DNA of 52,605 nucleotides from Mizugakiibacter sp. (GTDB lineage Bacteria > Pseudomonadota > Gammaproteobacteria > Xanthomonadales > Rhodanobacteraceae): positions 1-52,605 of the forward strand of contig QILI01000108.1 in assembly GCA_003233305.1 (NCBI GenBank). Direction: 5' to 3'. How positions within the stretch are numbered: the stretch's first letter is position 1; every line of letters begins with the position of its first letter. A program made the position numbers and the translations under genes. Of this stretch, positions 1 through 52,605 are shown one piece after another. Below the pieces are notes generated by a model that was not told the DNA's origin, did no database searches, and worked only from the letters and a program-made list of their open reading frames with translations.

Positions 1-1315
1 AGGCCGCCATCGTCTGGATTGGAATCAGCTGGATCGGGGCCGGGTTATTTCTGGCCCCTATTATTGGCAAACGCGAACCCAGTGGACAACGTGGACTGGT
101 CAACTTGATCTTTTGGGTGCTGGTGGTAATCGTTGTAGGCGCCTTGCTGGGCAACTACCTCGGCATCATGGGAATCATTGACAAGCACTGGTTCTGGTTT
201 GGTAACCAGGGCCTGTCCTATCTGGAGTTAGGACGATTCTGGCAGATTCTGTTCTTTGTCGGCCTGCTGGTGTGGAGTCTGGTGCTGCTACGGGCGTTCT
301 GGCCTACTCTCAAGATCTTGTTTCATCAGGGACGCTCACTTTACAGTCTGTTCCGCATCGAACACCTGCTTTGGTACAGCACCCTGGGGCTGTGGCGATA
401 ATCTATGTGTTCGGGATGATTCCGTTGGCCTCACCTAATCCATCTTTTTCGATTACCGACTTCTGGCGCTGGTGGGTAGTACATTTGTGGGTGGAATGGG
501 CCTTTGAGCTGTTCACGGCCGCCGTCACCGGATATTTTCTGATGGCATTGGGACTGGTTTCACGGCAACTGGTCGAACGTGCGGTATTGTTTGAATGGAT
601 TCTGATCCTGCTCAGCGGCATCCTCGGTACCGGCCACCACATGTACTGGGTAGGTGAGCCGGATCTATGGATCGGGGTTGGCAGCATGTTCTCATTCCTT
701 GAGGTATTGCCCCTGTTTCTGCTGGTACTTGAAGCCATTGACCAGCGCCGACACATTGCTGAGCAGAAGGACTTCCCATACCGCCTGGCCTATCTGTACA
801 TACTCGGTTCGGCATTTTGGAATTTCGTCGGTGCCGGGGTGTTCGGTGGCGGCACACTCAACGCGCCATTGGTCAACTATTACGAGCACGGCACTTTTCT
901 GACCCTCAATCACGCCCATACCGCAATGTTCGGTGCTTTCGGCCTGCTGGCCATAGGACTGTTGTATATGGCGCTACGCTATCTCAATGGCAACCGACCA
1001 TGGAGTGATCGCACCGGGGTGTGGGCCTTCTGGCTGTACAACATCGGTATGGTGATGTGGATCGTGCTGAACTTCTACCCCATCGGCTGGCCACAACTCG
1101 AAGCGGTGTACACCCATGGCTATGCCTACGCGCGCAGCATGCAGTTCTATAACACCACGCTATTCTGGCAGTGGATGCGCATGCCCGGTGACATCGTGTT
1201 TTCGGCCGGAGCATTGTTGATGGCCTGGGATTTCATTTACAAACTATGGCGGCAACGGCAATCGGCCACAGCGAGTGTAGTGAGTACCGCTGTTCCGGTC
1301 AGCAAGAACCCCTGA
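1..1315 (+). CDS. norB: Quinol-type nitric oxide reductase (qNor), 3' part only, with a frameshift
   Basis: Reduces NO to N2O at a heme b3/non-heme iron site in the inner membrane, taking electrons from quinol. The window edge cuts off the 5' end. Reading frame 3 runs from base 3 to a stop at 399-401 (GLFLAPIIGKREP, DKHWFWFGNQG, FRIEHLLW). Homology then continues in frame 2 from AVAIIYVFGMIPL to the stop at 1313-1315. The switch falls at the G run 386-389, and one extra G would join the frames. The ligand motifs are all present in frame: HLWVEWAFELF, TGHHMYW and LNHAHTAMFGAFG, with several membrane spans between. The GNQGLSYLELGR stretch is typical of the single-subunit quinol form rather than cNor. 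It is either a recent pseudogene or a homopolymer sequencing error. The family is certain; whether it is intact is not. Confidence 0.85.
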
Positions 1316-1334
1316 CCGATCGCTGGTCATGCTT

Positions 1335-1363
1335 GGCGAGGGCCACTTGGCCCTCGCCTTTTT
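1335..1363 (+). terminator. Rho-independent terminator after norB
   Basis: A perfect 10-bp stem (GGCGAGGGCC / GGCCCTCGCC) with the 4-base loop ACTT is followed at once by five T. It starts 19 bases after the norB stop, so it should end the nor transcript and separate it from the DUF488 gene. Confidence 0.9.
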
Positions 1364-1432
1364 ATGGGAGATAGTTATGCTGTTTCGTCAAGCATGGGCC
1401 TTGCCAGGCCTAGCCTTCTGGAGCAGTTGCCT

Positions 1433-1798
1433 ATGACCTGCATCGCAATCAAGCGGATTTATGAAGTCCCGAATGCTAACGATGGCTGTAGGGTACTGGT
1501 AGACCGGTTGTGGCCACGGGGCTTGCGGAAAGATCAGGCGGAGATTGATCACTGGTTCAAGGGCCTCGCCCCCAGCGATGCACTGCGTAAGTGGTTTGGC
1601 CACGAACCGGAAAAATGGGATGAATTCCGCCTGCGTTACTGTGCTGAACTTGAGGCCAATACGGCCGCACTGGTGCCGCTTCGCACCCTGTTACAGTTAG
1701 AAGCCAAAGTCACCCTGCTGTTTGCGGCCAAAGACGAGGCCCACAACAACGCTGTAGCGCTGGCTGCCTACCTGCAAGTGAAACCACAACACTATTGA
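1433..1798 (+). CDS. DUF488 (YeaO-like) family protein
   Basis: A 121-residue protein whose biochemical role is unknown. The family signature is clear: an N-terminal IKRIYEVPNANDG, then VLVDRLWPRGLRKD, a central LRKWFGHEPEKWDEFRLRY, and the late VTLLFAAKDEAHNNAVAL. The open frame extends upstream to 1364, but the ATG at 1433 is preferred. It has GGAG at 1420-1423 nine bases upstream, and the family normally begins just before the IKR motif. It lies right after the norB terminator, so it probably has its own promoter. DUF488 genes often sit near stress or respiratory genes, but I infer no function from that. Confidence 0.85.
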   Translation: MTCIAIKRIYEVPNANDGCRVLVDRLWPRGLRKDQAEIDHWFKGLAPSDALRKWFGHEPEKWDEFRLRYCAELEANTAALVPLRTLLQLEAKVTLLFAAKDEAHNNAVALAAYLQVKPQHY

Positions 1799-1996
1799 GA
1801 CGGCACTCATTATCGATGCATCAACCTACTTGACGTATGGATCGCCGCAGGGGGTTTGGATACATCCGGTTTACTTCCTGCACCTGCGCGCACAGGGGAA
1901 TGACAAGCATGCAGCTTGCCGGCTCGTCCATGCTGTGGTGGTTCGTGGTGCGGGGCTTGGCGAACCACAACGTGGCGGGGGAGATCCTTAAAAGGT

Positions 1997-2082
1997 TCGT
2001 CATCCCGGGCGGAGCATAGCGGAGACCCGGGATCCACGTACTGGCGGCAGCGCCCGAGCAAGCCTCAACCGTACTCCGGGCC
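1997..2082. repeat. Dispersed intergenic repeat, copy A
   Basis: This is one copy of a repeat that starts TCGTCATCCCGGGC and ends GTACTCCGGGCC. A second copy lies at 2144-2220. It contains GACCCGGGATCCACGTACTGG, which shares its core with the repeats at 13628 and 28431. The 340-base gap 1799-2138 has no credible gene. Besides this copy it holds an inverted GTGGTTC/GAACCAC pair near 1940-1975 and a small palindrome at 2089-2108. Confidence 0.7.
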
Positions 2083-2088
2083 AAGTGG

Positions 2089-2108
2089 ATTCCCGCCTGC
2101 GCGGGAAT
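2089..2108. repeat. Small palindromic repeat (hairpin)
   Basis: ATTCCCGC and GCGGGAAT form a perfect 8-bp stem around the loop CTGC. The flanks give the wider form GGATTCCCGCC..GGGAATGAC, a palindrome widely scattered in proteobacterial intergenic DNA. Degenerate relatives appear at 24385-24410 and 28515-28540. Confidence 0.75.
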
Positions 2109-2138
2109 GACTAGAAGGAGGTGGCACTGCGCAACCCC

Positions 2139-2663
2139 TCAGCTCGTCATCCCGGGCGACGACCCGTGATCCACGTGCTGGCCGGCAGCGTCCGAGCGGA
2201 CCTCATGCGTACTCCGGGCCTGATAGCTTCCCACATCCGGGCGAAAAGCAATCGCCAAACGATTCCAGCCGTTGATGGCAATGATTGCCAGGGTCAGTTC
2301 AACCAACTCCCGCTCATTAAAATGCGCCCGTACCTCACCGTACAATGCATCGGCCAGATCGTTCGTTGCAAGCTGGGTGACGGCCTCAGTCCAGCTCAGG
2401 GCAGCCCGTTCGCGCTCAGTATAAAGTGGGGCCTCACGCCAGGTTGAAAGTAGATACAAACGCTGTTCCGCTTCACCAGCGGCGCGGGCATCTTTGCTGT
2501 GCATGTCCAGACAATAAGCGCAGCCATTGATCTGCGAGGCTCGCATTTTCACCAGTTCTATCAGGGCTGGGTCCAATGTCGAGTGATGCACACTGGCTTC
2601 CAGGCCCAGCATGGCCTGGAACGCATCAGGTGCGGCCTTCTGGTAATCGATACGGCTTTTCAT
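2139..2663 (-). CDS. AhpD-like/carboxymuconolactone decarboxylase family protein
   Basis: A small helical protein of the AhpD fold, likely a peroxidase or disulfide reductase. The core is E36, then C48-A-Y-C51-x3-H55, the CX2CX3H redox site of AhpD-type alkylhydroperoxidases. The domain ends near residue 148 (AIAFRPDVGSYQ). The last 26 residues, from about position 149, are encoded by dispersed repeat copy B, so the C-terminus is an add-on with no family counterpart that I know of. It follows the gene at 2685-3032 by 21 bases on the same strand, with GGAG before the ATG. The two probably form an operon of related peroxidases. Substrate unknown. Confidence 0.85.
   Translation of the reverse strand: MKSRIDYQKAAPDAFQAMLGLEASVHHSTLDPALIELVKMRASQINGCAYCLDMHSKDARAAGEAEQRLYLLSTWREAPLYTERERAALSWTEAVTQLATNDLADALYGEVRAHFNERELVELTLAIIAINGWNRLAIAFRPDVGSYQARSTHEVRSDAAGQHVDHGSSPGMTS
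2144..2220. repeat. Dispersed intergenic repeat, copy B, inside the end of a gene
   Basis: It shares TCGTCATCCCGGGC at one end and GTACTCCGGGCC at the other with copy A at 1997-2082. It also shares the middle motif GATCCACGT.CTGG and a run of about ten more bases around GCAGCG.CCGAGC. It overlaps the 3' end of the minus-strand AhpD-like gene and supplies that gene's last 26 codons and its stop region. Confidence 0.75.
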
Positions 2664-2684
2664 TGCTGACTCCGTCTGGATGAT

Positions 2685-3032
2685 TCAGCGCGGCGTAATG
2701 GGGTGGGTGTGAGCCATAGTATCGAGTGCCAGGGTAGAGTGCGCATAGGCTCCACCGGCACGCATTTCTGCAGCAACCCAGATCGCCTCCATGATTTCCT
2801 GCTCACTGGCTCCCTGTTTTAGGGCCGCTTCAGTGTGACCGTTGATGCAATACGGGCATTGGGTGACGTGGGCCACAGCGACGGCGATCAACTGTTTGGT
2901 CTTGACCGGAAGTGCCCCATCGGCGAACACCTGAGCACTGAAGGCCTTGAAGGCATCCAAAGTTGCCGGGGTGAGTTCACGACGCTTGCGAGCAATTTCC
3001 GGAGTAGATTGCGGGTATACGGAATGGTTCAT
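2685..3032 (-). CDS. AhpD-like/carboxymuconolactone decarboxylase family protein
   Basis: A 115-residue single-domain member of the carboxymuconolactone decarboxylase family. The redox site is C59-P-Y-C62-x3-H66 in THVTQCPYCINGHTEAALK-type context, followed by the helix SEQEIMEAIWVAAEMRAG. Such proteins usually act as peroxidases or reductases in oxidative-stress defence, often as trimers or hexamers. It is the first gene of a two-gene minus-strand unit with 2139-2663. The start has GAGAGG eight bases upstream. No substrate can be read from the sequence. The 255 bases upstream (3033-3287) hold nothing I recognise. Confidence 0.88.
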   Translation of the reverse strand: MNHSVYPQSTPEIARKRRELTPATLDAFKAFSAQVFADGALPVKTKQLIAVAVAHVTQCPYCINGHTEAALKQGASEQEIMEAIWVAAEMRAGGAYAHSTLALDTMAHTHPITPR

Positions 3033-3287
3033 GGCTTTTTCCTCTCAACAGTGGATAACTGTGGGTCTCAAGCTGGGGTCAGCATCATGGCCGTATCGTG
3101 ATGCCGCGGTAATTCGAGGCCGGCACGGCCAGGTACTGGCCGGAAACAAGCTACGTCATTGCCAGAATCACGGGTTCTACGACATGCTCCTTGGATTACA
3201 CGCTACCGACCCACGACCCGGTTTTACCCCGCGATAAATGGAACTCATCCGCGGCGATAAAACTCAGGCAAATACCTTGCAATACGC

Positions 3288-4274
3288 TCACAAGCCGACA
3301 TTGTTACGTTCCAACACTCGTTCAGCACGATAGCTCGACCGTACCAGCGGACCGGCTACAACTTCTGTAAAGCCCTTGTCCAAAGCAAGGGTGCGGTATT
3401 GACTAAACTCCTCTGGAGTCACAAAGCGCTCCACCGGTAAATGATTCCCGGATGGCCGCAAGTACTGGCCCATGGCCACGATATCAACCTGCGCGGAACG
3501 GATATCGTCCAAGGTATGTTCAATTTCAACATCGGTTTCCCCAAGACCCAGCATCAGACTGGTCTTGGTCAATGTTCCCGACGCATGGCACTTGGCAAAA
3601 TCCAGTACCCGCAGGGTCTGCTCGTAGCCAGCGCGCGGATCACGTACCTGACGCGTCAGGCGGGCCACAGTTTCGATGTTCTGCGCATAAGTAACCAGAC
3701 CTGCATCCAGGACCGTGGCGATCGCCTCCTGATTACCAGCAAAATCCGGTGTTAAAGCCTCAATAGCCACCCCTGAGGCCCGCGCATGGATGGCACGGAT
3801 GCAAGCCGCGTAATGGGCGGCTCCCCCATCTGGCAGATCATCACGGTCAACCGAAGTAAGTACCACATATTTCAACTGCATCAAGGCAACGGCTTCTGCC
3901 ACATGCTGAGGCTCGAGTGGATCCAGCCAGCCGTGCGGATTACCGGTACTTACCGAGCAAAATCGGCAGGCCCGGGTACAAACCTCACCCATCAGCATCA
4001 ACGTCGCAGTACCCCGACCCCAGCACTCGGCAATATTGGGGCACTTCGATTCAGCACAAACTGTATGCAATTGATGTCTATGCACGATGTCACGCACCGC
4101 TTCATACTCTGTTCCCGAAGGCAAGCGCACCCGTAACCACGGCGGTTTACGGGCAACATCGGGGGTACTGCTGTGTGCGTGAGGACGGATACCGCCCTTG
4201 ACGGCACGAATTCCTTCTGGAGTGGTGTATTTGCTTCCGTCTGCTGATTTTTGGCTGGGGGCGTTGTGGGACAT
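3288..4274 (-). CDS. lipA: Lipoyl synthase
   Basis: A radical SAM enzyme that inserts two sulfurs into octanoyl groups on lipoyl domains, sacrificing its auxiliary [4Fe-4S] cluster as sulfur donor. The auxiliary cysteines are C73, C78 and C84 ([12 protein letters not shown]), the radical SAM cysteines are C99, C103 and C106 (CTRACRFC), and the C-terminal RSSY serine motif is present. Length 328 is normal. It starts 72 bases after the zinc-finger gene and is the last gene of the minus-strand run from the NsrR-controlled promoter. In most gammaproteobacteria lipA follows dacA-ybeD-lipB. Here that cluster is about 28 kb away and lacks lipA, and no lipB is in the window. Its product would serve the E2 protein at 26972-28306. 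Confidence 0.96.
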
Positions 4275-4345
4275 GGATGGAATGGATGCCTGATAAGAGT
4301 GGCTATTCTATTGCGACTACTGAAGATACGGCACTTAAGGGCGCC

Positions 4346-4669
4346 TCATGTCTCTGCGGCGGGTTTACATTGCGCCACAGCTTGGCGATAGAGATGCTCG
4401 ATCTGCAGGTTGGTGAAATGTGGGGCGGGCTCACCGGGTACGGGATCGCGCAGAATATAGAGTGTGCCACAATACGGACAGTGCTCACGACCGCTGATAT
4501 GAATCGGCAGCGCGATACGTGGATGGCCATTCCACAGGCTGGTGTTGGGCATTGGGCAGACCAATGGCAGATCATGCCAAGTCACGTAACGCACCGTATC
4601 GGCCGCCGCAACCCGCTGACCGGTGACGGGATCAGTAAAAATGTCGTCAACTCGCTTCGGCATGCTCAT
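4346..4669 (-). CDS. Zinc-finger (zf-CHCC type) protein
   Basis: A 107-residue protein with the C-X10-H-X14-C-X2-C pattern (C38, H49, C64, C67; GHPRIALPIHISG followed by HCPYCG). This is the zinc-finger family related to the mitochondrial complex I subunit NDUFS6. The open frame runs on upstream through the ferredoxin gene in another frame, but that stretch is a shadow. The ATG at 4669 lies one base after the ferredoxin stop (TGAGATG), with GGAG at 4677-4680. The tight spacing suggests translational coupling with fdxA. Bacterial members are often called zinc-finger domain proteins of unknown role. A link to Fe-S or respiratory assembly is inference. Confidence 0.85.
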   Translation of the reverse strand: MSMPKRVDDIFTDPVTGQRVAAADTVRYVTWHDLPLVCPMPNTSLWNGHPRIALPIHISGREHCPYCGTLYILRDPVPGEPAPHFTNLQIEHLYRQAVAQCKPAAET

Positions 4670-4670
4670 C

Positions 4671-4994
4671 TCAGCGCTCCAGTTGAGGTAACTTGTTGGG
4701 AATTCCGTTCTGCTGGTCGGCATCCGGAAGTGCCGGAATAATCGCATCGATAACCGGCCAGTTCGGTGCAAGCTCTGCATTGATATCGATAAAATGCTCT
4801 TGACCCGCCGGTACATCGGCTTCAGGAAAAATAGCCTCGGCCGGGCATTCGGCGATACATAACGTGCAGTCAATGCACTCCTCGGGGTCAATAACCAGAA
4901 AATTGGGCCCTTCATGGAAACAGTCGACTGGACAGACCTCGACGCAATCGGTGTATTTGCATTGTATGCAATTATCAGTAACAACATGGGTCAT
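4671..4994 (-). CDS. fdxA: 7Fe ferredoxin ([3Fe-4S][4Fe-4S])
   Basis: A low-potential electron carrier of 107 residues. The cysteine pattern C9, C12, C17, C21, C25, then C40, C43, C46 and C50 matches Azotobacter FdI shifted by one. C9, C17 and C50 would hold the 3Fe cluster; C21, C40, C43 and C46 the 4Fe cluster; C12 and C25 would be free. The N-terminal start THVVTDNCI and the tail after residue 60 fit the FdxA family. It lies 33 bases after the small unknown gene and one base before the zinc-finger gene, inside the NsrR-linked run. It could feed electrons to LipA or to Fe-S repair, but that partner is inferred. Confidence 0.93.
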
Positions 4995-5026
4995 GACACG
5001 TCACTCCCGTCACTAGAAATCCACCG

Positions 5027-5263
5027 CTACCATGACAATCGTGGAGTAAGTCGGTGCAGCAATACATTAAAGCGCTGCTCGGCCTGGGGATCATCATGTC
5101 GAAGTGTCACACAGGCCCGCCCGGCAAAACGACACGCAGCATCAACCTCACCCGCAGCAACGAGCGTCTCCAGACAAGCCATGAGGATCCTGGACAGGTC
5201 CTCAACCGTCCGCCTTGAGGTACCGAAAGAAATACTGTTTGTATCTGTCCAATTATCACTCAT
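5027..5263 (-). CDS. Small protein of unknown function (78 aa)
   Basis: I do not recognise this protein. It starts MSDNWTDTN, is predicted mostly helical, and has two cysteines in its middle (MACLET, AACRFAG) plus one in RACVTL. There is no signal peptide or membrane segment. An in-frame ATG nine bases upstream (5272) exists. The ATG at 5263 is preferred because it overlaps the stop of the MIP18-type gene as ATGA, with GAGGG upstream. This coupling ties it to the Fe-S gene before it and the ferredoxin after it. It may be a dedicated partner of those proteins. Confidence 0.6.
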   Translation of the reverse strand: MSDNWTDTNSISFGTSRRTVEDLSRILMACLETLVAAGEVDAACRFAGRACVTLRHDDPQAEQRFNVLLHRLTPRLSW

Positions 5264-5595
5264 TGACCCCATCCCTCATCCATACCCAGGTGTAGTTTGG
5301 CTGCGGGGCTCATTTTCTCGGGGGTCCAAGGGGGGTCATAGACTAGGTCAACCTCCACCGCAACAACTTGCGAAATCTGCTTGACCGCATTGCACGCACC
5401 CTCTTGCAGATAGCCCGTTGCCGGGCAGCCTCGAGTGGTTGTGGTCATCTGCACATGTACCGTACCTGTGGTATCAGCGGTAACCTCATAAATCAGACCA
5501 AGATCAAAGATATTAAAACCGAGTTCAGGGTCGACAACTGTACGTAAAGCTTGTTTAACCTGTTCAATCAGTGATTGATCCAGCTGCCCATTCAC
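5260..5595 (-). CDS. MIP18/DUF59-family Fe-S assembly protein
   Basis: A 111-residue single MIP18 domain, the family of SufT and PaaD. VVDPELGFNIFDLGLIYEV is the hallmark N-terminal stretch, and the cluster-associated cysteine lies in TTTTRGCPATG. The end DPPWTPEKMSPAAKLHLG matches stand-alone bacterial members annotated as metal-sulfur cluster biosynthesis proteins. It overlaps the genes on both sides by four bases (ATGA), so the double DUF2249 protein, this protein and the 78-residue protein are made from one transcript with coupled translation. It probably helps load or mature Fe-S proteins. Its target is not shown by the sequence. Confidence 0.9.
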   Translation of the reverse strand: MNGQLDQSLIEQVKQALRTVVDPELGFNIFDLGLIYEVTADTTGTVHVQMTTTTRGCPATGYLQEGACNAVKQISQVVAVEVDLVYDPPWTPEKMSPAAKLHLGMDEGWGQ

Positions 5596-6128
5596 TGGGT
5601 ACTCTCCCGTCGTGATCCCACCTGCACCATAATGGAGTAAGTCGTGCCGTCCGCCTCAAAGCCACCGCACCAGTGATGTCCACGCTTGGTAAGTTCAGGT
5701 AGTAAAAATATTGGTTCACGGCACAGTAGTGCCGTTAGTACTTCACCTGTGGACATCGACTCGAGGGCAGCAAGGATACGCACCATTGGCTCGGGTGGAT
5801 CGAGATCACGGTTGTCGAGTGTGACCGAAGGTTCCGGCCACTGTGCCGTATCCGTAGCGGCAACGGGTGCCGCAGCAACCTCCGTCCGCACCGTATCTGC
5901 GGCCGCTGGACTAAATAGAACCTCCCAGTCGCCATCACCTATCTCTCTGGCTTGATGGGTGTACCCGCGCGAACCCAACATGTTCAATAGTGGGGTTGGC
6001 TTAAAGGTCGCAAATAACCGCAGCCCTTGATTCGGCTGTAAAGCCGCCACCGCCGCCATGATCTGCTCAAACGGTTCTCCACCCTCTCTCAAGATGGGCC
6101 GCACATCGAGATCGATAAATGTCGTCAC
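5592..6128 (-). CDS. Protein with two DUF2249 domains
   Basis: A 178-residue cytoplasmic protein with two copies of DUF2249. The first spans about 3-72 (FIDLDVRPILREGGEPF to GDGDWEVLF) and the second about 102-172 (VTLDNRDLDPPEPMVRIL to YSIMVQV). An Ala/Thr/Pro-rich linker joins them. DUF2249 domains have a TusA-like fold and are common next to NO reductase, NnrS and hybrid-cluster genes; no reaction is established that I know of. The second copy keeps a cysteine in LTALLCREP and one in HHWCGGF. It lies 16 bases after the membrane-protein gene and overlaps the MIP18 gene. A third DUF2249 protein is at 7583-7837. Confidence 0.88.
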   Translation of the reverse strand: MTTFIDLDVRPILREGGEPFEQIMAAVAALQPNQGLRLFATFKPTPLLNMLGSRGYTHQAREIGDGDWEVLFSPAAADTVRTEVAAAPVAATDTAQWPEPSVTLDNRDLDPPEPMVRILAALESMSTGEVLTALLCREPIFLLPELTKRGHHWCGGFEADGTTYSIMVQVGSRRESTQ

Positions 6129-6143
6129 TACTGTTTCTCCCAG

Positions 6144-7499
6144 TTAACGAGGCTGTATTAAAGCCATCAAGAGTCGGGGACGGTGGCTACCAGCAGGAAA
6201 CCGCACCGAGCTGGGTACATCGTCCAGACGGCGGGCTCGTACCAGCTGTACGATGATGCCCACCGTTGCAACCAGCATCAGGGCAGCGGCGATACGAAAC
6301 CCTATCGAAGCACCCAGCAGAAGTGTAGCCAGCGCACCCAGAATCCCCAGAAAATAGAGTACAAACCACTTGCGCGCACGCCGTTCCTCCACCAGATCCT
6401 GCACTCTGGGCGTGACGCCCTTGCCCAAGACCGGACCGTAGCATTCCAGCCAGGTCAGAAACGGTACGATTTTGTAGAGCATGGCCAGACCGAGTCCCGA
6501 TAGCCAACCGAAAGCGCCGAGAAATACTACTGCGGCAATGTGGTGGGTAAGTTGCCCCATGCCGAGAAGGACTACTATCAGTAGTGCCACCGCCACTAAA
6601 AATGCCAACGCTACCATCGCCATGGTGCTGTTCAGTTCAATCTTGCGACGCTTGCGCGCATGGTACAGGTGCATCATATCGTGGACATACAAAGCAACGG
6701 CAGCCAGCCCAAGCAGTGCCCCGACCAGCAGCATCCACCACGGGGCACGGTTCATAACAATGGCTGCGCTACCTCCAAAAACCACCACAGCCAGCGCTGC
6801 TGTCCCCAGCCAGAACGCAGCCCGACTACTCACTCGTTCCTGTTCCGGGGCCAGCATGAACATGGCAAGTAGTCGATAGCTGACGCCCATGGCGGTGAGA
6901 GTGAGCCAACCCGCAAGGCCCGCAATGACGTGCAATGGTAAGCCGTAGACAAGCAGCCGCGATATAGTGAAACCCCCTGCAACACCCCCCAGTAGCAATG
7001 CAAATATGGCACCGAAACTCACTGTCGCAGCCAGACTGGCGATCCCGATTACGATAAAGCGAGCCGGCAAAGCCAATGGCCGAGCGTTCCATAGAGTCAG
7101 GCCAATATCCCATAATACGAGTACAAAACCTGCCACCAGCAGTCCACTCGCCAGGGCAAAGAATGGCAGGACCGGCTCGATCACCCCGCCCAGGCTCAGA
7201 AAGCCCGATAACAACATAATGAGTCCAGCTACCAGGAGCCCCAGCACTGGCAGGCACAGCCACATGCTGTATAGAGGCTTGGCAACCAGTACCGGCACAA
7301 ACTGGAACATCGCCCCACAGAGCAACAAGCTCAGCCAACCCAGAACCACCAGATGTACCAGCACCAAGGTTGCCGGTGCACCGACGGGGACCTGCGGATA
7401 CCCATATCCCGCTGTCATCAATACCTCAGCCGCAAGCAGTGCAAGCAATGCCATGGCGAAATACGCCATAGTCCAGCGTGAGAGTGTGACTCCAGCCAT
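6144..7499 (-). CDS. Polytopic membrane protein, NnrS/heme-copper oxidase subunit I-like
   Basis: A 451-residue protein with about 12 membrane spans and no large soluble domain. Three similar elements recur: a histidine, then Gly-Trp, then Gly and often Pro. These are H49 with GW54-55 and P69, H190 with GW197-198, and H319/H320 with GW331-332 and P346. Such membrane histidines resemble the heme-binding helices of NnrS and of oxidase subunit I-like proteins. The full HH/HxH set of an NO or O2 reductase is missing. It sits between two DUF2249 genes in the NsrR-linked run, so a role in NO stress or heme/metal handling is likely, but the exact function is unknown. The start ATG is followed by a short n-region and the first span. 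Confidence 0.7.
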   Translation of the reverse strand: MAGVTLSRWTMAYFAMALLALLAAEVLMTAGYGYPQVPVGAPATLVLVHLVVLGWLSLLLCGAMFQFVPVLVAKPLYSMWLCLPVLGLLVAGLIMLLSGFLSLGGVIEPVLPFFALASGLLVAGFVLVLWDIGLTLWNARPLALPARFIVIGIASLAATVSFGAIFALLLGGVAGGFTISRLLVYGLPLHVIAGLAGWLTLTAMGVSYRLLAMFMLAPEQERVSSRAAFWLGTAALAVVVFGGSAAIVMNRAPWWMLLVGALLGLAAVALYVHDMMHLYHARKRRKIELNSTMAMVALAFLVAVALLIVVLLGMGQLTHHIAAVVFLGAFGWLSGLGLAMLYKIVPFLTWLECYGPVLGKGVTPRVQDLVEERRARKWFVLYFLGILGALATLLLGASIGFRIAAALMLVATVGIIVQLVRARRLDDVPSSVRFPAGSHRPRLLMALIQPR

Positions 7500-7582
7500 T
7501 TATTAATCTCCAACTCTGGTGGATGTACGAGTGCCCTCACCATCCGCACACGTCTTAGCAAACTATCGGTCTGGGGATGAAT

Positions 7583-7837
7583 CTACTGCGGCAACTTGCG
7601 AATCTGCACACGCCAGACCTCAGGCCCCCTTTCGAGATACGTCCAGGAGAACTGCTTAGGGTGCTCGGCCTCAAGTTGGTAGTACAGCGGCTTGGGGTCG
7701 TGATCGTTGATCAAAATAAAGGCTGTATCAGGGAGCAACGCATCGACCAATGCAAAAATTCTGGCGTGCCGCTGAGCGGGAATGAGGCTACGAACATCAA
7801 TCTCGGCAGGCTCGGGAGAGGCTATGGAATCAGACAT
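7583..7837 (-). CDS. Single-domain DUF2249 protein
   Basis: An 84-residue protein consisting almost entirely of one DUF2249 domain (EIDVRSLIPAQRHARIF, LINDHDPKPLYYQL, WRVQIRKLPQ). The open frame extends upstream to 7933, but the ATG at 7837 is preferred. AAGGA lies about nine bases before it, and the extra N-terminal stretch shows no similarity to the family. It is the first gene after the promoter at 7939-7967 with its NsrR box, so it should be strongly NO-inducible. The next gene starts 84 bases later on the same strand. The HDP segment is the most conserved part of the family and may bind a metal or cofactor; this is inference. Confidence 0.88.
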   Translation of the reverse strand: MSDSIASPEPAEIDVRSLIPAQRHARIFALVDALLPDTAFILINDHDPKPLYYQLEAEHPKQFSWTYLERGPEVWRVQIRKLPQ

Positions 7838-7938
7838 GGAAAGGGTCCTTGAAAGATGAACAAGGTACAGAAAACCACCTCCGTAAGACCCCACAATGAG
7901 GCCCATTGCGAGGATATCGGAGTGGTGACACACGGCGT

Positions 7939-7967
7939 AAGTTACGCTCTAAAAGATTCATTGTCAA
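7939..7967 (-). promoter_or_regulatory. Sigma-70-type promoter of the DUF2249-to-lipA run
   Basis: Read on the minus strand, TTGACA (7967-7962) is followed by a 17-base spacer and TAACTT (7944-7939). The -35 is a perfect consensus and the -10 matches at four of six. Transcription would start near 7932, leaving a leader of about 95 bases before the DUF2249 start at 7837. The -35 lies inside the NsrR palindrome, so bound NsrR should block RNA polymerase. Confidence 0.7.
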
Positions 7968-7975
7968 TGTATCTT
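7953..7975. promoter_or_regulatory. NsrR operator
   Basis: AAGATTCATT and AATGTATCTT flank GTC; nine of ten positions are symmetric. This is the 23-bp form known for NsrR, AAGATGYATTT-N-AAATRCATCTT in enterics. It overlaps the -35 of the minus-strand promoter and lies about 190 bases before nsrR. The whole gap 7838-8163 (326 bases) is a regulatory region, clearly AT-rich from about 7950 on. Confidence 0.82.
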
Positions 7976-7979
7976 CTAG

Positions 7980-7995
7980 AATTTCATGTGAAATT
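7980..7995. promoter_or_regulatory. Second palindrome next to the NsrR box
   Basis: AATTTCA and TGAAATT form a perfect 7-bp inverted repeat around TG, five bases beyond the NsrR box and just upstream of the minus-strand -35. It could be a weaker NsrR half-site pair or the site of another regulator serving nsrR. A looser AACAAC/GTTGTT pair follows at 8014-8039. Confidence 0.4.
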
Positions 7996-8163
7996 ATACT
8001 GTAGAATTCTCACAACAACTCATTGTAAATACTGTTGTTTTTATGTAACATTAAGTCAGATATAGATTGTATAGCTTGCAAAACATACCTCTTTCAACCA
8101 TCTTTACCCTCTCTACAGCTTACCCGCTAGTGTCTCCATACCTCATTTCCAGTAGATGATCTC

Positions 8164-8592
8164 ATGCGCTTGACCCACTTTTCCGATTACGCACTGCGCT
8201 TGCTGATGTACGCAGCAGCCCGAGATGATCGGCTGATTACGATCGAGGAGACGGCCAGGATCTTCAGGATCTCGCGTAGCCATCTGATGAAGGTTGCCAA
8301 CCTGCTGACCCGCGCCGGCTATCTGCAAGCCGTGCGTGGCCGCTCCGGCGGACTGGCATTGGCGAGACCGCCTAAGAAGATTTGCCTGGGTGCTGTAGTA
8401 CGTGCCACCGAGCCGGATTTTGCCTTGGTGGAATGTTTCACGGTGGAAAATCATTGCGTAATATCACCCACCTGTCGGCTACGCGGTATTCTGAAAGAAG
8501 CTCTCGAAGCTTTCGCCACAACTCTTGATCGCTATACCCTGTACGACTTGATACTGCACCCCGACGACTTCGGGATACGCTCCGTGGCCTGA
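8164..8592 (+). CDS. nsrR: NO-sensing Rrf2-family repressor NsrR
   Basis: A 142-residue Rrf2 regulator that holds a [4Fe-4S] cluster; NO destroys the cluster and releases the operator. The N-terminus MRLTHFSDYALR carries D8, the fourth cluster ligand described for NsrR. The winged helix includes ISRSHLMKV and VRGRSGGLAL. Cluster cysteines are C91, C98 and C104 (EC-x6-C-x5-C), followed by RLRGIL as in NsrR. It is divergent from the DUF2249-to-lipA run and shares the AT-rich gap that contains the NsrR box, so autoregulation is likely. No strong Shine-Dalgarno precedes the ATG. IscR is excluded by the ELEP-like ATEPDFALVEC segment and the cysteine spacing. Confidence 0.92.
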   Translation: MRLTHFSDYALRLLMYAAARDDRLITIEETARIFRISRSHLMKVANLLTRAGYLQAVRGRSGGLALARPPKKICLGAVVRATEPDFALVECFTVENHCVISPTCRLRGILKEALEAFATTLDRYTLYDLILHPDDFGIRSVA

Positions 8593-8706
8593 ATGAACCA
8601 ACCCAGTCCGCAACGATGATCTCCATGCTCCCATTACAGGGATTCTGTGCGGGATGCGTATCCTCTACAACCCCAACACTCAATAACCAATTGGCTTAAT
8701 CTTTGC

Positions 8707-9972
8707 ATGAATTCCCCAGTACCCCGTAGCTCTACAGAATCTCCAACCACCATCGCGTCACCAAACCTGACTACTGTATTGGCATCGGCACCACATCGGC
8801 TGCTGTTTTTTGCCGGAGTAGTCGCTTTGCTGGGCATCATGGGCTGGTGGCTGTTCGACCTCGGTGCAGTCACCTTTGCCTGGAGCGGATTTCCCTCCCC
8901 GACCGTACCTGGTATCTGGCTGCATGGCATGTTGGCGCAATATGGAATGCTCGGCCCGTTCATCTTTGGCTTTTTATTAACCGTTTTTCCACGCTGGACC
9001 GGACAAACAGCGCTGACCCGCCGTGCTTATGTACCGATCTTCGGGCTGATCTTCGGCGGTATGGTTGTGGCTTTAGCCGGTACCATGCTCGGCCACCTAT
9101 GGCTACTGATTGGCTTTGGTGCCATGTTAGCCGGCTGGTTAGTGGGTATTTGGCAACTGCTTCGGGTGCTTCTAAGAGCCCCCACCCGTGACCCCTGGGC
9201 AATCTCAATTCTAGTCGCACTGACTGCCGGAGCGGGCGGTCTATCATTGTTTTTCGCATTTCTTATCGGGGCACCGGCAACTCTGGTGGTACCCGCTATC
9301 CGCCTGGGGACCTTGGCCTTTCTGCTGCCGGTTTTCTTTACCGTGCTACACCGTATGTTGCCGTTCTTTTCAGGTGGAGTGGTTCCAGGCTATATCGTAC
9401 GACGGCCACGGTCTTCGCTGCCAATCCTGTGGCTGCTACTACTGGGACACCTAGTCCTGGATGCCTGGCATCTGCCCCTGCTGAGCATGGCGGTCAATAT
9501 ACTGCTGGCGATATTTTTTCTGGCCCACTGGATTGCCTGGCAACCATGGAAAGCTTGGTGGCGCGGTCGGCGCGGTCTGCTGAGTGTCCTGTATCTGGCC
9601 TATCTCTGGTTGCCGAGTGCATTTTTTCTGTATGCTCTGGCCGGATGGGTCTCCACAAACCATGCTGTAGCCATACAAATGGCCGCCCTGCACGCTCTGA
9701 CTGTGGGCTTCTTTAGCTCAATCGTAGTCGGCATGGTCACCCGAGTTACCCACGGACACTCGGGCCGGCCTCTGGCGATGGGACCGATACCGTGGTTTAC
9801 CTTTCTGGCCATTCAGGCAGTCGCAATAGCACGCGTCCTGGACTCCCTGGTCGGGGCTGGCAATCTGGCCTATACGCTGACTGCAGCGGCCTGGATAATA
9901 GCTTTCCTGCCCTGGACACTACGCTCGGCATGGATCTATCTCACCCCGCGTCGCGATGGGCAACCGGGCTGA
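8707..9972 (+). CDS. nnrS: NnrS family membrane protein
   Basis: A 12-span heme- and copper-containing inner-membrane protein linked to NO tolerance in several proteobacteria. Family features are PHRLLFFAGV near the N-terminus, the helix LHGMLAQYGMLGPFIFGFLLTVFPRWTG, HRMLPFFSGG in the middle, and MAALHALTVGFFSSIVVGMVTRVTHGHSGRPL near the end. The frame is open up to a GTG at 8647 with AGGG before it. The ATG at 8707 is given because it leaves the usual short tail before PHRLLFF, but the longer form is possible. It follows nsrR by about 110 bases on the same strand and precedes the SirB2-like gene by 26 bases. Together with norB and NsrR it marks an NO-response locus. Confidence 0.9.
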   Translation: MNSPVPRSSTESPTTIASPNLTTVLASAPHRLLFFAGVVALLGIMGWWLFDLGAVTFAWSGFPSPTVPGIWLHGMLAQYGMLGPFIFGFLLTVFPRWTGQTALTRRAYVPIFGLIFGGMVVALAGTMLGHLWLLIGFGAMLAGWLVGIWQLLRVLLRAPTRDPWAISILVALTAGAGGLSLFFAFLIGAPATLVVPAIRLGTLAFLLPVFFTVLHRMLPFFSGGVVPGYIVRRPRSSLPILWLLLLGHLVLDAWHLPLLSMAVNILLAIFFLAHWIAWQPWKAWWRGRRGLLSVLYLAYLWLPSAFFLYALAGWVSTNHAVAIQMAALHALTVGFFSSIVVGMVTRVTHGHSGRPLAMGPIPWFTFLAIQAVAIARVLDSLVGAGNLAYTLTAAAWIIAFLPWTLRSAWIYLTPRRDGQPG

Positions 9973-9998
9973 GGACCCTGACCAACGATCAAGCCCCC

Positions 9999-10409
9999 AT
10001 GTCACTGGTCACTTTTTTCCCGCAGATCCTCATCCTGCACATCAGCACCGTGGCCATTTCCGGCAGTTTGTTTGCGGTACGTGGGGGGTTCGGACTGGCC
10101 GGTATGAATGGCTTGGTGCAACACCGGAGCCTGCGTTATTTCTCCTATTTTAACGATAGTGTGCTATTGGCTGCAGGGCTAAGTCTGACCTTCATCATCC
10201 ACCAATACCCACTGCTGAATGCTTGGCTGACGGTTAAACTGGCACTGTTGGTGGTGTACATTGCCTTGGGTGTGCTGGCGCTGCGCCCGGCTCGTTCCTG
10301 GCGACAAAGGGCTATTGCCTATGGATGTGCACTGACAACCTACGCTTTTATCATCAGCGTAGCGGTAACGCAGAACCCATGGGGCATATTGCTGCTTCTG
10401 CATCCATAA
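9999..10409 (+). CDS. SirB2-like membrane protein
   Basis: A 136-residue protein with four predicted membrane spans, matching the SirB2 family. Marks are LHISTVAISGSLFAVRG at the N-terminus, SLRYFSYFNDSVLLAAGLSL, LTVKLALLVVYIALGVLALRPA, and TYAFIISVAVTQNPWG at the end. The open frame begins much earlier and overlaps nnrS, but that part is a shadow. The ATG at 9999, 26 bases after nnrS, starts the family homology. The histidine in helix one and the conserved arginines are kept. The cellular role of SirB2 proteins is not established. It is likely co-transcribed with nnrS. Confidence 0.8.
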   Translation: MSLVTFFPQILILHISTVAISGSLFAVRGGFGLAGMNGLVQHRSLRYFSYFNDSVLLAAGLSLTFIIHQYPLLNAWLTVKLALLVVYIALGVLALRPARSWRQRAIAYGCALTTYAFIISVAVTQNPWGILLLLHP

Positions 10410-10603
10410 GCCACCGGATCAATCTGGAGACCGGTTTGGCAACCGTGGCGTCACCCACCACAGACACGCCACCGCATCACGATGGGCCAATTACGAGGGA
10501 CAATTCACGGGTGCGACACTTTGCGCATGAATAGGCAAGTCCAATCATCTATAGTTGGGATTATGGTTTGGCAGCCATTTAGAGCAACTTGGAGGATTTC
10601 GTT

Positions 10604-11362
10604 GTGGCACAGCGTGCTTTGAACACCGCACCAGGTATATGTGCTGTCGATTTTCATGTGGATCAGGCCTCGGCATGCGATGGCTGTGCATTAGTCGGTA
10701 TGTGTACGGCCATCGGCTACGGAGAGCCCGGGTTTCGGAATGTGGAAAAGCTGATTGCCAAAGCAGGACCGTATCGTGCAGGGGACACAATCTTTCGCCT
10801 GGATGAACCATTCGAGTACTTGTATGCCGTCAAGTCGGGCATGATCAAAACCGTCCACCTGGACGCAGAAGGTCACGAGCAGGTACGAGGATTTTTTCTT
10901 CCTGGTGAGCTGATTGGCTTTGAGGCCATAAGTTCCGGTATGTATCGCTGCAATGGTGTGGTACTCGACGACACCTGGGTGTGTCGCCTGCCTTTTGCAC
11001 GTTTGAGTGCCGTAGCTGCCCAACAGGATCAGGTTCAACAGCACCTGTTCAAGTTGCTCAGCCGGGCTATATCAGATCAGGCTGGGCGATACTGGGATTT
11101 GAGCGCTACCCAACGCTTGGCTGCTTTTCTTCTCGATCTGTCGCAACGTTATGCCGCACGCGGTTTTTCAGCCATACGCTTCCGCCTTTGTATGTCCCGT
11201 GGTGACATTGCCAATTACCTGCGTCTCGCTGCGGAAACAGTCAGTCGGGTATTGGCCCATTTGCGTAGCCAAGGCATTCTGGATGTCCATGGGCGTGATG
11301 CTGAATTGCTCAAGCCGGAGGCTTTGCGGGCGATGCTCGGCAGCATACCGTTGCACGGCTAG
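10604..11362 (+). CDS. fnr: Fnr/Anr-type oxygen-sensing transcription factor
   Basis: A 252-residue CRP-family activator that dimerises when it holds a [4Fe-4S] cluster without oxygen. Ligands are C25, C28 and C34 (CDGCALVGMC) plus C116 (MYRCNG), matching E. coli C20, C23, C29 and C122. The cyclic-nucleotide-like beta-roll covers about 50-150. The helix-turn-helix MSRGDIANYLRLAAETVSR carries the ExxSR recognition residues, so it should bind TTGAT-N4-ATCAA sites. The open frame includes an upstream TTG at 10589, but that TTG overlaps GGAGG (10591-10595), which sits eight bases before the GTG at 10604. The GTG is therefore the start. It follows the NO genes and may also respond to NO. A near-match site lies before hemN. 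Confidence 0.93.
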   Translation: MAQRALNTAPGICAVDFHVDQASACDGCALVGMCTAIGYGEPGFRNVEKLIAKAGPYRAGDTIFRLDEPFEYLYAVKSGMIKTVHLDAEGHEQVRGFFLPGELIGFEAISSGMYRCNGVVLDDTWVCRLPFARLSAVAAQQDQVQQHLFKLLSRAISDQAGRYWDLSATQRLAAFLLDLSQRYAARGFSAIRFRLCMSRGDIANYLRLAAETVSRVLAHLRSQGILDVHGRDAELLKPEALRAMLGSIPLHG

Positions 11363-11461
11363 CTAGCTGGGTTCCAAAACCTGCTTTAATTTGCGGCTCT
11401 GACTAGGCCCCGACCCCGCTTGCACAGGATCGGGGTAATCTATGATGAGTACTCCAACCGG

Positions 11462-12475
11462 TTACTTGGCAGCCATTAAGGCCAGACTCATGTCTAGCAT
11501 GCGATTGGAAAAACCCCACTCGTTGTCATACCACGAGCACACCTTGACCAGGGTACCCCCCATGACTTTGGTCAAGGTGGCGTCGTAGATCGAGGAATAT
11601 GTATTGTGATTGAAGTCCACTGAGACCAACGGCCTCCGATTAAGGCCAAGAATACCCTTGAGTGTACCGCTGGCCGCTTCCTGCACTATCGTATCGATTT
11701 CTTCCTTGTTGGTACCTCGGGCGGCGACGAAGCTCAGGTCGACGACCGACACGTTGATGGTTGGGATACGCATGGCAAAGCCATCCAGTTTTCCGTTGAG
11801 CTCAGGTAAGACCAAACCGACCGCCGCCGCAGCTCCGGTCTTGGTAGGAATTTGCGACATCGTGGCCGAACGAGCGCGCCGCAGATCCTTGTGGAAGACG
11901 TCACTGAGTACCTGATCGTTGGTATAGGCGTGGATTGTAGTCATCAAACCATGCACGATACCTATCTTCTCATGCAGCACCTTAGCCAATGGAGCCAGAC
12001 AATTAGTGGTGCATGAAGCATTGGAGATGACCTGGTGACTAGCTCTGAGATCGTGATGGTTGACACCATAAACGAACGTGCCGTCGACATCCTTACCGCC
12101 TGGTGCCGAGATAATTACCTTTTTCGCCCCTGCAGCAAGATGGGCTGCGGCCCTTTCTTTGGTCGTAAACAGACCCGTGCACTCCAACACCACATCGATG
12201 TCCAGATCGCCCCAAGGTAGTTTTGCAGGATCCCGTTCGGCGCAGACCTTGATTCGATCACCCTTGACGATCAGGTCACCGTTATCAACGGTAACGGCAT
12301 AGGGAAACCTGCCGTGAACGGTATCGTACTGGGTCAGATGCGCATTGGTCTCAGCGTCACCGAGATCATTGACCGCAAGCACCTGAATTTGCTCGGTGCG
12401 GTCAGCCTCGTAGAGTGCACGAAGGATATTGCGGCCGATGCGGCCATAGCCGTTGATGGCGACCTTGATAGTCAT
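11462..12475 (-). CDS. gap: Glyceraldehyde-3-phosphate dehydrogenase, type I
   Basis: Oxidises glyceraldehyde-3-phosphate to 1,3-bisphosphoglycerate with NAD(P)+ in glycolysis, or the reverse in gluconeogenesis. The Rossmann motif [10 protein letters not shown] is at 7-16, the catalytic Cys155 in [12 protein letters not shown], the partner His182 in [10 protein letters not shown], and the substrate loops [13 protein letters not shown] and [12 protein letters not shown] are present. Length 337 is normal. The residues after the second beta strand are N36-D37-L38, which by itself does not settle NAD versus NADP use. GGAGG lies upstream of the ATG. A weak hairpin without a T tract lies downstream (11400-11440). 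No other glycolytic genes are adjacent. Confidence 0.95.
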
Positions 12476-12681
12476 AGATCAGTGTCCTCCGAACAAGATG
12501 AAGAATCTTGCATTCTACGTCAAAGCACGAGCCTCGGCGGCACCTCTCCGTTGCAGCTTGCTCCAAACCGGTACACTGCAGCCACTCAGCATGCAAACAA
12601 TCCGGCAGCGACCGGTCTTCTGTTACGTTGCACGGCACTGACTCATCTCCTCAGTGATTCGTTCTGCGGTTGGTAAAGCTC

Positions 12682-13512
12682 ATGAACTACCCCCTACAAG
12701 TATCCCTGTTCATCCTACTGGGTCTACTTGGCCTCAGTATCCGTCCAGCACTCGCCTGGGGTCCGCTTGGGCATCGCATCGTCGCCAACCTGGCCGAAGT
12801 GCAACTGAGTCCTTCGACACGCGCCAACGTGAAACGAATCCTTACCTTTGAACACGCCCCATCCCTGGCAAGCGTGGCCATCTGGGCCGACACCTTGCGC
12901 GATAATCCTTCTCCAGCGATGGAGATCCTGGGTCGTCACACCCGGCGTATGCATTACCTGCGTATCCATAGTTCTTCCTGCGTGTATCGGGCTCGTCGTG
13001 ATTGTCCCGCCGGCCAGTGTGTAGTGGGAGGCATCGCCCACTATGCCCGGATTCTTGGTAATACCCACTTACCGATGGCAAAACGCGCCCAGGCTCTGAA
13101 TTTTGTGGTGCATTTTGTCGCCGACATCCATCAACCACTGCATTCCGGCTATAAAGATGACAAGGGCGGTAACTTTTATCAGGTCCAATTCGAAGGGAAG
13201 GGAACCAACCTGCACAGAGTCTGGGACTCGGGTTTGCTACGCACCCGGCATCTGGATGCCCAAGATTATGCCCAACGGTTGAAAACACCGGGGCTGCTCC
13301 GGATATCCCCAATCAAGACATCCATTACCCGAGCGGCCGTCACCTGGGCCGAGGCCTCTTGTCGTATTGATCGGGATGATGGCGTGTACCCGGTGGGACA
13401 CCGGATCACCCAAAGTTACGTTACGCGCATGCGCCCCATCGCCGAGCGACAACTGCGTTTGGCCGGGGCACGCCTGGCCGAGGTTCTCAACCATACCTTG
13501 GGCACGCATTGA
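12682..13512 (+). CDS. S1/P1-type zinc nuclease, secreted
   Basis: An extracellular or periplasmic single-strand nuclease/3'-nucleotidase with a three-zinc site. A signal peptide ends at RPALA, giving a mature N-terminus WGPLGHRIVA whose Trp amino group and His are zinc ligands in this family. Further ligand motifs are SVAIWAD, RMHYL, HFVADIHQPLHSG, and GGNFYQV followed by NLHRVWDSGL. Two cysteine pairs (SSCVYRARRDC, then GQC and ASC) could form disulfides. The ATG at 12682 is chosen. A TTG at 12670 would add MVKL with a positive charge and is also possible; neither has a good Shine-Dalgarno. Length of about 276 residues is normal. It stands alone, followed by a repeat-rich gap. Confidence 0.92.
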   Translation: MNYPLQVSLFILLGLLGLSIRPALAWGPLGHRIVANLAEVQLSPSTRANVKRILTFEHAPSLASVAIWADTLRDNPSPAMEILGRHTRRMHYLRIHSSSCVYRARRDCPAGQCVVGGIAHYARILGNTHLPMAKRAQALNFVVHFVADIHQPLHSGYKDDKGGNFYQVQFEGKGTNLHRVWDSGLLRTRHLDAQDYAQRLKTPGLLRISPIKTSITRAAVTWAEASCRIDRDDGVYPVGHRITQSYVTRMRPIAERQLRLAGARLAEVLNHTLGTH

Positions 13513-13549
13513 ATCTGTGTCATGGGGCGTAGCTGGTATAGCCCGTAGG

Positions 13550-13572
13550 ATACGGTGAGGCACGAACCGCAT
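13550..13572 (+). repeat. Palindromic intergenic repeat (GAGGYACGAACCGCAT type)
   Basis: ATACGGT and ACCGCAT pair with one mismatch around GAGGCACGA, followed by TATTTTTTAA. This lies 37 bases after the nuclease stop, so it may also act as a terminator. The core GAGGYACGAACCGCAT is repeated at 52303-52318. The gap 13513-13844 (332 bases) has no gene that I can support; it holds this element and the one at 13628. Confidence 0.6.
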
Positions 13573-13627
13573 TATTTTTTAATCGTCTCGTAACCGGTAT
13601 GCCATCTCGCAACATCACGCTCACCCT

Positions 13628-13655
13628 GGATCCCGGGTCTACGCCCGAGATGACA
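13628..13655. repeat. Dispersed repeat, GGATCCCGGGT..GATGACA type
   Basis: GGATCCCGGGTCTACGCCC followed by GAGATGACA is an imperfect palindrome of the same family as copies A and B near 2 kb. It is the reverse complement of the element at 28431-28458. The neighbouring bases TTGTTCTGGTG are also shared with the 28.4 kb copy. Confidence 0.65.
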
Positions 13656-13844
13656 GGTCTTGTTCTGGTGGTGTCCCACTCTGCGGTATTCCCCATCGCC
13701 CATCTGCGCTCGGTACCTGGGGTGATGCCAGACAGCCCTCTCACGCACCTGGGCAAACTCATTGATCGATTGAAAAACACTCTCGCTGTTACGGCCTTTC
13801 GCTACAATCCCCTATTATCCAAAAAAGCTTGCAGGGTCGCAATT

Positions 13845-15023
13845 ATGGCTATTGTTTTCGTCCCCGGTATCAAAGGCTCCGAGCTGGTAGACAGTTACCC
13901 ACTGGACTGGCCGCTACGCTGGAGTCTGCAGGAAATGTCCGGCGGCAACAGCTTTGAGGATTCACTGGATATAGGCCTGGCTGATGGCTTGCACGAAAGC
14001 GCCGCCGACCACTGGATGCGTCCATTTCGCGCCATCCGCCATACCTATGGTCCGCTGATCGCCAAGTTGCGTGCCTGGCAAGCCCCCGAGCCGGTCCATG
14101 TGTTTACCTACGACTGGCGCCGGCCACTGGATCGCAGCGCTTTAGCTCTGGCTGTTTTTCTCGATGAGGTGGCTGAACGTGAGCAGGCCCGTGGTGCCGA
14201 TCCAAGCATTTCTCTGGTCACTCACAGTATGGGGGGGTTAGTGTTGCGTGGCGCACTGTTCGCGCGAAACCCACGCAAGCCCTTCGCCGGCATAGGTCGA
14301 GTGGTCTTTATCGCCCCGCCTTTTTACGGATCGATCGGGGCACCGTATGCGCTCGTCGTGGGCGAGCGGGACGGCTGGTTTGGTACCGATGAGGACTATC
14401 GACGCATCACCCGGGGCTTCGCTTCGGTGTATTCGATGACGCCGTCCTTTGCGGGTTCGATAGTGGACGAGCAAGAGCATGAACTGGATCTGTTCGATGC
14501 CCACCAATGGCAGGCCAATGTCCGTGACGGCGGTGAGTTTCAGAGCCGGCATCTCGCTAATGCCGAGGCTTTCATCCGCGGTTCCAAGGCCCTCCACGGA
14601 GGCAAAAGTGCGGTTCATATGCTCTCCGACCACACCCTTGCCGCGCACGCCGACCGGGTACTGATTCTCAGCGGGGCCGGCCTCCCCACGGCCGTTCGAC
14701 TGCCGGTTCTCACTGCCAATCGGCACAACCCCAACTGGTTCGACTTTGCTGCCGTAAAGCTGGAAATTTTTGGTGACGGTCGGGTACCTTTCCGCTCCAG
14801 TGCTATCGCCGGGGTGACTTTAGCCGGCTATACCGGTATTGACGATCATGCCCGAAGCTGTCGCAATGTCCGCATTATCAATGCCGTAGCCCAATGGCTA
14901 AAAGATGGTCGCGCCCTGAAAATGACTCCTCGTGAACCTCGCCATGCGATACAACGCGCCCGCCGGGAATGGTTTGAACCCTGGGACGGTGACCCATCCA
15001 GCTTCACCCGTCACGTGATCTGA
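13845..15023 (+). CDS. LCAT-like alpha/beta hydrolase (acyltransferase/lipase family)
   Basis: A 392-residue cytoplasmic alpha/beta hydrolase resembling lecithin:cholesterol acyltransferase-type proteins. The N-terminal IVFVPGIKGSEL corresponds to the strand and loop with the oxyanion hole. FTYDWRRPLDRSA is typical of the family, and the nucleophile elbow is VTHSMGG with Ser128. A late FGDGRVPFRSS and GIDDHARSC supply a probable Asp and His. The open frame extends upstream to 13599 through a repeat, so that part is not coding. The ATG at 13845 has AGGG nine bases upstream and starts directly at the hydrolase fold. No signal peptide or lipobox is visible. Substrate unknown; lipid or ester hydrolysis is likely. 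Confidence 0.8.
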   Translation: MAIVFVPGIKGSELVDSYPLDWPLRWSLQEMSGGNSFEDSLDIGLADGLHESAADHWMRPFRAIRHTYGPLIAKLRAWQAPEPVHVFTYDWRRPLDRSALALAVFLDEVAEREQARGADPSISLVTHSMGGLVLRGALFARNPRKPFAGIGRVVFIAPPFYGSIGAPYALVVGERDGWFGTDEDYRRITRGFASVYSMTPSFAGSIVDEQEHELDLFDAHQWQANVRDGGEFQSRHLANAEAFIRGSKALHGGKSAVHMLSDHTLAAHADRVLILSGAGLPTAVRLPVLTANRHNPNWFDFAAVKLEIFGDGRVPFRSSAIAGVTLAGYTGIDDHARSCRNVRIINAVAQWLKDGRALKMTPREPRHAIQRARREWFEPWDGDPSSFTRHVI

Positions 15024-15086
15024 GGCCTGGCAGATCACGGTGAATCGGGGTCATTCCAAGCTGAGCCTGCCGTATGATCTGGAGGT

Positions 15087-16511
15087 TCAGATGGTTCGCG
15101 AATAGCGGGGACTACCTGGCCCCTTCTGCCGCTCCAGATACGCATCAAAACACATGGCCACCGTGCGCACCAACAGACGGCCACGTGCGGTCACACTGAA
15201 ACCTTCGTGATCCCAGGTAACCAGCCCATCTTTAACCAAGGTTTCGAGGCGTTGCAACTCTACGGAAAAGTAATCTTTGAAATCAATTTGATACCTGGCC
15301 CCAAAACTCTGTATATCGATACGGTTCTGACACATCAACTCGGCGATCAGGGTGCCGCGTATCTCATCATCAAGACTCAACTGCAGACCCCGTATAACCG
15401 GCAACCGACCTTGGTCCAGGGCTGCATAATAACCAATGAGATCTCTCGCATTCTGGCTGAAAGATCGGCCGATACGGCTGATTGCACTCATACCCATAGC
15501 CACGATGTCGCATTCGGCATGAGTGGAATAACCCTGAAAATTACGTTGCAAAGAGCCCGCTCGTTGAGCTTTACTCAAGTCATCCTGCGGCAGTGCAAAA
15601 TGATCCATACCGATATACACATATCCTGCAGCAGTGAGCTTTTCCACTGTAAGTCTGAGTAGATCCAGTTTGGTCTCTGCCGTTGGCAAATCACCTGAAT
15701 CGATCTGCCGCTGGGGTTTGAACTGTTCAGGCAAATGCGCATAGCTGTAGGCAGCGATACGATCCGGGCGCATAGCGAGAACGATATCCAGCGTGGTAGC
15801 AAACCGTTTCGAAGTCTGCAGTGGCAGGCCATAGATTAGATCCACGCTGATTGACCGGAAACTAGCTTGGCGTGCCGCCTCGATGAGCGTGCGGGTCTCC
15901 TCCACACCCTGCTCGCGGTTGACCGCACGCTGCACCTCGGGATCGAAATCCTGGATGCCCATAGACAAGCGGTTGAAGCCCATGCCGGCAAGGGCATGAA
16001 CATAGTCGGCATCGGCATAACGCGGATCCAACTCGATCCCGAATTCCCGATCTACAGATCGACTCAGGCTGAAATGACGGGCCAGCACACCCATGATCTC
16101 AGCCATCTGTTTGACATCGTAAAAATTGGGTGTACCACCACCGAAATGCAGCTGTACCACTGATCGATCGCGGTCAAATAGTGCCGAGTACATCTCGATC
16201 TCCCGGTACAGCCGAGCCAGATACAGCTCACCTTTTTCCCGGTCGCGGGTAATCACCCGGTTGCATCCACAGTAAAAGCACGGACTCATGCAGAACGGTG
16301 CATGGATATACAACGACAAGGCATGGGGAATCGGATCCTCATTGGAGGCATCCGCTTGGGCCCGGAGTTGCGCTTCGCCAAAGTCTGAGGTGAAATGGGG
16401 GGCGGTTGGATAACTGGTATATCGCGGCCCCAGAACGTCATATCGGGCCAGTAATTCCGGATCGATGCTGGGTGCTGCGAAAGCTGGCATAGGTGTTACA
16501 TTCATACTCAT
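15087..16511 (-). CDS. hemN: Oxygen-independent coproporphyrinogen III oxidase
   Basis: A radical SAM enzyme that decarboxylates coproporphyrinogen III to protoporphyrinogen IX in heme synthesis without O2. The N-terminal LGPRYTSYPTAPHF, the cluster site FCMSPCFYCGC (CX3CX2C plus the extra Cys of true HemN), LHFGGGTPNF and the C-terminal LVRTVAMCFD all fit. Two ATGs are close together (16511 and 16505), neither with a strong Shine-Dalgarno; a TTG at 16535 also opens the frame. It is the last gene of a minus-strand run after the homogentisate genes. An Fnr-like box lies 30 bases upstream, which fits anaerobic control by the Fnr encoded at 10604-11362. Confidence 0.95.
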   Translation of the reverse strand: MSMNVTPMPAFAAPSIDPELLARYDVLGPRYTSYPTAPHFTSDFGEAQLRAQADASNEDPIPHALSLYIHAPFCMSPCFYCGCNRVITRDREKGELYLARLYREIEMYSALFDRDRSVVQLHFGGGTPNFYDVKQMAEIMGVLARHFSLSRSVDREFGIELDPRYADADYVHALAGMGFNRLSMGIQDFDPEVQRAVNREQGVEETRTLIEAARQASFRSISVDLIYGLPLQTSKRFATTLDIVLAMRPDRIAAYSYAHLPEQFKPQRQIDSGDLPTAETKLDLLRLTVEKLTAAGYVYIGMDHFALPQDDLSKAQRAGSLQRNFQGYSTHAECDIVAMGMSAISRIGRSFSQNARDLIGYYAALDQGRLPVIRGLQLSLDDEIRGTLIAELMCQNRIDIQSFGARYQIDFKDYFSVELQRLETLVKDGLVTWDHEGFSVTARGRLLVRTVAMCFDAYLERQKGPGSPRYSRTI

Positions 16512-16540
16512 AAGTGTCGCCGTGTACCGCCACAAACATC

Positions 16541-16554
16541 TTGACCTAGATCAG
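16541..16554. promoter_or_regulatory. Possible Fnr box before hemN
   Basis: TTGACCTAGATCAG matches the Fnr/Anr consensus TTGAT-N4-ATCAA at eight of ten defined positions. It lies between the fumarylacetoacetase stop and hemN. The distance to the hemN ATG is only about 30-36 bases. If it activates from -41.5, the transcript would begin almost at the start codon, so its role is uncertain. Confidence 0.4.
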
Positions 16555-16582
16555 ATCCCGTGGCGTTTATGCAGCCGCCCAG

Positions 16583-17563
16583 TCAGATTTTCTGGACTGA
16601 CTGCTCAATGGCACCGAACAGGCTGCGCCCTTGCGGATCGGTGATCTCGATACGCAGCGTATCGCCAAATTTCAGAAAAGGCGTGCTTGGCTTGCCATCC
16701 CTAAGAATCTCCACCGTGCGTCGTTCGGCCAGACACGATGCCCCCTTCGAGGTGTCCTGGTTGGCGATGGTTCCGGAGCCAATCAAGGTCCCAGCCACCA
16801 GGGGTCGGGTTCTGGCCGCATGGGCGACGAGCTGGGCAAAGCTGAATTGCATATCGATACCACATTCGGCCTCGCCAAACCATTGACCGTTGATCCAGGT
16901 GCGCATGGGCAAATGCAGCTTGTCAGCTTGCCAGAACTCACCCAGTTCATCGGGGGTCAGCAGTACCGGCGATAAGGCTGAGCGCGGCTTGGATTGTAAA
17001 AATCCAAAGCCTTTACCCAACTCCGCCGGAATCAAACCGCGTAAAGAAACGTCGTTGACCATGCCGATCAACTGGATGCACGCACTGGCAGCGGTGGCGG
17101 ACACTCCCATGGGCACATCATCGGTAACCACGATAACCTCCGCCTCGAGGTCAATACCCCAATCCTCGTTGACCAAGCGAATCGGATCACACGGGCCGTA
17201 AAACCCGGCGCTGGTCGCTTGGTACATCAGTGGGTCGGTATAAAAGTTTTCCGGCATCTCGGCGCCTCGGGCCCGACGGACCCGTTCGACATGCGGTAAA
17301 TAAGCACTGCCGTCGACGAATTCAAAAGCCCGGGGAAAGGGTGCAGCAAATAAGCGCATCTCCGCATCGAATGCCCCCTCGGCGCGGCCCGCATTGAGGT
17401 CTTCCGACAAACTGTTGAGCCGGGGTGCCAGGTTCTCCCAATCATCCAGTGCTGCCTGCAATGTCGGAGCAATACTGCTGGCCCGCACCGCACGTTGCAG
17501 ATTGCGGCTGACCACGATCAACGTACCGTCCCGACCGCCTTCCTTCAGAGAGCCTAGTTTCAT
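16583..17563 (-). CDS. Fumarylacetoacetate hydrolase family protein
   Basis: Predicted to cleave fumarylacetoacetate to fumarate and acetoacetate, the last step of tyrosine breakdown. The 326-residue protein starts MKLGSLKEGGRDGTLIVVSR and has an FAH catalytic core with metal-binding acids in LVNEDWGIDLEAEVIVV, then LRGLIPAELGKGFGFLQSKPRS and GTLIGSGTIANQD. This short form is the one usually found next to hmgA in proteobacteria. It starts 60 bases after hmgA on the same strand. The isomerase MaiA, which should act just before it, is not in this cluster. The pathway role rests on both sequence and context. Confidence 0.9.
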   Translation of the reverse strand: MKLGSLKEGGRDGTLIVVSRNLQRAVRASSIAPTLQAALDDWENLAPRLNSLSEDLNAGRAEGAFDAEMRLFAAPFPRAFEFVDGSAYLPHVERVRRARGAEMPENFYTDPLMYQATSAGFYGPCDPIRLVNEDWGIDLEAEVIVVTDDVPMGVSATAASACIQLIGMVNDVSLRGLIPAELGKGFGFLQSKPRSALSPVLLTPDELGEFWQADKLHLPMRTWINGQWFGEAECGIDMQFSFAQLVAHAARTRPLVAGTLIGSGTIANQDTSKGASCLAERRTVEILRDGKPSTPFLKFGDTLRIEITDPQGRSLFGAIEQSVQKI

Positions 17564-17623
17564 TTGTTTACCTGGATGAGTGACTGGAGTGGATGGACCT
17601 TACTATGGGTAATTAACGCGCGT

Positions 17624-18973
17624 TCAGGGCGTGGATGGATCGAAATGGCTACGCAGTCCCTGCCAGCAACGCCAGTAATCCTGCTGCAGTTGGGGCGATG
17701 CCAAGGCCTCGGCAGTGACCTGAATCACTCCTGCAGTCTCGAACATGAAGGCCATAGTATCAACGAGGTGCTCAGGCCGGCTCGTATCGGCCAGTGAGGC
17801 CTGCGCAAAGCTCGCCGTATCCGGGCCATGGCCGGTCATGCAATTGTGTAAACTCGCCCCACCCGGCACAAAACCATCAACACCGGTCTGCTTGGCATCG
17901 TACTCTCCGTGCACCAGCCCCATAAATTCACCGGCCACGTTGCGGTGAAACCACGGCGGTCGAAAGGTATTCTCAGCCGCCAGCCAGCGCGGTGGGAAGA
18001 TCGCGAAATCCATGTTGGCCGTACCTGGAACAGCACTGGCAGATGTCAGCACGGTGAAAATCGATGGGTCGGGATGGTCGTAGCTGATCGAGCCGACGGC
18101 ATTGAAACGACGCAAATCGTACTTATAGGGGACGTGGGTACCATGCCAGGCCACCACATCCAGCGGCGAATGATCGATGGGTGCCTGCCATAATCGGCCC
18201 TGAAACTTGGTCAGCAATTCAAAGTCACCGTCGAGGTCTTCATAAACCGCCACCGGATACAGAAAATCCCGCGGGTTAGCCAGGCCATTGCAACCGATCG
18301 GCCCAAGCTCCGGCAAGCGCAGTGACTGACCCAAGTTCTCGGCGATGTAGCCACGCGCGGTGCCATCGGGTAACTCGACCCGAAAGCGCACCCCACGTGG
18401 CATCACGGCAATCTCTTGGGGCTCAATTTCAAGCGTTCCGAATTCGGACAGCAGATACAGCCGGCCCTGCTGTGGCACGATCAGTAACTCACCATCGGCA
18501 TCATAGAAATAGCGTCCCTGCATGGGGCGGTTGCAGGCATAGCGGTAAATACCGATGCCACTCTGGCTCTGCGGCGTGCCAGTCCCAGCAAAACTCTGCA
18601 ACCCTTCAATAAAATCCGTGGCCTCCTCGGGCATCGGCTGAGGGTTCCAGCGCATGACGTTGGGCGAGGTGGCATCCAACTCGTAATGATGGTGAATGCC
18701 CGGCCTGTCCAGGGCCTTGAAAGGTCCATGCACTGCCCCTGGACGAATCCGGTACAGCCAGCTATGGCGATTCAGATGTCGCGGGGCGGTAAATGCTGTC
18801 CCCGATAGCTGCTCGGCATACAAGCCGAAAGCAGGGTGTTGGGGAGAGTTGCGGCCCTGAGGCAAGGCCCCTGATAAGGCCTCACTGGCATGTTCCCCGG
18901 CAAATCCCGACAGATAGGCAAGCTCACCGCCAATAGCTGTGGATAAGGTTTTTACCTGGTGTTCATTGCTCAT
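17624..18973 (-). CDS. hmgA: Homogentisate 1,2-dioxygenase
   Basis: Opens the ring of homogentisate to maleylacetoacetate using Fe(II) and O2. The iron ligands are H343 and E349 ([13 protein letters not shown]) and H382 (TGHGPD). Compared with the human enzyme there is a three-residue insertion between E349 and H382 ([12 protein letters not shown]). The N-terminal [22 protein letters not shown] and the tail fit the bacterial family, and length 449 is close to the usual. It lies between hpd and the fumarylacetoacetase gene in transcription order hpd, hmgA, fah. The start has GGAG upstream. The 291-base gap before it (18974-19264) shows only a short perfect hairpin at 19099-19117 (ACCCCAAT/ATTGGGGT). 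Confidence 0.96.
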
Positions 18974-19264
18974 GTGGAATCTCCTGCCGTGGCTCTGCGG
19001 GTCTTAAGTATTGCCCCGCAAATACTGCTGGGTTGATGATCATCTGGATCCCGCCTACGAAACCCGGAATGGATCTCATCACTTGGTGAATTGCGAAGAC
19101 CCCAATGCCATTGGGGTACGCTTCTGTTCCATCTGCCGCCGGGGTCTATTACTTCAAGCTGCAGATCGACACCACATGCTCATACCGGTATCAATCATCA
19201 GCGCTGGATCAAACGCTACGCCAAAACTTCTGGCTCGGCTCATAAGCCCTGCAGCCCGGACTTC

Positions 19265-20353
19265 CTACAGCACCCCACGACGCATCTGGTCGCGCTCGAT
19301 GGACTCGAACAGGGCCTGGAAATTACCTTCACCGAAACCTTCATTGCCCTTGCGCTGAATGATCTCGAAAAAGATCGGGCCGATACAGTTCTTAGTGAAT
19401 ATCTGCAACAACAGACGTTTATGGGTTTCGGCATCGGCATCAATAAGAATCCGGTTCTTCCGCATCGACTCTAGCTTCTCGCCATGCCCAGGGATCCGTT
19501 CGTCGACCGCCTCGTAATAGGTATCAGGTGTATCCAGAAACTGGATCTGCTGGGCGTGCATAGCCTCAACCGTGGCGTAAATGTCATGGGTAAAGCACGC
19601 CACATGCTGAATACCTTCCCCCTGGTACTCATCCAGGTACTCGTTGATCTGGCTCTTCGGTTCAGAGGATTGGTTCAGGGGAATGCGCACCATGCCGTCA
19701 GGTGCTGTCATCGCTTTAGACACCAGACCGGTCTTGGCTCCCTTGATATCGAAATAACGGATTTGCCTGAAATTAAACAATTTTTCGTAGTATTCCGACC
19801 ATTTCTCCATATTGCCGAAATACAGGTTATGGGTCAGGTGATCGATGTACTTGATACCAAACCCCTCGGGGTGCCGGTCGACACCCGGCAAGTATTCGAA
19901 ATCGTCGGCATACACCTCGCCACGCCTGCCATATTGATCCACCAGATACAGCATGCAGCCACCAATACCCTTGATAGTGGGAGTGTTCACCGACTTGGTG
20001 GCATCTTTCGCGCCGATCGCTTCACCGCCGTGGGCCAACGCCTGCTGGCGCACCTCTTGTGCCGGCTTGCTGAAGCGGATCGCAAAACCGGAGGCACAGG
20101 GACCATGCTGCGCAGCAAAATCCATGGCGAATGAACCCGGCTCCTCATTCACCAGAAAATTGCAGTCTCCCTGGCGGTACAACGTCACCTGCATCCTCTG
20201 ATGTCGTGCCACCGGGACAAAACCGAGCCGGGGAAACAACTTATGCAGCACGGCTGGATCGGGTGCAGCAAACTCCACAAACTCGAAACCATCCACACCC
20301 ATCGGGTTTTCAAACTGTGTGGCCTGGAGGCCAGTACCGGACTGCATACTCAT
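19265..20353 (-). CDS. hpd: 4-Hydroxyphenylpyruvate dioxygenase
   Basis: Converts 4-hydroxyphenylpyruvate to homogentisate, feeding hmgA. Two VOC-type beta-alpha-beta modules are visible and the Fe(II) ligands are H172 (YIDHLTHN), H250 (IQHVACF) and E330 (FFEIIQRKGN). The C-terminal helix RKGNEGFGEGNFQALFESIERDQ is complete. The frame opens at a TTG (20368), but the ATG at 20353 has GGAG seven bases upstream and is preferred, giving 362 residues. It is divergent from the MarR gene, and the palindromic operator 20408-20427 lies between them. The cluster is therefore probably repressed by that regulator and induced by an aromatic acid. Confidence 0.96.
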   Translation of the reverse strand: MSMQSGTGLQATQFENPMGVDGFEFVEFAAPDPAVLHKLFPRLGFVPVARHQRMQVTLYRQGDCNFLVNEEPGSFAMDFAAQHGPCASGFAIRFSKPAQEVRQQALAHGGEAIGAKDATKSVNTPTIKGIGGCMLYLVDQYGRRGEVYADDFEYLPGVDRHPEGFGIKYIDHLTHNLYFGNMEKWSEYYEKLFNFRQIRYFDIKGAKTGLVSKAMTAPDGMVRIPLNQSSEPKSQINEYLDEYQGEGIQHVACFTHDIYATVEAMHAQQIQFLDTPDTYYEAVDERIPGHGEKLESMRKNRILIDADAETHKRLLLQIFTKNCIGPIFFEIIQRKGNEGFGEGNFQALFESIERDQMRRGVL

Positions 20354-20407
20354 GGTCAATCTCCGCAAAACTTAGGCACAAACACTTGCACCCATGGCTA
20401 TATGGTT

Positions 20408-20427
20408 ATAGTTTCAATTGCAACTAT
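20408..20427. promoter_or_regulatory. MarR-type operator between hpd and marR
   Basis: ATAGTTTCAATTGCAACTAT is a 20-bp palindrome around AATT with one asymmetric position in each half. It sits in the middle of the 94-base gap between the divergent hpd and MarR starts and overlaps AT-rich -10-like hexamers on the minus strand (TATAAC, TATAGC). Its form fits MarR-family operators. Confidence 0.65.
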
Positions 20428-20447
20428 TAGCAAGCCGCGACGCAGCA

Positions 20448-20888
20448 ATGACCGACCATCTACCGCTTAAACTGGAACATTTTTTACCCTACCGCCTATC
20501 GGTGCTTTCCAACACCATCAGTCAGGGTATCGCCCGCGAATACCACACACGTTTCGGGCTCAGTATCACCGAGTGGCGAGCGATGGCCGTTCTGGCCCGC
20601 TTCGATAAGAGTAAGTTGTCCGCACGCCAGGTTGCCGAGCGCACCGCCATGGATAAAGTGGCAATCAGCCGCGCCGTGGGCAAACTCGTGGCCCGGAGTC
20701 TGGTCAACCGCAAGATGCATCAGGATGACCGACGCCGCTCGGTACTCGCCCTCACCCCCAAGGGCTGGTTCATCCATAATCAAGTAGCTCCCTTGGCCCG
20801 TGGGTACGAGCGCGAAGTTCTGAAAAAACTCAATTCAGAGGAACAGGTCTGGCTAAACCGGATTCTTGACAAGTTGTCACCGCTGTAG
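20448..20888 (+). CDS. MarR-family transcriptional regulator
   Basis: A 146-residue winged-helix regulator. The N-terminal helix LPYRLSVLSNTISQGIAREY is for dimerisation. The DNA-binding part contains SARQVAERTAMDKVAISRAVGKLVARSLVNRK, followed by the wing DDRRRSVLALTPKG. The frame opens earlier at 20418; the ATG at 20448 begins the family homology, although its Shine-Dalgarno is poor. It is divergent from hpd-hmgA-fah with a palindrome between them. It is therefore the likely repressor of tyrosine/homogentisate breakdown and of itself, relieved by a pathway intermediate. In Pseudomonas this job is done by an IclR-type HmgR, so the regulator class differs here. Confidence 0.9.
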   Translation: MTDHLPLKLEHFLPYRLSVLSNTISQGIAREYHTRFGLSITEWRAMAVLARFDKSKLSARQVAERTAMDKVAISRAVGKLVARSLVNRKMHQDDRRRSVLALTPKGWFIHNQVAPLARGYEREVLKKLNSEEQVWLNRILDKLSPL

Positions 20889-21167
20889 GCACATTGCCGG
20901 GGCACACTCCGTGGTAGATGGGCAGTCCATCGGCCATCGGCACGATGTCTAGCATAAACCGGCAAAAGCGCCACCGAAAACTGCCCAGACCGGTCTCGGA
21001 ACCATGATAGGTCACCAGCATCGGCAGACAAGCCAAATCACACTCGGCTTTCTCACTCTACCGCACCAAGGATAAACGGTAGCTCCAGCCAAAGTTGAGT
21101 TTCACATCATGTGCGGTCATGAGATAACTACTGTGTTCCGGCATTACTCACCTGCCAAGTAATTTAT

Positions 21168-21307
21168 GGAACCTCTCAAAACCGTCACGAGCGGGCCGAT
21201 TGCAAAGAGTCGCGGAGTAAGCGACGAGACCTTTCAAGTAAATAGACAAATACCGAACGAGTACGCGACATCGCAAGCGGTTTGCACAGTAGATTTTTAG
21301 AGGTTCC
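21168..21307. mobile_element. MITE-like element with GGAACCTCT termini
   Basis: GGAACCTCTCAAAA at the left end and TTTTTAGAGGTTCC at the right end are inverted with one mismatch in 14. They enclose 112 bases with no gene. Similar GGAACCTCT-type ends occur in some insertion sequences, from memory. No target duplication is obvious. It is the first of two inverted-repeat elements in the 693-base gene-poor gap 20889-21581; 20889-21167 shows nothing else. Confidence 0.55.
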
Positions 21308-21407
21308 CGAAAGCTTGATGTCACCCCATATGGGGTGTAGCGTCTCAACACGTTAGCTACACCAAACAAGGGAGAGCCAAGGTGTAGGGTTACGAAGTTC
21401 CAGGAGG

Positions 21408-21542
21408 AATGGGGTCAGGTCTCGTATTGTAACATTTACCCTCGGGTGATTCGGCCTGTTGTCGCCAGGCGCAGGGGGCTTGCTATAGCCTTTATGGTTA
21501 CACCGGTCACCAGGATGTTACAATACGAGACCTGACCCCATT
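21408..21542. mobile_element. Palindromic element with perfect 28-bp inverted repeats
   Basis: The left arm 21408-21435 starts AATGGGGTCAGGTCTCG and the right arm 21515-21542 is its exact reverse complement, ending CCTGACCCCATT. They are separated by 79 bases. Arms beginning GGGGTCAGG are known from palindromic units spread by REP-associated (Y1-type) transposases, from memory. No transposase is present here. T6 follows the right arm, so the structure could also stop transcription. Confidence 0.75.
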
Positions 21543-21581
21543 TTTTGCACAGTATTCCATGATACAAGGCATTCGTTGACT

Positions 21582-21983
21582 ATGATAAAGCACAAAAAAA
21601 AGATTGTGTCAGCATTGTGGGCACTTTCTGTGCTCATGAGTTTATTCATTGGATTCTATACTGGAAAGTTTTTGCAGCATAAAATTATAGAAAAACATCA
21701 TAAGGTCCTGGCCGTTCTAAATGATCTCGATGACTTAATATTATACTCGAAGTCCCCAGCGCAGCTGAAAACATGGGAAGCCAACCAATTTAAGATGAAT
21801 ATATATGGTTTTATCTGTGGTTGGGGTCAGGATATGAGTGAGTCCGAAGCCTATACTTTAGCGAAAATAATTCAGCGCTACAATACCTTAGAGGGTGGCA
21901 AGCTCTTAGCCGGTCACAGCAGCCCGATACTTTTGAGGCAGTCACAGACGCGACAAAGTGCATGTGAAGAACTAGACCATTGA
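21582..21983 (+). CDS. Membrane-anchored protein of unknown function, paralog 1
   Basis: Not recognised. It has 133 residues with a lysine-rich start (MIKHKKK), one membrane span at about 8-28, and a 100-residue outside part. It is a paralog of the next gene; shared stretches include YSKSP.QLK.W, N.YG.ICG, S.S.A and GGKLLAG..SP.LLRQS. Each has two cysteines in the outer part 49 residues apart (C79 and C128 here), which suggests a disulfide. Base composition is clearly more AT-rich than that of its neighbours, pointing to transfer. A TTG six bases upstream is an alternative start. It lies 39 bases after the 28-bp inverted-repeat element. Confidence 0.65.
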   Translation: MIKHKKKIVSALWALSVLMSLFIGFYTGKFLQHKIIEKHHKVLAVLNDLDDLILYSKSPAQLKTWEANQFKMNIYGFICGWGQDMSESEAYTLAKIIQRYNTLEGGKLLAGHSSPILLRQSQTRQSACEELDH

Positions 21984-22129
21984 TCTAACCGTCACACCGA
22001 AGAACCCATTGTTCGGATTACATCCAACTATGGTAGATTATCAACCCGAAAGGTTCTGACCAATATCTGGGCTGACGAACACCGAGCTTCGGATTGTGCA
22101 TGATTTTATAATGCTGAGGAGCTACTGAC

Positions 22130-22534
22130 ATGCTAAATGAGCGCAAAAAAATAATTATCTTAGTATTGTGGGTATTTTCTATACTTATAGGTTTATTTTT
22201 TGGATATAACGCTGGAAAATTTTATGAATTTTTCGTAATGGGAAGAGATAATAATATCTCGTTGATTCAAAGAGACCTCAATGACTTAGTATTAATTTCC
22301 AAGTCCCCCAAGCAGCTGAAAATATGGAAGACCAACCAAGTTAAGTTGAATATATATAGTTTAGTCTGTGGTTCGGGACCGGAACTGAGTAAGTCCGACG
22401 CGCATTTTTTAGCAAATGGAATTAAGCGCTACCATGCCCTGATAGGGGGTAAACTCTTAGCCGGTTACAATAACCCGATGCTTTTAAGACAGTCGCTAGC
22501 GCAGCAAGATGCATGCAAAAAGCTAGCTGATTAG
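22130..22534 (+). CDS. Membrane-anchored protein of unknown function, paralog 2
   Basis: Not recognised. It has 134 residues, starts MLNERKKI, spans the membrane once at about 8-26, and ends with a soluble domain carrying C80 and C129. About half of its residues match paralog 1 at 21582-21983, over the full length and without gaps in most of the outer domain. GAGGAG stands about eight bases before the ATG, and TATAAT lies just upstream, so it may have its own promoter. Low GC sets it apart from the rest of the window. The tandem arrangement implies local duplication after arrival. Possible roles include immunity or envelope functions, but nothing in the sequence decides this. Confidence 0.7.
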   Translation: MLNERKKIIILVLWVFSILIGLFFGYNAGKFYEFFVMGRDNNISLIQRDLNDLVLISKSPKQLKIWKTNQVKLNIYSLVCGSGPELSKSDAHFLANGIKRYHALIGGKLLAGYNNPMLLRQSLAQQDACKKLAD

Positions 22535-22728
22535 CACCGAACCTCAGCCGGCCGGGGCATGATTGGTGACGCCAGCGAGTGCGGTGACCCCAAAAATCGG
22601 CCTATCTCATGCACGTATTTGGGTTTCAGTCCTCCCGGGCACAGAGCGGTGTCACCAGAAACCCTGGCGATGCTCTGCGCAGGTTCTGCACGACCTGTAG
22701 AGACCACCAACCATTCAGCCGAAGCGAC

Positions 22729-24195
22729 TCAGTGCGCTCCGTGCATCAGCCGGGTAATCCATGGTGCGACCAGTAGATACGCCACCCCCACACCCGAACC
22801 GATCAGGAACAGCAACCAATACACGTGCCCATAACCGGCAATACCCGGTCGGGCTCCGGTGGTAGTCATTGCGGCAATCTTGCCGGAGAGGTCGTAGCTC
22901 AGAGCAATGGCCAGAAACCACCCCCCCATAGCCAGTGAAGTCTCATGCGGTGCGGCCAAGCGGGTGACCATGGCATAGCCGATGGGTGACAAAGTAAGTT
23001 CACCCACGGTCTGCAGCAGATAGCTCAGCGCCAAAGTCCACCAGGCAAGCTTGCCGTCAGCACCCTGCAGGTAACGGATCGCCAGGGCCATCACCAGATA
23101 ACTCAGGCCAACCAGAATTATACCGATGCCAAACTTGCGCGGGGTGGACGGATTGACCTTGCGCTGGTCCAGCCAGGGCCAGAGTATGGCCAAAAAGGGA
23201 GCTAGGATGAGGATATAGAAAGGGTTGAAGGACTGGAACCAGGAAAAATCGAAGGGGGCATTAATAAAATCCTTGGCCAAGAAATTCAACGAGGTCGCTC
23301 CCTGCAAATCGAGCGCCCAGAAGCAGATATTGGCCGCGAACAGCAGCAGCATGGCGATATAGCGCTGCATCTGCACCTTGTCGCCACTGCGGATACCACT
23401 CTGCACGAAATACACCACTAGCAGACCGAGCAGAGCGTAGACCGCCCCACTAAGTAGCTGCGGTTTATCCAACAGCAGGTAGGTGGGGTAGACCAGCAGC
23501 GCGGTGCCTAGCAAGGTATACAAGGTAGCCCCGGGACCGCGATATTTCTCAGGAGGATCGCCCACGTGACCCAGCATCCGTTTGCCGAAATGAAACCCGA
23601 TAGCGGCCAGAAGAATACCCAGACCGGCAACCAGAAAACCGTAACGGTAGCCATAATGCCGACCTACCCAGTCAGCACAGATAAACGGAGCGACGAAAGC
23701 CCCAAAATTGATGGCCAGATAGAATAGGGTGAAGCCTGCATCGCGCTTAGGATCATCCGGTCCATAGCTGCGCCCGACCAGTACGGTAAGCGGAATCGCC
23801 AACCCGGCACCGAGATCGAACAAGGCCATGCCCAGTTCGAAACCCGACAGGGTCGGTGAGGCCATCACCGCAATGCCTCCCACCTGCAGGAATAGCGCCA
23901 GCCACAGCGCCCGGGTATCACCCAGAAAGTGATCAGCCACATAGCCACCCAGCAGGCTAGTGGCATAGACCAACGCCAGCGACCCGGTGGCCAACACATC
24001 AGCCTGCTGCATCGCCTGAGCTGCAGTCAGATGAGCATAGAAGGCCTGAGCGATATAGGGCGCCAGGAAGGCGCGGAACCCATAGAAAGCAAAATTAACC
24101 CCTACTGTAACCCCCAGCAACATCCATAAGGGGCTCGGATGGCCCAGAGTACGAGAAAATCCAGGTTCGGTTCGCAACGCAGCCTCGGCGTGCAT
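22729..24195 (-). CDS. POT/PTR-family peptide transporter with altered proton motif
   Basis: A 488-residue major-facilitator protein of the proton-coupled oligopeptide transporter family with about 14 membrane spans. GGYVADHFLGDTRALW and FTLFYLAINFGAFVAP are the two PTR signatures, and TVGELTLSPIGYAMVTRLAP-like residues are in the C-terminal half. The helix-1 motif ExxERF, needed for proton coupling in the studied members, is replaced: the aligned residues are T30, V33 and N34 before FAFYGFRAFL. The start ATG at 24195 has AGGAG eight bases upstream; the longer frame is not supported. It stands alone. Substrate is probably di- or tripeptides, but the coupling mode is open. Confidence 0.88.
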   Translation of the reverse strand: MHAEAALRTEPGFSRTLGHPSPLWMLLGVTVGVNFAFYGFRAFLAPYIAQAFYAHLTAAQAMQQADVLATGSLALVYATSLLGGYVADHFLGDTRALWLALFLQVGGIAVMASPTLSGFELGMALFDLGAGLAIPLTVLVGRSYGPDDPKRDAGFTLFYLAINFGAFVAPFICADWVGRHYGYRYGFLVAGLGILLAAIGFHFGKRMLGHVGDPPEKYRGPGATLYTLLGTALLVYPTYLLLDKPQLLSGAVYALLGLLVVYFVQSGIRSGDKVQMQRYIAMLLLFAANICFWALDLQGATSLNFLAKDFINAPFDFSWFQSFNPFYILILAPFLAILWPWLDQRKVNPSTPRKFGIGIILVGLSYLVMALAIRYLQGADGKLAWWTLALSYLLQTVGELTLSPIGYAMVTRLAAPHETSLAMGGWFLAIALSYDLSGKIAAMTTTGARPGIAGYGHVYWLLFLIGSGVGVAYLLVAPWITRLMHGAH

Positions 24196-24384
24196 GGGGC
24201 AGACTCCTGTGGATGGGATCGTTGGCCGACGTCCCCCTATGGAGAGGTTGTTGTCAAACCATTCAGCTTGAGATTGCAGCGACCCGAAAAAGTTCCGGAA
24301 CTGATCACAAATCGAAGATCGGCTGTGGTTTCCCAACTACAGTGTCTCGTCGCAATACAATAACGGCATCACTGGTTGCTATGC

Positions 24385-24410
24385 GGATGCCCACTGCGCG
24401 GACATGACTT
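24385..24410. repeat. Degenerate small palindrome
   Basis: GGATGCCCACTGCGCGG followed by ACATGACTT resembles the 28515-28540 copy closely and is a worn form of the palindrome at 2089-2108. It lies in the 658-base gap 24196-24853, which has no supported gene. Confidence 0.5.
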
Positions 24411-24581
24411 ACTTCACTGCATCCCCGCCTACCTGGAAATGGCGAGAAAGGGCCCAGGCTCGCCCTCTGCCGTGGTCTTCAGTGATGAGCCAGGGCCAAG
24501 CCCATTGAGCGGCCGGTACCGGGGCCAGTCAGTGCGTTGGCCGATCATGAACGGAACCCGATCCCGCTGCACCTCACCCCT

Positions 24582-24636
24582 GACCCATTTCATGTTGGAG
24601 ATACCCCCTCCCTTTAGACTCATTTCATATTGGACA
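24582..24636 (+). repeat. Direct repeat upstream of the 2-oxoacid dehydrogenase operon
   Basis: GACCCATTTCATGTTGGAGA (24582-24601) and GACTCATTTCATATTGGACA (24617-24636) match at 17 of 20 positions with a period of 35 bases. They lie about 220 bases before the E1alpha start. They might be paired protein-binding sites or a remnant of a repeat. Confidence 0.5.
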
Positions 24637-24853
24637 AGAGGGTTGCTTGCGATGCTCTACTCAAGCCCCCGGCGGGGTTTATTACTCATGTACCCGGCCC
24701 GCTCTGAAGTTGACTCATGGCAGTGTCTCTAACCGCTCCGGAGACCTTTTCGATGCTGCGGTGTGTCTTGCAATCAGTATGCCTGACTTGCTATTTTTAG
24801 GGTCTTGCCTATCCCGCAGCCAGTGGCTGTGTTCGGCACCTCCGGAGCTTTTT

Positions 24854-25933
24854 GTGACCATCGCTGCTTCGTTCGAAATTGAGTATCTTCAATACCTTGA
24901 CACCACCGGCAAAGCCACTCGGAAAGACCTTCCCGAGTTTGCTCGTGACCTGGATCACATGATCGATCTGTATAAAACCATGCTGTTTTTGCGGGTCTTC
25001 GACACTAAATCTATCGCTCTGCAACGGACTGGCAAACTGGGCACCTATGCCTCTTGTCTGGGCCACGAAGCGGTGTACATCGGCATCGGCTCAGCCATGC
25101 AGGAAGAAGACGTTTTTGCACCCAGTTATCGCGAATACGGCACCCAGTTCATCCGTGGGGTGAAACCCCGCGAAGTACTGTTGTACTGGGGGGGCGATGA
25201 ACGAGGCAGTGATTTCTCAGGCCCCGCCCATGATTTTCCCTGGACGGTACCGATCGGGACGCAATGTCTGCACGCTGCCGGCTCGGCGTTGGCCTTCAAG
25301 TTACGCAAGGAACCCCGCGTGGCGGTATTCTGTATAGGCGATGGCGGCACCTCCAAGGCCGACTTCTACGGCGCCATCAATGTCGCCGGAGCTATGCAAT
25401 TGCCGATGGTGGCCGTTATCGTCAACAACCAATGGGCCATTTCGACGCCGCGCCAGGCACAAACCGGTGCCAAGACACTGGCCCAGAAAGGCCTGGCCGC
25501 CGGACTCGAAAGTCTGCAGGTCGATGGCAATGACCTGATTGCCGTACGCGCGGCCATGGATCACGCCCTCAAACGGGCCCGTCACGGGCATGGGGGCAGC
25601 GTGATCGAAGCCATCACCTACCGTTTGTCTGACCACACCACTGCTGACGACGCGCGCCGCTACCGTGACGATGCCGAGGTCAAGGCGGCCTGGGAACGTG
25701 AGCCACTATTGCGGCTGCGCACCTGGCTGGAACTCGCCGGAGCCTGGGATGAGCAACGTGAGGAAGCCTGGAAAGTGCAATGTGGCCAACGCATGGACGA
25801 GGAGGTCAACGCCTACCTCGGCACCCGCACGCAGCCACTGGAAGCCACCTTCGATTACACCTACGCCGAACTGCCTATCGATCTCGTCGAACAACGCACT
25901 GCGGCCCTGGCCGCCGAAAGTGCGAGCCACTAA
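24854..25933 (+). CDS. pdhA: 2-Oxoacid (pyruvate) dehydrogenase E1 alpha subunit
   Basis: Thiamine-diphosphate subunit that decarboxylates the 2-oxoacid together with E1 beta. The 359-residue protein has the ThDP motif GDGGTSKADFYGAINVAG (GDG at 162-164) ending in NN at 191-192. GHEAVYIGIGSAM and SYREYGTQFIRGV are typical of E1alpha. The helix RLSDHTTADDARRYR carries the phosphorylation-loop-like segment. The open frame runs upstream to 24647, but the GTG at 24854 has GGAG six bases before it and matches the family N-terminus. It starts a three-gene operon with E1beta and E2. Pyruvate is the likely substrate; branched-chain oxoacids cannot be excluded. Confidence 0.9.
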   Translation: MTIAASFEIEYLQYLDTTGKATRKDLPEFARDLDHMIDLYKTMLFLRVFDTKSIALQRTGKLGTYASCLGHEAVYIGIGSAMQEEDVFAPSYREYGTQFIRGVKPREVLLYWGGDERGSDFSGPAHDFPWTVPIGTQCLHAAGSALAFKLRKEPRVAVFCIGDGGTSKADFYGAINVAGAMQLPMVAVIVNNQWAISTPRQAQTGAKTLAQKGLAAGLESLQVDGNDLIAVRAAMDHALKRARHGHGGSVIEAITYRLSDHTTADDARRYRDDAEVKAAWEREPLLRLRTWLELAGAWDEQREEAWKVQCGQRMDEEVNAYLGTRTQPLEATFDYTYAELPIDLVEQRTAALAAESASH

Positions 25934-25943
25934 GGAGAACAAC

Positions 25944-26924
25944 ATGGCTCAAATAACCCTGATCGAAGCAGTCACCATGGCGCTGGCCTATGAGATGGAT
26001 CACGATGCATCCGTTATCGTGCTCGGCGAGGACGTGGGTATCAACGGTGGGGTATTCCGCGCAACCGTTGGCCTGTTGGAAAAATTCGGCCCCGAGCGCG
26101 TGATCGACATGCCGCTGGATGAAACCACGATCGCCGGGGTTACCGTAGGCATGGCTGCCCAAGGTATGAAGCCCGTCGCCGAGTCCCAATTCGAAGGCTT
26201 CATGTATCCGATGCTTGACCAGATCGCCTCGCATGCTGCCCGGCTGCGCAACCGCACCCGTGGACGGATGCATGTCCCGGCGGTATTTCGCGCCCCCTGG
26301 GGTGGAGGCATCCGGGCACCGGAACATCATTCTGAAGCCAATGAAGCCATCTTTACCAATATTCCCGGCCTCCGGGTGGTACTGCCCTCTTCGCCAGGGC
26401 GGGCCTACGGTCTGTTGCTGGCCGCCATTCGCGATCCCGATCCGGTGATCTTTTTTGAACCCAAGCGCATCTATCGCCAATATAAGGAAGAAGTACCCGA
26501 TGACGGAGAAGCCCTACCCCTGGATATGTGCTTTGTGCTGCGTGATGGCAGCGATGTCACCCTAGTCACCTGGGGAGCGCAGGTCAAAGAAACCCTGGAG
26601 GCCGCCGATGCACTGGCGGATAGTGGTATCAGCGCCGAGGTGATCGATGTAGCCACCCTGAAACCACTCGATTTCGACACCATCCATGAATCGGTTCGCA
26701 AGACCGGTCGTTGTGTGATCGTGCACGAAGCACCCCGTACGGCGGGTTTCGGTGCGGAAATTGCCGCTCGCTTGGCTGAGCACGCCATGTATGACCTGCT
26801 CGCCCCGGTGCAACGCGTGACCGGCTACGATACGCACATCCCCTTGTTCCGCCTGGAAATGAAATACCTGCCCAGCGTGCAGCGCATCGTGGCGGCAGCC
26901 CAACAAACCCTGGCCGTGAGCTGA
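25944..26924 (+). CDS. pdhB: 2-Oxoacid (pyruvate) dehydrogenase E1 beta subunit
   Basis: Second E1 subunit, completing the ThDP site and the interface with E2. It starts MAQITLIEAVTMALAYEMDHD, then VIVLGEDVGINGGVFRATVGL with the ThDP-contact Glu, DMPLDETTIAGVTVGMAAQG, and the transketolase C-domain VTLVTWGAQVKETLEAADAL. Length 326 is normal. AAGGAG precedes the ATG, which begins 10 bases after the E1alpha stop. The longer open frame seen upstream overlaps E1alpha in a different frame and is not real. Together with E1alpha it marks the heterotetrameric E1 type rather than the single-chain AceE usual in enteric bacteria. Confidence 0.95.
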   Translation: MAQITLIEAVTMALAYEMDHDASVIVLGEDVGINGGVFRATVGLLEKFGPERVIDMPLDETTIAGVTVGMAAQGMKPVAESQFEGFMYPMLDQIASHAARLRNRTRGRMHVPAVFRAPWGGGIRAPEHHSEANEAIFTNIPGLRVVLPSSPGRAYGLLLAAIRDPDPVIFFEPKRIYRQYKEEVPDDGEALPLDMCFVLRDGSDVTLVTWGAQVKETLEAADALADSGISAEVIDVATLKPLDFDTIHESVRKTGRCVIVHEAPRTAGFGAEIAARLAEHAMYDLLAPVQRVTGYDTHIPLFRLEMKYLPSVQRIVAAAQQTLAVS

Positions 26925-26971
26925 GCACCTGCTCTCTATCTTTTTACCGTATGCCCCACAAGGTTCCGATC

Positions 26972-28306
26972 ATGTCCGATATCAAGACATTTCATCTGCC
27001 AGACCTAGGTGAAGGTCTGCCCGACGCCACCATCGTCGAATGGCTGGCCCAAGAAGGCGCCAGCATCAAGCTCGACGACCCTTTGGTTTCCATGGAAACC
27101 GCCAAGGCCGTGGTTGAGGTTCCCTCGCCCTACTCCGGCACCTTGAGCAAGCTGCACGGCCAAGCCGGCGACGTTATTGTCACCGGTGCCCCGCTGGCCG
27201 AATTTTCCATCGATCCCAAGCAACCGCAGCGGGCCGAGGCCGAGCCCAGCGGGCACCATCATGCCCCGACGCCAGCACCCGGCCCCGCCGACCAGGCCGA
27301 CACGGCCCAGGATCTCAAGGCAGCAACCCCGCACGATACCGGCACCGTGGTGGGTGCCATGGAAAGCAGTGATCGGCTACACAGCGAGCAGGCCGTTACC
27401 GTGGCCGGAGTCAAGGCCATGCCGGCGGTACGCGCCCTGGCGAAAAAACTGCGCGTAGATCTGTCCCAGGTCACCCCAAGTGGGGCTACCGGCGTGGTGA
27501 CTCTGGCCGACGTACGCAAGGCGGCTGAAAGCGGTACCGCACCGCTGCGTACCGAGTCAGCCGGCATTACCGCTGCGCAGGCCAGTGCAAGTACCACACC
27601 GGCCCGGCGTACCGCTGTCTCCGCAACCGGCAAGCCGATGCGTACCACCCCCCCTGGACCCGCCGTACTCGGCCAACCCGAGCAACTCAAGGGCATGCGC
27701 CGCACTATGGCCCGGGTCATGGCCGATTCACACGCCCAGATCGTCCCCGCCAGTATCGTCGACGATGCCGACCTGCACGCCTGGCAACCTGGCAACGACA
27801 TCACCGTACGTCTGCTGCGGGCACTCGTTGTAGCCTGCAAAACCGTGCCCATGCTGAACGCCTGGTTCGATGGTGAAAATCTCACCCAGACTCGGCATCC
27901 GCACGTGGATGTAGGTCTGGCCGTGGATACCGAGGACGGCCTGTTCGTGCCGGCCATCCGCAATGCCGATCACCTCGATGCCAGCGGCCTGCGGGCGGCC
28001 GTCAACCGGGTGCGGGCCCAAGTTCAAGATCGATCCATCCCCGCCGACCAGCTCAAGGGCTACACCATTATGCTGTCGAACTTCGGGATGTTCGCCGGAC
28101 GCTATGCCAGTCCGGTCATCGTACCGCCCTGTGTGGCCATCCTCGGCGCGGGGCGCCTGCGTCACGATGTGGTTCCGGTCATGGGCGGCATAGCGACCCA
28201 CCGGATGATGCCGCTATCACTGACCTTCGATCATCGCGCCGCCACAGGGGGTGAAGCAGCACGCTTTCTGCGTGCCGTCATGGATGATCTGGCCCTGGCA
28301 AGCTAA
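26972..28306 (+). CDS. pdhC: Dihydrolipoamide acyltransferase (E2) of the 2-oxoacid dehydrogenase
   Basis: Core protein that takes the acyl group from E1 on its lipoyl arm and transfers it to CoA. The lipoyl domain (1-80) has K45 in SMETAKAVVEV. A Pro/Ala/His-rich linker follows, then a peripheral subunit-binding domain (KAMPAVRALAKKLRVDLSQV) and the catalytic domain from about 220. The active-site motif reads FDHRAATGG, with His421 kept but Thr425 where most E2 have Asp (HxxxDG). Start at the ATG 26972 (MSDIKTFHLPDLGEGL), with AAGG upstream. No E3 follows, so lipoamide dehydrogenase must be encoded elsewhere. LipA at 3288-4274 would supply its lipoyl cofactor. Confidence 0.93.
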   Translation: MSDIKTFHLPDLGEGLPDATIVEWLAQEGASIKLDDPLVSMETAKAVVEVPSPYSGTLSKLHGQAGDVIVTGAPLAEFSIDPKQPQRAEAEPSGHHHAPTPAPGPADQADTAQDLKAATPHDTGTVVGAMESSDRLHSEQAVTVAGVKAMPAVRALAKKLRVDLSQVTPSGATGVVTLADVRKAAESGTAPLRTESAGITAAQASASTTPARRTAVSATGKPMRTTPPGPAVLGQPEQLKGMRRTMARVMADSHAQIVPASIVDDADLHAWQPGNDITVRLLRALVVACKTVPMLNAWFDGENLTQTRHPHVDVGLAVDTEDGLFVPAIRNADHLDASGLRAAVNRVRAQVQDRSIPADQLKGYTIMLSNFGMFAGRYASPVIVPPCVAILGAGRLRHDVVPVMGGIATHRMMPLSLTFDHRAATGGEAARFLRAVMDDLALAS

Positions 28307-28394
28307 CGCTGCATAAATGTGCAGGGATAGGCTGTGTGGTCATGGTGGTGGTGACCCCACTCAGAAGCGGGTGACACCGTAAAATGCTGGCACC

Positions 28395-28458
28395 AGAACA
28401 AGAGTTGTCATCCCCGGCACCTCTTGTTCTTGTCATCCCGAGCCTAAACCTGGGATCC
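28395..28458. repeat. Composite inverted repeat after the E2 gene
   Basis: AGAACAAGAG (28395-28404) and CTCTTGTTCT (28421-28430) form a perfect 10-bp inverted repeat around 16 bases. Directly after it, TGTCATCCCGAGCC through TGGGATCC (28431-28458) is the reverse complement form of the repeat at 13628. The 325-base gap 28307-28631 has no gene. Confidence 0.6.
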
Positions 28459-28514
28459 CGGGGAAAGCTGTTACAACGGGATCGGTTATTGCAAAGGTAA
28501 ACCTAAAAAAACTC

Positions 28515-28540
28515 AGATACCCACTGCGTGGTCATGACTT
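28515..28540. repeat. Degenerate small palindrome, second copy
   Basis: AGATACCCACTGCGTGG then TCATGACTT matches the 24385-24410 element at about 21 of 26 positions. Together they bracket the POT-proximal gap and the end of the pdh operon. Confidence 0.45.
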
Positions 28541-28631
28541 TTTCCCCTGGATATTCCGCCTGCACAGGAATGGTGAGGGCAACTGTGATCCACGGCGCAT
28601 AGTGCCATTGGGCCGCTTCTGTGACTCAGGG

Positions 28632-30065
28632 CTATCCCGATGCCGACTCATCCGCGTCGAGCTTTTTCCACAGCAATTCAATCTCCTCCACCAGCTTGCG
28701 GGCTGCAACATCGCGTTCTTTGGCCTCGGTCCATGGTCCACCCATCGCCACGCGCTCACTGCTGTAGAGCAATTCGTAGGCATGTCCCCCTACATGCTCA
28801 GTGGGTACCACTTGCAGGCTATTTTTACCCCATACAAAAGCGGAGGCCCCGCCCGCCTTACCTAGTACCCGCACCCAATCCCCGGCTTCCTGAGGTTTTT
28901 CGAAAGGTACCGAGAGCAGCAATTCTTCCCCATCAGCAGCCAAAAACCGGAAGTGGAAATGTCCATCCCTTTCACGAAAGGTGACAAAACGGGCCTGCTT
29001 GCTGACTTTCTTCGATTTCTTCCCAGCCTTCGATACGCCTACTTGCTGCAATGGGCGTAAACCGACAGCCGCGCGCAATTGGCTAAGAAACGGGATAGCC
29101 AAGGCTCGGGCTTTGACAGCACCTTGATGGAGGATCTGTTCAATCTCATCAGGTCTGGCCATCAGCGCCTCATAGCGCTCACGCAATGGCATAAGTTCCC
29201 CGTTGACACGCTCGAACAAGCGTTGTTTAGCCTCCCCCCAACTCAGCCCATCATGCAAAGCCAACCGGAAGACCTCAGTTTCAGCCGTAGTGGCAAACGC
29301 CTGATAAATCGCATACAGGTTTGATCCCTCGGCATCCTTGGCCTCACCGGGGGCCCGTGAGTCGGTAACAATGCGAGCGATGGTCTCACGCAACTTTTTT
29401 TCACCTCCTGCAAAAAGAGCAATCGTATTGTTGTAACTCTTGGACATCTTGCGACCGTCCAGTCCTGGCAACGTCGCCACATGCTCATCAACCACGGCTG
29501 CAGGTAAATCAAAATAGCCCCGGCCGGTACCGAAAAGATGGTTGAAGCGGGCCGCAATATCACGAGCCATCTCGATATGCTGTACTTGATCGCGTCCGAC
29601 CGGGACCCGATTGGCATTGAACAGCAGAATATCTGCCGCCATCAATATGGGGTAGCTGTACAGGCCCATGCTGATACCGGCATCGGTATCCTCACCGGCA
29701 GCAAGATTTTGATCGACCGCCGCTTTGTAAGCATGCGCACGGTTCATCAGCCCCTTGGCAGTCACGCAGGTCAGCAGCCAGGTCAGTTCGGTAATCTCTG
29801 GAATATCAGACTGCCGATAAAAGGTGACATGCTGTGGATCGAGTCCGGCAGCCAGCCAGGTGGCAGCAATTTCTAAGCGCGAACGGGCAATGCGCTCGGG
29901 GTCTTCGCACTTGATCAGCGCGTGATAGTCGGCAAGAAAGAAAAAGGCCTGGGTATCCGGGCTGGATGCCGCAGCCAAGGCCGGCCGGATTGCGCCGACA
30001 TAATTACCCAGATGCGGAGTACCCGTGGTGGTGATGCCGGTGAGAATTCTGATTTTTGAAGGCAT
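28632..30065 (-). CDS. trpS: Tryptophanyl-tRNA synthetase with C-terminal extension
   Basis: Charges tRNA-Trp. This class I synthetase has the HIGH-like [12 protein letters not shown] (14-25) and KMSKS (206-210). The canonical TrpS ends near residue 335. The 477-residue protein goes on with a Lys-rich linker ([12 protein letters not shown], about 347-357), then a small beta-rich domain ([27 protein letters not shown]) that recalls DUF1508/YegP modules, and a helical tail. Extended TrpS forms occur in xanthomonads, from memory. The extension's role is unknown, perhaps tRNA binding. It is a single-gene unit on the minus strand, upstream of which come motAB reading the same way. Confidence 0.95.
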
Positions 30066-30141
30066 GGTGCGAAGATGTGAAAAATGCGAGTGTAGGCCAT
30101 CCGTGCCGGAGCTTCACACCTTTATAGACAACATTGACCCA

Positions 30142-31221
30142 TCAACGTGATGCTGAAGACTGGCCCGGTATAGTAATGCCAACCGTAACTGGGGCTGGTG
30201 ATGCTCCCTCCAAGTGCTTGCCTAGCGTACCCGACAGGCCGTGCACCGGAGTACTTGGCACATTCACCGTTTTTACCCCCCCGGGAACTTTTTGAGAAAT
30301 GGGTGTGGTGGGAGCGTCCAGTCCGGACTGGCGTTCGAGAATTTGCTTCATGGTCCGGTTATTGAGAACAATGATACTAATACGCCGGTTATCAGCATCC
30401 CGGGGATTTTTCGGGTCAAACAAGATGGTATCGCCATAACCGACGACCCGCATGACCTTACGTGGGTTTAAACTGCCGGCCAGTAGAGCTCGGCGTGCCG
30501 AATTGGCCCGATCTGCCGAAAGTTCCCAGTTGCTGAACTTCGCACCTTTCACATACGGCGTTTCATCGGTATGGCCATTGATGCTGATACGGTTGGGGAC
30601 GGTATTGATAATCTTGGCAAGCTCGTGAAGGATGGTCTTGGTATAAGGCATCAGGGTAGAACTACCTAGAGCAAACATGGGTCGGTTCTTGTTATCGACG
30701 ATCTGGATTCTTAAGCCTTCGGGGGTAATGTCCAACAACAACTGTTTTTTGAAGCTCTTCAGAAATGGGCTCTTGTCGATAGCCTGTTTGAGTTGCTTCA
30801 GGAGCTTTTCCAGGCGTTTCTTCTCAGCCGCCTTAGAAATATTTTCCGCGGTTTTTACATTCACGTTTGTTGATTTGCGCTGCAACATCCGGTCACCGGG
30901 ACCATGTGGCAGGGTGCTGGTGCCCCCTAATTTGATCATCGAATCGCTGGCCCCTCCCGGGCCGTTAATACCCGGTGAAGGCACTGCCGAGGCACCCGCT
31001 ACCATGCTGGGATTCTTGAAGTATTGTGAGATCGCTGCACGCTGTTCCTTGCTGCCCGCACCCACCAGCCACATCACCAGAAAAAACGCCATCATCGAGG
31101 TTACAAAATCAGCATAGGCAACTTTCCAGGCCCCCCCATGACTATCATGCGCCGCCTTGCGAACCTTGCGGATAACAATGATCGGCGCTGGACCTTTCTC
31201 GTCGTCGCTTTTCTTGTCCAT
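30142..31221 (-). CDS. motB: Flagellar stator protein MotB
   Basis: Peptidoglycan-anchored part of the flagellar stator. After a short cytoplasmic N-terminus the single span VAYADFVTSMMAFFLVMWL carries D38, the proton-path aspartate. A plug and linker region follows, and an OmpA-like domain (SINGHTDETPYV, NWELSADRANSARRALL, NRRISIIVLNNRT) binds peptidoglycan. A proline- and glycine-rich tail of about 60 residues ends the 359-residue protein. Its start overlaps the motA stop by one base (TGATG), so the two are translated together. No other flagellar genes lie in the window. Confidence 0.95.
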   Translation of the reverse strand: MDKKSDDEKGPAPIIVIRKVRKAAHDSHGGAWKVAYADFVTSMMAFFLVMWLVGAGSKEQRAAISQYFKNPSMVAGASAVPSPGINGPGGASDSMIKLGGTSTLPHGPGDRMLQRKSTNVNVKTAENISKAAEKKRLEKLLKQLKQAIDKSPFLKSFKKQLLLDITPEGLRIQIVDNKNRPMFALGSSTLMPYTKTILHELAKIINTVPNRISINGHTDETPYVKGAKFSNWELSADRANSARRALLAGSLNPRKVMRVVGYGDTILFDPKNPRDADNRRISIIVLNNRTMKQILERQSGLDAPTTPISQKVPGGVKTVNVPSTPVHGLSGTLGKHLEGASPAPVTVGITIPGQSSASR

Positions 31222-32087
31222 CAGCGCTGCTCTTTAAGATGAGCCTCAAGATCCGAAAAACTAGGACGTACTTTGACGGCCAGAGACTTGCGCGCAAACT
31301 CAATGGCAACCTGGGGGTTGTAACCGCGCAGGCTCGCCACCAGCGCGATCTTGGTCGCCTCAAACGGCTTGCTATCGTCGTTGGCACGGTATTCAAGTGC
31401 TGCGGAGAGTGGACCCACCAGACCGTAGGCAAGCAGGATGCCAAGAAAGGTTCCAACCAGAGCCGCGGCAACGTGACCACCAATAGTCGCTACGTCACCA
31501 GAACCGATGGAGCTCATCGTTGTTACGATACCCAGGACCGCCGCCACGATACCGAAACCAGGTAAGGCATCCGCCATCTTCTGCAACGCCACCGCAGGAG
31601 CCATGCCATCAGAATGATGAGACTCCAGCTCGGTATCCAATAATTGTTCGAGCTCCATAGGGTTCATGCCGCCACCCACCATCAAGCGCAAACAATCGGT
31701 CATGAAATCAATCAGGTGATGTTCTTTCATCAACCTTGGATAAGCCATAAAGAGGGGACTTTCCTTTGGGTTGTCGACGTGTTCCTCCAGACTCATCAGG
31801 CCCTCTTTGCGAACCTTGATAAGCAGGTCAAACAAAAGTGACAGAAGATCGACATAGTCTTGGCGCTTGTATTGCGGACCACGCATTAAAGCGGAAACCC
31901 CCTTCAACGCCGCACCGACCACAGCTGGAGGATTACTGGTGACAAAAGCACCCACCGAGGCCCCGCCAATAATCAGTAATTCGGTAGGCTGCCATAAGGC
32001 CGCGAGTTGCCCATGATCCATTACATAGCCACCCACGACACTGCCAAAAACAATGACCACGCCAATGATCAGAAGCATGGAACCCAA
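31221..32087 (-). CDS. motA: Flagellar stator protein MotA
   Basis: Proton-channel subunit of the stator, 288 residues, with four membrane spans. It starts MGSMLLIIGVVIVFGSVVGGYVMDHG. The cytoplasmic loop between spans two and three is rich in charged residues (LIKVRKEGLMSLEEHVDN), as needed for contact with FliG. The region LPGFGIVAAVLGIVTTMSSIG holds the conserved proline and glycine of span three, and ALVGTFLGILLAYGLVGPLSAALEYR is span four. It is the first gene of the pair with motB. The 163 bases between it and the DUF493 gene contain no clear promoter that I can single out. The cell is therefore likely motile, in line with the chemoreceptor at 43.3 kb. Confidence 0.95.
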   Translation of the reverse strand: MGSMLLIIGVVIVFGSVVGGYVMDHGQLAALWQPTELLIIGGASVGAFVTSNPPAVVGAALKGVSALMRGPQYKRQDYVDLLSLLFDLLIKVRKEGLMSLEEHVDNPKESPLFMAYPRLMKEHHLIDFMTDCLRLMVGGGMNPMELEQLLDTELESHHSDGMAPAVALQKMADALPGFGIVAAVLGIVTTMSSIGSGDVATIGGHVAAALVGTFLGILLAYGLVGPLSAALEYRANDDSKPFEATKIALVASLRGYNPQVAIEFARKSLAVKVRPSFSDLEAHLKEQR

Positions 32088-32250
32088 CCCATTCTGCCAA
32101 GTACTCGCTTATATCGGCTGACACCTCAGAATATTAAGGACACTTCGATCAGTCTGCTGCATGGCCCAATTGCTGCGTTGCGTCCTCACTCACTCCTCAC
32201 CAAATCCAGCTGCTATGAGTAAAGCGTTTAAAACAGGGTGCAGCACGACA

Positions 32251-32565
32251 CTAGAGGGTGTAACGGATTTCCGGATCAGCGCGCAACACTTGATGAGCAC
32301 GTTCATATTCTGCCCTGGTCCGGGCCAGGAAACGCAGCTTCACTGCTACAAAATTGCCCTTTTTTGAAGGTCGTACCACAACGCTATCTGCTACCAGCTG
32401 CACTCCGGCCTCTTGGGCAAGCAATGCCGGTACCCGTGCTTCCAGTCCAATACCAACTGCACCCATGGCGGTGATCTCGAACTTGCCGGGAAACTGCAAC
32501 CCCTGCGGGTCAACAGATGCCGTCCGCCTGCTGCGCCGTAGCGGGCCATTGCCATGAGTCTTCAT
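32251..32565 (-). CDS. DUF493/YbeD-family protein
   Basis: A 104-residue protein of the YbeD (DUF493) family, a small ferredoxin-like fold often found between dacA and lipB. Marks are LQFPGKFEITAMGAVG near the start and FVAVKLRFLARTRAEYERAHQVLRADPEIRYTL at the end. The ATG at 32565 overlaps the dacA stop as ATGA. The upstream extension is not supported. It is the last gene of the elongation operon. In most relatives lipB and lipA would follow; here they do not, and the next gene is motA. YbeD has been linked to lipoate metabolism, but its action is unclear. Confidence 0.88.
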   Translation of the reverse strand: MKTHGNGPLRRSRRTASVDPQGLQFPGKFEITAMGAVGIGLEARVPALLAQEAGVQLVADSVVVRPSKKGNFVAVKLRFLARTRAEYERAHQVLRADPEIRYTL

Positions 32566-33794
32566 GGGGTGTGCTCTGACTTGGCCGGCCCGTCGCCACG
32601 CCGCCAAAGTCGCACACTGTCCAGCAGACGACCCAGGATTCCCGCCTCTGATACGTCCTGCAGGGCCACCAAGGGTACCTGTCTCAGGACCTTGCCAGCA
32701 AGGCGGACCTGGAGTTCACCCAGCTTTTGCCCCTTGTGAAACGGTGCAATCAGCGTTGCCGGGATATCCACGCTGACCCGCAGATCGCGATAGCGACCCC
32801 GCGGCACGCTGACCTGTAAGGTGCTGGCCACCCCCATGGCAAGATGCTTGACGGTACCTTTCCATACCCGTGGACTGAACAGAGTCTGATCAGCCCCATA
32901 CAAGGTATGGGTGTTGAAAAAGTGGAATCCATAATTCAGTAGGGCTGTGGCCTCCTCGGCACGGGCGCTTTCGCTGGCCGCACCCAGCACCACGGCAATC
33001 CTTCGCTGACCACTCCGTTGCGCGGACGCCACCAGGCAATAATCCTCCGTACCAGTCTGCCCGGTCTGTAAGCCATCCACCGACGGGTCGCTCCACAACA
33101 AGCGATTGCGGCTGCGTTGCACCATTCCGTTCCAGGTAAATGTCCTGAGCTTGAAGGTTGAGTATTCCTGCGGAAAATTGTAGATCAAAGCGCGACTCAG
33201 CAAAGCCGTATCGTAAGCACTGGAATATTGACCGGACTGCGGATCACCGCTGGCATTTTCATAATGTGTATCGCGCATACCGAGCCGCTTGGCATAGGCA
33301 TTCATCAGCACCACAAAACCCTTTTCCGAACCCGCGACGTGCTTAGCCAGCGCGATTGCGGCATGGTTACCGGGCACGATGAGCAGTCCGCGCAACAGAG
33401 TTTGTAGCGGAACGGTGCTGCCGGGCTTAAACAAGCGGGCCGTAGCCGTGCCATCAGGCTGCCGGGCAGACTGGCTAATTATTACTGGATCGTTGCGATG
33501 AACCTTGCCTGCCGCCAGTTCTGCAAACACGACATAGGAGGTCATCAATTTGGCCAGTGCCGCCGGTGGTCTGCGTGAGTGGGCAGCGTGCTGGGCCAGC
33601 ACCTGGCCTGTCACGGCATCCATCAATAACCATGCCTGGGCCTTGATCTGCGGGGCATACAACTCTGGCAAGGCCGGTTTTACCGGGCCTGAGCGTGAAG
33701 CCAGTGGCGGTCTTGCAGCCAGTCCGAGCATCGGCAGCAACACGACCAGTGCGGTCAGTACGGGAATCAAACGCCATTTTATCGGATGCAACAT
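32562..33794 (-). CDS. dacA: DacA/PBP5-like protein without catalytic residues
   Basis: It has the fold of a D-alanyl-D-alanine carboxypeptidase but probably not the activity. After a signal peptide (1-27), the domain reads PELYAPQIKAQAWLLMDAVTGQVL as in PBP5. All three active-site motifs are changed: SxxK reads A79-L-A-K82 (nucleophile Ser to Ala), SGN reads P141-G-N143, and KTG reads Q243-T-G245. I rechecked each codon on the nucleotide sequence. The C-terminal PBP5 domain and an amphipathic anchor-like end (LGRLLDSVRLWRRGDG) are kept. It lies 7 bases after rlpA and overlaps the DUF493 gene. It may serve as a binding or scaffold protein, with true carboxypeptidase activity encoded elsewhere. 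The start ATG at 33794 has GAAGG upstream. Confidence 0.9.
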   Translation of the reverse strand: MLHPIKWRLIPVLTALVVLLPMLGLAARPPLASRSGPVKPALPELYAPQIKAQAWLLMDAVTGQVLAQHAAHSRRPPAALAKLMTSYVVFAELAAGKVHRNDPVIISQSARQPDGTATARLFKPGSTVPLQTLLRGLLIVPGNHAAIALAKHVAGSEKGFVVLMNAYAKRLGMRDTHYENASGDPQSGQYSSAYDTALLSRALIYNFPQEYSTFKLRTFTWNGMVQRSRNRLLWSDPSVDGLQTGQTGTEDYCLVASAQRSGQRRIAVVLGAASESARAEEATALLNYGFHFFNTHTLYGADQTLFSPRVWKGTVKHLAMGVASTLQVSVPRGRYRDLRVSVDIPATLIAPFHKGQKLGELQVRLAGKVLRQVPLVALQDVSEAGILGRLLDSVRLWRRGDGPAKSEHTP

Positions 33795-33801
33795 GGAGCC
33801 T

Positions 33802-34629
33802 TCAGGAACCGGAAAGAATTTGTGCGGAATACAAGCCCAGCGCATGCACCCGGGCCAGCACGCGGCGAGCCGTGACGACATTGGGCAATGGCCCAAGACG
33901 CACCCGATAGAAACGCTGGCCGCGCACCATAACCGAATCGATGTTCACGTTCTGCAAACCGGCCCGATCAAGGCGATCATGCAGACGCTCGGCGTTGTCC
34001 CAATCTGCGAAGGAGCCAAGCTGCACATACATCGGCCCCTGTTGTACATGGCTTGCAGGAGTGCCCCCGGCAAGATCGCTGCGCCAGTTCGGATCATTGG
34101 GATCGATACCCTGGACCTCGACCCGACCGGTGCCGTGCTGCCAGATACCGATGCGTAACGCCGCCACATATGACAAATCGATGATCCGGCCCGACACAAA
34201 CGGGCCTCGATCATTGATGCGTACCACCACACTCTTACCATTGGCCAGATTGGTCACCAAGGCAAAACTCGGCAAGGGCAGTACCTTGCTGGCTGCGGTG
34301 TACTTGTACATGTCATAGCGTTCCAGGGATGACGTCAGATGACCCTGAAACTTGGTGCCATACCAGGAAGCGATACCCCGCTGTACATAGCCGCGAGCCG
34401 TCCTGAGAACATAATAGGTTCGCCCATTGACGGTATATGAAGATTTGTTGCCATAGCGGGAACGGGGCTCCGGCCTGGGTACCGGCTCGGGTATGTTGTA
34501 CACATTGGGGATCGAACCCGTGGGTGCCGCATCGTTTTCCTGCGAGTAACGCCCGGCGTTGGCCCGCTGCGGACTGGAAGCACAGCCCGCAAGCAAGGCC
34601 AGAGCGAGTATCGCCGCCAGCCACTTCAT
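33802..34629 (-). CDS. rlpA: RlpA-family septal lipoprotein with lost catalytic histidine
   Basis: An outer-membrane lipoprotein of 275 residues. The lipobox LLAGC gives lipidation at C16. A double-psi beta-barrel domain (about 82-170, GIASWYGTKFQGH to GRIIDLSYVAA) and a C-terminal SPOR domain (about 200-272, YVQLGSFADWDNA) follow. Pseudomonas RlpA is a lytic transglycosylase for denuded glycan and uses a Glu, a His and an Asp 11 and 26 residues apart. Here E103 and D140 are kept, but the His position is S114 (TAASKVLP instead of TAAHKTLP). Cleavage is therefore doubtful, while SPOR binding to denuded glycan should persist. It overlaps mltB by four bases and precedes dacA by seven. Confidence 0.93.
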   Translation of the reverse strand: MKWLAAILALALLAGCASSPQRANAGRYSQENDAAPTGSIPNVYNIPEPVPRPEPRSRYGNKSSYTVNGRTYYVLRTARGYVQRGIASWYGTKFQGHLTSSLERYDMYKYTAASKVLPLPSFALVTNLANGKSVVVRINDRGPFVSGRIIDLSYVAALRIGIWQHGTGRVEVQGIDPNDPNWRSDLAGGTPASHVQQGPMYVQLGSFADWDNAERLHDRLDRAGLQNVNIDSVMVRGQRFYRVRLGPLPNVVTARRVLARVHALGLYSAQILSGS

Positions 34630-35708
34630 GACGCCGAGTCCAGCGCTGCAGGCGAAACTTCGGCCACACGCTGGATAGCCTCCGCCAGCTGAGTAACGGC
34701 CATGGCATACAGCGGGCTGCGGTTGTACTGGGTAATCACCTCAAAATTGGCAAAAGTTATCCAGTACTCCGGGCCATAGGCACCTTGCAGGGTGAGCAAT
34801 GTCGCGGGCAGCTCAGCAGCCACCGGCGCACTTGGGGCATAGCCCCTGGCTTCCAGCGCTTCCACCTCATACAGCGTCTTGCTGCGCTGCACCGGCACCT
34901 CCGCGGTGCTCTTTCCCAGTACTGCCGGCATGGCTACGGGCTGACCACGTTGCCAGCCATGAGCGGCTAAGTAATGGGCGGTACTGGCCAGAATGTCCGG
35001 CAAGGAATTCCACAAATCGATGCGCCCATCACCATCCCCATCAATGCCGTAACGTTGCAAGCTCAATGGCATGAACTGGCTCCAGCCCATCGCTCCGGCA
35101 TACGAGCCGTACAAGTCCGGTAACGGAGCCGGCAACTGTTGCGGCGGCAGAGCCAATAGTGCCGCCAACTGAGTACGGAAAAAACTGGCCCGCGGTGGAT
35201 AATGAAAAGCCAGGGTAGTCAGTGCATCCAGTACCCGGTACTTACCGGTAACACGTCCGTACCGGGTTTCAACGCCGAGTATGGCCACAATGTACTGCGG
35301 TGCCACACCATACTTTGTGGCAATCTTTTGCAGCAACACTCGATGAGCACGCATGAATGTTGCCCCCTGATCGATGCGCCGCGAGCCCAGAAAGATAGGC
35401 CGATATTCCGCCCAGATCTTGGTGTGCTCAGCAGGCCGACTGATCGCCTGCAGAACCGCATCTTGTACCTGTGCCTGCCTCAACAGGGCGGCGATCCGAG
35501 TCCGATTGCGACCTGGATGCGCAATCATGAAGGTATCAAGAAAGTTTGTTTCAGCCGTAGATAAAACCTCTACGGGGCCATCCTGCAGCACCTTACTTGA
35601 TGCTGATGCAGCATCTTGAACAAGCGAGGCCGAGTGAGCCTGGCGGGCTATTGCCACGCCAAGACCGAAGTAGATCAGGAGTACCAAGCTCAGACGTAAT
35701 CGGGACAT
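34626..35708 (-). CDS. mltB: MltB-family lytic murein transglycosylase
   Basis: Cleaves peptidoglycan between MurNAc and GlcNAc with anhydro-product formation. The catalytic Glu147 is in ILGVETRYGRVTGKYRVLDALTTL-type context. GSYAGAMGWSQFMPLSLQRYG and the EF-hand-like loop DGDGDGRIDLW match Slt35/MltB, so this enzyme looks active. The start ATG at 35708 gives an N-terminal signal (LSLVLLIYFGLGVAIARQAHS); no lipobox Cys is visible, so it is likely periplasmic or inner-membrane anchored. The longer open frame upstream reaches rodA and is not supported. It lies 56 bases after rodA and overlaps rlpA by four bases. Confidence 0.92.
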   Translation of the reverse strand: MSRLRLSLVLLIYFGLGVAIARQAHSASLVQDAASASSKVLQDGPVEVLSTAETNFLDTFMIAHPGRNRTRIAALLRQAQVQDAVLQAISRPAEHTKIWAEYRPIFLGSRRIDQGATFMRAHRVLLQKIATKYGVAPQYIVAILGVETRYGRVTGKYRVLDALTTLAFHYPPRASFFRTQLAALLALPPQQLPAPLPDLYGSYAGAMGWSQFMPLSLQRYGIDGDGDGRIDLWNSLPDILASTAHYLAAHGWQRGQPVAMPAVLGKSTAEVPVQRSKTLYEVEALEARGYAPSAPVAAELPATLLTLQGAYGPEYWITFANFEVITQYNRSPLYAMAVTQLAEAIQRVAEVSPAALDSAS

Positions 35709-35764
35709 GTAATCGACATGCAGCGAAATGATTTGCGCGCAGCGTAGCACGCTATTCCCCCGCA

Positions 35765-36874
35765 TCAGCTTGGCATCAATTTGCGATGCGCATGAATAGA
35801 CATAAGAATACCAAAGCCGATAAGTAACGTGACCGCCGAAGTGCCCCCATAACTTACCAGTGGCAGGGGTACGCCCACCACTGGCAGTAGCCCTGAAATC
35901 ATGCCCCCATTGACCAGTACGTAGATAAAGAAACTCATCGCCAAAGCCCCACCCAATAATCGGGCATAGGTATCGTGACCGTGCACCGCGATCCACAGGC
36001 TACGCCAAATGATGAAGCCGTACAGGGTCAATAGTATCAGCACGCCCAGCAGACCGAATTCCTCACCCACCACCGCAAAAATGAAATCGGTCGTGTGTTC
36101 GGGAAGAAACTCCAGTTGGGATTGTGTGCCCTTGAGAAAACCCTTACCGAGTACCCCGCCGGAACCTACTGCGATTTCTGATTGCATGATGTGCCAACCG
36201 CTACCCAGTGGATCGGACTCCGGATTCAGCATGGTCTGCACGCGCTGACGCTGGTAAGCGTGCATGGAATGCCAGGCTACCGGAGCCGCCACCATCAGTA
36301 TCAGCAGCAGCAAGCCAATACGTTTCCAGGACACCCCGGAGAGAAAGATCACGAAGCCCCCCGATACCGCCACCAGTACCGCCGTACCCAAATCCGGTTG
36401 CTTGGCGATCAGCGCAGCCGGCACGGCTATAAGTACGCCTGCTATACCCAGATCGCGCCAGCTGGGAGGAAGCGGCCTGGCGGCCAGGAACCAGGCCAAC
36501 ATCATCGGTGTGGTCAACTTGAGCAGCTCAGAAGGCTGGAAGCGGATGATCCCCAGGTCCAACCACCGTGATGCTCCACGGCCCTCACCCAGGATCAACA
36601 CTAGAACCACCAACATGGTGCTGGCCGCATACAGCCACGGGGTCCATAACTTCAGACGAGCCGGGGAAATATGTGACACCACCCACAGCAAGGCAAAACC
36701 CAGGGCAAAGCGGCTGGCCTGGGCCATCACCACATGCCGATTCAGATTGGACGCACTGCCAAGTATAAATAAACCGGCCCCAGCCAGTAGCAACAAACCG
36801 ATCATCAATAACGGATCGAGCCACGTTGAGGCCTGCAGTTTCAACAGAGGGCGCAGCTGCACCTGAATTTTCAC
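35765..36874 (-). CDS. rodA: Rod-shape SEDS glycosyltransferase RodA
   Basis: Peptidoglycan polymerase of the elongasome, partner of PBP2. A 369-residue membrane protein with ten spans; SEDS marks are WLDLGIIRFQPSELLK, GSGGVLGKGFLKGTQSQLEFLPEHTTDFIF and GVPLPLVSYGGTS. The Asp in the PEHTTDF loop corresponds to the essential residue of SEDS proteins. It overlaps mrdA by four bases (ATGA), so the two subunits of the polymerase complex are made together. Length is normal. Confidence 0.97.
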   Translation of the reverse strand: MKIQVQLRPLLKLQASTWLDPLLMIGLLLLAGAGLFILGSASNLNRHVVMAQASRFALGFALLWVVSHISPARLKLWTPWLYAASTMLVVLVLILGEGRGASRWLDLGIIRFQPSELLKLTTPMMLAWFLAARPLPPSWRDLGIAGVLIAVPAALIAKQPDLGTAVLVAVSGGFVIFLSGVSWKRIGLLLLILMVAAPVAWHSMHAYQRQRVQTMLNPESDPLGSGWHIMQSEIAVGSGGVLGKGFLKGTQSQLEFLPEHTTDFIFAVVGEEFGLLGVLILLTLYGFIIWRSLWIAVHGHDTYARLLGGALAMSFFIYVLVNGGMISGLLPVVGVPLPLVSYGGTSAVTLLIGFGILMSIHAHRKLMPS

Positions 36875-38814
36875 GGCACCCCTCCGGCGCTGGATTCAGC
36901 AGCTCGGCGAACCTGTGGCGGCCGGGCGGCCGGGGTCAGATAATCGCCGCGTAAAGTATGATCCGGTAGACCCCGCTGCTGGGCCCAGGCATCAAAAATC
37001 TTGCGGACAATCGGTGCGGCGTCCTGGCCACCCCAGGCCGCGCTACCCAAAATGGCTACCGCAGCAATTTGTGGATCATTCGCCGGGGTGAATCCCTCAA
37101 ACAAGGCCCGATGCAGTTTCGCCAATTCAGCTGTACTCAGATGGCCTTCCCAAGCGCGAGTAGTACGCGAATAACGTTCGGCAGTTCCCGTTTTACCCGC
37201 AATTTCAAAAGGAAATCCATCGCCCAGTCCACGTGCCGTACCGCGCTTCCCATACACCACCTTTTCCATACCCTGCACTACAACCTTCCAATCCTGATGC
37301 TTGGCGATCACCGGCTGACCTGCCGGCAATGTCGGAACCCGTCGAACCGGTGCGCCGGGTCCATTCTGCGTCGCCAGTAATAACCGTGGCGTATGCGGTA
37401 CACCTCGATCGGCCAGGATGGCCAGGGCATGGGTCAGCTGCAACGGCGTAATAACCCAGTATCCCTGACCAATGCCGGCAATCACCGTCTCACCCAGATA
37501 CCAGGGTTTGCCGAATCGGGCTCGCTTCCAGGCCGGGGACGGCAGTACCCCTCGCGCTTCCCCTTGTAGATCGATACCGGTGGCGCGACCAAACCCGAAT
37601 TTGGCCATAAAAGTATCCATGCGGGTAATACCCATATCCAGGGCCAGCTTGTAAAAATAGGTGTTCACCGACATCTCGATGGCCTGCACCAGATCCACCC
37701 GACCAAATCCGCCACGCACGTCGTCACGATAACCCCGCGAGTGCCCTGGAATGTAAAACTCACCGGTTGAGAGCACCGTATCCTGGGGGGTGCGTACGCC
37801 AAGTTCCAGCCCGGCCACGGCCAGATACGGCTTGATCGTTGAACCCGGTGGATACATACCGCGCAGAGCCCGATCCAGCAGCGGCCAATGGGGATTTTCC
37901 AGTAAACTCCGGTAATCGGCCTCACTGATCCCACCCACAAACAGATTCGGATCAAAACTGGGCGAACTGACCATCGCCAGCACTTGGCCATTGCGTGGAT
38001 CGATTGCCACCGCTGCACCGTCACGACCCGCCAAGCCGGTGTAGGCCGCCTGCTGCAGCCCTACATCCAGACTCAGGTACAGATTCTGGCCGGGCTTGGG
38101 TGGAATACGCTGCAATATATGCACCGGTCGCCCATCGGCATCGACCTCGACCAGTTCATAGCCGGGCTGACCACGCAAGCGATCTTCGTAATAGCGTTCG
38201 ATGCCGGTCTTGCCGATCTGGTCCAGTTCGGCATAGGGCGTATCCCGTAAACGGGCCGCCTCACGCTGGTTGACACGCCCGACATATCCGACCACATGCG
38301 CAAACAGCGCACCATACGGGTAATAACGCCGCAAGTAGGGCTGCACCTCCACTCCCGGAAAACGCCAGCGATTGATTGCAAATCGGGCAATTTCGTCCTG
38401 GTTCAGACGCATCCGCAAGGGCACCGGCTGAAAAGGACGGTGTTCTTTCAATCCCTGTTTGAAGCGCCGCAGGTCATCCCTCGACCAAGGCACCACCTGC
38501 TTTAGGCGCGTCAGCATGGCCTGCATGTGCGGCACCCTATCCGGGATGACTACCAAGCGAAACGCAGGCTGATTTTCCGCTAACACCACACCGTGACGAT
38601 CAAGAATCATCCCCCGCGGCGGCACCAAATAGCGCACATGAATGCTGTTTTGATTAGAGCGAGTGACGTATTCCTGATGCTTGACCACCTGCAACCAGAA
38701 AAAACGTGCCGACAATCCACCCAGTCCCAACATGACCACGGCCAGGCCGATCCATGCCCGGCGCGCAAACTGAGCGCGCTCACGGCGTGGGTCCTTGACC
38801 GTCTTGGAATTCAT
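36871..38814 (-). CDS. mrdA: Penicillin-binding protein 2 (elongation transpeptidase)
   Basis: Cross-links peptidoglycan during cell elongation together with RodA. The 647-residue class B PBP has one N-terminal span (about 22-44), a pedestal domain (60-240), and an intact transpeptidase domain: S325-T-I-K328 in YPPGSTIKPY, S382-V-N384, and K541-T-G543 in IAGKTGTAERY. All motifs are as expected, in contrast to the DacA-like protein in the same operon. It overlaps mreD upstream and rodA downstream by four bases each. Confidence 0.97.
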   Translation of the reverse strand: MNSKTVKDPRRERAQFARRAWIGLAVVMLGLGGLSARFFWLQVVKHQEYVTRSNQNSIHVRYLVPPRGMILDRHGVVLAENQPAFRLVVIPDRVPHMQAMLTRLKQVVPWSRDDLRRFKQGLKEHRPFQPVPLRMRLNQDEIARFAINRWRFPGVEVQPYLRRYYPYGALFAHVVGYVGRVNQREAARLRDTPYAELDQIGKTGIERYYEDRLRGQPGYELVEVDADGRPVHILQRIPPKPGQNLYLSLDVGLQQAAYTGLAGRDGAAVAIDPRNGQVLAMVSSPSFDPNLFVGGISEADYRSLLENPHWPLLDRALRGMYPPGSTIKPYLAVAGLELGVRTPQDTVLSTGEFYIPGHSRGYRDDVRGGFGRVDLVQAIEMSVNTYFYKLALDMGITRMDTFMAKFGFGRATGIDLQGEARGVLPSPAWKRARFGKPWYLGETVIAGIGQGYWVITPLQLTHALAILADRGVPHTPRLLLATQNGPGAPVRRVPTLPAGQPVIAKHQDWKVVVQGMEKVVYGKRGTARGLGDGFPFEIAGKTGTAERYSRTTRAWEGHLSTAELAKLHRALFEGFTPANDPQIAAVAILGSAAWGGQDAAPIVRKIFDAWAQQRGLPDHTLRGDYLTPAARPPQVRRAAESSAGGVP

Positions 38815-39302
38815 GGCGAGGTGTCACGCAAACGAGCCCGTAGGCTATCAAGTAACAGAAACAGGAACGGCCACAGCAGGGCCCCGAGGATCGGCGCCAG
38901 CCATGATGCCGCAGAGGGTAACGGCAGACCCGCCAAGGCACGGATAACCGTACGCAACAGCGCATCATTGAGCAGCAGTACCCCCACTGCGGCACTCTGC
39001 TGATACATGGGAAAAAACCGTAGCCGGGCCCGGAACCGTAAGCTGATAAATACGATTACCAGTAAGCGTAACGCCTGATCACCAAACATCACCCCAGTGA
39101 GCAAATCGGCGAGCAGACCAAAACCGAAGGCGAACCCTAAACCCACATGATCAGCATCCTCGATGGTCCAGTAGATCAACACCAGTGCTGGCCACCATGG
39201 CTTGATCGGCTCCAGTGCCTGCGGCAGCGGCACCAGCATCAACAGCAGGGCCAGGGCCAGACTGCCGTAGAAGAGTAATTGCTCACGAGTGCGCCGGCTC
39301 AT
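38811..39302 (-). CDS. mreD: Rod shape-determining protein MreD
   Basis: A 163-residue membrane protein with five or six spans that belongs to the elongasome. Recognisable parts are MLVPLPQALEPIKPWWPALVLIYW near the start and LGFAFGFGLLADLLTGVMFGDQALRLL in the middle. It overlaps mreC upstream and mrdA downstream by four bases. Family assignment is helped by its fixed place between mreC and mrdA. Confidence 0.95.
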   Translation of the reverse strand: MSRRTREQLLFYGSLALALLLMLVPLPQALEPIKPWWPALVLIYWTIEDADHVGLGFAFGFGLLADLLTGVMFGDQALRLLVIVFISLRFRARLRFFPMYQQSAAVGVLLLNDALLRTVIRALAGLPLPSAASWLAPILGALLWPFLFLLLDSLRARLRDTSP

Positions 39303-40237
39303 CGTGGCACCTTTGCGGCAGACCGCCTGGAACCTTGTGACGCCAACGATACCGGAGGTCCCACCTCAGCCGCCGGAGCCGGTGGACCGATCGGATCGGC
39401 CAAATCGCGCAGCAATAACACCTGATTGCTGCGATTGATGCGGGCACTGGGGCGAGCCCAGACCCGCCGAAACTCTCCCGATTGACTGACTTCAACTCGA
39501 CTCACTACCGCGACCGGAAATCCCGCCGGGAACCGGCCGCCCAGGCCCGAACTCAACAAATGGTCGCCAATCCGTACGTTGGCATTTACCGACAGATACG
39601 GTACCTCCAGCATCTCAGTACTACCGGTACCGTATGCGATGGCGCGCAAGCCGGTACGGCTATCGAGAATTGGGATGGCATGACTCGGATCAGTAATTAA
39701 CAAGACCACCGAGGTATTCGGCAGCACTTCTACGACCTGACCCATAATCCCTTCCGCATCAATTGCCACCTGCCCTACATGCACCCCTTCCCGCGATCCG
39801 CGGTTGAGTACCAGGCGGCGACGGAAAGGATCCAGAGCGATATTGATAACCTCTGCAAGGCGGCCCCGCATCTGCAGCGACCGGGCCGCTTCCAGTAGAC
39901 GTTTGAGCTCTGCGTTTTGTCGCACCTCAGACTGCATACGGGCAATGCGCACATTGGCCAGTAGCAGTTGCTCACGTAAATTGCGATTGTCGGCTTGCAA
40001 ATTGGAACGGGTAGTCCACGCGCTTGCCAACAGATCGGAGATCCGTACCGGCAGTCCCGCCAAGCGCCATACCGGTTCGACTACGACCGCGGCCGCAGCC
40101 CGAGCCCGGGGTAACCCGTGGTAGCGATGGTCCAACACCATCAGAGTGGCCGCCAGAATCAGATAGGCCAACAGCCGCAGGGTCCCCCTGGCTCTGCTGG
40201 AAAACAGGTTTGCCTCATGATCGCTGGACCGTGCCAT
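39299..40237 (-). CDS. mreC: Rod shape-determining protein MreC
   Basis: A 312-residue bitopic inner-membrane protein that links MreB to PBP2/RodA. One span near 18-36 is followed by a coiled coil (about 75-115, NLQADNRNLREQLLLANVRIARMQ) and the beta-rich periplasmic domain with SREGVHVGQVAIDAEGIMGQVVEV and VRIGDHLLSSGLGGRFPAGFPVAVVS. A Pro/Ala-rich tail ends the protein. It lies 36 bases after mreB and overlaps mreD by four bases. Confidence 0.96.
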   Translation of the reverse strand: MARSSDHEANLFSSRARGTLRLLAYLILAATLMVLDHRYHGLPRARAAAAVVVEPVWRLAGLPVRISDLLASAWTTRSNLQADNRNLREQLLLANVRIARMQSEVRQNAELKRLLEAARSLQMRGRLAEVINIALDPFRRRLVLNRGSREGVHVGQVAIDAEGIMGQVVEVLPNTSVVLLITDPSHAIPILDSRTGLRAIAYGTGSTEMLEVPYLSVNANVRIGDHLLSSGLGGRFPAGFPVAVVSRVEVSQSGEFRRVWARPSARINRSNQVLLLRDLADPIGPPAPAAEVGPPVSLASQGSRRSAAKVPR

Positions 40238-40273
40238 GCGCTCAGACTCCCGACCCGAGGCAACTCCCTGCCA

Positions 40274-41452
<1,179 letters not shown>

Positions 41453-41527
41453 TCAACGCTTCGCCTCCTCGGTGCATACCGTTATTATGATCGGCCTGCA
41501 CCGATAAACCCAAGGTTTAATATTCCC

Positions 41528-42463
41528 ATGAAGGCACTGATTTGCGGTTCGCTTGCCTACGACACCATCATGGTGTTCCAGGATCAGTTCAAGAACCACA
41601 TCCTCCCGGATCAAGTACATATCCTCAACGTAGCCTTCCTGGTACCGAGGATGCGCCGTGAATTCGGTGGCTGTGCCGGCAATATTTCCTATAATCTGAA
41701 GCTGCTCGGTGGCCATCCCGTGCCCTTCGCCGCCGTTGGTCAGGATTTCGGGCCCTACCGCAAGCATTTCGAGAAATACGCTATCGACCTGTCCGAGGTT
41801 CAGGAACTCGATGACCTGTTCACCGCCCAGGCCTTTATTACTACCGACCTGGACGACAACCAGATTACGGCCTTCCACCCCGGCGCAATGATGCGTTCCG
41901 GTGACCGACATGTGCGCGATGTGGCGGATATAAAACTTGCCATCGTCGCCCCGGACAACCACGATGCCATGTTGCAGCACGCCCGCGAGTTTGCCGAGGC
42001 CGGTACGCCCTTCATCTTCGACCCCGGTCAGGCCATGCCTCTGTTCGACGGCGACGAGTTTCGCCGTTTTATCGAGCAAGCCCCGTACGTGACTGTCAAT
42101 GACTACGAATCAAAACTCCTGCAACAGCGTACCGACTGGACCGTCGAGCAGATCACCGAACGGGTCGAAGCCTATATTGTCACCCGCGGTCCCCAAGGGT
42201 CACTGATCCACACCAACAAGGAAACCGTGAAAATCCCCCCGGCCCACGAACGCCGCGTTACCGACCCTACCGGCTGTGGTGACGCCTACCGTGCCGGTCT
42301 GATCCACGGCATCATGCGCGGCTACGATTGGCCCACTACCGGCCGCATGGCCTCGCTGATGGGCGCGCTCAAGGTCGAACACCCCGGCACCCAGAACCAG
42401 CGTTTCGACTTTGCCGAATTTGCCGATCAGTTCCGCCAGCAGTTCGGCTACGCGCTGGATTGA
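41528..42463 (+). CDS. PfkB-family carbohydrate/adenosine kinase
   Basis: A 311-residue ribokinase-like kinase. The N-terminal ICGSLAYDTIMVF, GGCAGNISYNLKLLGG, and the C-terminal anion hole with catalytic Asp, DPTGCGDAYRAGL, are clear. The related bacterial proteins are often called carbohydrate kinase or adenosine kinase. Adenosine kinase would fit the ahcY gene at 50.8 kb, which releases adenosine, but the distance is 8 kb and the substrate cannot be read directly. The ATG at 41528 begins the fold; the upstream frame back to 41414 is not supported. It is divergent from mreB. Confidence 0.87.
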   Translation: MKALICGSLAYDTIMVFQDQFKNHILPDQVHILNVAFLVPRMRREFGGCAGNISYNLKLLGGHPVPFAAVGQDFGPYRKHFEKYAIDLSEVQELDDLFTAQAFITTDLDDNQITAFHPGAMMRSGDRHVRDVADIKLAIVAPDNHDAMLQHAREFAEAGTPFIFDPGQAMPLFDGDEFRRFIEQAPYVTVNDYESKLLQQRTDWTVEQITERVEAYIVTRGPQGSLIHTNKETVKIPPAHERRVTDPTGCGDAYRAGLIHGIMRGYDWPTTGRMASLMGALKVEHPGTQNQRFDFAEFADQFRQQFGYALD

Positions 42464-42530
42464 GCCGCGAACCGGACACCTTGAAATAACTCCCGGCATG
42501 GTCGGAACGTATCTGTCAGATTTCACCTTC

Positions 42531-43169
42531 TCAAACTGCAGGTGATTCTTTGGGAATCAGCGCATCATCAATCTGTTGGGCACGGACTGCAGCGGGCCGG
42601 GTGCTAATGCGGGACCAGTAGGCTTCGAAAGCCGGGCGCTTCTCAATGCCTCCGGTCTGCATGGCAAAACCAAGGTATGAACCGGCGTAGATATCGGCCG
42701 CCGAGAACATATCTCCCAACAGATACTTACCCTGCGATACCGCGCCTTCAAGCACGTCCAGGGTCTGCTCATAGGTACCATAACCGATCATTCGCTCGCG
42801 ACCTTCCGGTACCACAAAGCCCAGCGCCTTGTTGCTGACTGCCGCCTCGACCGGTCCGGCGGTAAAGAACAGCCAGCGATAATACGACCCACGCAGTGGA
42901 CTGCCAGGAGCCGGTGCCAACCCGGCATTAGTGAAGGTATCGGCCAGATAGGCACAAATTGCTGCAGTTTCTGTGACCACCGTATCACCATGACGGAGCG
43001 CCGGAACCTTGCCCATCGGATTAACCGATAGGTACTCCCGCTCCTTCAAGGTCGTTGCGTAGTCAAGCAGTACCGTCTGGTAGGGGACCTCAAGTTCCTC
43101 AAGTAACCAACGCACGATCCGTCCCCGGGACATAGGGTTAGTGTAGAACACCAGCTCCGCATTGCTCAT
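42531..43169 (-). CDS. Glutathione S-transferase family protein
   Basis: A 212-residue protein with a thioredoxin-like N-terminal domain (ELVFYTNPMSRGRIVRWLLEEL, NPMGKVPALRHGD, VTETAAICAYLAD) and a helical C-terminal domain (GKYLLGDMFSAADIYAGSYLG). The likely active-site residue is the Ser or neighbouring Asn/Met of NPMSRG. It lacks the SSxSxR motif of maleylacetoacetate isomerase, so it is not a good candidate for the missing MaiA. Start at 43169 with AGGAG nine bases upstream. Substrate unknown. Confidence 0.9.
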   Translation of the reverse strand: MSNAELVFYTNPMSRGRIVRWLLEELEVPYQTVLLDYATTLKEREYLSVNPMGKVPALRHGDTVVTETAAICAYLADTFTNAGLAPAPGSPLRGSYYRWLFFTAGPVEAAVSNKALGFVVPEGRERMIGYGTYEQTLDVLEGAVSQGKYLLGDMFSAADIYAGSYLGFAMQTGGIEKRPAFEAYWSRISTRPAAVRAQQIDDALIPKESPAV

Positions 43170-43320
43170 GCTGGTAACTCCTGTTGCAACTAAAGGCAAT
43201 TAAGCACCGCCAGCAGAGAAAAAATACCCAAGCGGCCGTATTGAGGCCGGATCAATCCGATCCATAGCTTGTACGACTGCAGAATATCGAAGTCAATGGG
43301 GAAACCCCAATTACTGCTAT

Positions 43321-44793
43321 TTACTGGGTACTCTCCGGTGGCCGATAACCGATACGGAACAAACCCCAATGATGCCCATGAACAAAGATTGGCGAGGAGA
43401 TATCGTACATCGTTTCCCCGGTGTCACGTTTGTAGGTATGCAGTAGATACGGCTTGCGGTTGACCGCAGAGAGCTTGGCCGTACGATCATTAAAGAAGCG
43501 CTTGGAGCGGTTGTGGAGTATGTCCTTAGCGTAATCACCAGTAAGTGGCTGTGAGAAAACCAGGTTATGAGTGCCTATATAACAGTGATCGTCCATGGCA
43601 CAAGCAAAAGCAATCGCCGCATTGGACTCTAAGATAGGCTCTTGAATTGCTGGCAGTACCTTATCCGTGTAGGCGTCGTACTGGGTGTTGAACTTCTCGG
43701 GGTCAGTTTTCGGGATAGGCACGTACTGGCGATCTAACAGTGCCTCCAAACTGATACGACCCTCATCCACGCTGTGCTCGAACAGCGCACTGATCTCGGC
43801 CGCAGCACGCTGCACAACCTCACGGAGCTGTTGATGCAGAGGGTTGGCTTGATCGAAGGTAACCTCAAATAATTCCTCAGCGACATCCGCCTGGCCGAGG
43901 CTGGCATTAGCGGCCTTAGGTAACTCACGTTCCGTATAGGCAAGGCCTTCCAGCATGTCCTTTACCGCAGTAGATATCTGCTGGGTGGCTTCAACATGGC
44001 TATTGGCCATGCTGGTAATACGCTGAATTTCCTGCTCCGACTCGGCAGCCAGACTACCGATACTAGCCAGTAATGTAACCGCCGACTCAGCCTGCACGGC
44101 ACCCTCGTTCACTTCCTCACTCAACGCTCGCATACTATCAACGGTGCTGTTGGCCTGGTCGTTCACAGCTTGCAGTGACTTGAAGATATCCGCCGAAGCT
44201 TCCCGGGCCTTATGTGCCAGTGCCCGCACTTCCTGCGCTACCACGGCGAAACCCTTGCCCTGCTCACCGGCCCGTGCCGATTCAATCGATGCATTGAGCG
44301 ATAGCAGGTGGGTCTGTATAGCTATCTCGCTAATGACGTCAGCAATGTCCTGAATATGGGTCGACTGCTCTTGCAGCCTAAGCATGTCACTGGCAGTGGC
44401 TGCTGCTCGCTCCTGAGCCAGCTGAAAACTTGCCAAGCCCTTGCTGATCTCCTCCCTGCCATGCTCACTCTCAGCGTGCGACCGTGCCGCCACTTCCGCC
44501 GCACGGGCCGAGCCTTCAGCAATACGGCGGGTGGTCTCGTCAATCGCATCGGCATTGCGGGCAATCTCCCGCGCATGGCTGACATCCTGGCTGATTTTCT
44601 CCTTCAAACGGTCGAGAAAGAACGAGTTCTCAGCACCACCCAGCATGATGTGTTCAACCCGAATAGCAATGTAACGCGCCAGATGGTCGCGTGCCAACGG
44701 CCTGAGCAGACGCAGACGGTAGCGCCAAGCCAAACCAATCAGCACCAAACTCCCGACCGCCAACCAGAACCATGGCCAAGCGTGGGCTAACAT
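43321..44793 (-). CDS. Methyl-accepting chemotaxis protein with a C-terminal sensor
   Basis: A 490-residue chemoreceptor. A single membrane span lies at about 6-24 ([22 protein letters not shown]) with no periplasmic domain. The signalling coiled coil follows, with the conserved hairpin tip [38 protein letters not shown]. After the coiled coil comes a domain of about 150 residues ([22 protein letters not shown] to [11 protein letters not shown]) with conserved His, Tyr and Arg. This type of C-terminal domain is known from cytoplasm-facing receptors, where it probably binds a ligand. The start ATG at 44793 has GGAG six bases upstream; the longer TTG frame is less likely. No CheA/CheW genes are nearby. 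Confidence 0.9.
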
Positions 44794-45027
44794 GCCCACT
44801 CCGGGATTCCGGTAGTATGCCGGTGTTCGATCTCGACGATGAATAATCTCGGTGCGTACATGAACACGGCCCTCTTGCAAGAACGTAACGGAACCCCGAC
44901 GTCTTGGCGAAACTACATCGGCACGATCTTTTGAAATCTATCGACCGGTACGGGGAATACTTGAATCCAACGGGGTCAGAGCAAACCTATCGCTCGATCA
45001 TGTACGCCGGTCCAGTAGAATAGACAG

Positions 45028-46917
<1,890 letters not shown>

Positions 46918-47168
46918 ACAAGACCGCCTCGGTATCGCGAGTGCTGCATTTTGGCTTCGTGGCCAAGTCGGGACAAGATCAACACAAAATGAGTGTCCTG
47001 AACATCGCAATAAGGCATTCCATCGTTTCCTGCAGTTCCCGAGTACCCGGCCTCGACAACGATGCAGGCCATAGCCCCCCGACTGACGGGCATGAACCGG
47101 GCGACGGCCGCACTGGTCAGAACCAGCGAACCGGTCGTATGCTGCATCTTTCCCAGTGAGACAAAATT

Positions 47169-47813
47169 ATGTATACGCTGTATTACGCGCCCGGCGCCGC
47201 CAGCATGCTGCCTCACCTCGTGCTGCTGAAGGCAGGGGTTCCCTATACCCTCAAGCGGGTTGATCTCGCCGCCGGTGAACAGCGCAGCGATAGCTATCTT
47301 GCTCTCAACCCGACCGGTATGGTGCCCACCTTGCTGATTGACAACACCGCCTTTGGCGAAGCTGCTGCGTTGGCCATGCTGCTGGTCGAACGACACCCCG
47401 AGACGGGTCTGGCTCCGGCCTTGGGAGACTCGGCCCGGGCGGACTATCTGCAGTGGATGCTGTACCTGGCCAATACTCTGCAGCCCGCTTTCCGACAGTG
47501 GTTTCACCCCGGCGAAAATGGTGTGGCCGATGAGGCTTCTTTCAAGCAGGCGGTCGGCGCGCGTATTGAAGGCGCCTGGTCACGCTTAGATGCCCATCTT
47601 GCCATGGCCGGCCCCTATATGCTGGGCGATACCTGCAGCGTGGTCGATCTGTACACAGTCATACTGATGCGCTGGTCGCGTAACATGCCGACCCCTGGCA
47701 CCAACTGGCCGCATCTGACTGCGTTGGCTGTGCGGGTCAAAGAATGCCACTCCTGGCGTCAACTGTGCCAGGTTGAGGGGCTCACCCCATGGACGGTGGC
47801 CGAATGTGCCTGA
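47169..47813 (+). CDS. Glutathione S-transferase family protein
   Basis: A 214-residue GST. The N-terminal YTLYYAPGAASMLPHLVLLKAGVPY with Tyr, then ALNPTGMVPTLLID, and the C-terminal GPYMLGDTCSVVDLYTVILMRW are typical. YYAPGAASM resembles beta-class-like enzymes whose active residue is in the loop after the first strand. The substrate is unknown. It is not MaiA by motif. It converges with ppc. Confidence 0.9.
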   Translation: MYTLYYAPGAASMLPHLVLLKAGVPYTLKRVDLAAGEQRSDSYLALNPTGMVPTLLIDNTAFGEAAALAMLLVERHPETGLAPALGDSARADYLQWMLYLANTLQPAFRQWFHPGENGVADEASFKQAVGARIEGAWSRLDAHLAMAGPYMLGDTCSVVDLYTVILMRWSRNMPTPGTNWPHLTALAVRVKECHSWRQLCQVEGLTPWTVAECA

Positions 47814-47828
47814 ACCACAAGACCGGTT

Positions 47829-47850
47829 CGGGGTTTCCTCAGGTACCCCG
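47829..47850. terminator. Possible bidirectional terminator between GST and ppc
   Basis: CGGGGT and ACCCCG pair around ten bases, and the stem can extend by a U-G and a U-A pair. It lies between the convergent GST and ppc stops. There is no T tract on either side, so termination is a guess. Confidence 0.35.
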
Positions 47851-47854
47851 GATA

Positions 47855-50584
47855 TCAGCCGGTGTTCTGTAAGCCTTGGGCAACGCCATTGACGCAGGCG
47901 ACCAGGGCCGCCAGCAAGTCTTCATCCTGGCAATGACCCTCACGCCAACGCCGCAACAGGTCGATCTGCAACACGCTCATTGGGTCGACATAAGGATTGC
48001 GTAGACGGATCGACAAAGCTAGGCGTCGATCCCCCTCGAGCAGGCCGGTACGTCCGGTGAGCCGCAGTAAGCCTTGTAGGGTACGCTCGAACTCGGCCCG
48101 GATCTGTGGAAAAAAATGCTCATGCAGCGGCCCGGACAAGTGTGAAAAGGCTTCGGCAATATCGAGATCGGACTTAGCCAGAACCATTTCCACATCATCC
48201 AGCAGCGTTTTCAGAAACGGCCAGTTGCTCACCATTTCGGCCATCATCGGCTCACCGAATTGTTCCACCCCATGCTGCAGCGCGCTACCGACCCCATACC
48301 AGCCGGGTAAAATGCAGCGGCACTGCATCCAGGCAAATACCCAAGGGATGGCCCGCAGATCCTCAACGCCATGCATACTGCGGCGCCGTGAAGGCCGAGA
48401 CCCCAGAGTCATGCGCTCAATAACATCAATGGGCGTGGCGCTGCGAAAATAGGCTACAAAGTCAGGATCGGTCACCAAGGCACGATAGGCCTGGCCACTA
48501 CTGCGGGCCAACACGGCCATCTGCTCCCCCCAACGTTGTTCCCGTGGTTCGGCAGCGCGGGGCCGCAGAGATGCCCGTAACACCCCGCCAACTGTTTGCT
48601 CCAAGTTGCGCAGGGCCAAGGCCCGGATCCCGTACTTGCGGTGGATAACCTCACCCTGCTCGGTCATCCGTAAGCGTCCGGCCACAGCCCCACGTGGTGA
48701 GCCCAGCAGAGCCGGGCCGATACGTGAACCTCCACGACTGACCGAACCACCGCGACCATGAAAAAAAGTCAGGGCCACGCCCGCCTCATGCGCCACCTCC
48801 AACAACTCGACCTGAGCCCGTTGCAAGGCCCAGCGTGCCGTAAGCAGGCTGCCATCCTTGCCGCTGTCGGAATAACCAAGCATGACCAGCTGGGTATCAT
48901 CGCGGGCGGCCAGATGAGCGCGATAGAGTGGATCGGATAGCAAAGCCCGCAGGGTTTCCGAAGCGTTTCTGAGATCATCTACGGTCTCAAACAAGGGGGC
49001 GATATCCAAAGGCACTCGGCCGGACTCGTCCTGCAAACCTCCATAGCGGGCCAGGGCCAACACGGCGAGAACATCGGCTGCCGACTCGGCCATGCTGATG
49101 ATGTAGGGTCCGGTGGCCTCACTGCCATAACGGCGGCGGGCTTCTGCCAGGGTTGCGAACACCGCTCGTAAAGCCTCCGCACCGGTATCCTCACATGCGC
49201 CAAAAGCTTTTTCACCGCCCGCATAGGAATGCAATATCGCCACCCGTTCCGCAGCCGTCCGATCTGGCCAACCGGGATCGTCAAGCAACACCGCCAGAAC
49301 CTCGTTGTGAACCCGAGAATCCTGGCGTACGTCCAGGCGGGCCAGATGAAAGCCAAAACTGCGCACTCGCCAGAGTAATCTACGCACTGCCACCAGACCG
49401 GCATGCTCACCCTTGTTTTCACACAAGCTCTCGGCAATGCAAGCCACATCAGTCTCGAAGGCCAGAGCATGCGAATAAGCGTTTTCAGCATCCTGCCCGG
49501 TGGCGCGCAAGCGCGCTCCCATCAGTGCCAGCAGGCTACGATAAGGCATGTCACGATGCCGTGGACGTATCGCCGCCGCCACCTCAGGCATCTGCCGACG
49601 GTAAGCCGTCAGTTTTTCACGCACTACCGGGCTGACCTCGACCAGGCCTTCGGTCTGGCTCAGTAGCCGGCCCAGATGGGCGCATTCTTCAAGATAGCGC
49701 TCGATCACCTGATCCCGCTGGGTACGCAGCGCCTCGGCAATGGTGTCCGCGCCAACATTGGGATTGCCATCCATGTCACCACCCACCCACGAGGCAAACC
49801 GCAGTATGCGTGGTAACTCCGGACTGGCGCCATAAACCGCTTCGAGTTCACGCTGCAAGGTTTCATAGAACACGGGCAGCGCCCGGTACAACGGACCGGC
49901 CAGGTAAAAGCCGACGTGATCGAGTTCATCCTGCACACTCGGTCGTAAAGGTGAGGCTTCAGCGGTTTGCCAGCCGGTGGTCAAAGCCGTGCGCATCCGG
50001 GCCAGATCGGTAATCCGCTCAACGGCTGAACGCCCCGGATCGAAGTCGGCGATCAAGGCACGCACAATGTCTTGTTCCTTCTCCAGCAGCGAGCGCCGCA
50101 CCGCTTCGGTAGGATGAGCGGTAAATACCAGTTCGACATCCAAGTTCTCAAGCCATGACCAAAGTTCAGCGCGGCTCACCCCCTGCCGTTTCAACCGACC
50201 CAGCGCATCAGCCAGCGACTCCGGCTGTGGAGGGGCCCCCGCCGACTGGTATTCACGGCGACGACGAATGCGATGCACCCGCCCGGCCACATTGACCATC
50301 TGGAAATAAGTGGCAAAAGCTCGGGCCAGAGACTCGGCCTCGGCGGGCCGCATACCGGTCAGAAGTCGGGCCAGCATCTGCACCGTGGCCCCCGACTCAC
50401 GCCGCTGGATGGCCGCAGTACGTACAGTTTCGACCCGTTCGTAAAATTCCTGGCCGTCCTGCTCAGCGAGCATCTCGCCAACAAGGGTCCCCAGTCGGTG
50501 CACGTTATCGCGCAATGGCTGATCGTGGGGTGGAAAATGGATGTCGCGCCGTTCGGCAGCGGAGTCTTGTGGAATCTGGCTCAT
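47855..50584 (-). CDS. ppc: Phosphoenolpyruvate carboxylase
   Basis: Makes oxaloacetate from PEP and bicarbonate to refill the citric acid cycle. The 909-residue protein has [13 protein letters not shown] with the catalytic His, [46 protein letters not shown], and the C-terminal end [13 protein letters not shown]. Length and order fit the bacterial enzyme. It is divergent from ahcY; the gap 50585-50840 carries the ahcY promoter and riboswitch. No allosteric difference can be judged. Confidence 0.97.
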
Positions 50585-50676
50585 GACCCCAGCCTAGCAG
50601 CCCTATCGGTCGAGGCATGAGTTGACCACGTTGAGACCCAAAAGACCGACCATATCCATACATCGCGATTCAGCGA

Positions 50677-50682
50677 TATAAT
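50677..50682 (+). promoter_or_regulatory. -10 element of the ahcY promoter
   Basis: A perfect TATAAT. Transcription would start near 50689, just before the riboswitch. No good -35 lies 16-18 bases upstream. Confidence 0.55.
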
Positions 50683-50698
50683 CTCCTTTTACATTCCC

Positions 50699-50819
50699 CG
50701 TCGAGGGGTGTTGCGACCGGAATTTGATACTGCCGGGTGGCCACGATTCCATCGTTGCCATGCCCGTACGTAGCTCCGGCCAGGCTCGACGAGGTTGGAC
50801 ACGAGTCCAAACAACGCCC
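50699..50819 (+). ncRNA. SAH riboswitch controlling ahcY
   Basis: The conserved parts are in order. P1 is CGTCGAG (50699-50705) with CTCGACG (50785-50791). The core GGGTGTTGCGACCGG starts at 50706, and CCGGCCAGGCTCG at 50776 closes P2 through CCGG/CCGG. AACGCCC (50813-50819) can pair with GGGTGTT (50706-50712) as the pseudoknot, with one G-U. S-adenosylhomocysteine riboswitches are known to switch on ahcY when SAH builds up. It ends 21 bases before the ahcY ATG, so it probably acts on translation start. Confidence 0.88.
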
Positions 50820-50840
50820 AGCCGACCAACGGAAAACGCC

Positions 50841-52286
<1,446 letters not shown>

Positions 52287-52302
52287 GTCCGTAGAAAGCG
52301 CT

Positions 52303-52318
52303 GAGGTACGAACCGCAT
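52303..52318 (+). repeat. Repeat core GAGGTACGAACCGCAT
   Basis: It lies 17 bases after the ahcY stop and matches 13557-13572 at 15 of 16 positions. The stem half before it (GTAGAAAGCGCT) is more worn than at 13550. The end region 52287-52605 (319 bases) has no gene that I can support. Confidence 0.55.
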
Positions 52319-52442
52319 CAATCGAGACTGTTCTGCATCGTGCATTGTGCCGAGGCCTTTCTGGTGACACTGCTCTACAGTGTCAGCCATGGACGCTCCA
52401 TGTCCAGGGCGACAAGCTTCCGTCCACCTATGGTGGGCGTGC

Positions 52443-52470
52443 CCCTTCTCTCACTCGCCTGAGAGAAGGG
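52443..52470. repeat. Intergenic hairpins near the window end
   Basis: CCCTTCTCTC and GAGAGAAGGG form a perfect 10-bp stem around ACTCGCCT. A second perfect stem, GACCGGC/GCCGGTC, lies at 52564-52583. No T tract follows either one. Confidence 0.6.
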
Positions 52471-52605
52471 ACGAAGAGAGGGGCGGCCGGGGTTCACGCC
52501 CTGCGGGTGCGTTGGGGTCTACGGGCGTTCGTCGACAGTCCGTCCATGGACTGGCAACGAACCGACCGGCTTCCATGCCGGTCGCCCTACGGGATTGGCC
52601 CTAAC

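Follow-up and report, generated by a model that had tools for sequence, protein, structure and literature searches.

PBP5-type carboxypeptidases have been studied mainly as enzymes, and the question raised by the locus described here is whether a DacA-type protein that lacks its catalytic residues is kept for something other than catalysis or is on its way to being lost. The locus lies in a stretch of 52,605 nucleotides from Mizugakiibacter sp. (assembly GCA_003233305.1, contig QILI01000108.1, positions 1 to 52,605), hereafter the window. If the first answer is true, a natural DacA without a working active site, kept beside the elongation genes with a canonical copy at another place in the genome, would allow what DacA does structurally to be told apart from what it does as an enzyme, a distinction which, in the accessible part of one report, is approached through laboratory mutants such as PBP5(S44G) (PMC4916385).

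Motif losses in a resident operon gene

The dacA-type gene, defined by its open reading frame, translation, Pfam matches and alignment, occupies 32562..33794 on the minus strand and encodes a PBP5 homolog of 410 amino acids without catalytic residues. The translated frame runs unbroken from the ATG at 33794 to the TGA at 32562; the gene is thus not a pseudogene by frame disruption, and a decayed frame in the window was rejected. All features of the window given below with coordinates are on the minus strand, except where only a region is named. The product contains a Peptidase_S11 domain (residues 47-273, 32976..33656, 228.8 bits) and a PBP5_C domain (residues 293-382, 32649..32918, 63.9 bits), both over the Pfam cut-off, followed by a tail (residues 383-410, 32565..32648) that can be aligned to the C-terminal end of canonical DacA and is a putative membrane anchor. 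In the alignment, A79-L-A-K82, with alanine at the nucleophile position (codon GCA), replaces SxxK at 33549..33560, P141-G-N143 (P141 codon CCC) replaces SGN at 33366..33374, and Q243-T-G245 (Q243 codon CAG) replaces KTG at 33060..33068. The initial annotation, made from the letters of the window, had reported these three changes in an intact frame together with a retained C-terminal domain, and on both points translation, alignment and the PBP5_C match agree with it.

Canonical motifs are the rule among relatives. All three were found in the best DacA match of each of the 58 other genomes compared, of which 11 belong to the genus, 46 to the rest of the family and 1 to another family of the order, and, in further sets, in 19 of 19 loci of the class and 29 of 31 loci of the order and outgroup, these loci being best-scoring matches and not a random sample. 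The two departures among the 31 are each single: in L034 the second motif reads SAN, and in L132 threonine stands for the serine of SxxK, with SGN and KTG intact. At the level of profiles, the window protein falls below the cut-off of all seven NCBIfam models that it matched, the best with 296.8 bits against 694 (DacA, PRK10793), and its nearest solved relatives, judged from sequence, belong to the D-alanyl-D-alanine carboxypeptidases of PBP5/PBP6 type. A fold model built from three sequences is itself modest (mean pLDDT 62, pTM 0.57); its closest structural fit, with 5tr7_B, concerns the catalytic domain and has an rmsd of 2.4 over 251 columns, full-length fits have an rmsd of 12-19, and the structures that it matches are PBP5-type.

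The extent of the change can be followed over 130 alignment columns at which 98% or more of the 58 other DacA agree. The window protein has changed 27 of them, including T81A, W111R, S120R, D144H, E151K and G251D, and keeps 103, against 91 kept by the canonical copy on contig C20 of the same genome (see below); K82, N143, T244, G245 and R229 are all in place. When the segments are picked after the losses have been seen, 15 of 30 columns around the active site are changed against 12 of 100 elsewhere, but with segments set by rule (motif ±4 residues, within residues 47-290) the counts are 7 of 22 and 15 of 78 (p 0.25), so that the concentration of losses at the three motifs is not significant and no weight is placed on it.

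The gene stands in a run of lookalikes of mreB, mreC, mreD, mrdA, rodA, mltB, rlpA and ybeD, names which we assign from resemblance. The dacA start follows 7 bp after the rlpA-like gene (33802..34629), whose stop is overlapped by a GAAGG stretch resembling a ribosome-binding site; on the other side, the ATG of the ybeD-like gene (32251..32565) overlaps the dacA stop (ATGA). The rodA-like (35765..36874) and mrdA (PBP2)-like (36871..38814) genes belong to the same run. The order mrdA, rodA, mltB, rlpA, dacA, ybeD recurs in all ten loci compared, which are all within the genus, and it matches the neighbours in the window, as the initial annotation had supposed in calling the operon place retained. 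In the tree, the window protein clusters with the eight genus DacA included (ultrafast bootstrap 100). Grouping and shared neighbours together indicate a resident gene, and its place between rlpA and ybeD and its position in the tree point to orthology with the operon DacA of the genus. A foreign origin was rejected; the GC3 of the gene is similar to that of its neighbours. Beyond ybeD, motB- and motA-like genes are found at 30142-32087 of the window, and the ten genus operon loci (about 15-16 kb each) have no match to motA, motB or trpS.

The sister genome and the second S11 protein

Among 13 genomes of the genus, a single one, here called G103, holds a relative of the window protein that is more than 55% identical (65%). 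This copy lies in the same place, after rlpA and followed by motA, but it is broken: about 137 residues are missing from its N-terminus, in-frame stops, frameshifts and an insertion are present, and most of ybeD is absent beside it. What can be read of it has proline at 141 (PGN) and glutamine at 243 (QIG). These two losses, shared by separately assembled genomes, are not assembly errors and are older than the split; the part that holds residue 79 is deleted in G103. The same triple change looked for in relatives is thus present in the sister as two of three, the third site being deleted, and in none of the 58 other genomes; two congeners carry a different triple loss in a second paralog. As the sister copy is a pseudogene, the role of the window gene would be dispensable or lineage-specific, and not needed in every member of the lineage.

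Several further observations concern the same sister assembly. Its contig seems chimeric near the start (L073:1-5020), where an ispB-like sequence passes over into mltB around base 5020; the region used here is nevertheless collinear with the window. Part of the insertion in its dacA (L073:7151-7250) resembles window positions 1789-1888 (100 bases, 87% identity) and is probably a dispersed repeat. G103 further contains a disrupted piece of another dacA of the C20 type (L088:591-902, 69% protein identity over 81 residues), so that the number of S11 copies is in flux in the lineage.

By profile matches, the window genome has two S11 proteins and one S13 protein. The second S11 protein (C20:33020-34123), here called DacA2, has SxxK, SGN and KTG all intact, so that the search for an active DacA elsewhere in the genome, which the initial annotation had proposed, yields a candidate with canonical motifs. 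A copy of this type is intact in G103, with canonical motifs, and is 93% identical to that of the window genome with dN/dS 0.094, and their synonymous divergence of 0.37 lies within the range of six other genes compared (0.19-0.56), which indicates that DacA2 belongs to the lineage and makes contamination unlikely. DacA2 is 46-49% identical to its 19 best matches in the class (by the search tool) and 42-45% identical to the operon DacA of the genus (by alignment), values which were measured differently and which give only a hint that it may have been acquired by transfer.

Constraint or decay after the split

The initial annotation had argued from three independent losses to selection for a non-catalytic role. 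This step does not hold as it stands, because loss of the nucleophile lets the remaining motifs drift, and three losses alone are no proof of selection. More informative is what has happened since the split from G103. The 244 codons shared by the two copies hold 59 amino-acid differences which, polarised against the 58 other sequences, fall 37 on the G103 branch and 10 on the window branch, with 6 ambiguous and 6 matching neither. For trpS, aceF, rlpA and the C20 copy, pooled as controls, the corresponding figures are 33 and 24 (Fisher p 0.035 for the contrast with the dacA-type gene), 44 of 101 control differences being ambiguous or unmatched and left out; rlpA alone is uneven, with 12 changes on the G103 branch and 5 on the window branch.

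In a codon model in which both branches have the same neutral time and the background dN/dS is fixed at 0.115, dN/dS on the window branch is 0.15, with w=1 rejected (2dL 27.1, p 2e-7) and no difference from background, while the G103 copy, at 0.78, does not differ from 1, and equality of the two branches is rejected (p 2e-4). The result withstands some inequality of the branches, as the window value is 0.19 at a time ratio of 1.5 and 0.13 at 0.67, with w=1 rejected at both. When branch times are left free, the window branch does not depart significantly from w=1 (2dL 0.69), since synonymous sites are saturated to the outgroup, and this version of the model does not discriminate between the hypotheses. 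The pairwise dN/dS between the window gene and the whole G103 copy is 0.47, from an alignment with a badly aligned segment in it. The other genes bear out a similar neutral time for the two branches only roughly, and purifying selection on the window gene after two of the three losses is likely if the neutral times of the branches are similar. The selection claimed by the initial annotation is therefore backed by constraint after the split, if equal times are granted, and set back by the pseudogene in the sister. On balance we lean slightly towards a selected DacA pseudoenzyme.

The main rival, to which we give limited credence, is that DacA2 made the resident DacA redundant, that its active site eroded and that the gene is drifting toward the fate seen in G103, its open frame marking a short lag or being held by translational coupling to ybeD. 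The broken sister copy with most of ybeD missing beside it, the overlap of the dacA stop with the ybeD start and the neutrality not rejected under free branch times all fit such a course, as does the continuing loss of residues on the window branch: D144H and E151K were acquired there after the split, so that erosion of the pocket is ongoing. The equal-time estimate for the window branch speaks against it, as does the contrast between several disabling changes in the G103 copy and none in the window copy; moreover, coupling would keep the frame and not the amino acids.

The reading as a selected pseudoenzyme also has in its favour a parallel within the genus. The genomes G071 and G101 each carry, besides a canonical operon DacA, a second S11 protein with a different triple loss, the motifs reading SGLVK, where glycine replaces the nucleophile, GGN and GVG. 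These proteins are encoded in open frames at C2:141296-142456 (L045) in G071 and at C171:11721-12854 (L046) in G101. These two copies are 81% identical, with a pairwise dN/dS of 0.26. Their synonymous divergence of 0.42 exceeds the 0.13 between the operon DacA of G071 and G101, which weakens the case that they descended together with their genomes. In the tree the C20 copy groups with them (bootstrap 58). Each of the nine other genomes of the genus has one S11 match, which is canonical, although several are 72-90% complete and second copies in them may be missed. An order-wide search for the G071/G101 type, drawn without these two genomes, gave matches in at least 287 of 299 genomes, and among the 29 loci examined from the best-scoring ones (33-38% identical) none was triple-dead.

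An open dead DacA accordingly stands beside a canonical one in 3 of 13 genus genomes, and in G103 a broken dead one does so. In the window genome it is the operon copy that is dead and the second that is live, in the sense of having canonical motifs, while in G071 and G101 the second is dead and the operon copy live. From this recurrent pairing it may be ventured, tentatively, that dead PBP5 homologs are no accidents but a class, arising repeatedly, of proteins that regulate or scaffold wall trimming without catalysis. The genus in any case offers a natural experiment, with a dead copy kept in the window genome, a dead copy lost in G103 and, in G071 and G101, a dead second copy of a different type.

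Possible role and known systems

The best explanation overall, which we hold to be about evenly balanced between right and wrong, is that the window gene encodes a DacA pseudoenzyme maintained for a task other than catalysis among the Rod-system proteins whose genes surround it, and dispensable in the sister. A more specific mechanism, the likeliest of its kind and in itself rather doubtful, can be put forward. The protein, with a fold unable to form the acyl-enzyme, would be exported and tethered to the membrane and would stand in for active DacA where the wall grows, taking up its sites or partners within the Rod machinery by way of PBP5_C, the anchor and its surface; DacA2 would do the D,D-carboxypeptidase work; and the window protein, by limiting or positioning this trimming, would leave more pentapeptide for PBP2. 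A working carboxypeptidase activity of the window protein itself is very unlikely by analogy with PBP5-type enzymes of A. baumannii, whose serine-to-alanine mutants are described as catalytically inactive in the available part of the source (PMC13059705). According to the accessible text of another study, expression of inactive PBP5(S44G) in E. coli alters morphology and worsens shape, inactive PBP6a(S66A) is without effect, and PBP6a seemed to shield pentapeptides from cleavage (PMC4916385). Going by the two mutants, dead PBP5-like proteins can, but need not, influence the cell.

An improbable alternative is that the pocket has been remodelled, so that the protein still binds stem peptides without acylation, as a sensor or decoy. 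The retained K82, N143, T244, G245 and R229 and the PBP5-like fold of the modest model would allow it. The SGN serine and the KTG lysine are substrate-contacting, and both are gone along with the serine of SxxK, with D144H, E151K and changes at 111-122 in addition; this loss of pocket residues makes a stem-peptide sensor, which the initial annotation had also suggested, the weaker option. An artefact of assembly, contamination or sequencing, for which the 172-contig assembly with 1.57% contamination and the chimeric-looking start of the G103 contig might be cited, was rejected as highly improbable, given canonical motifs in 58 of 58 others, P141 and Q243 in two separately assembled genomes, an operon place like that of relatives, GC3 like that of the neighbours and clustering of the gene with the genus.

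Among wall proteins, degenerate LytM factors such as EnvC and NlpD are non-catalytic, enzyme-like proteins that regulate active hydrolases. The window protein would resemble them as a non-catalytic enzyme-like wall protein, and differs in fold and pathway. Compared with DacA/PBP5 itself (4k91 from P. aeruginosa and 1nzo from E. coli, 38-44% identical), it has the same fold and domains, with an operon place as in its genus relatives, but it is without the catalytic serine and without the serine and lysine of the partner motifs. In the titles and abstract openings of the mostly non-subscription literature found, no natural triple-dead PBP5 is named. Dead homologues as a general class are documented, as the accessible part of a survey of prokaryotic inactive serine protease homologues counts 42 of them in five families and 91 genomes; its DD-peptidase family is PF00144 (S12), not S11 (PMC2605481). 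E. coli PBP6a (DacC) is an S11 PBP5-like protein which reportedly seemed not to act as a carboxypeptidase in the cell and apparently shielded pentapeptides (PMC4916385); PBP6, however, was solved as an ampicillin acyl-enzyme (title of 3ita), so that its serine can react, whereas the window protein has none. The engineered E. coli PBP5(S44G) likewise lacks the nucleophile and, by the same partial text, still affects cell shape when expressed (PMC4916385), but it is a laboratory mutant of the nucleophile only, its other motifs being presumably intact to judge from its name, and its effect is harmful.
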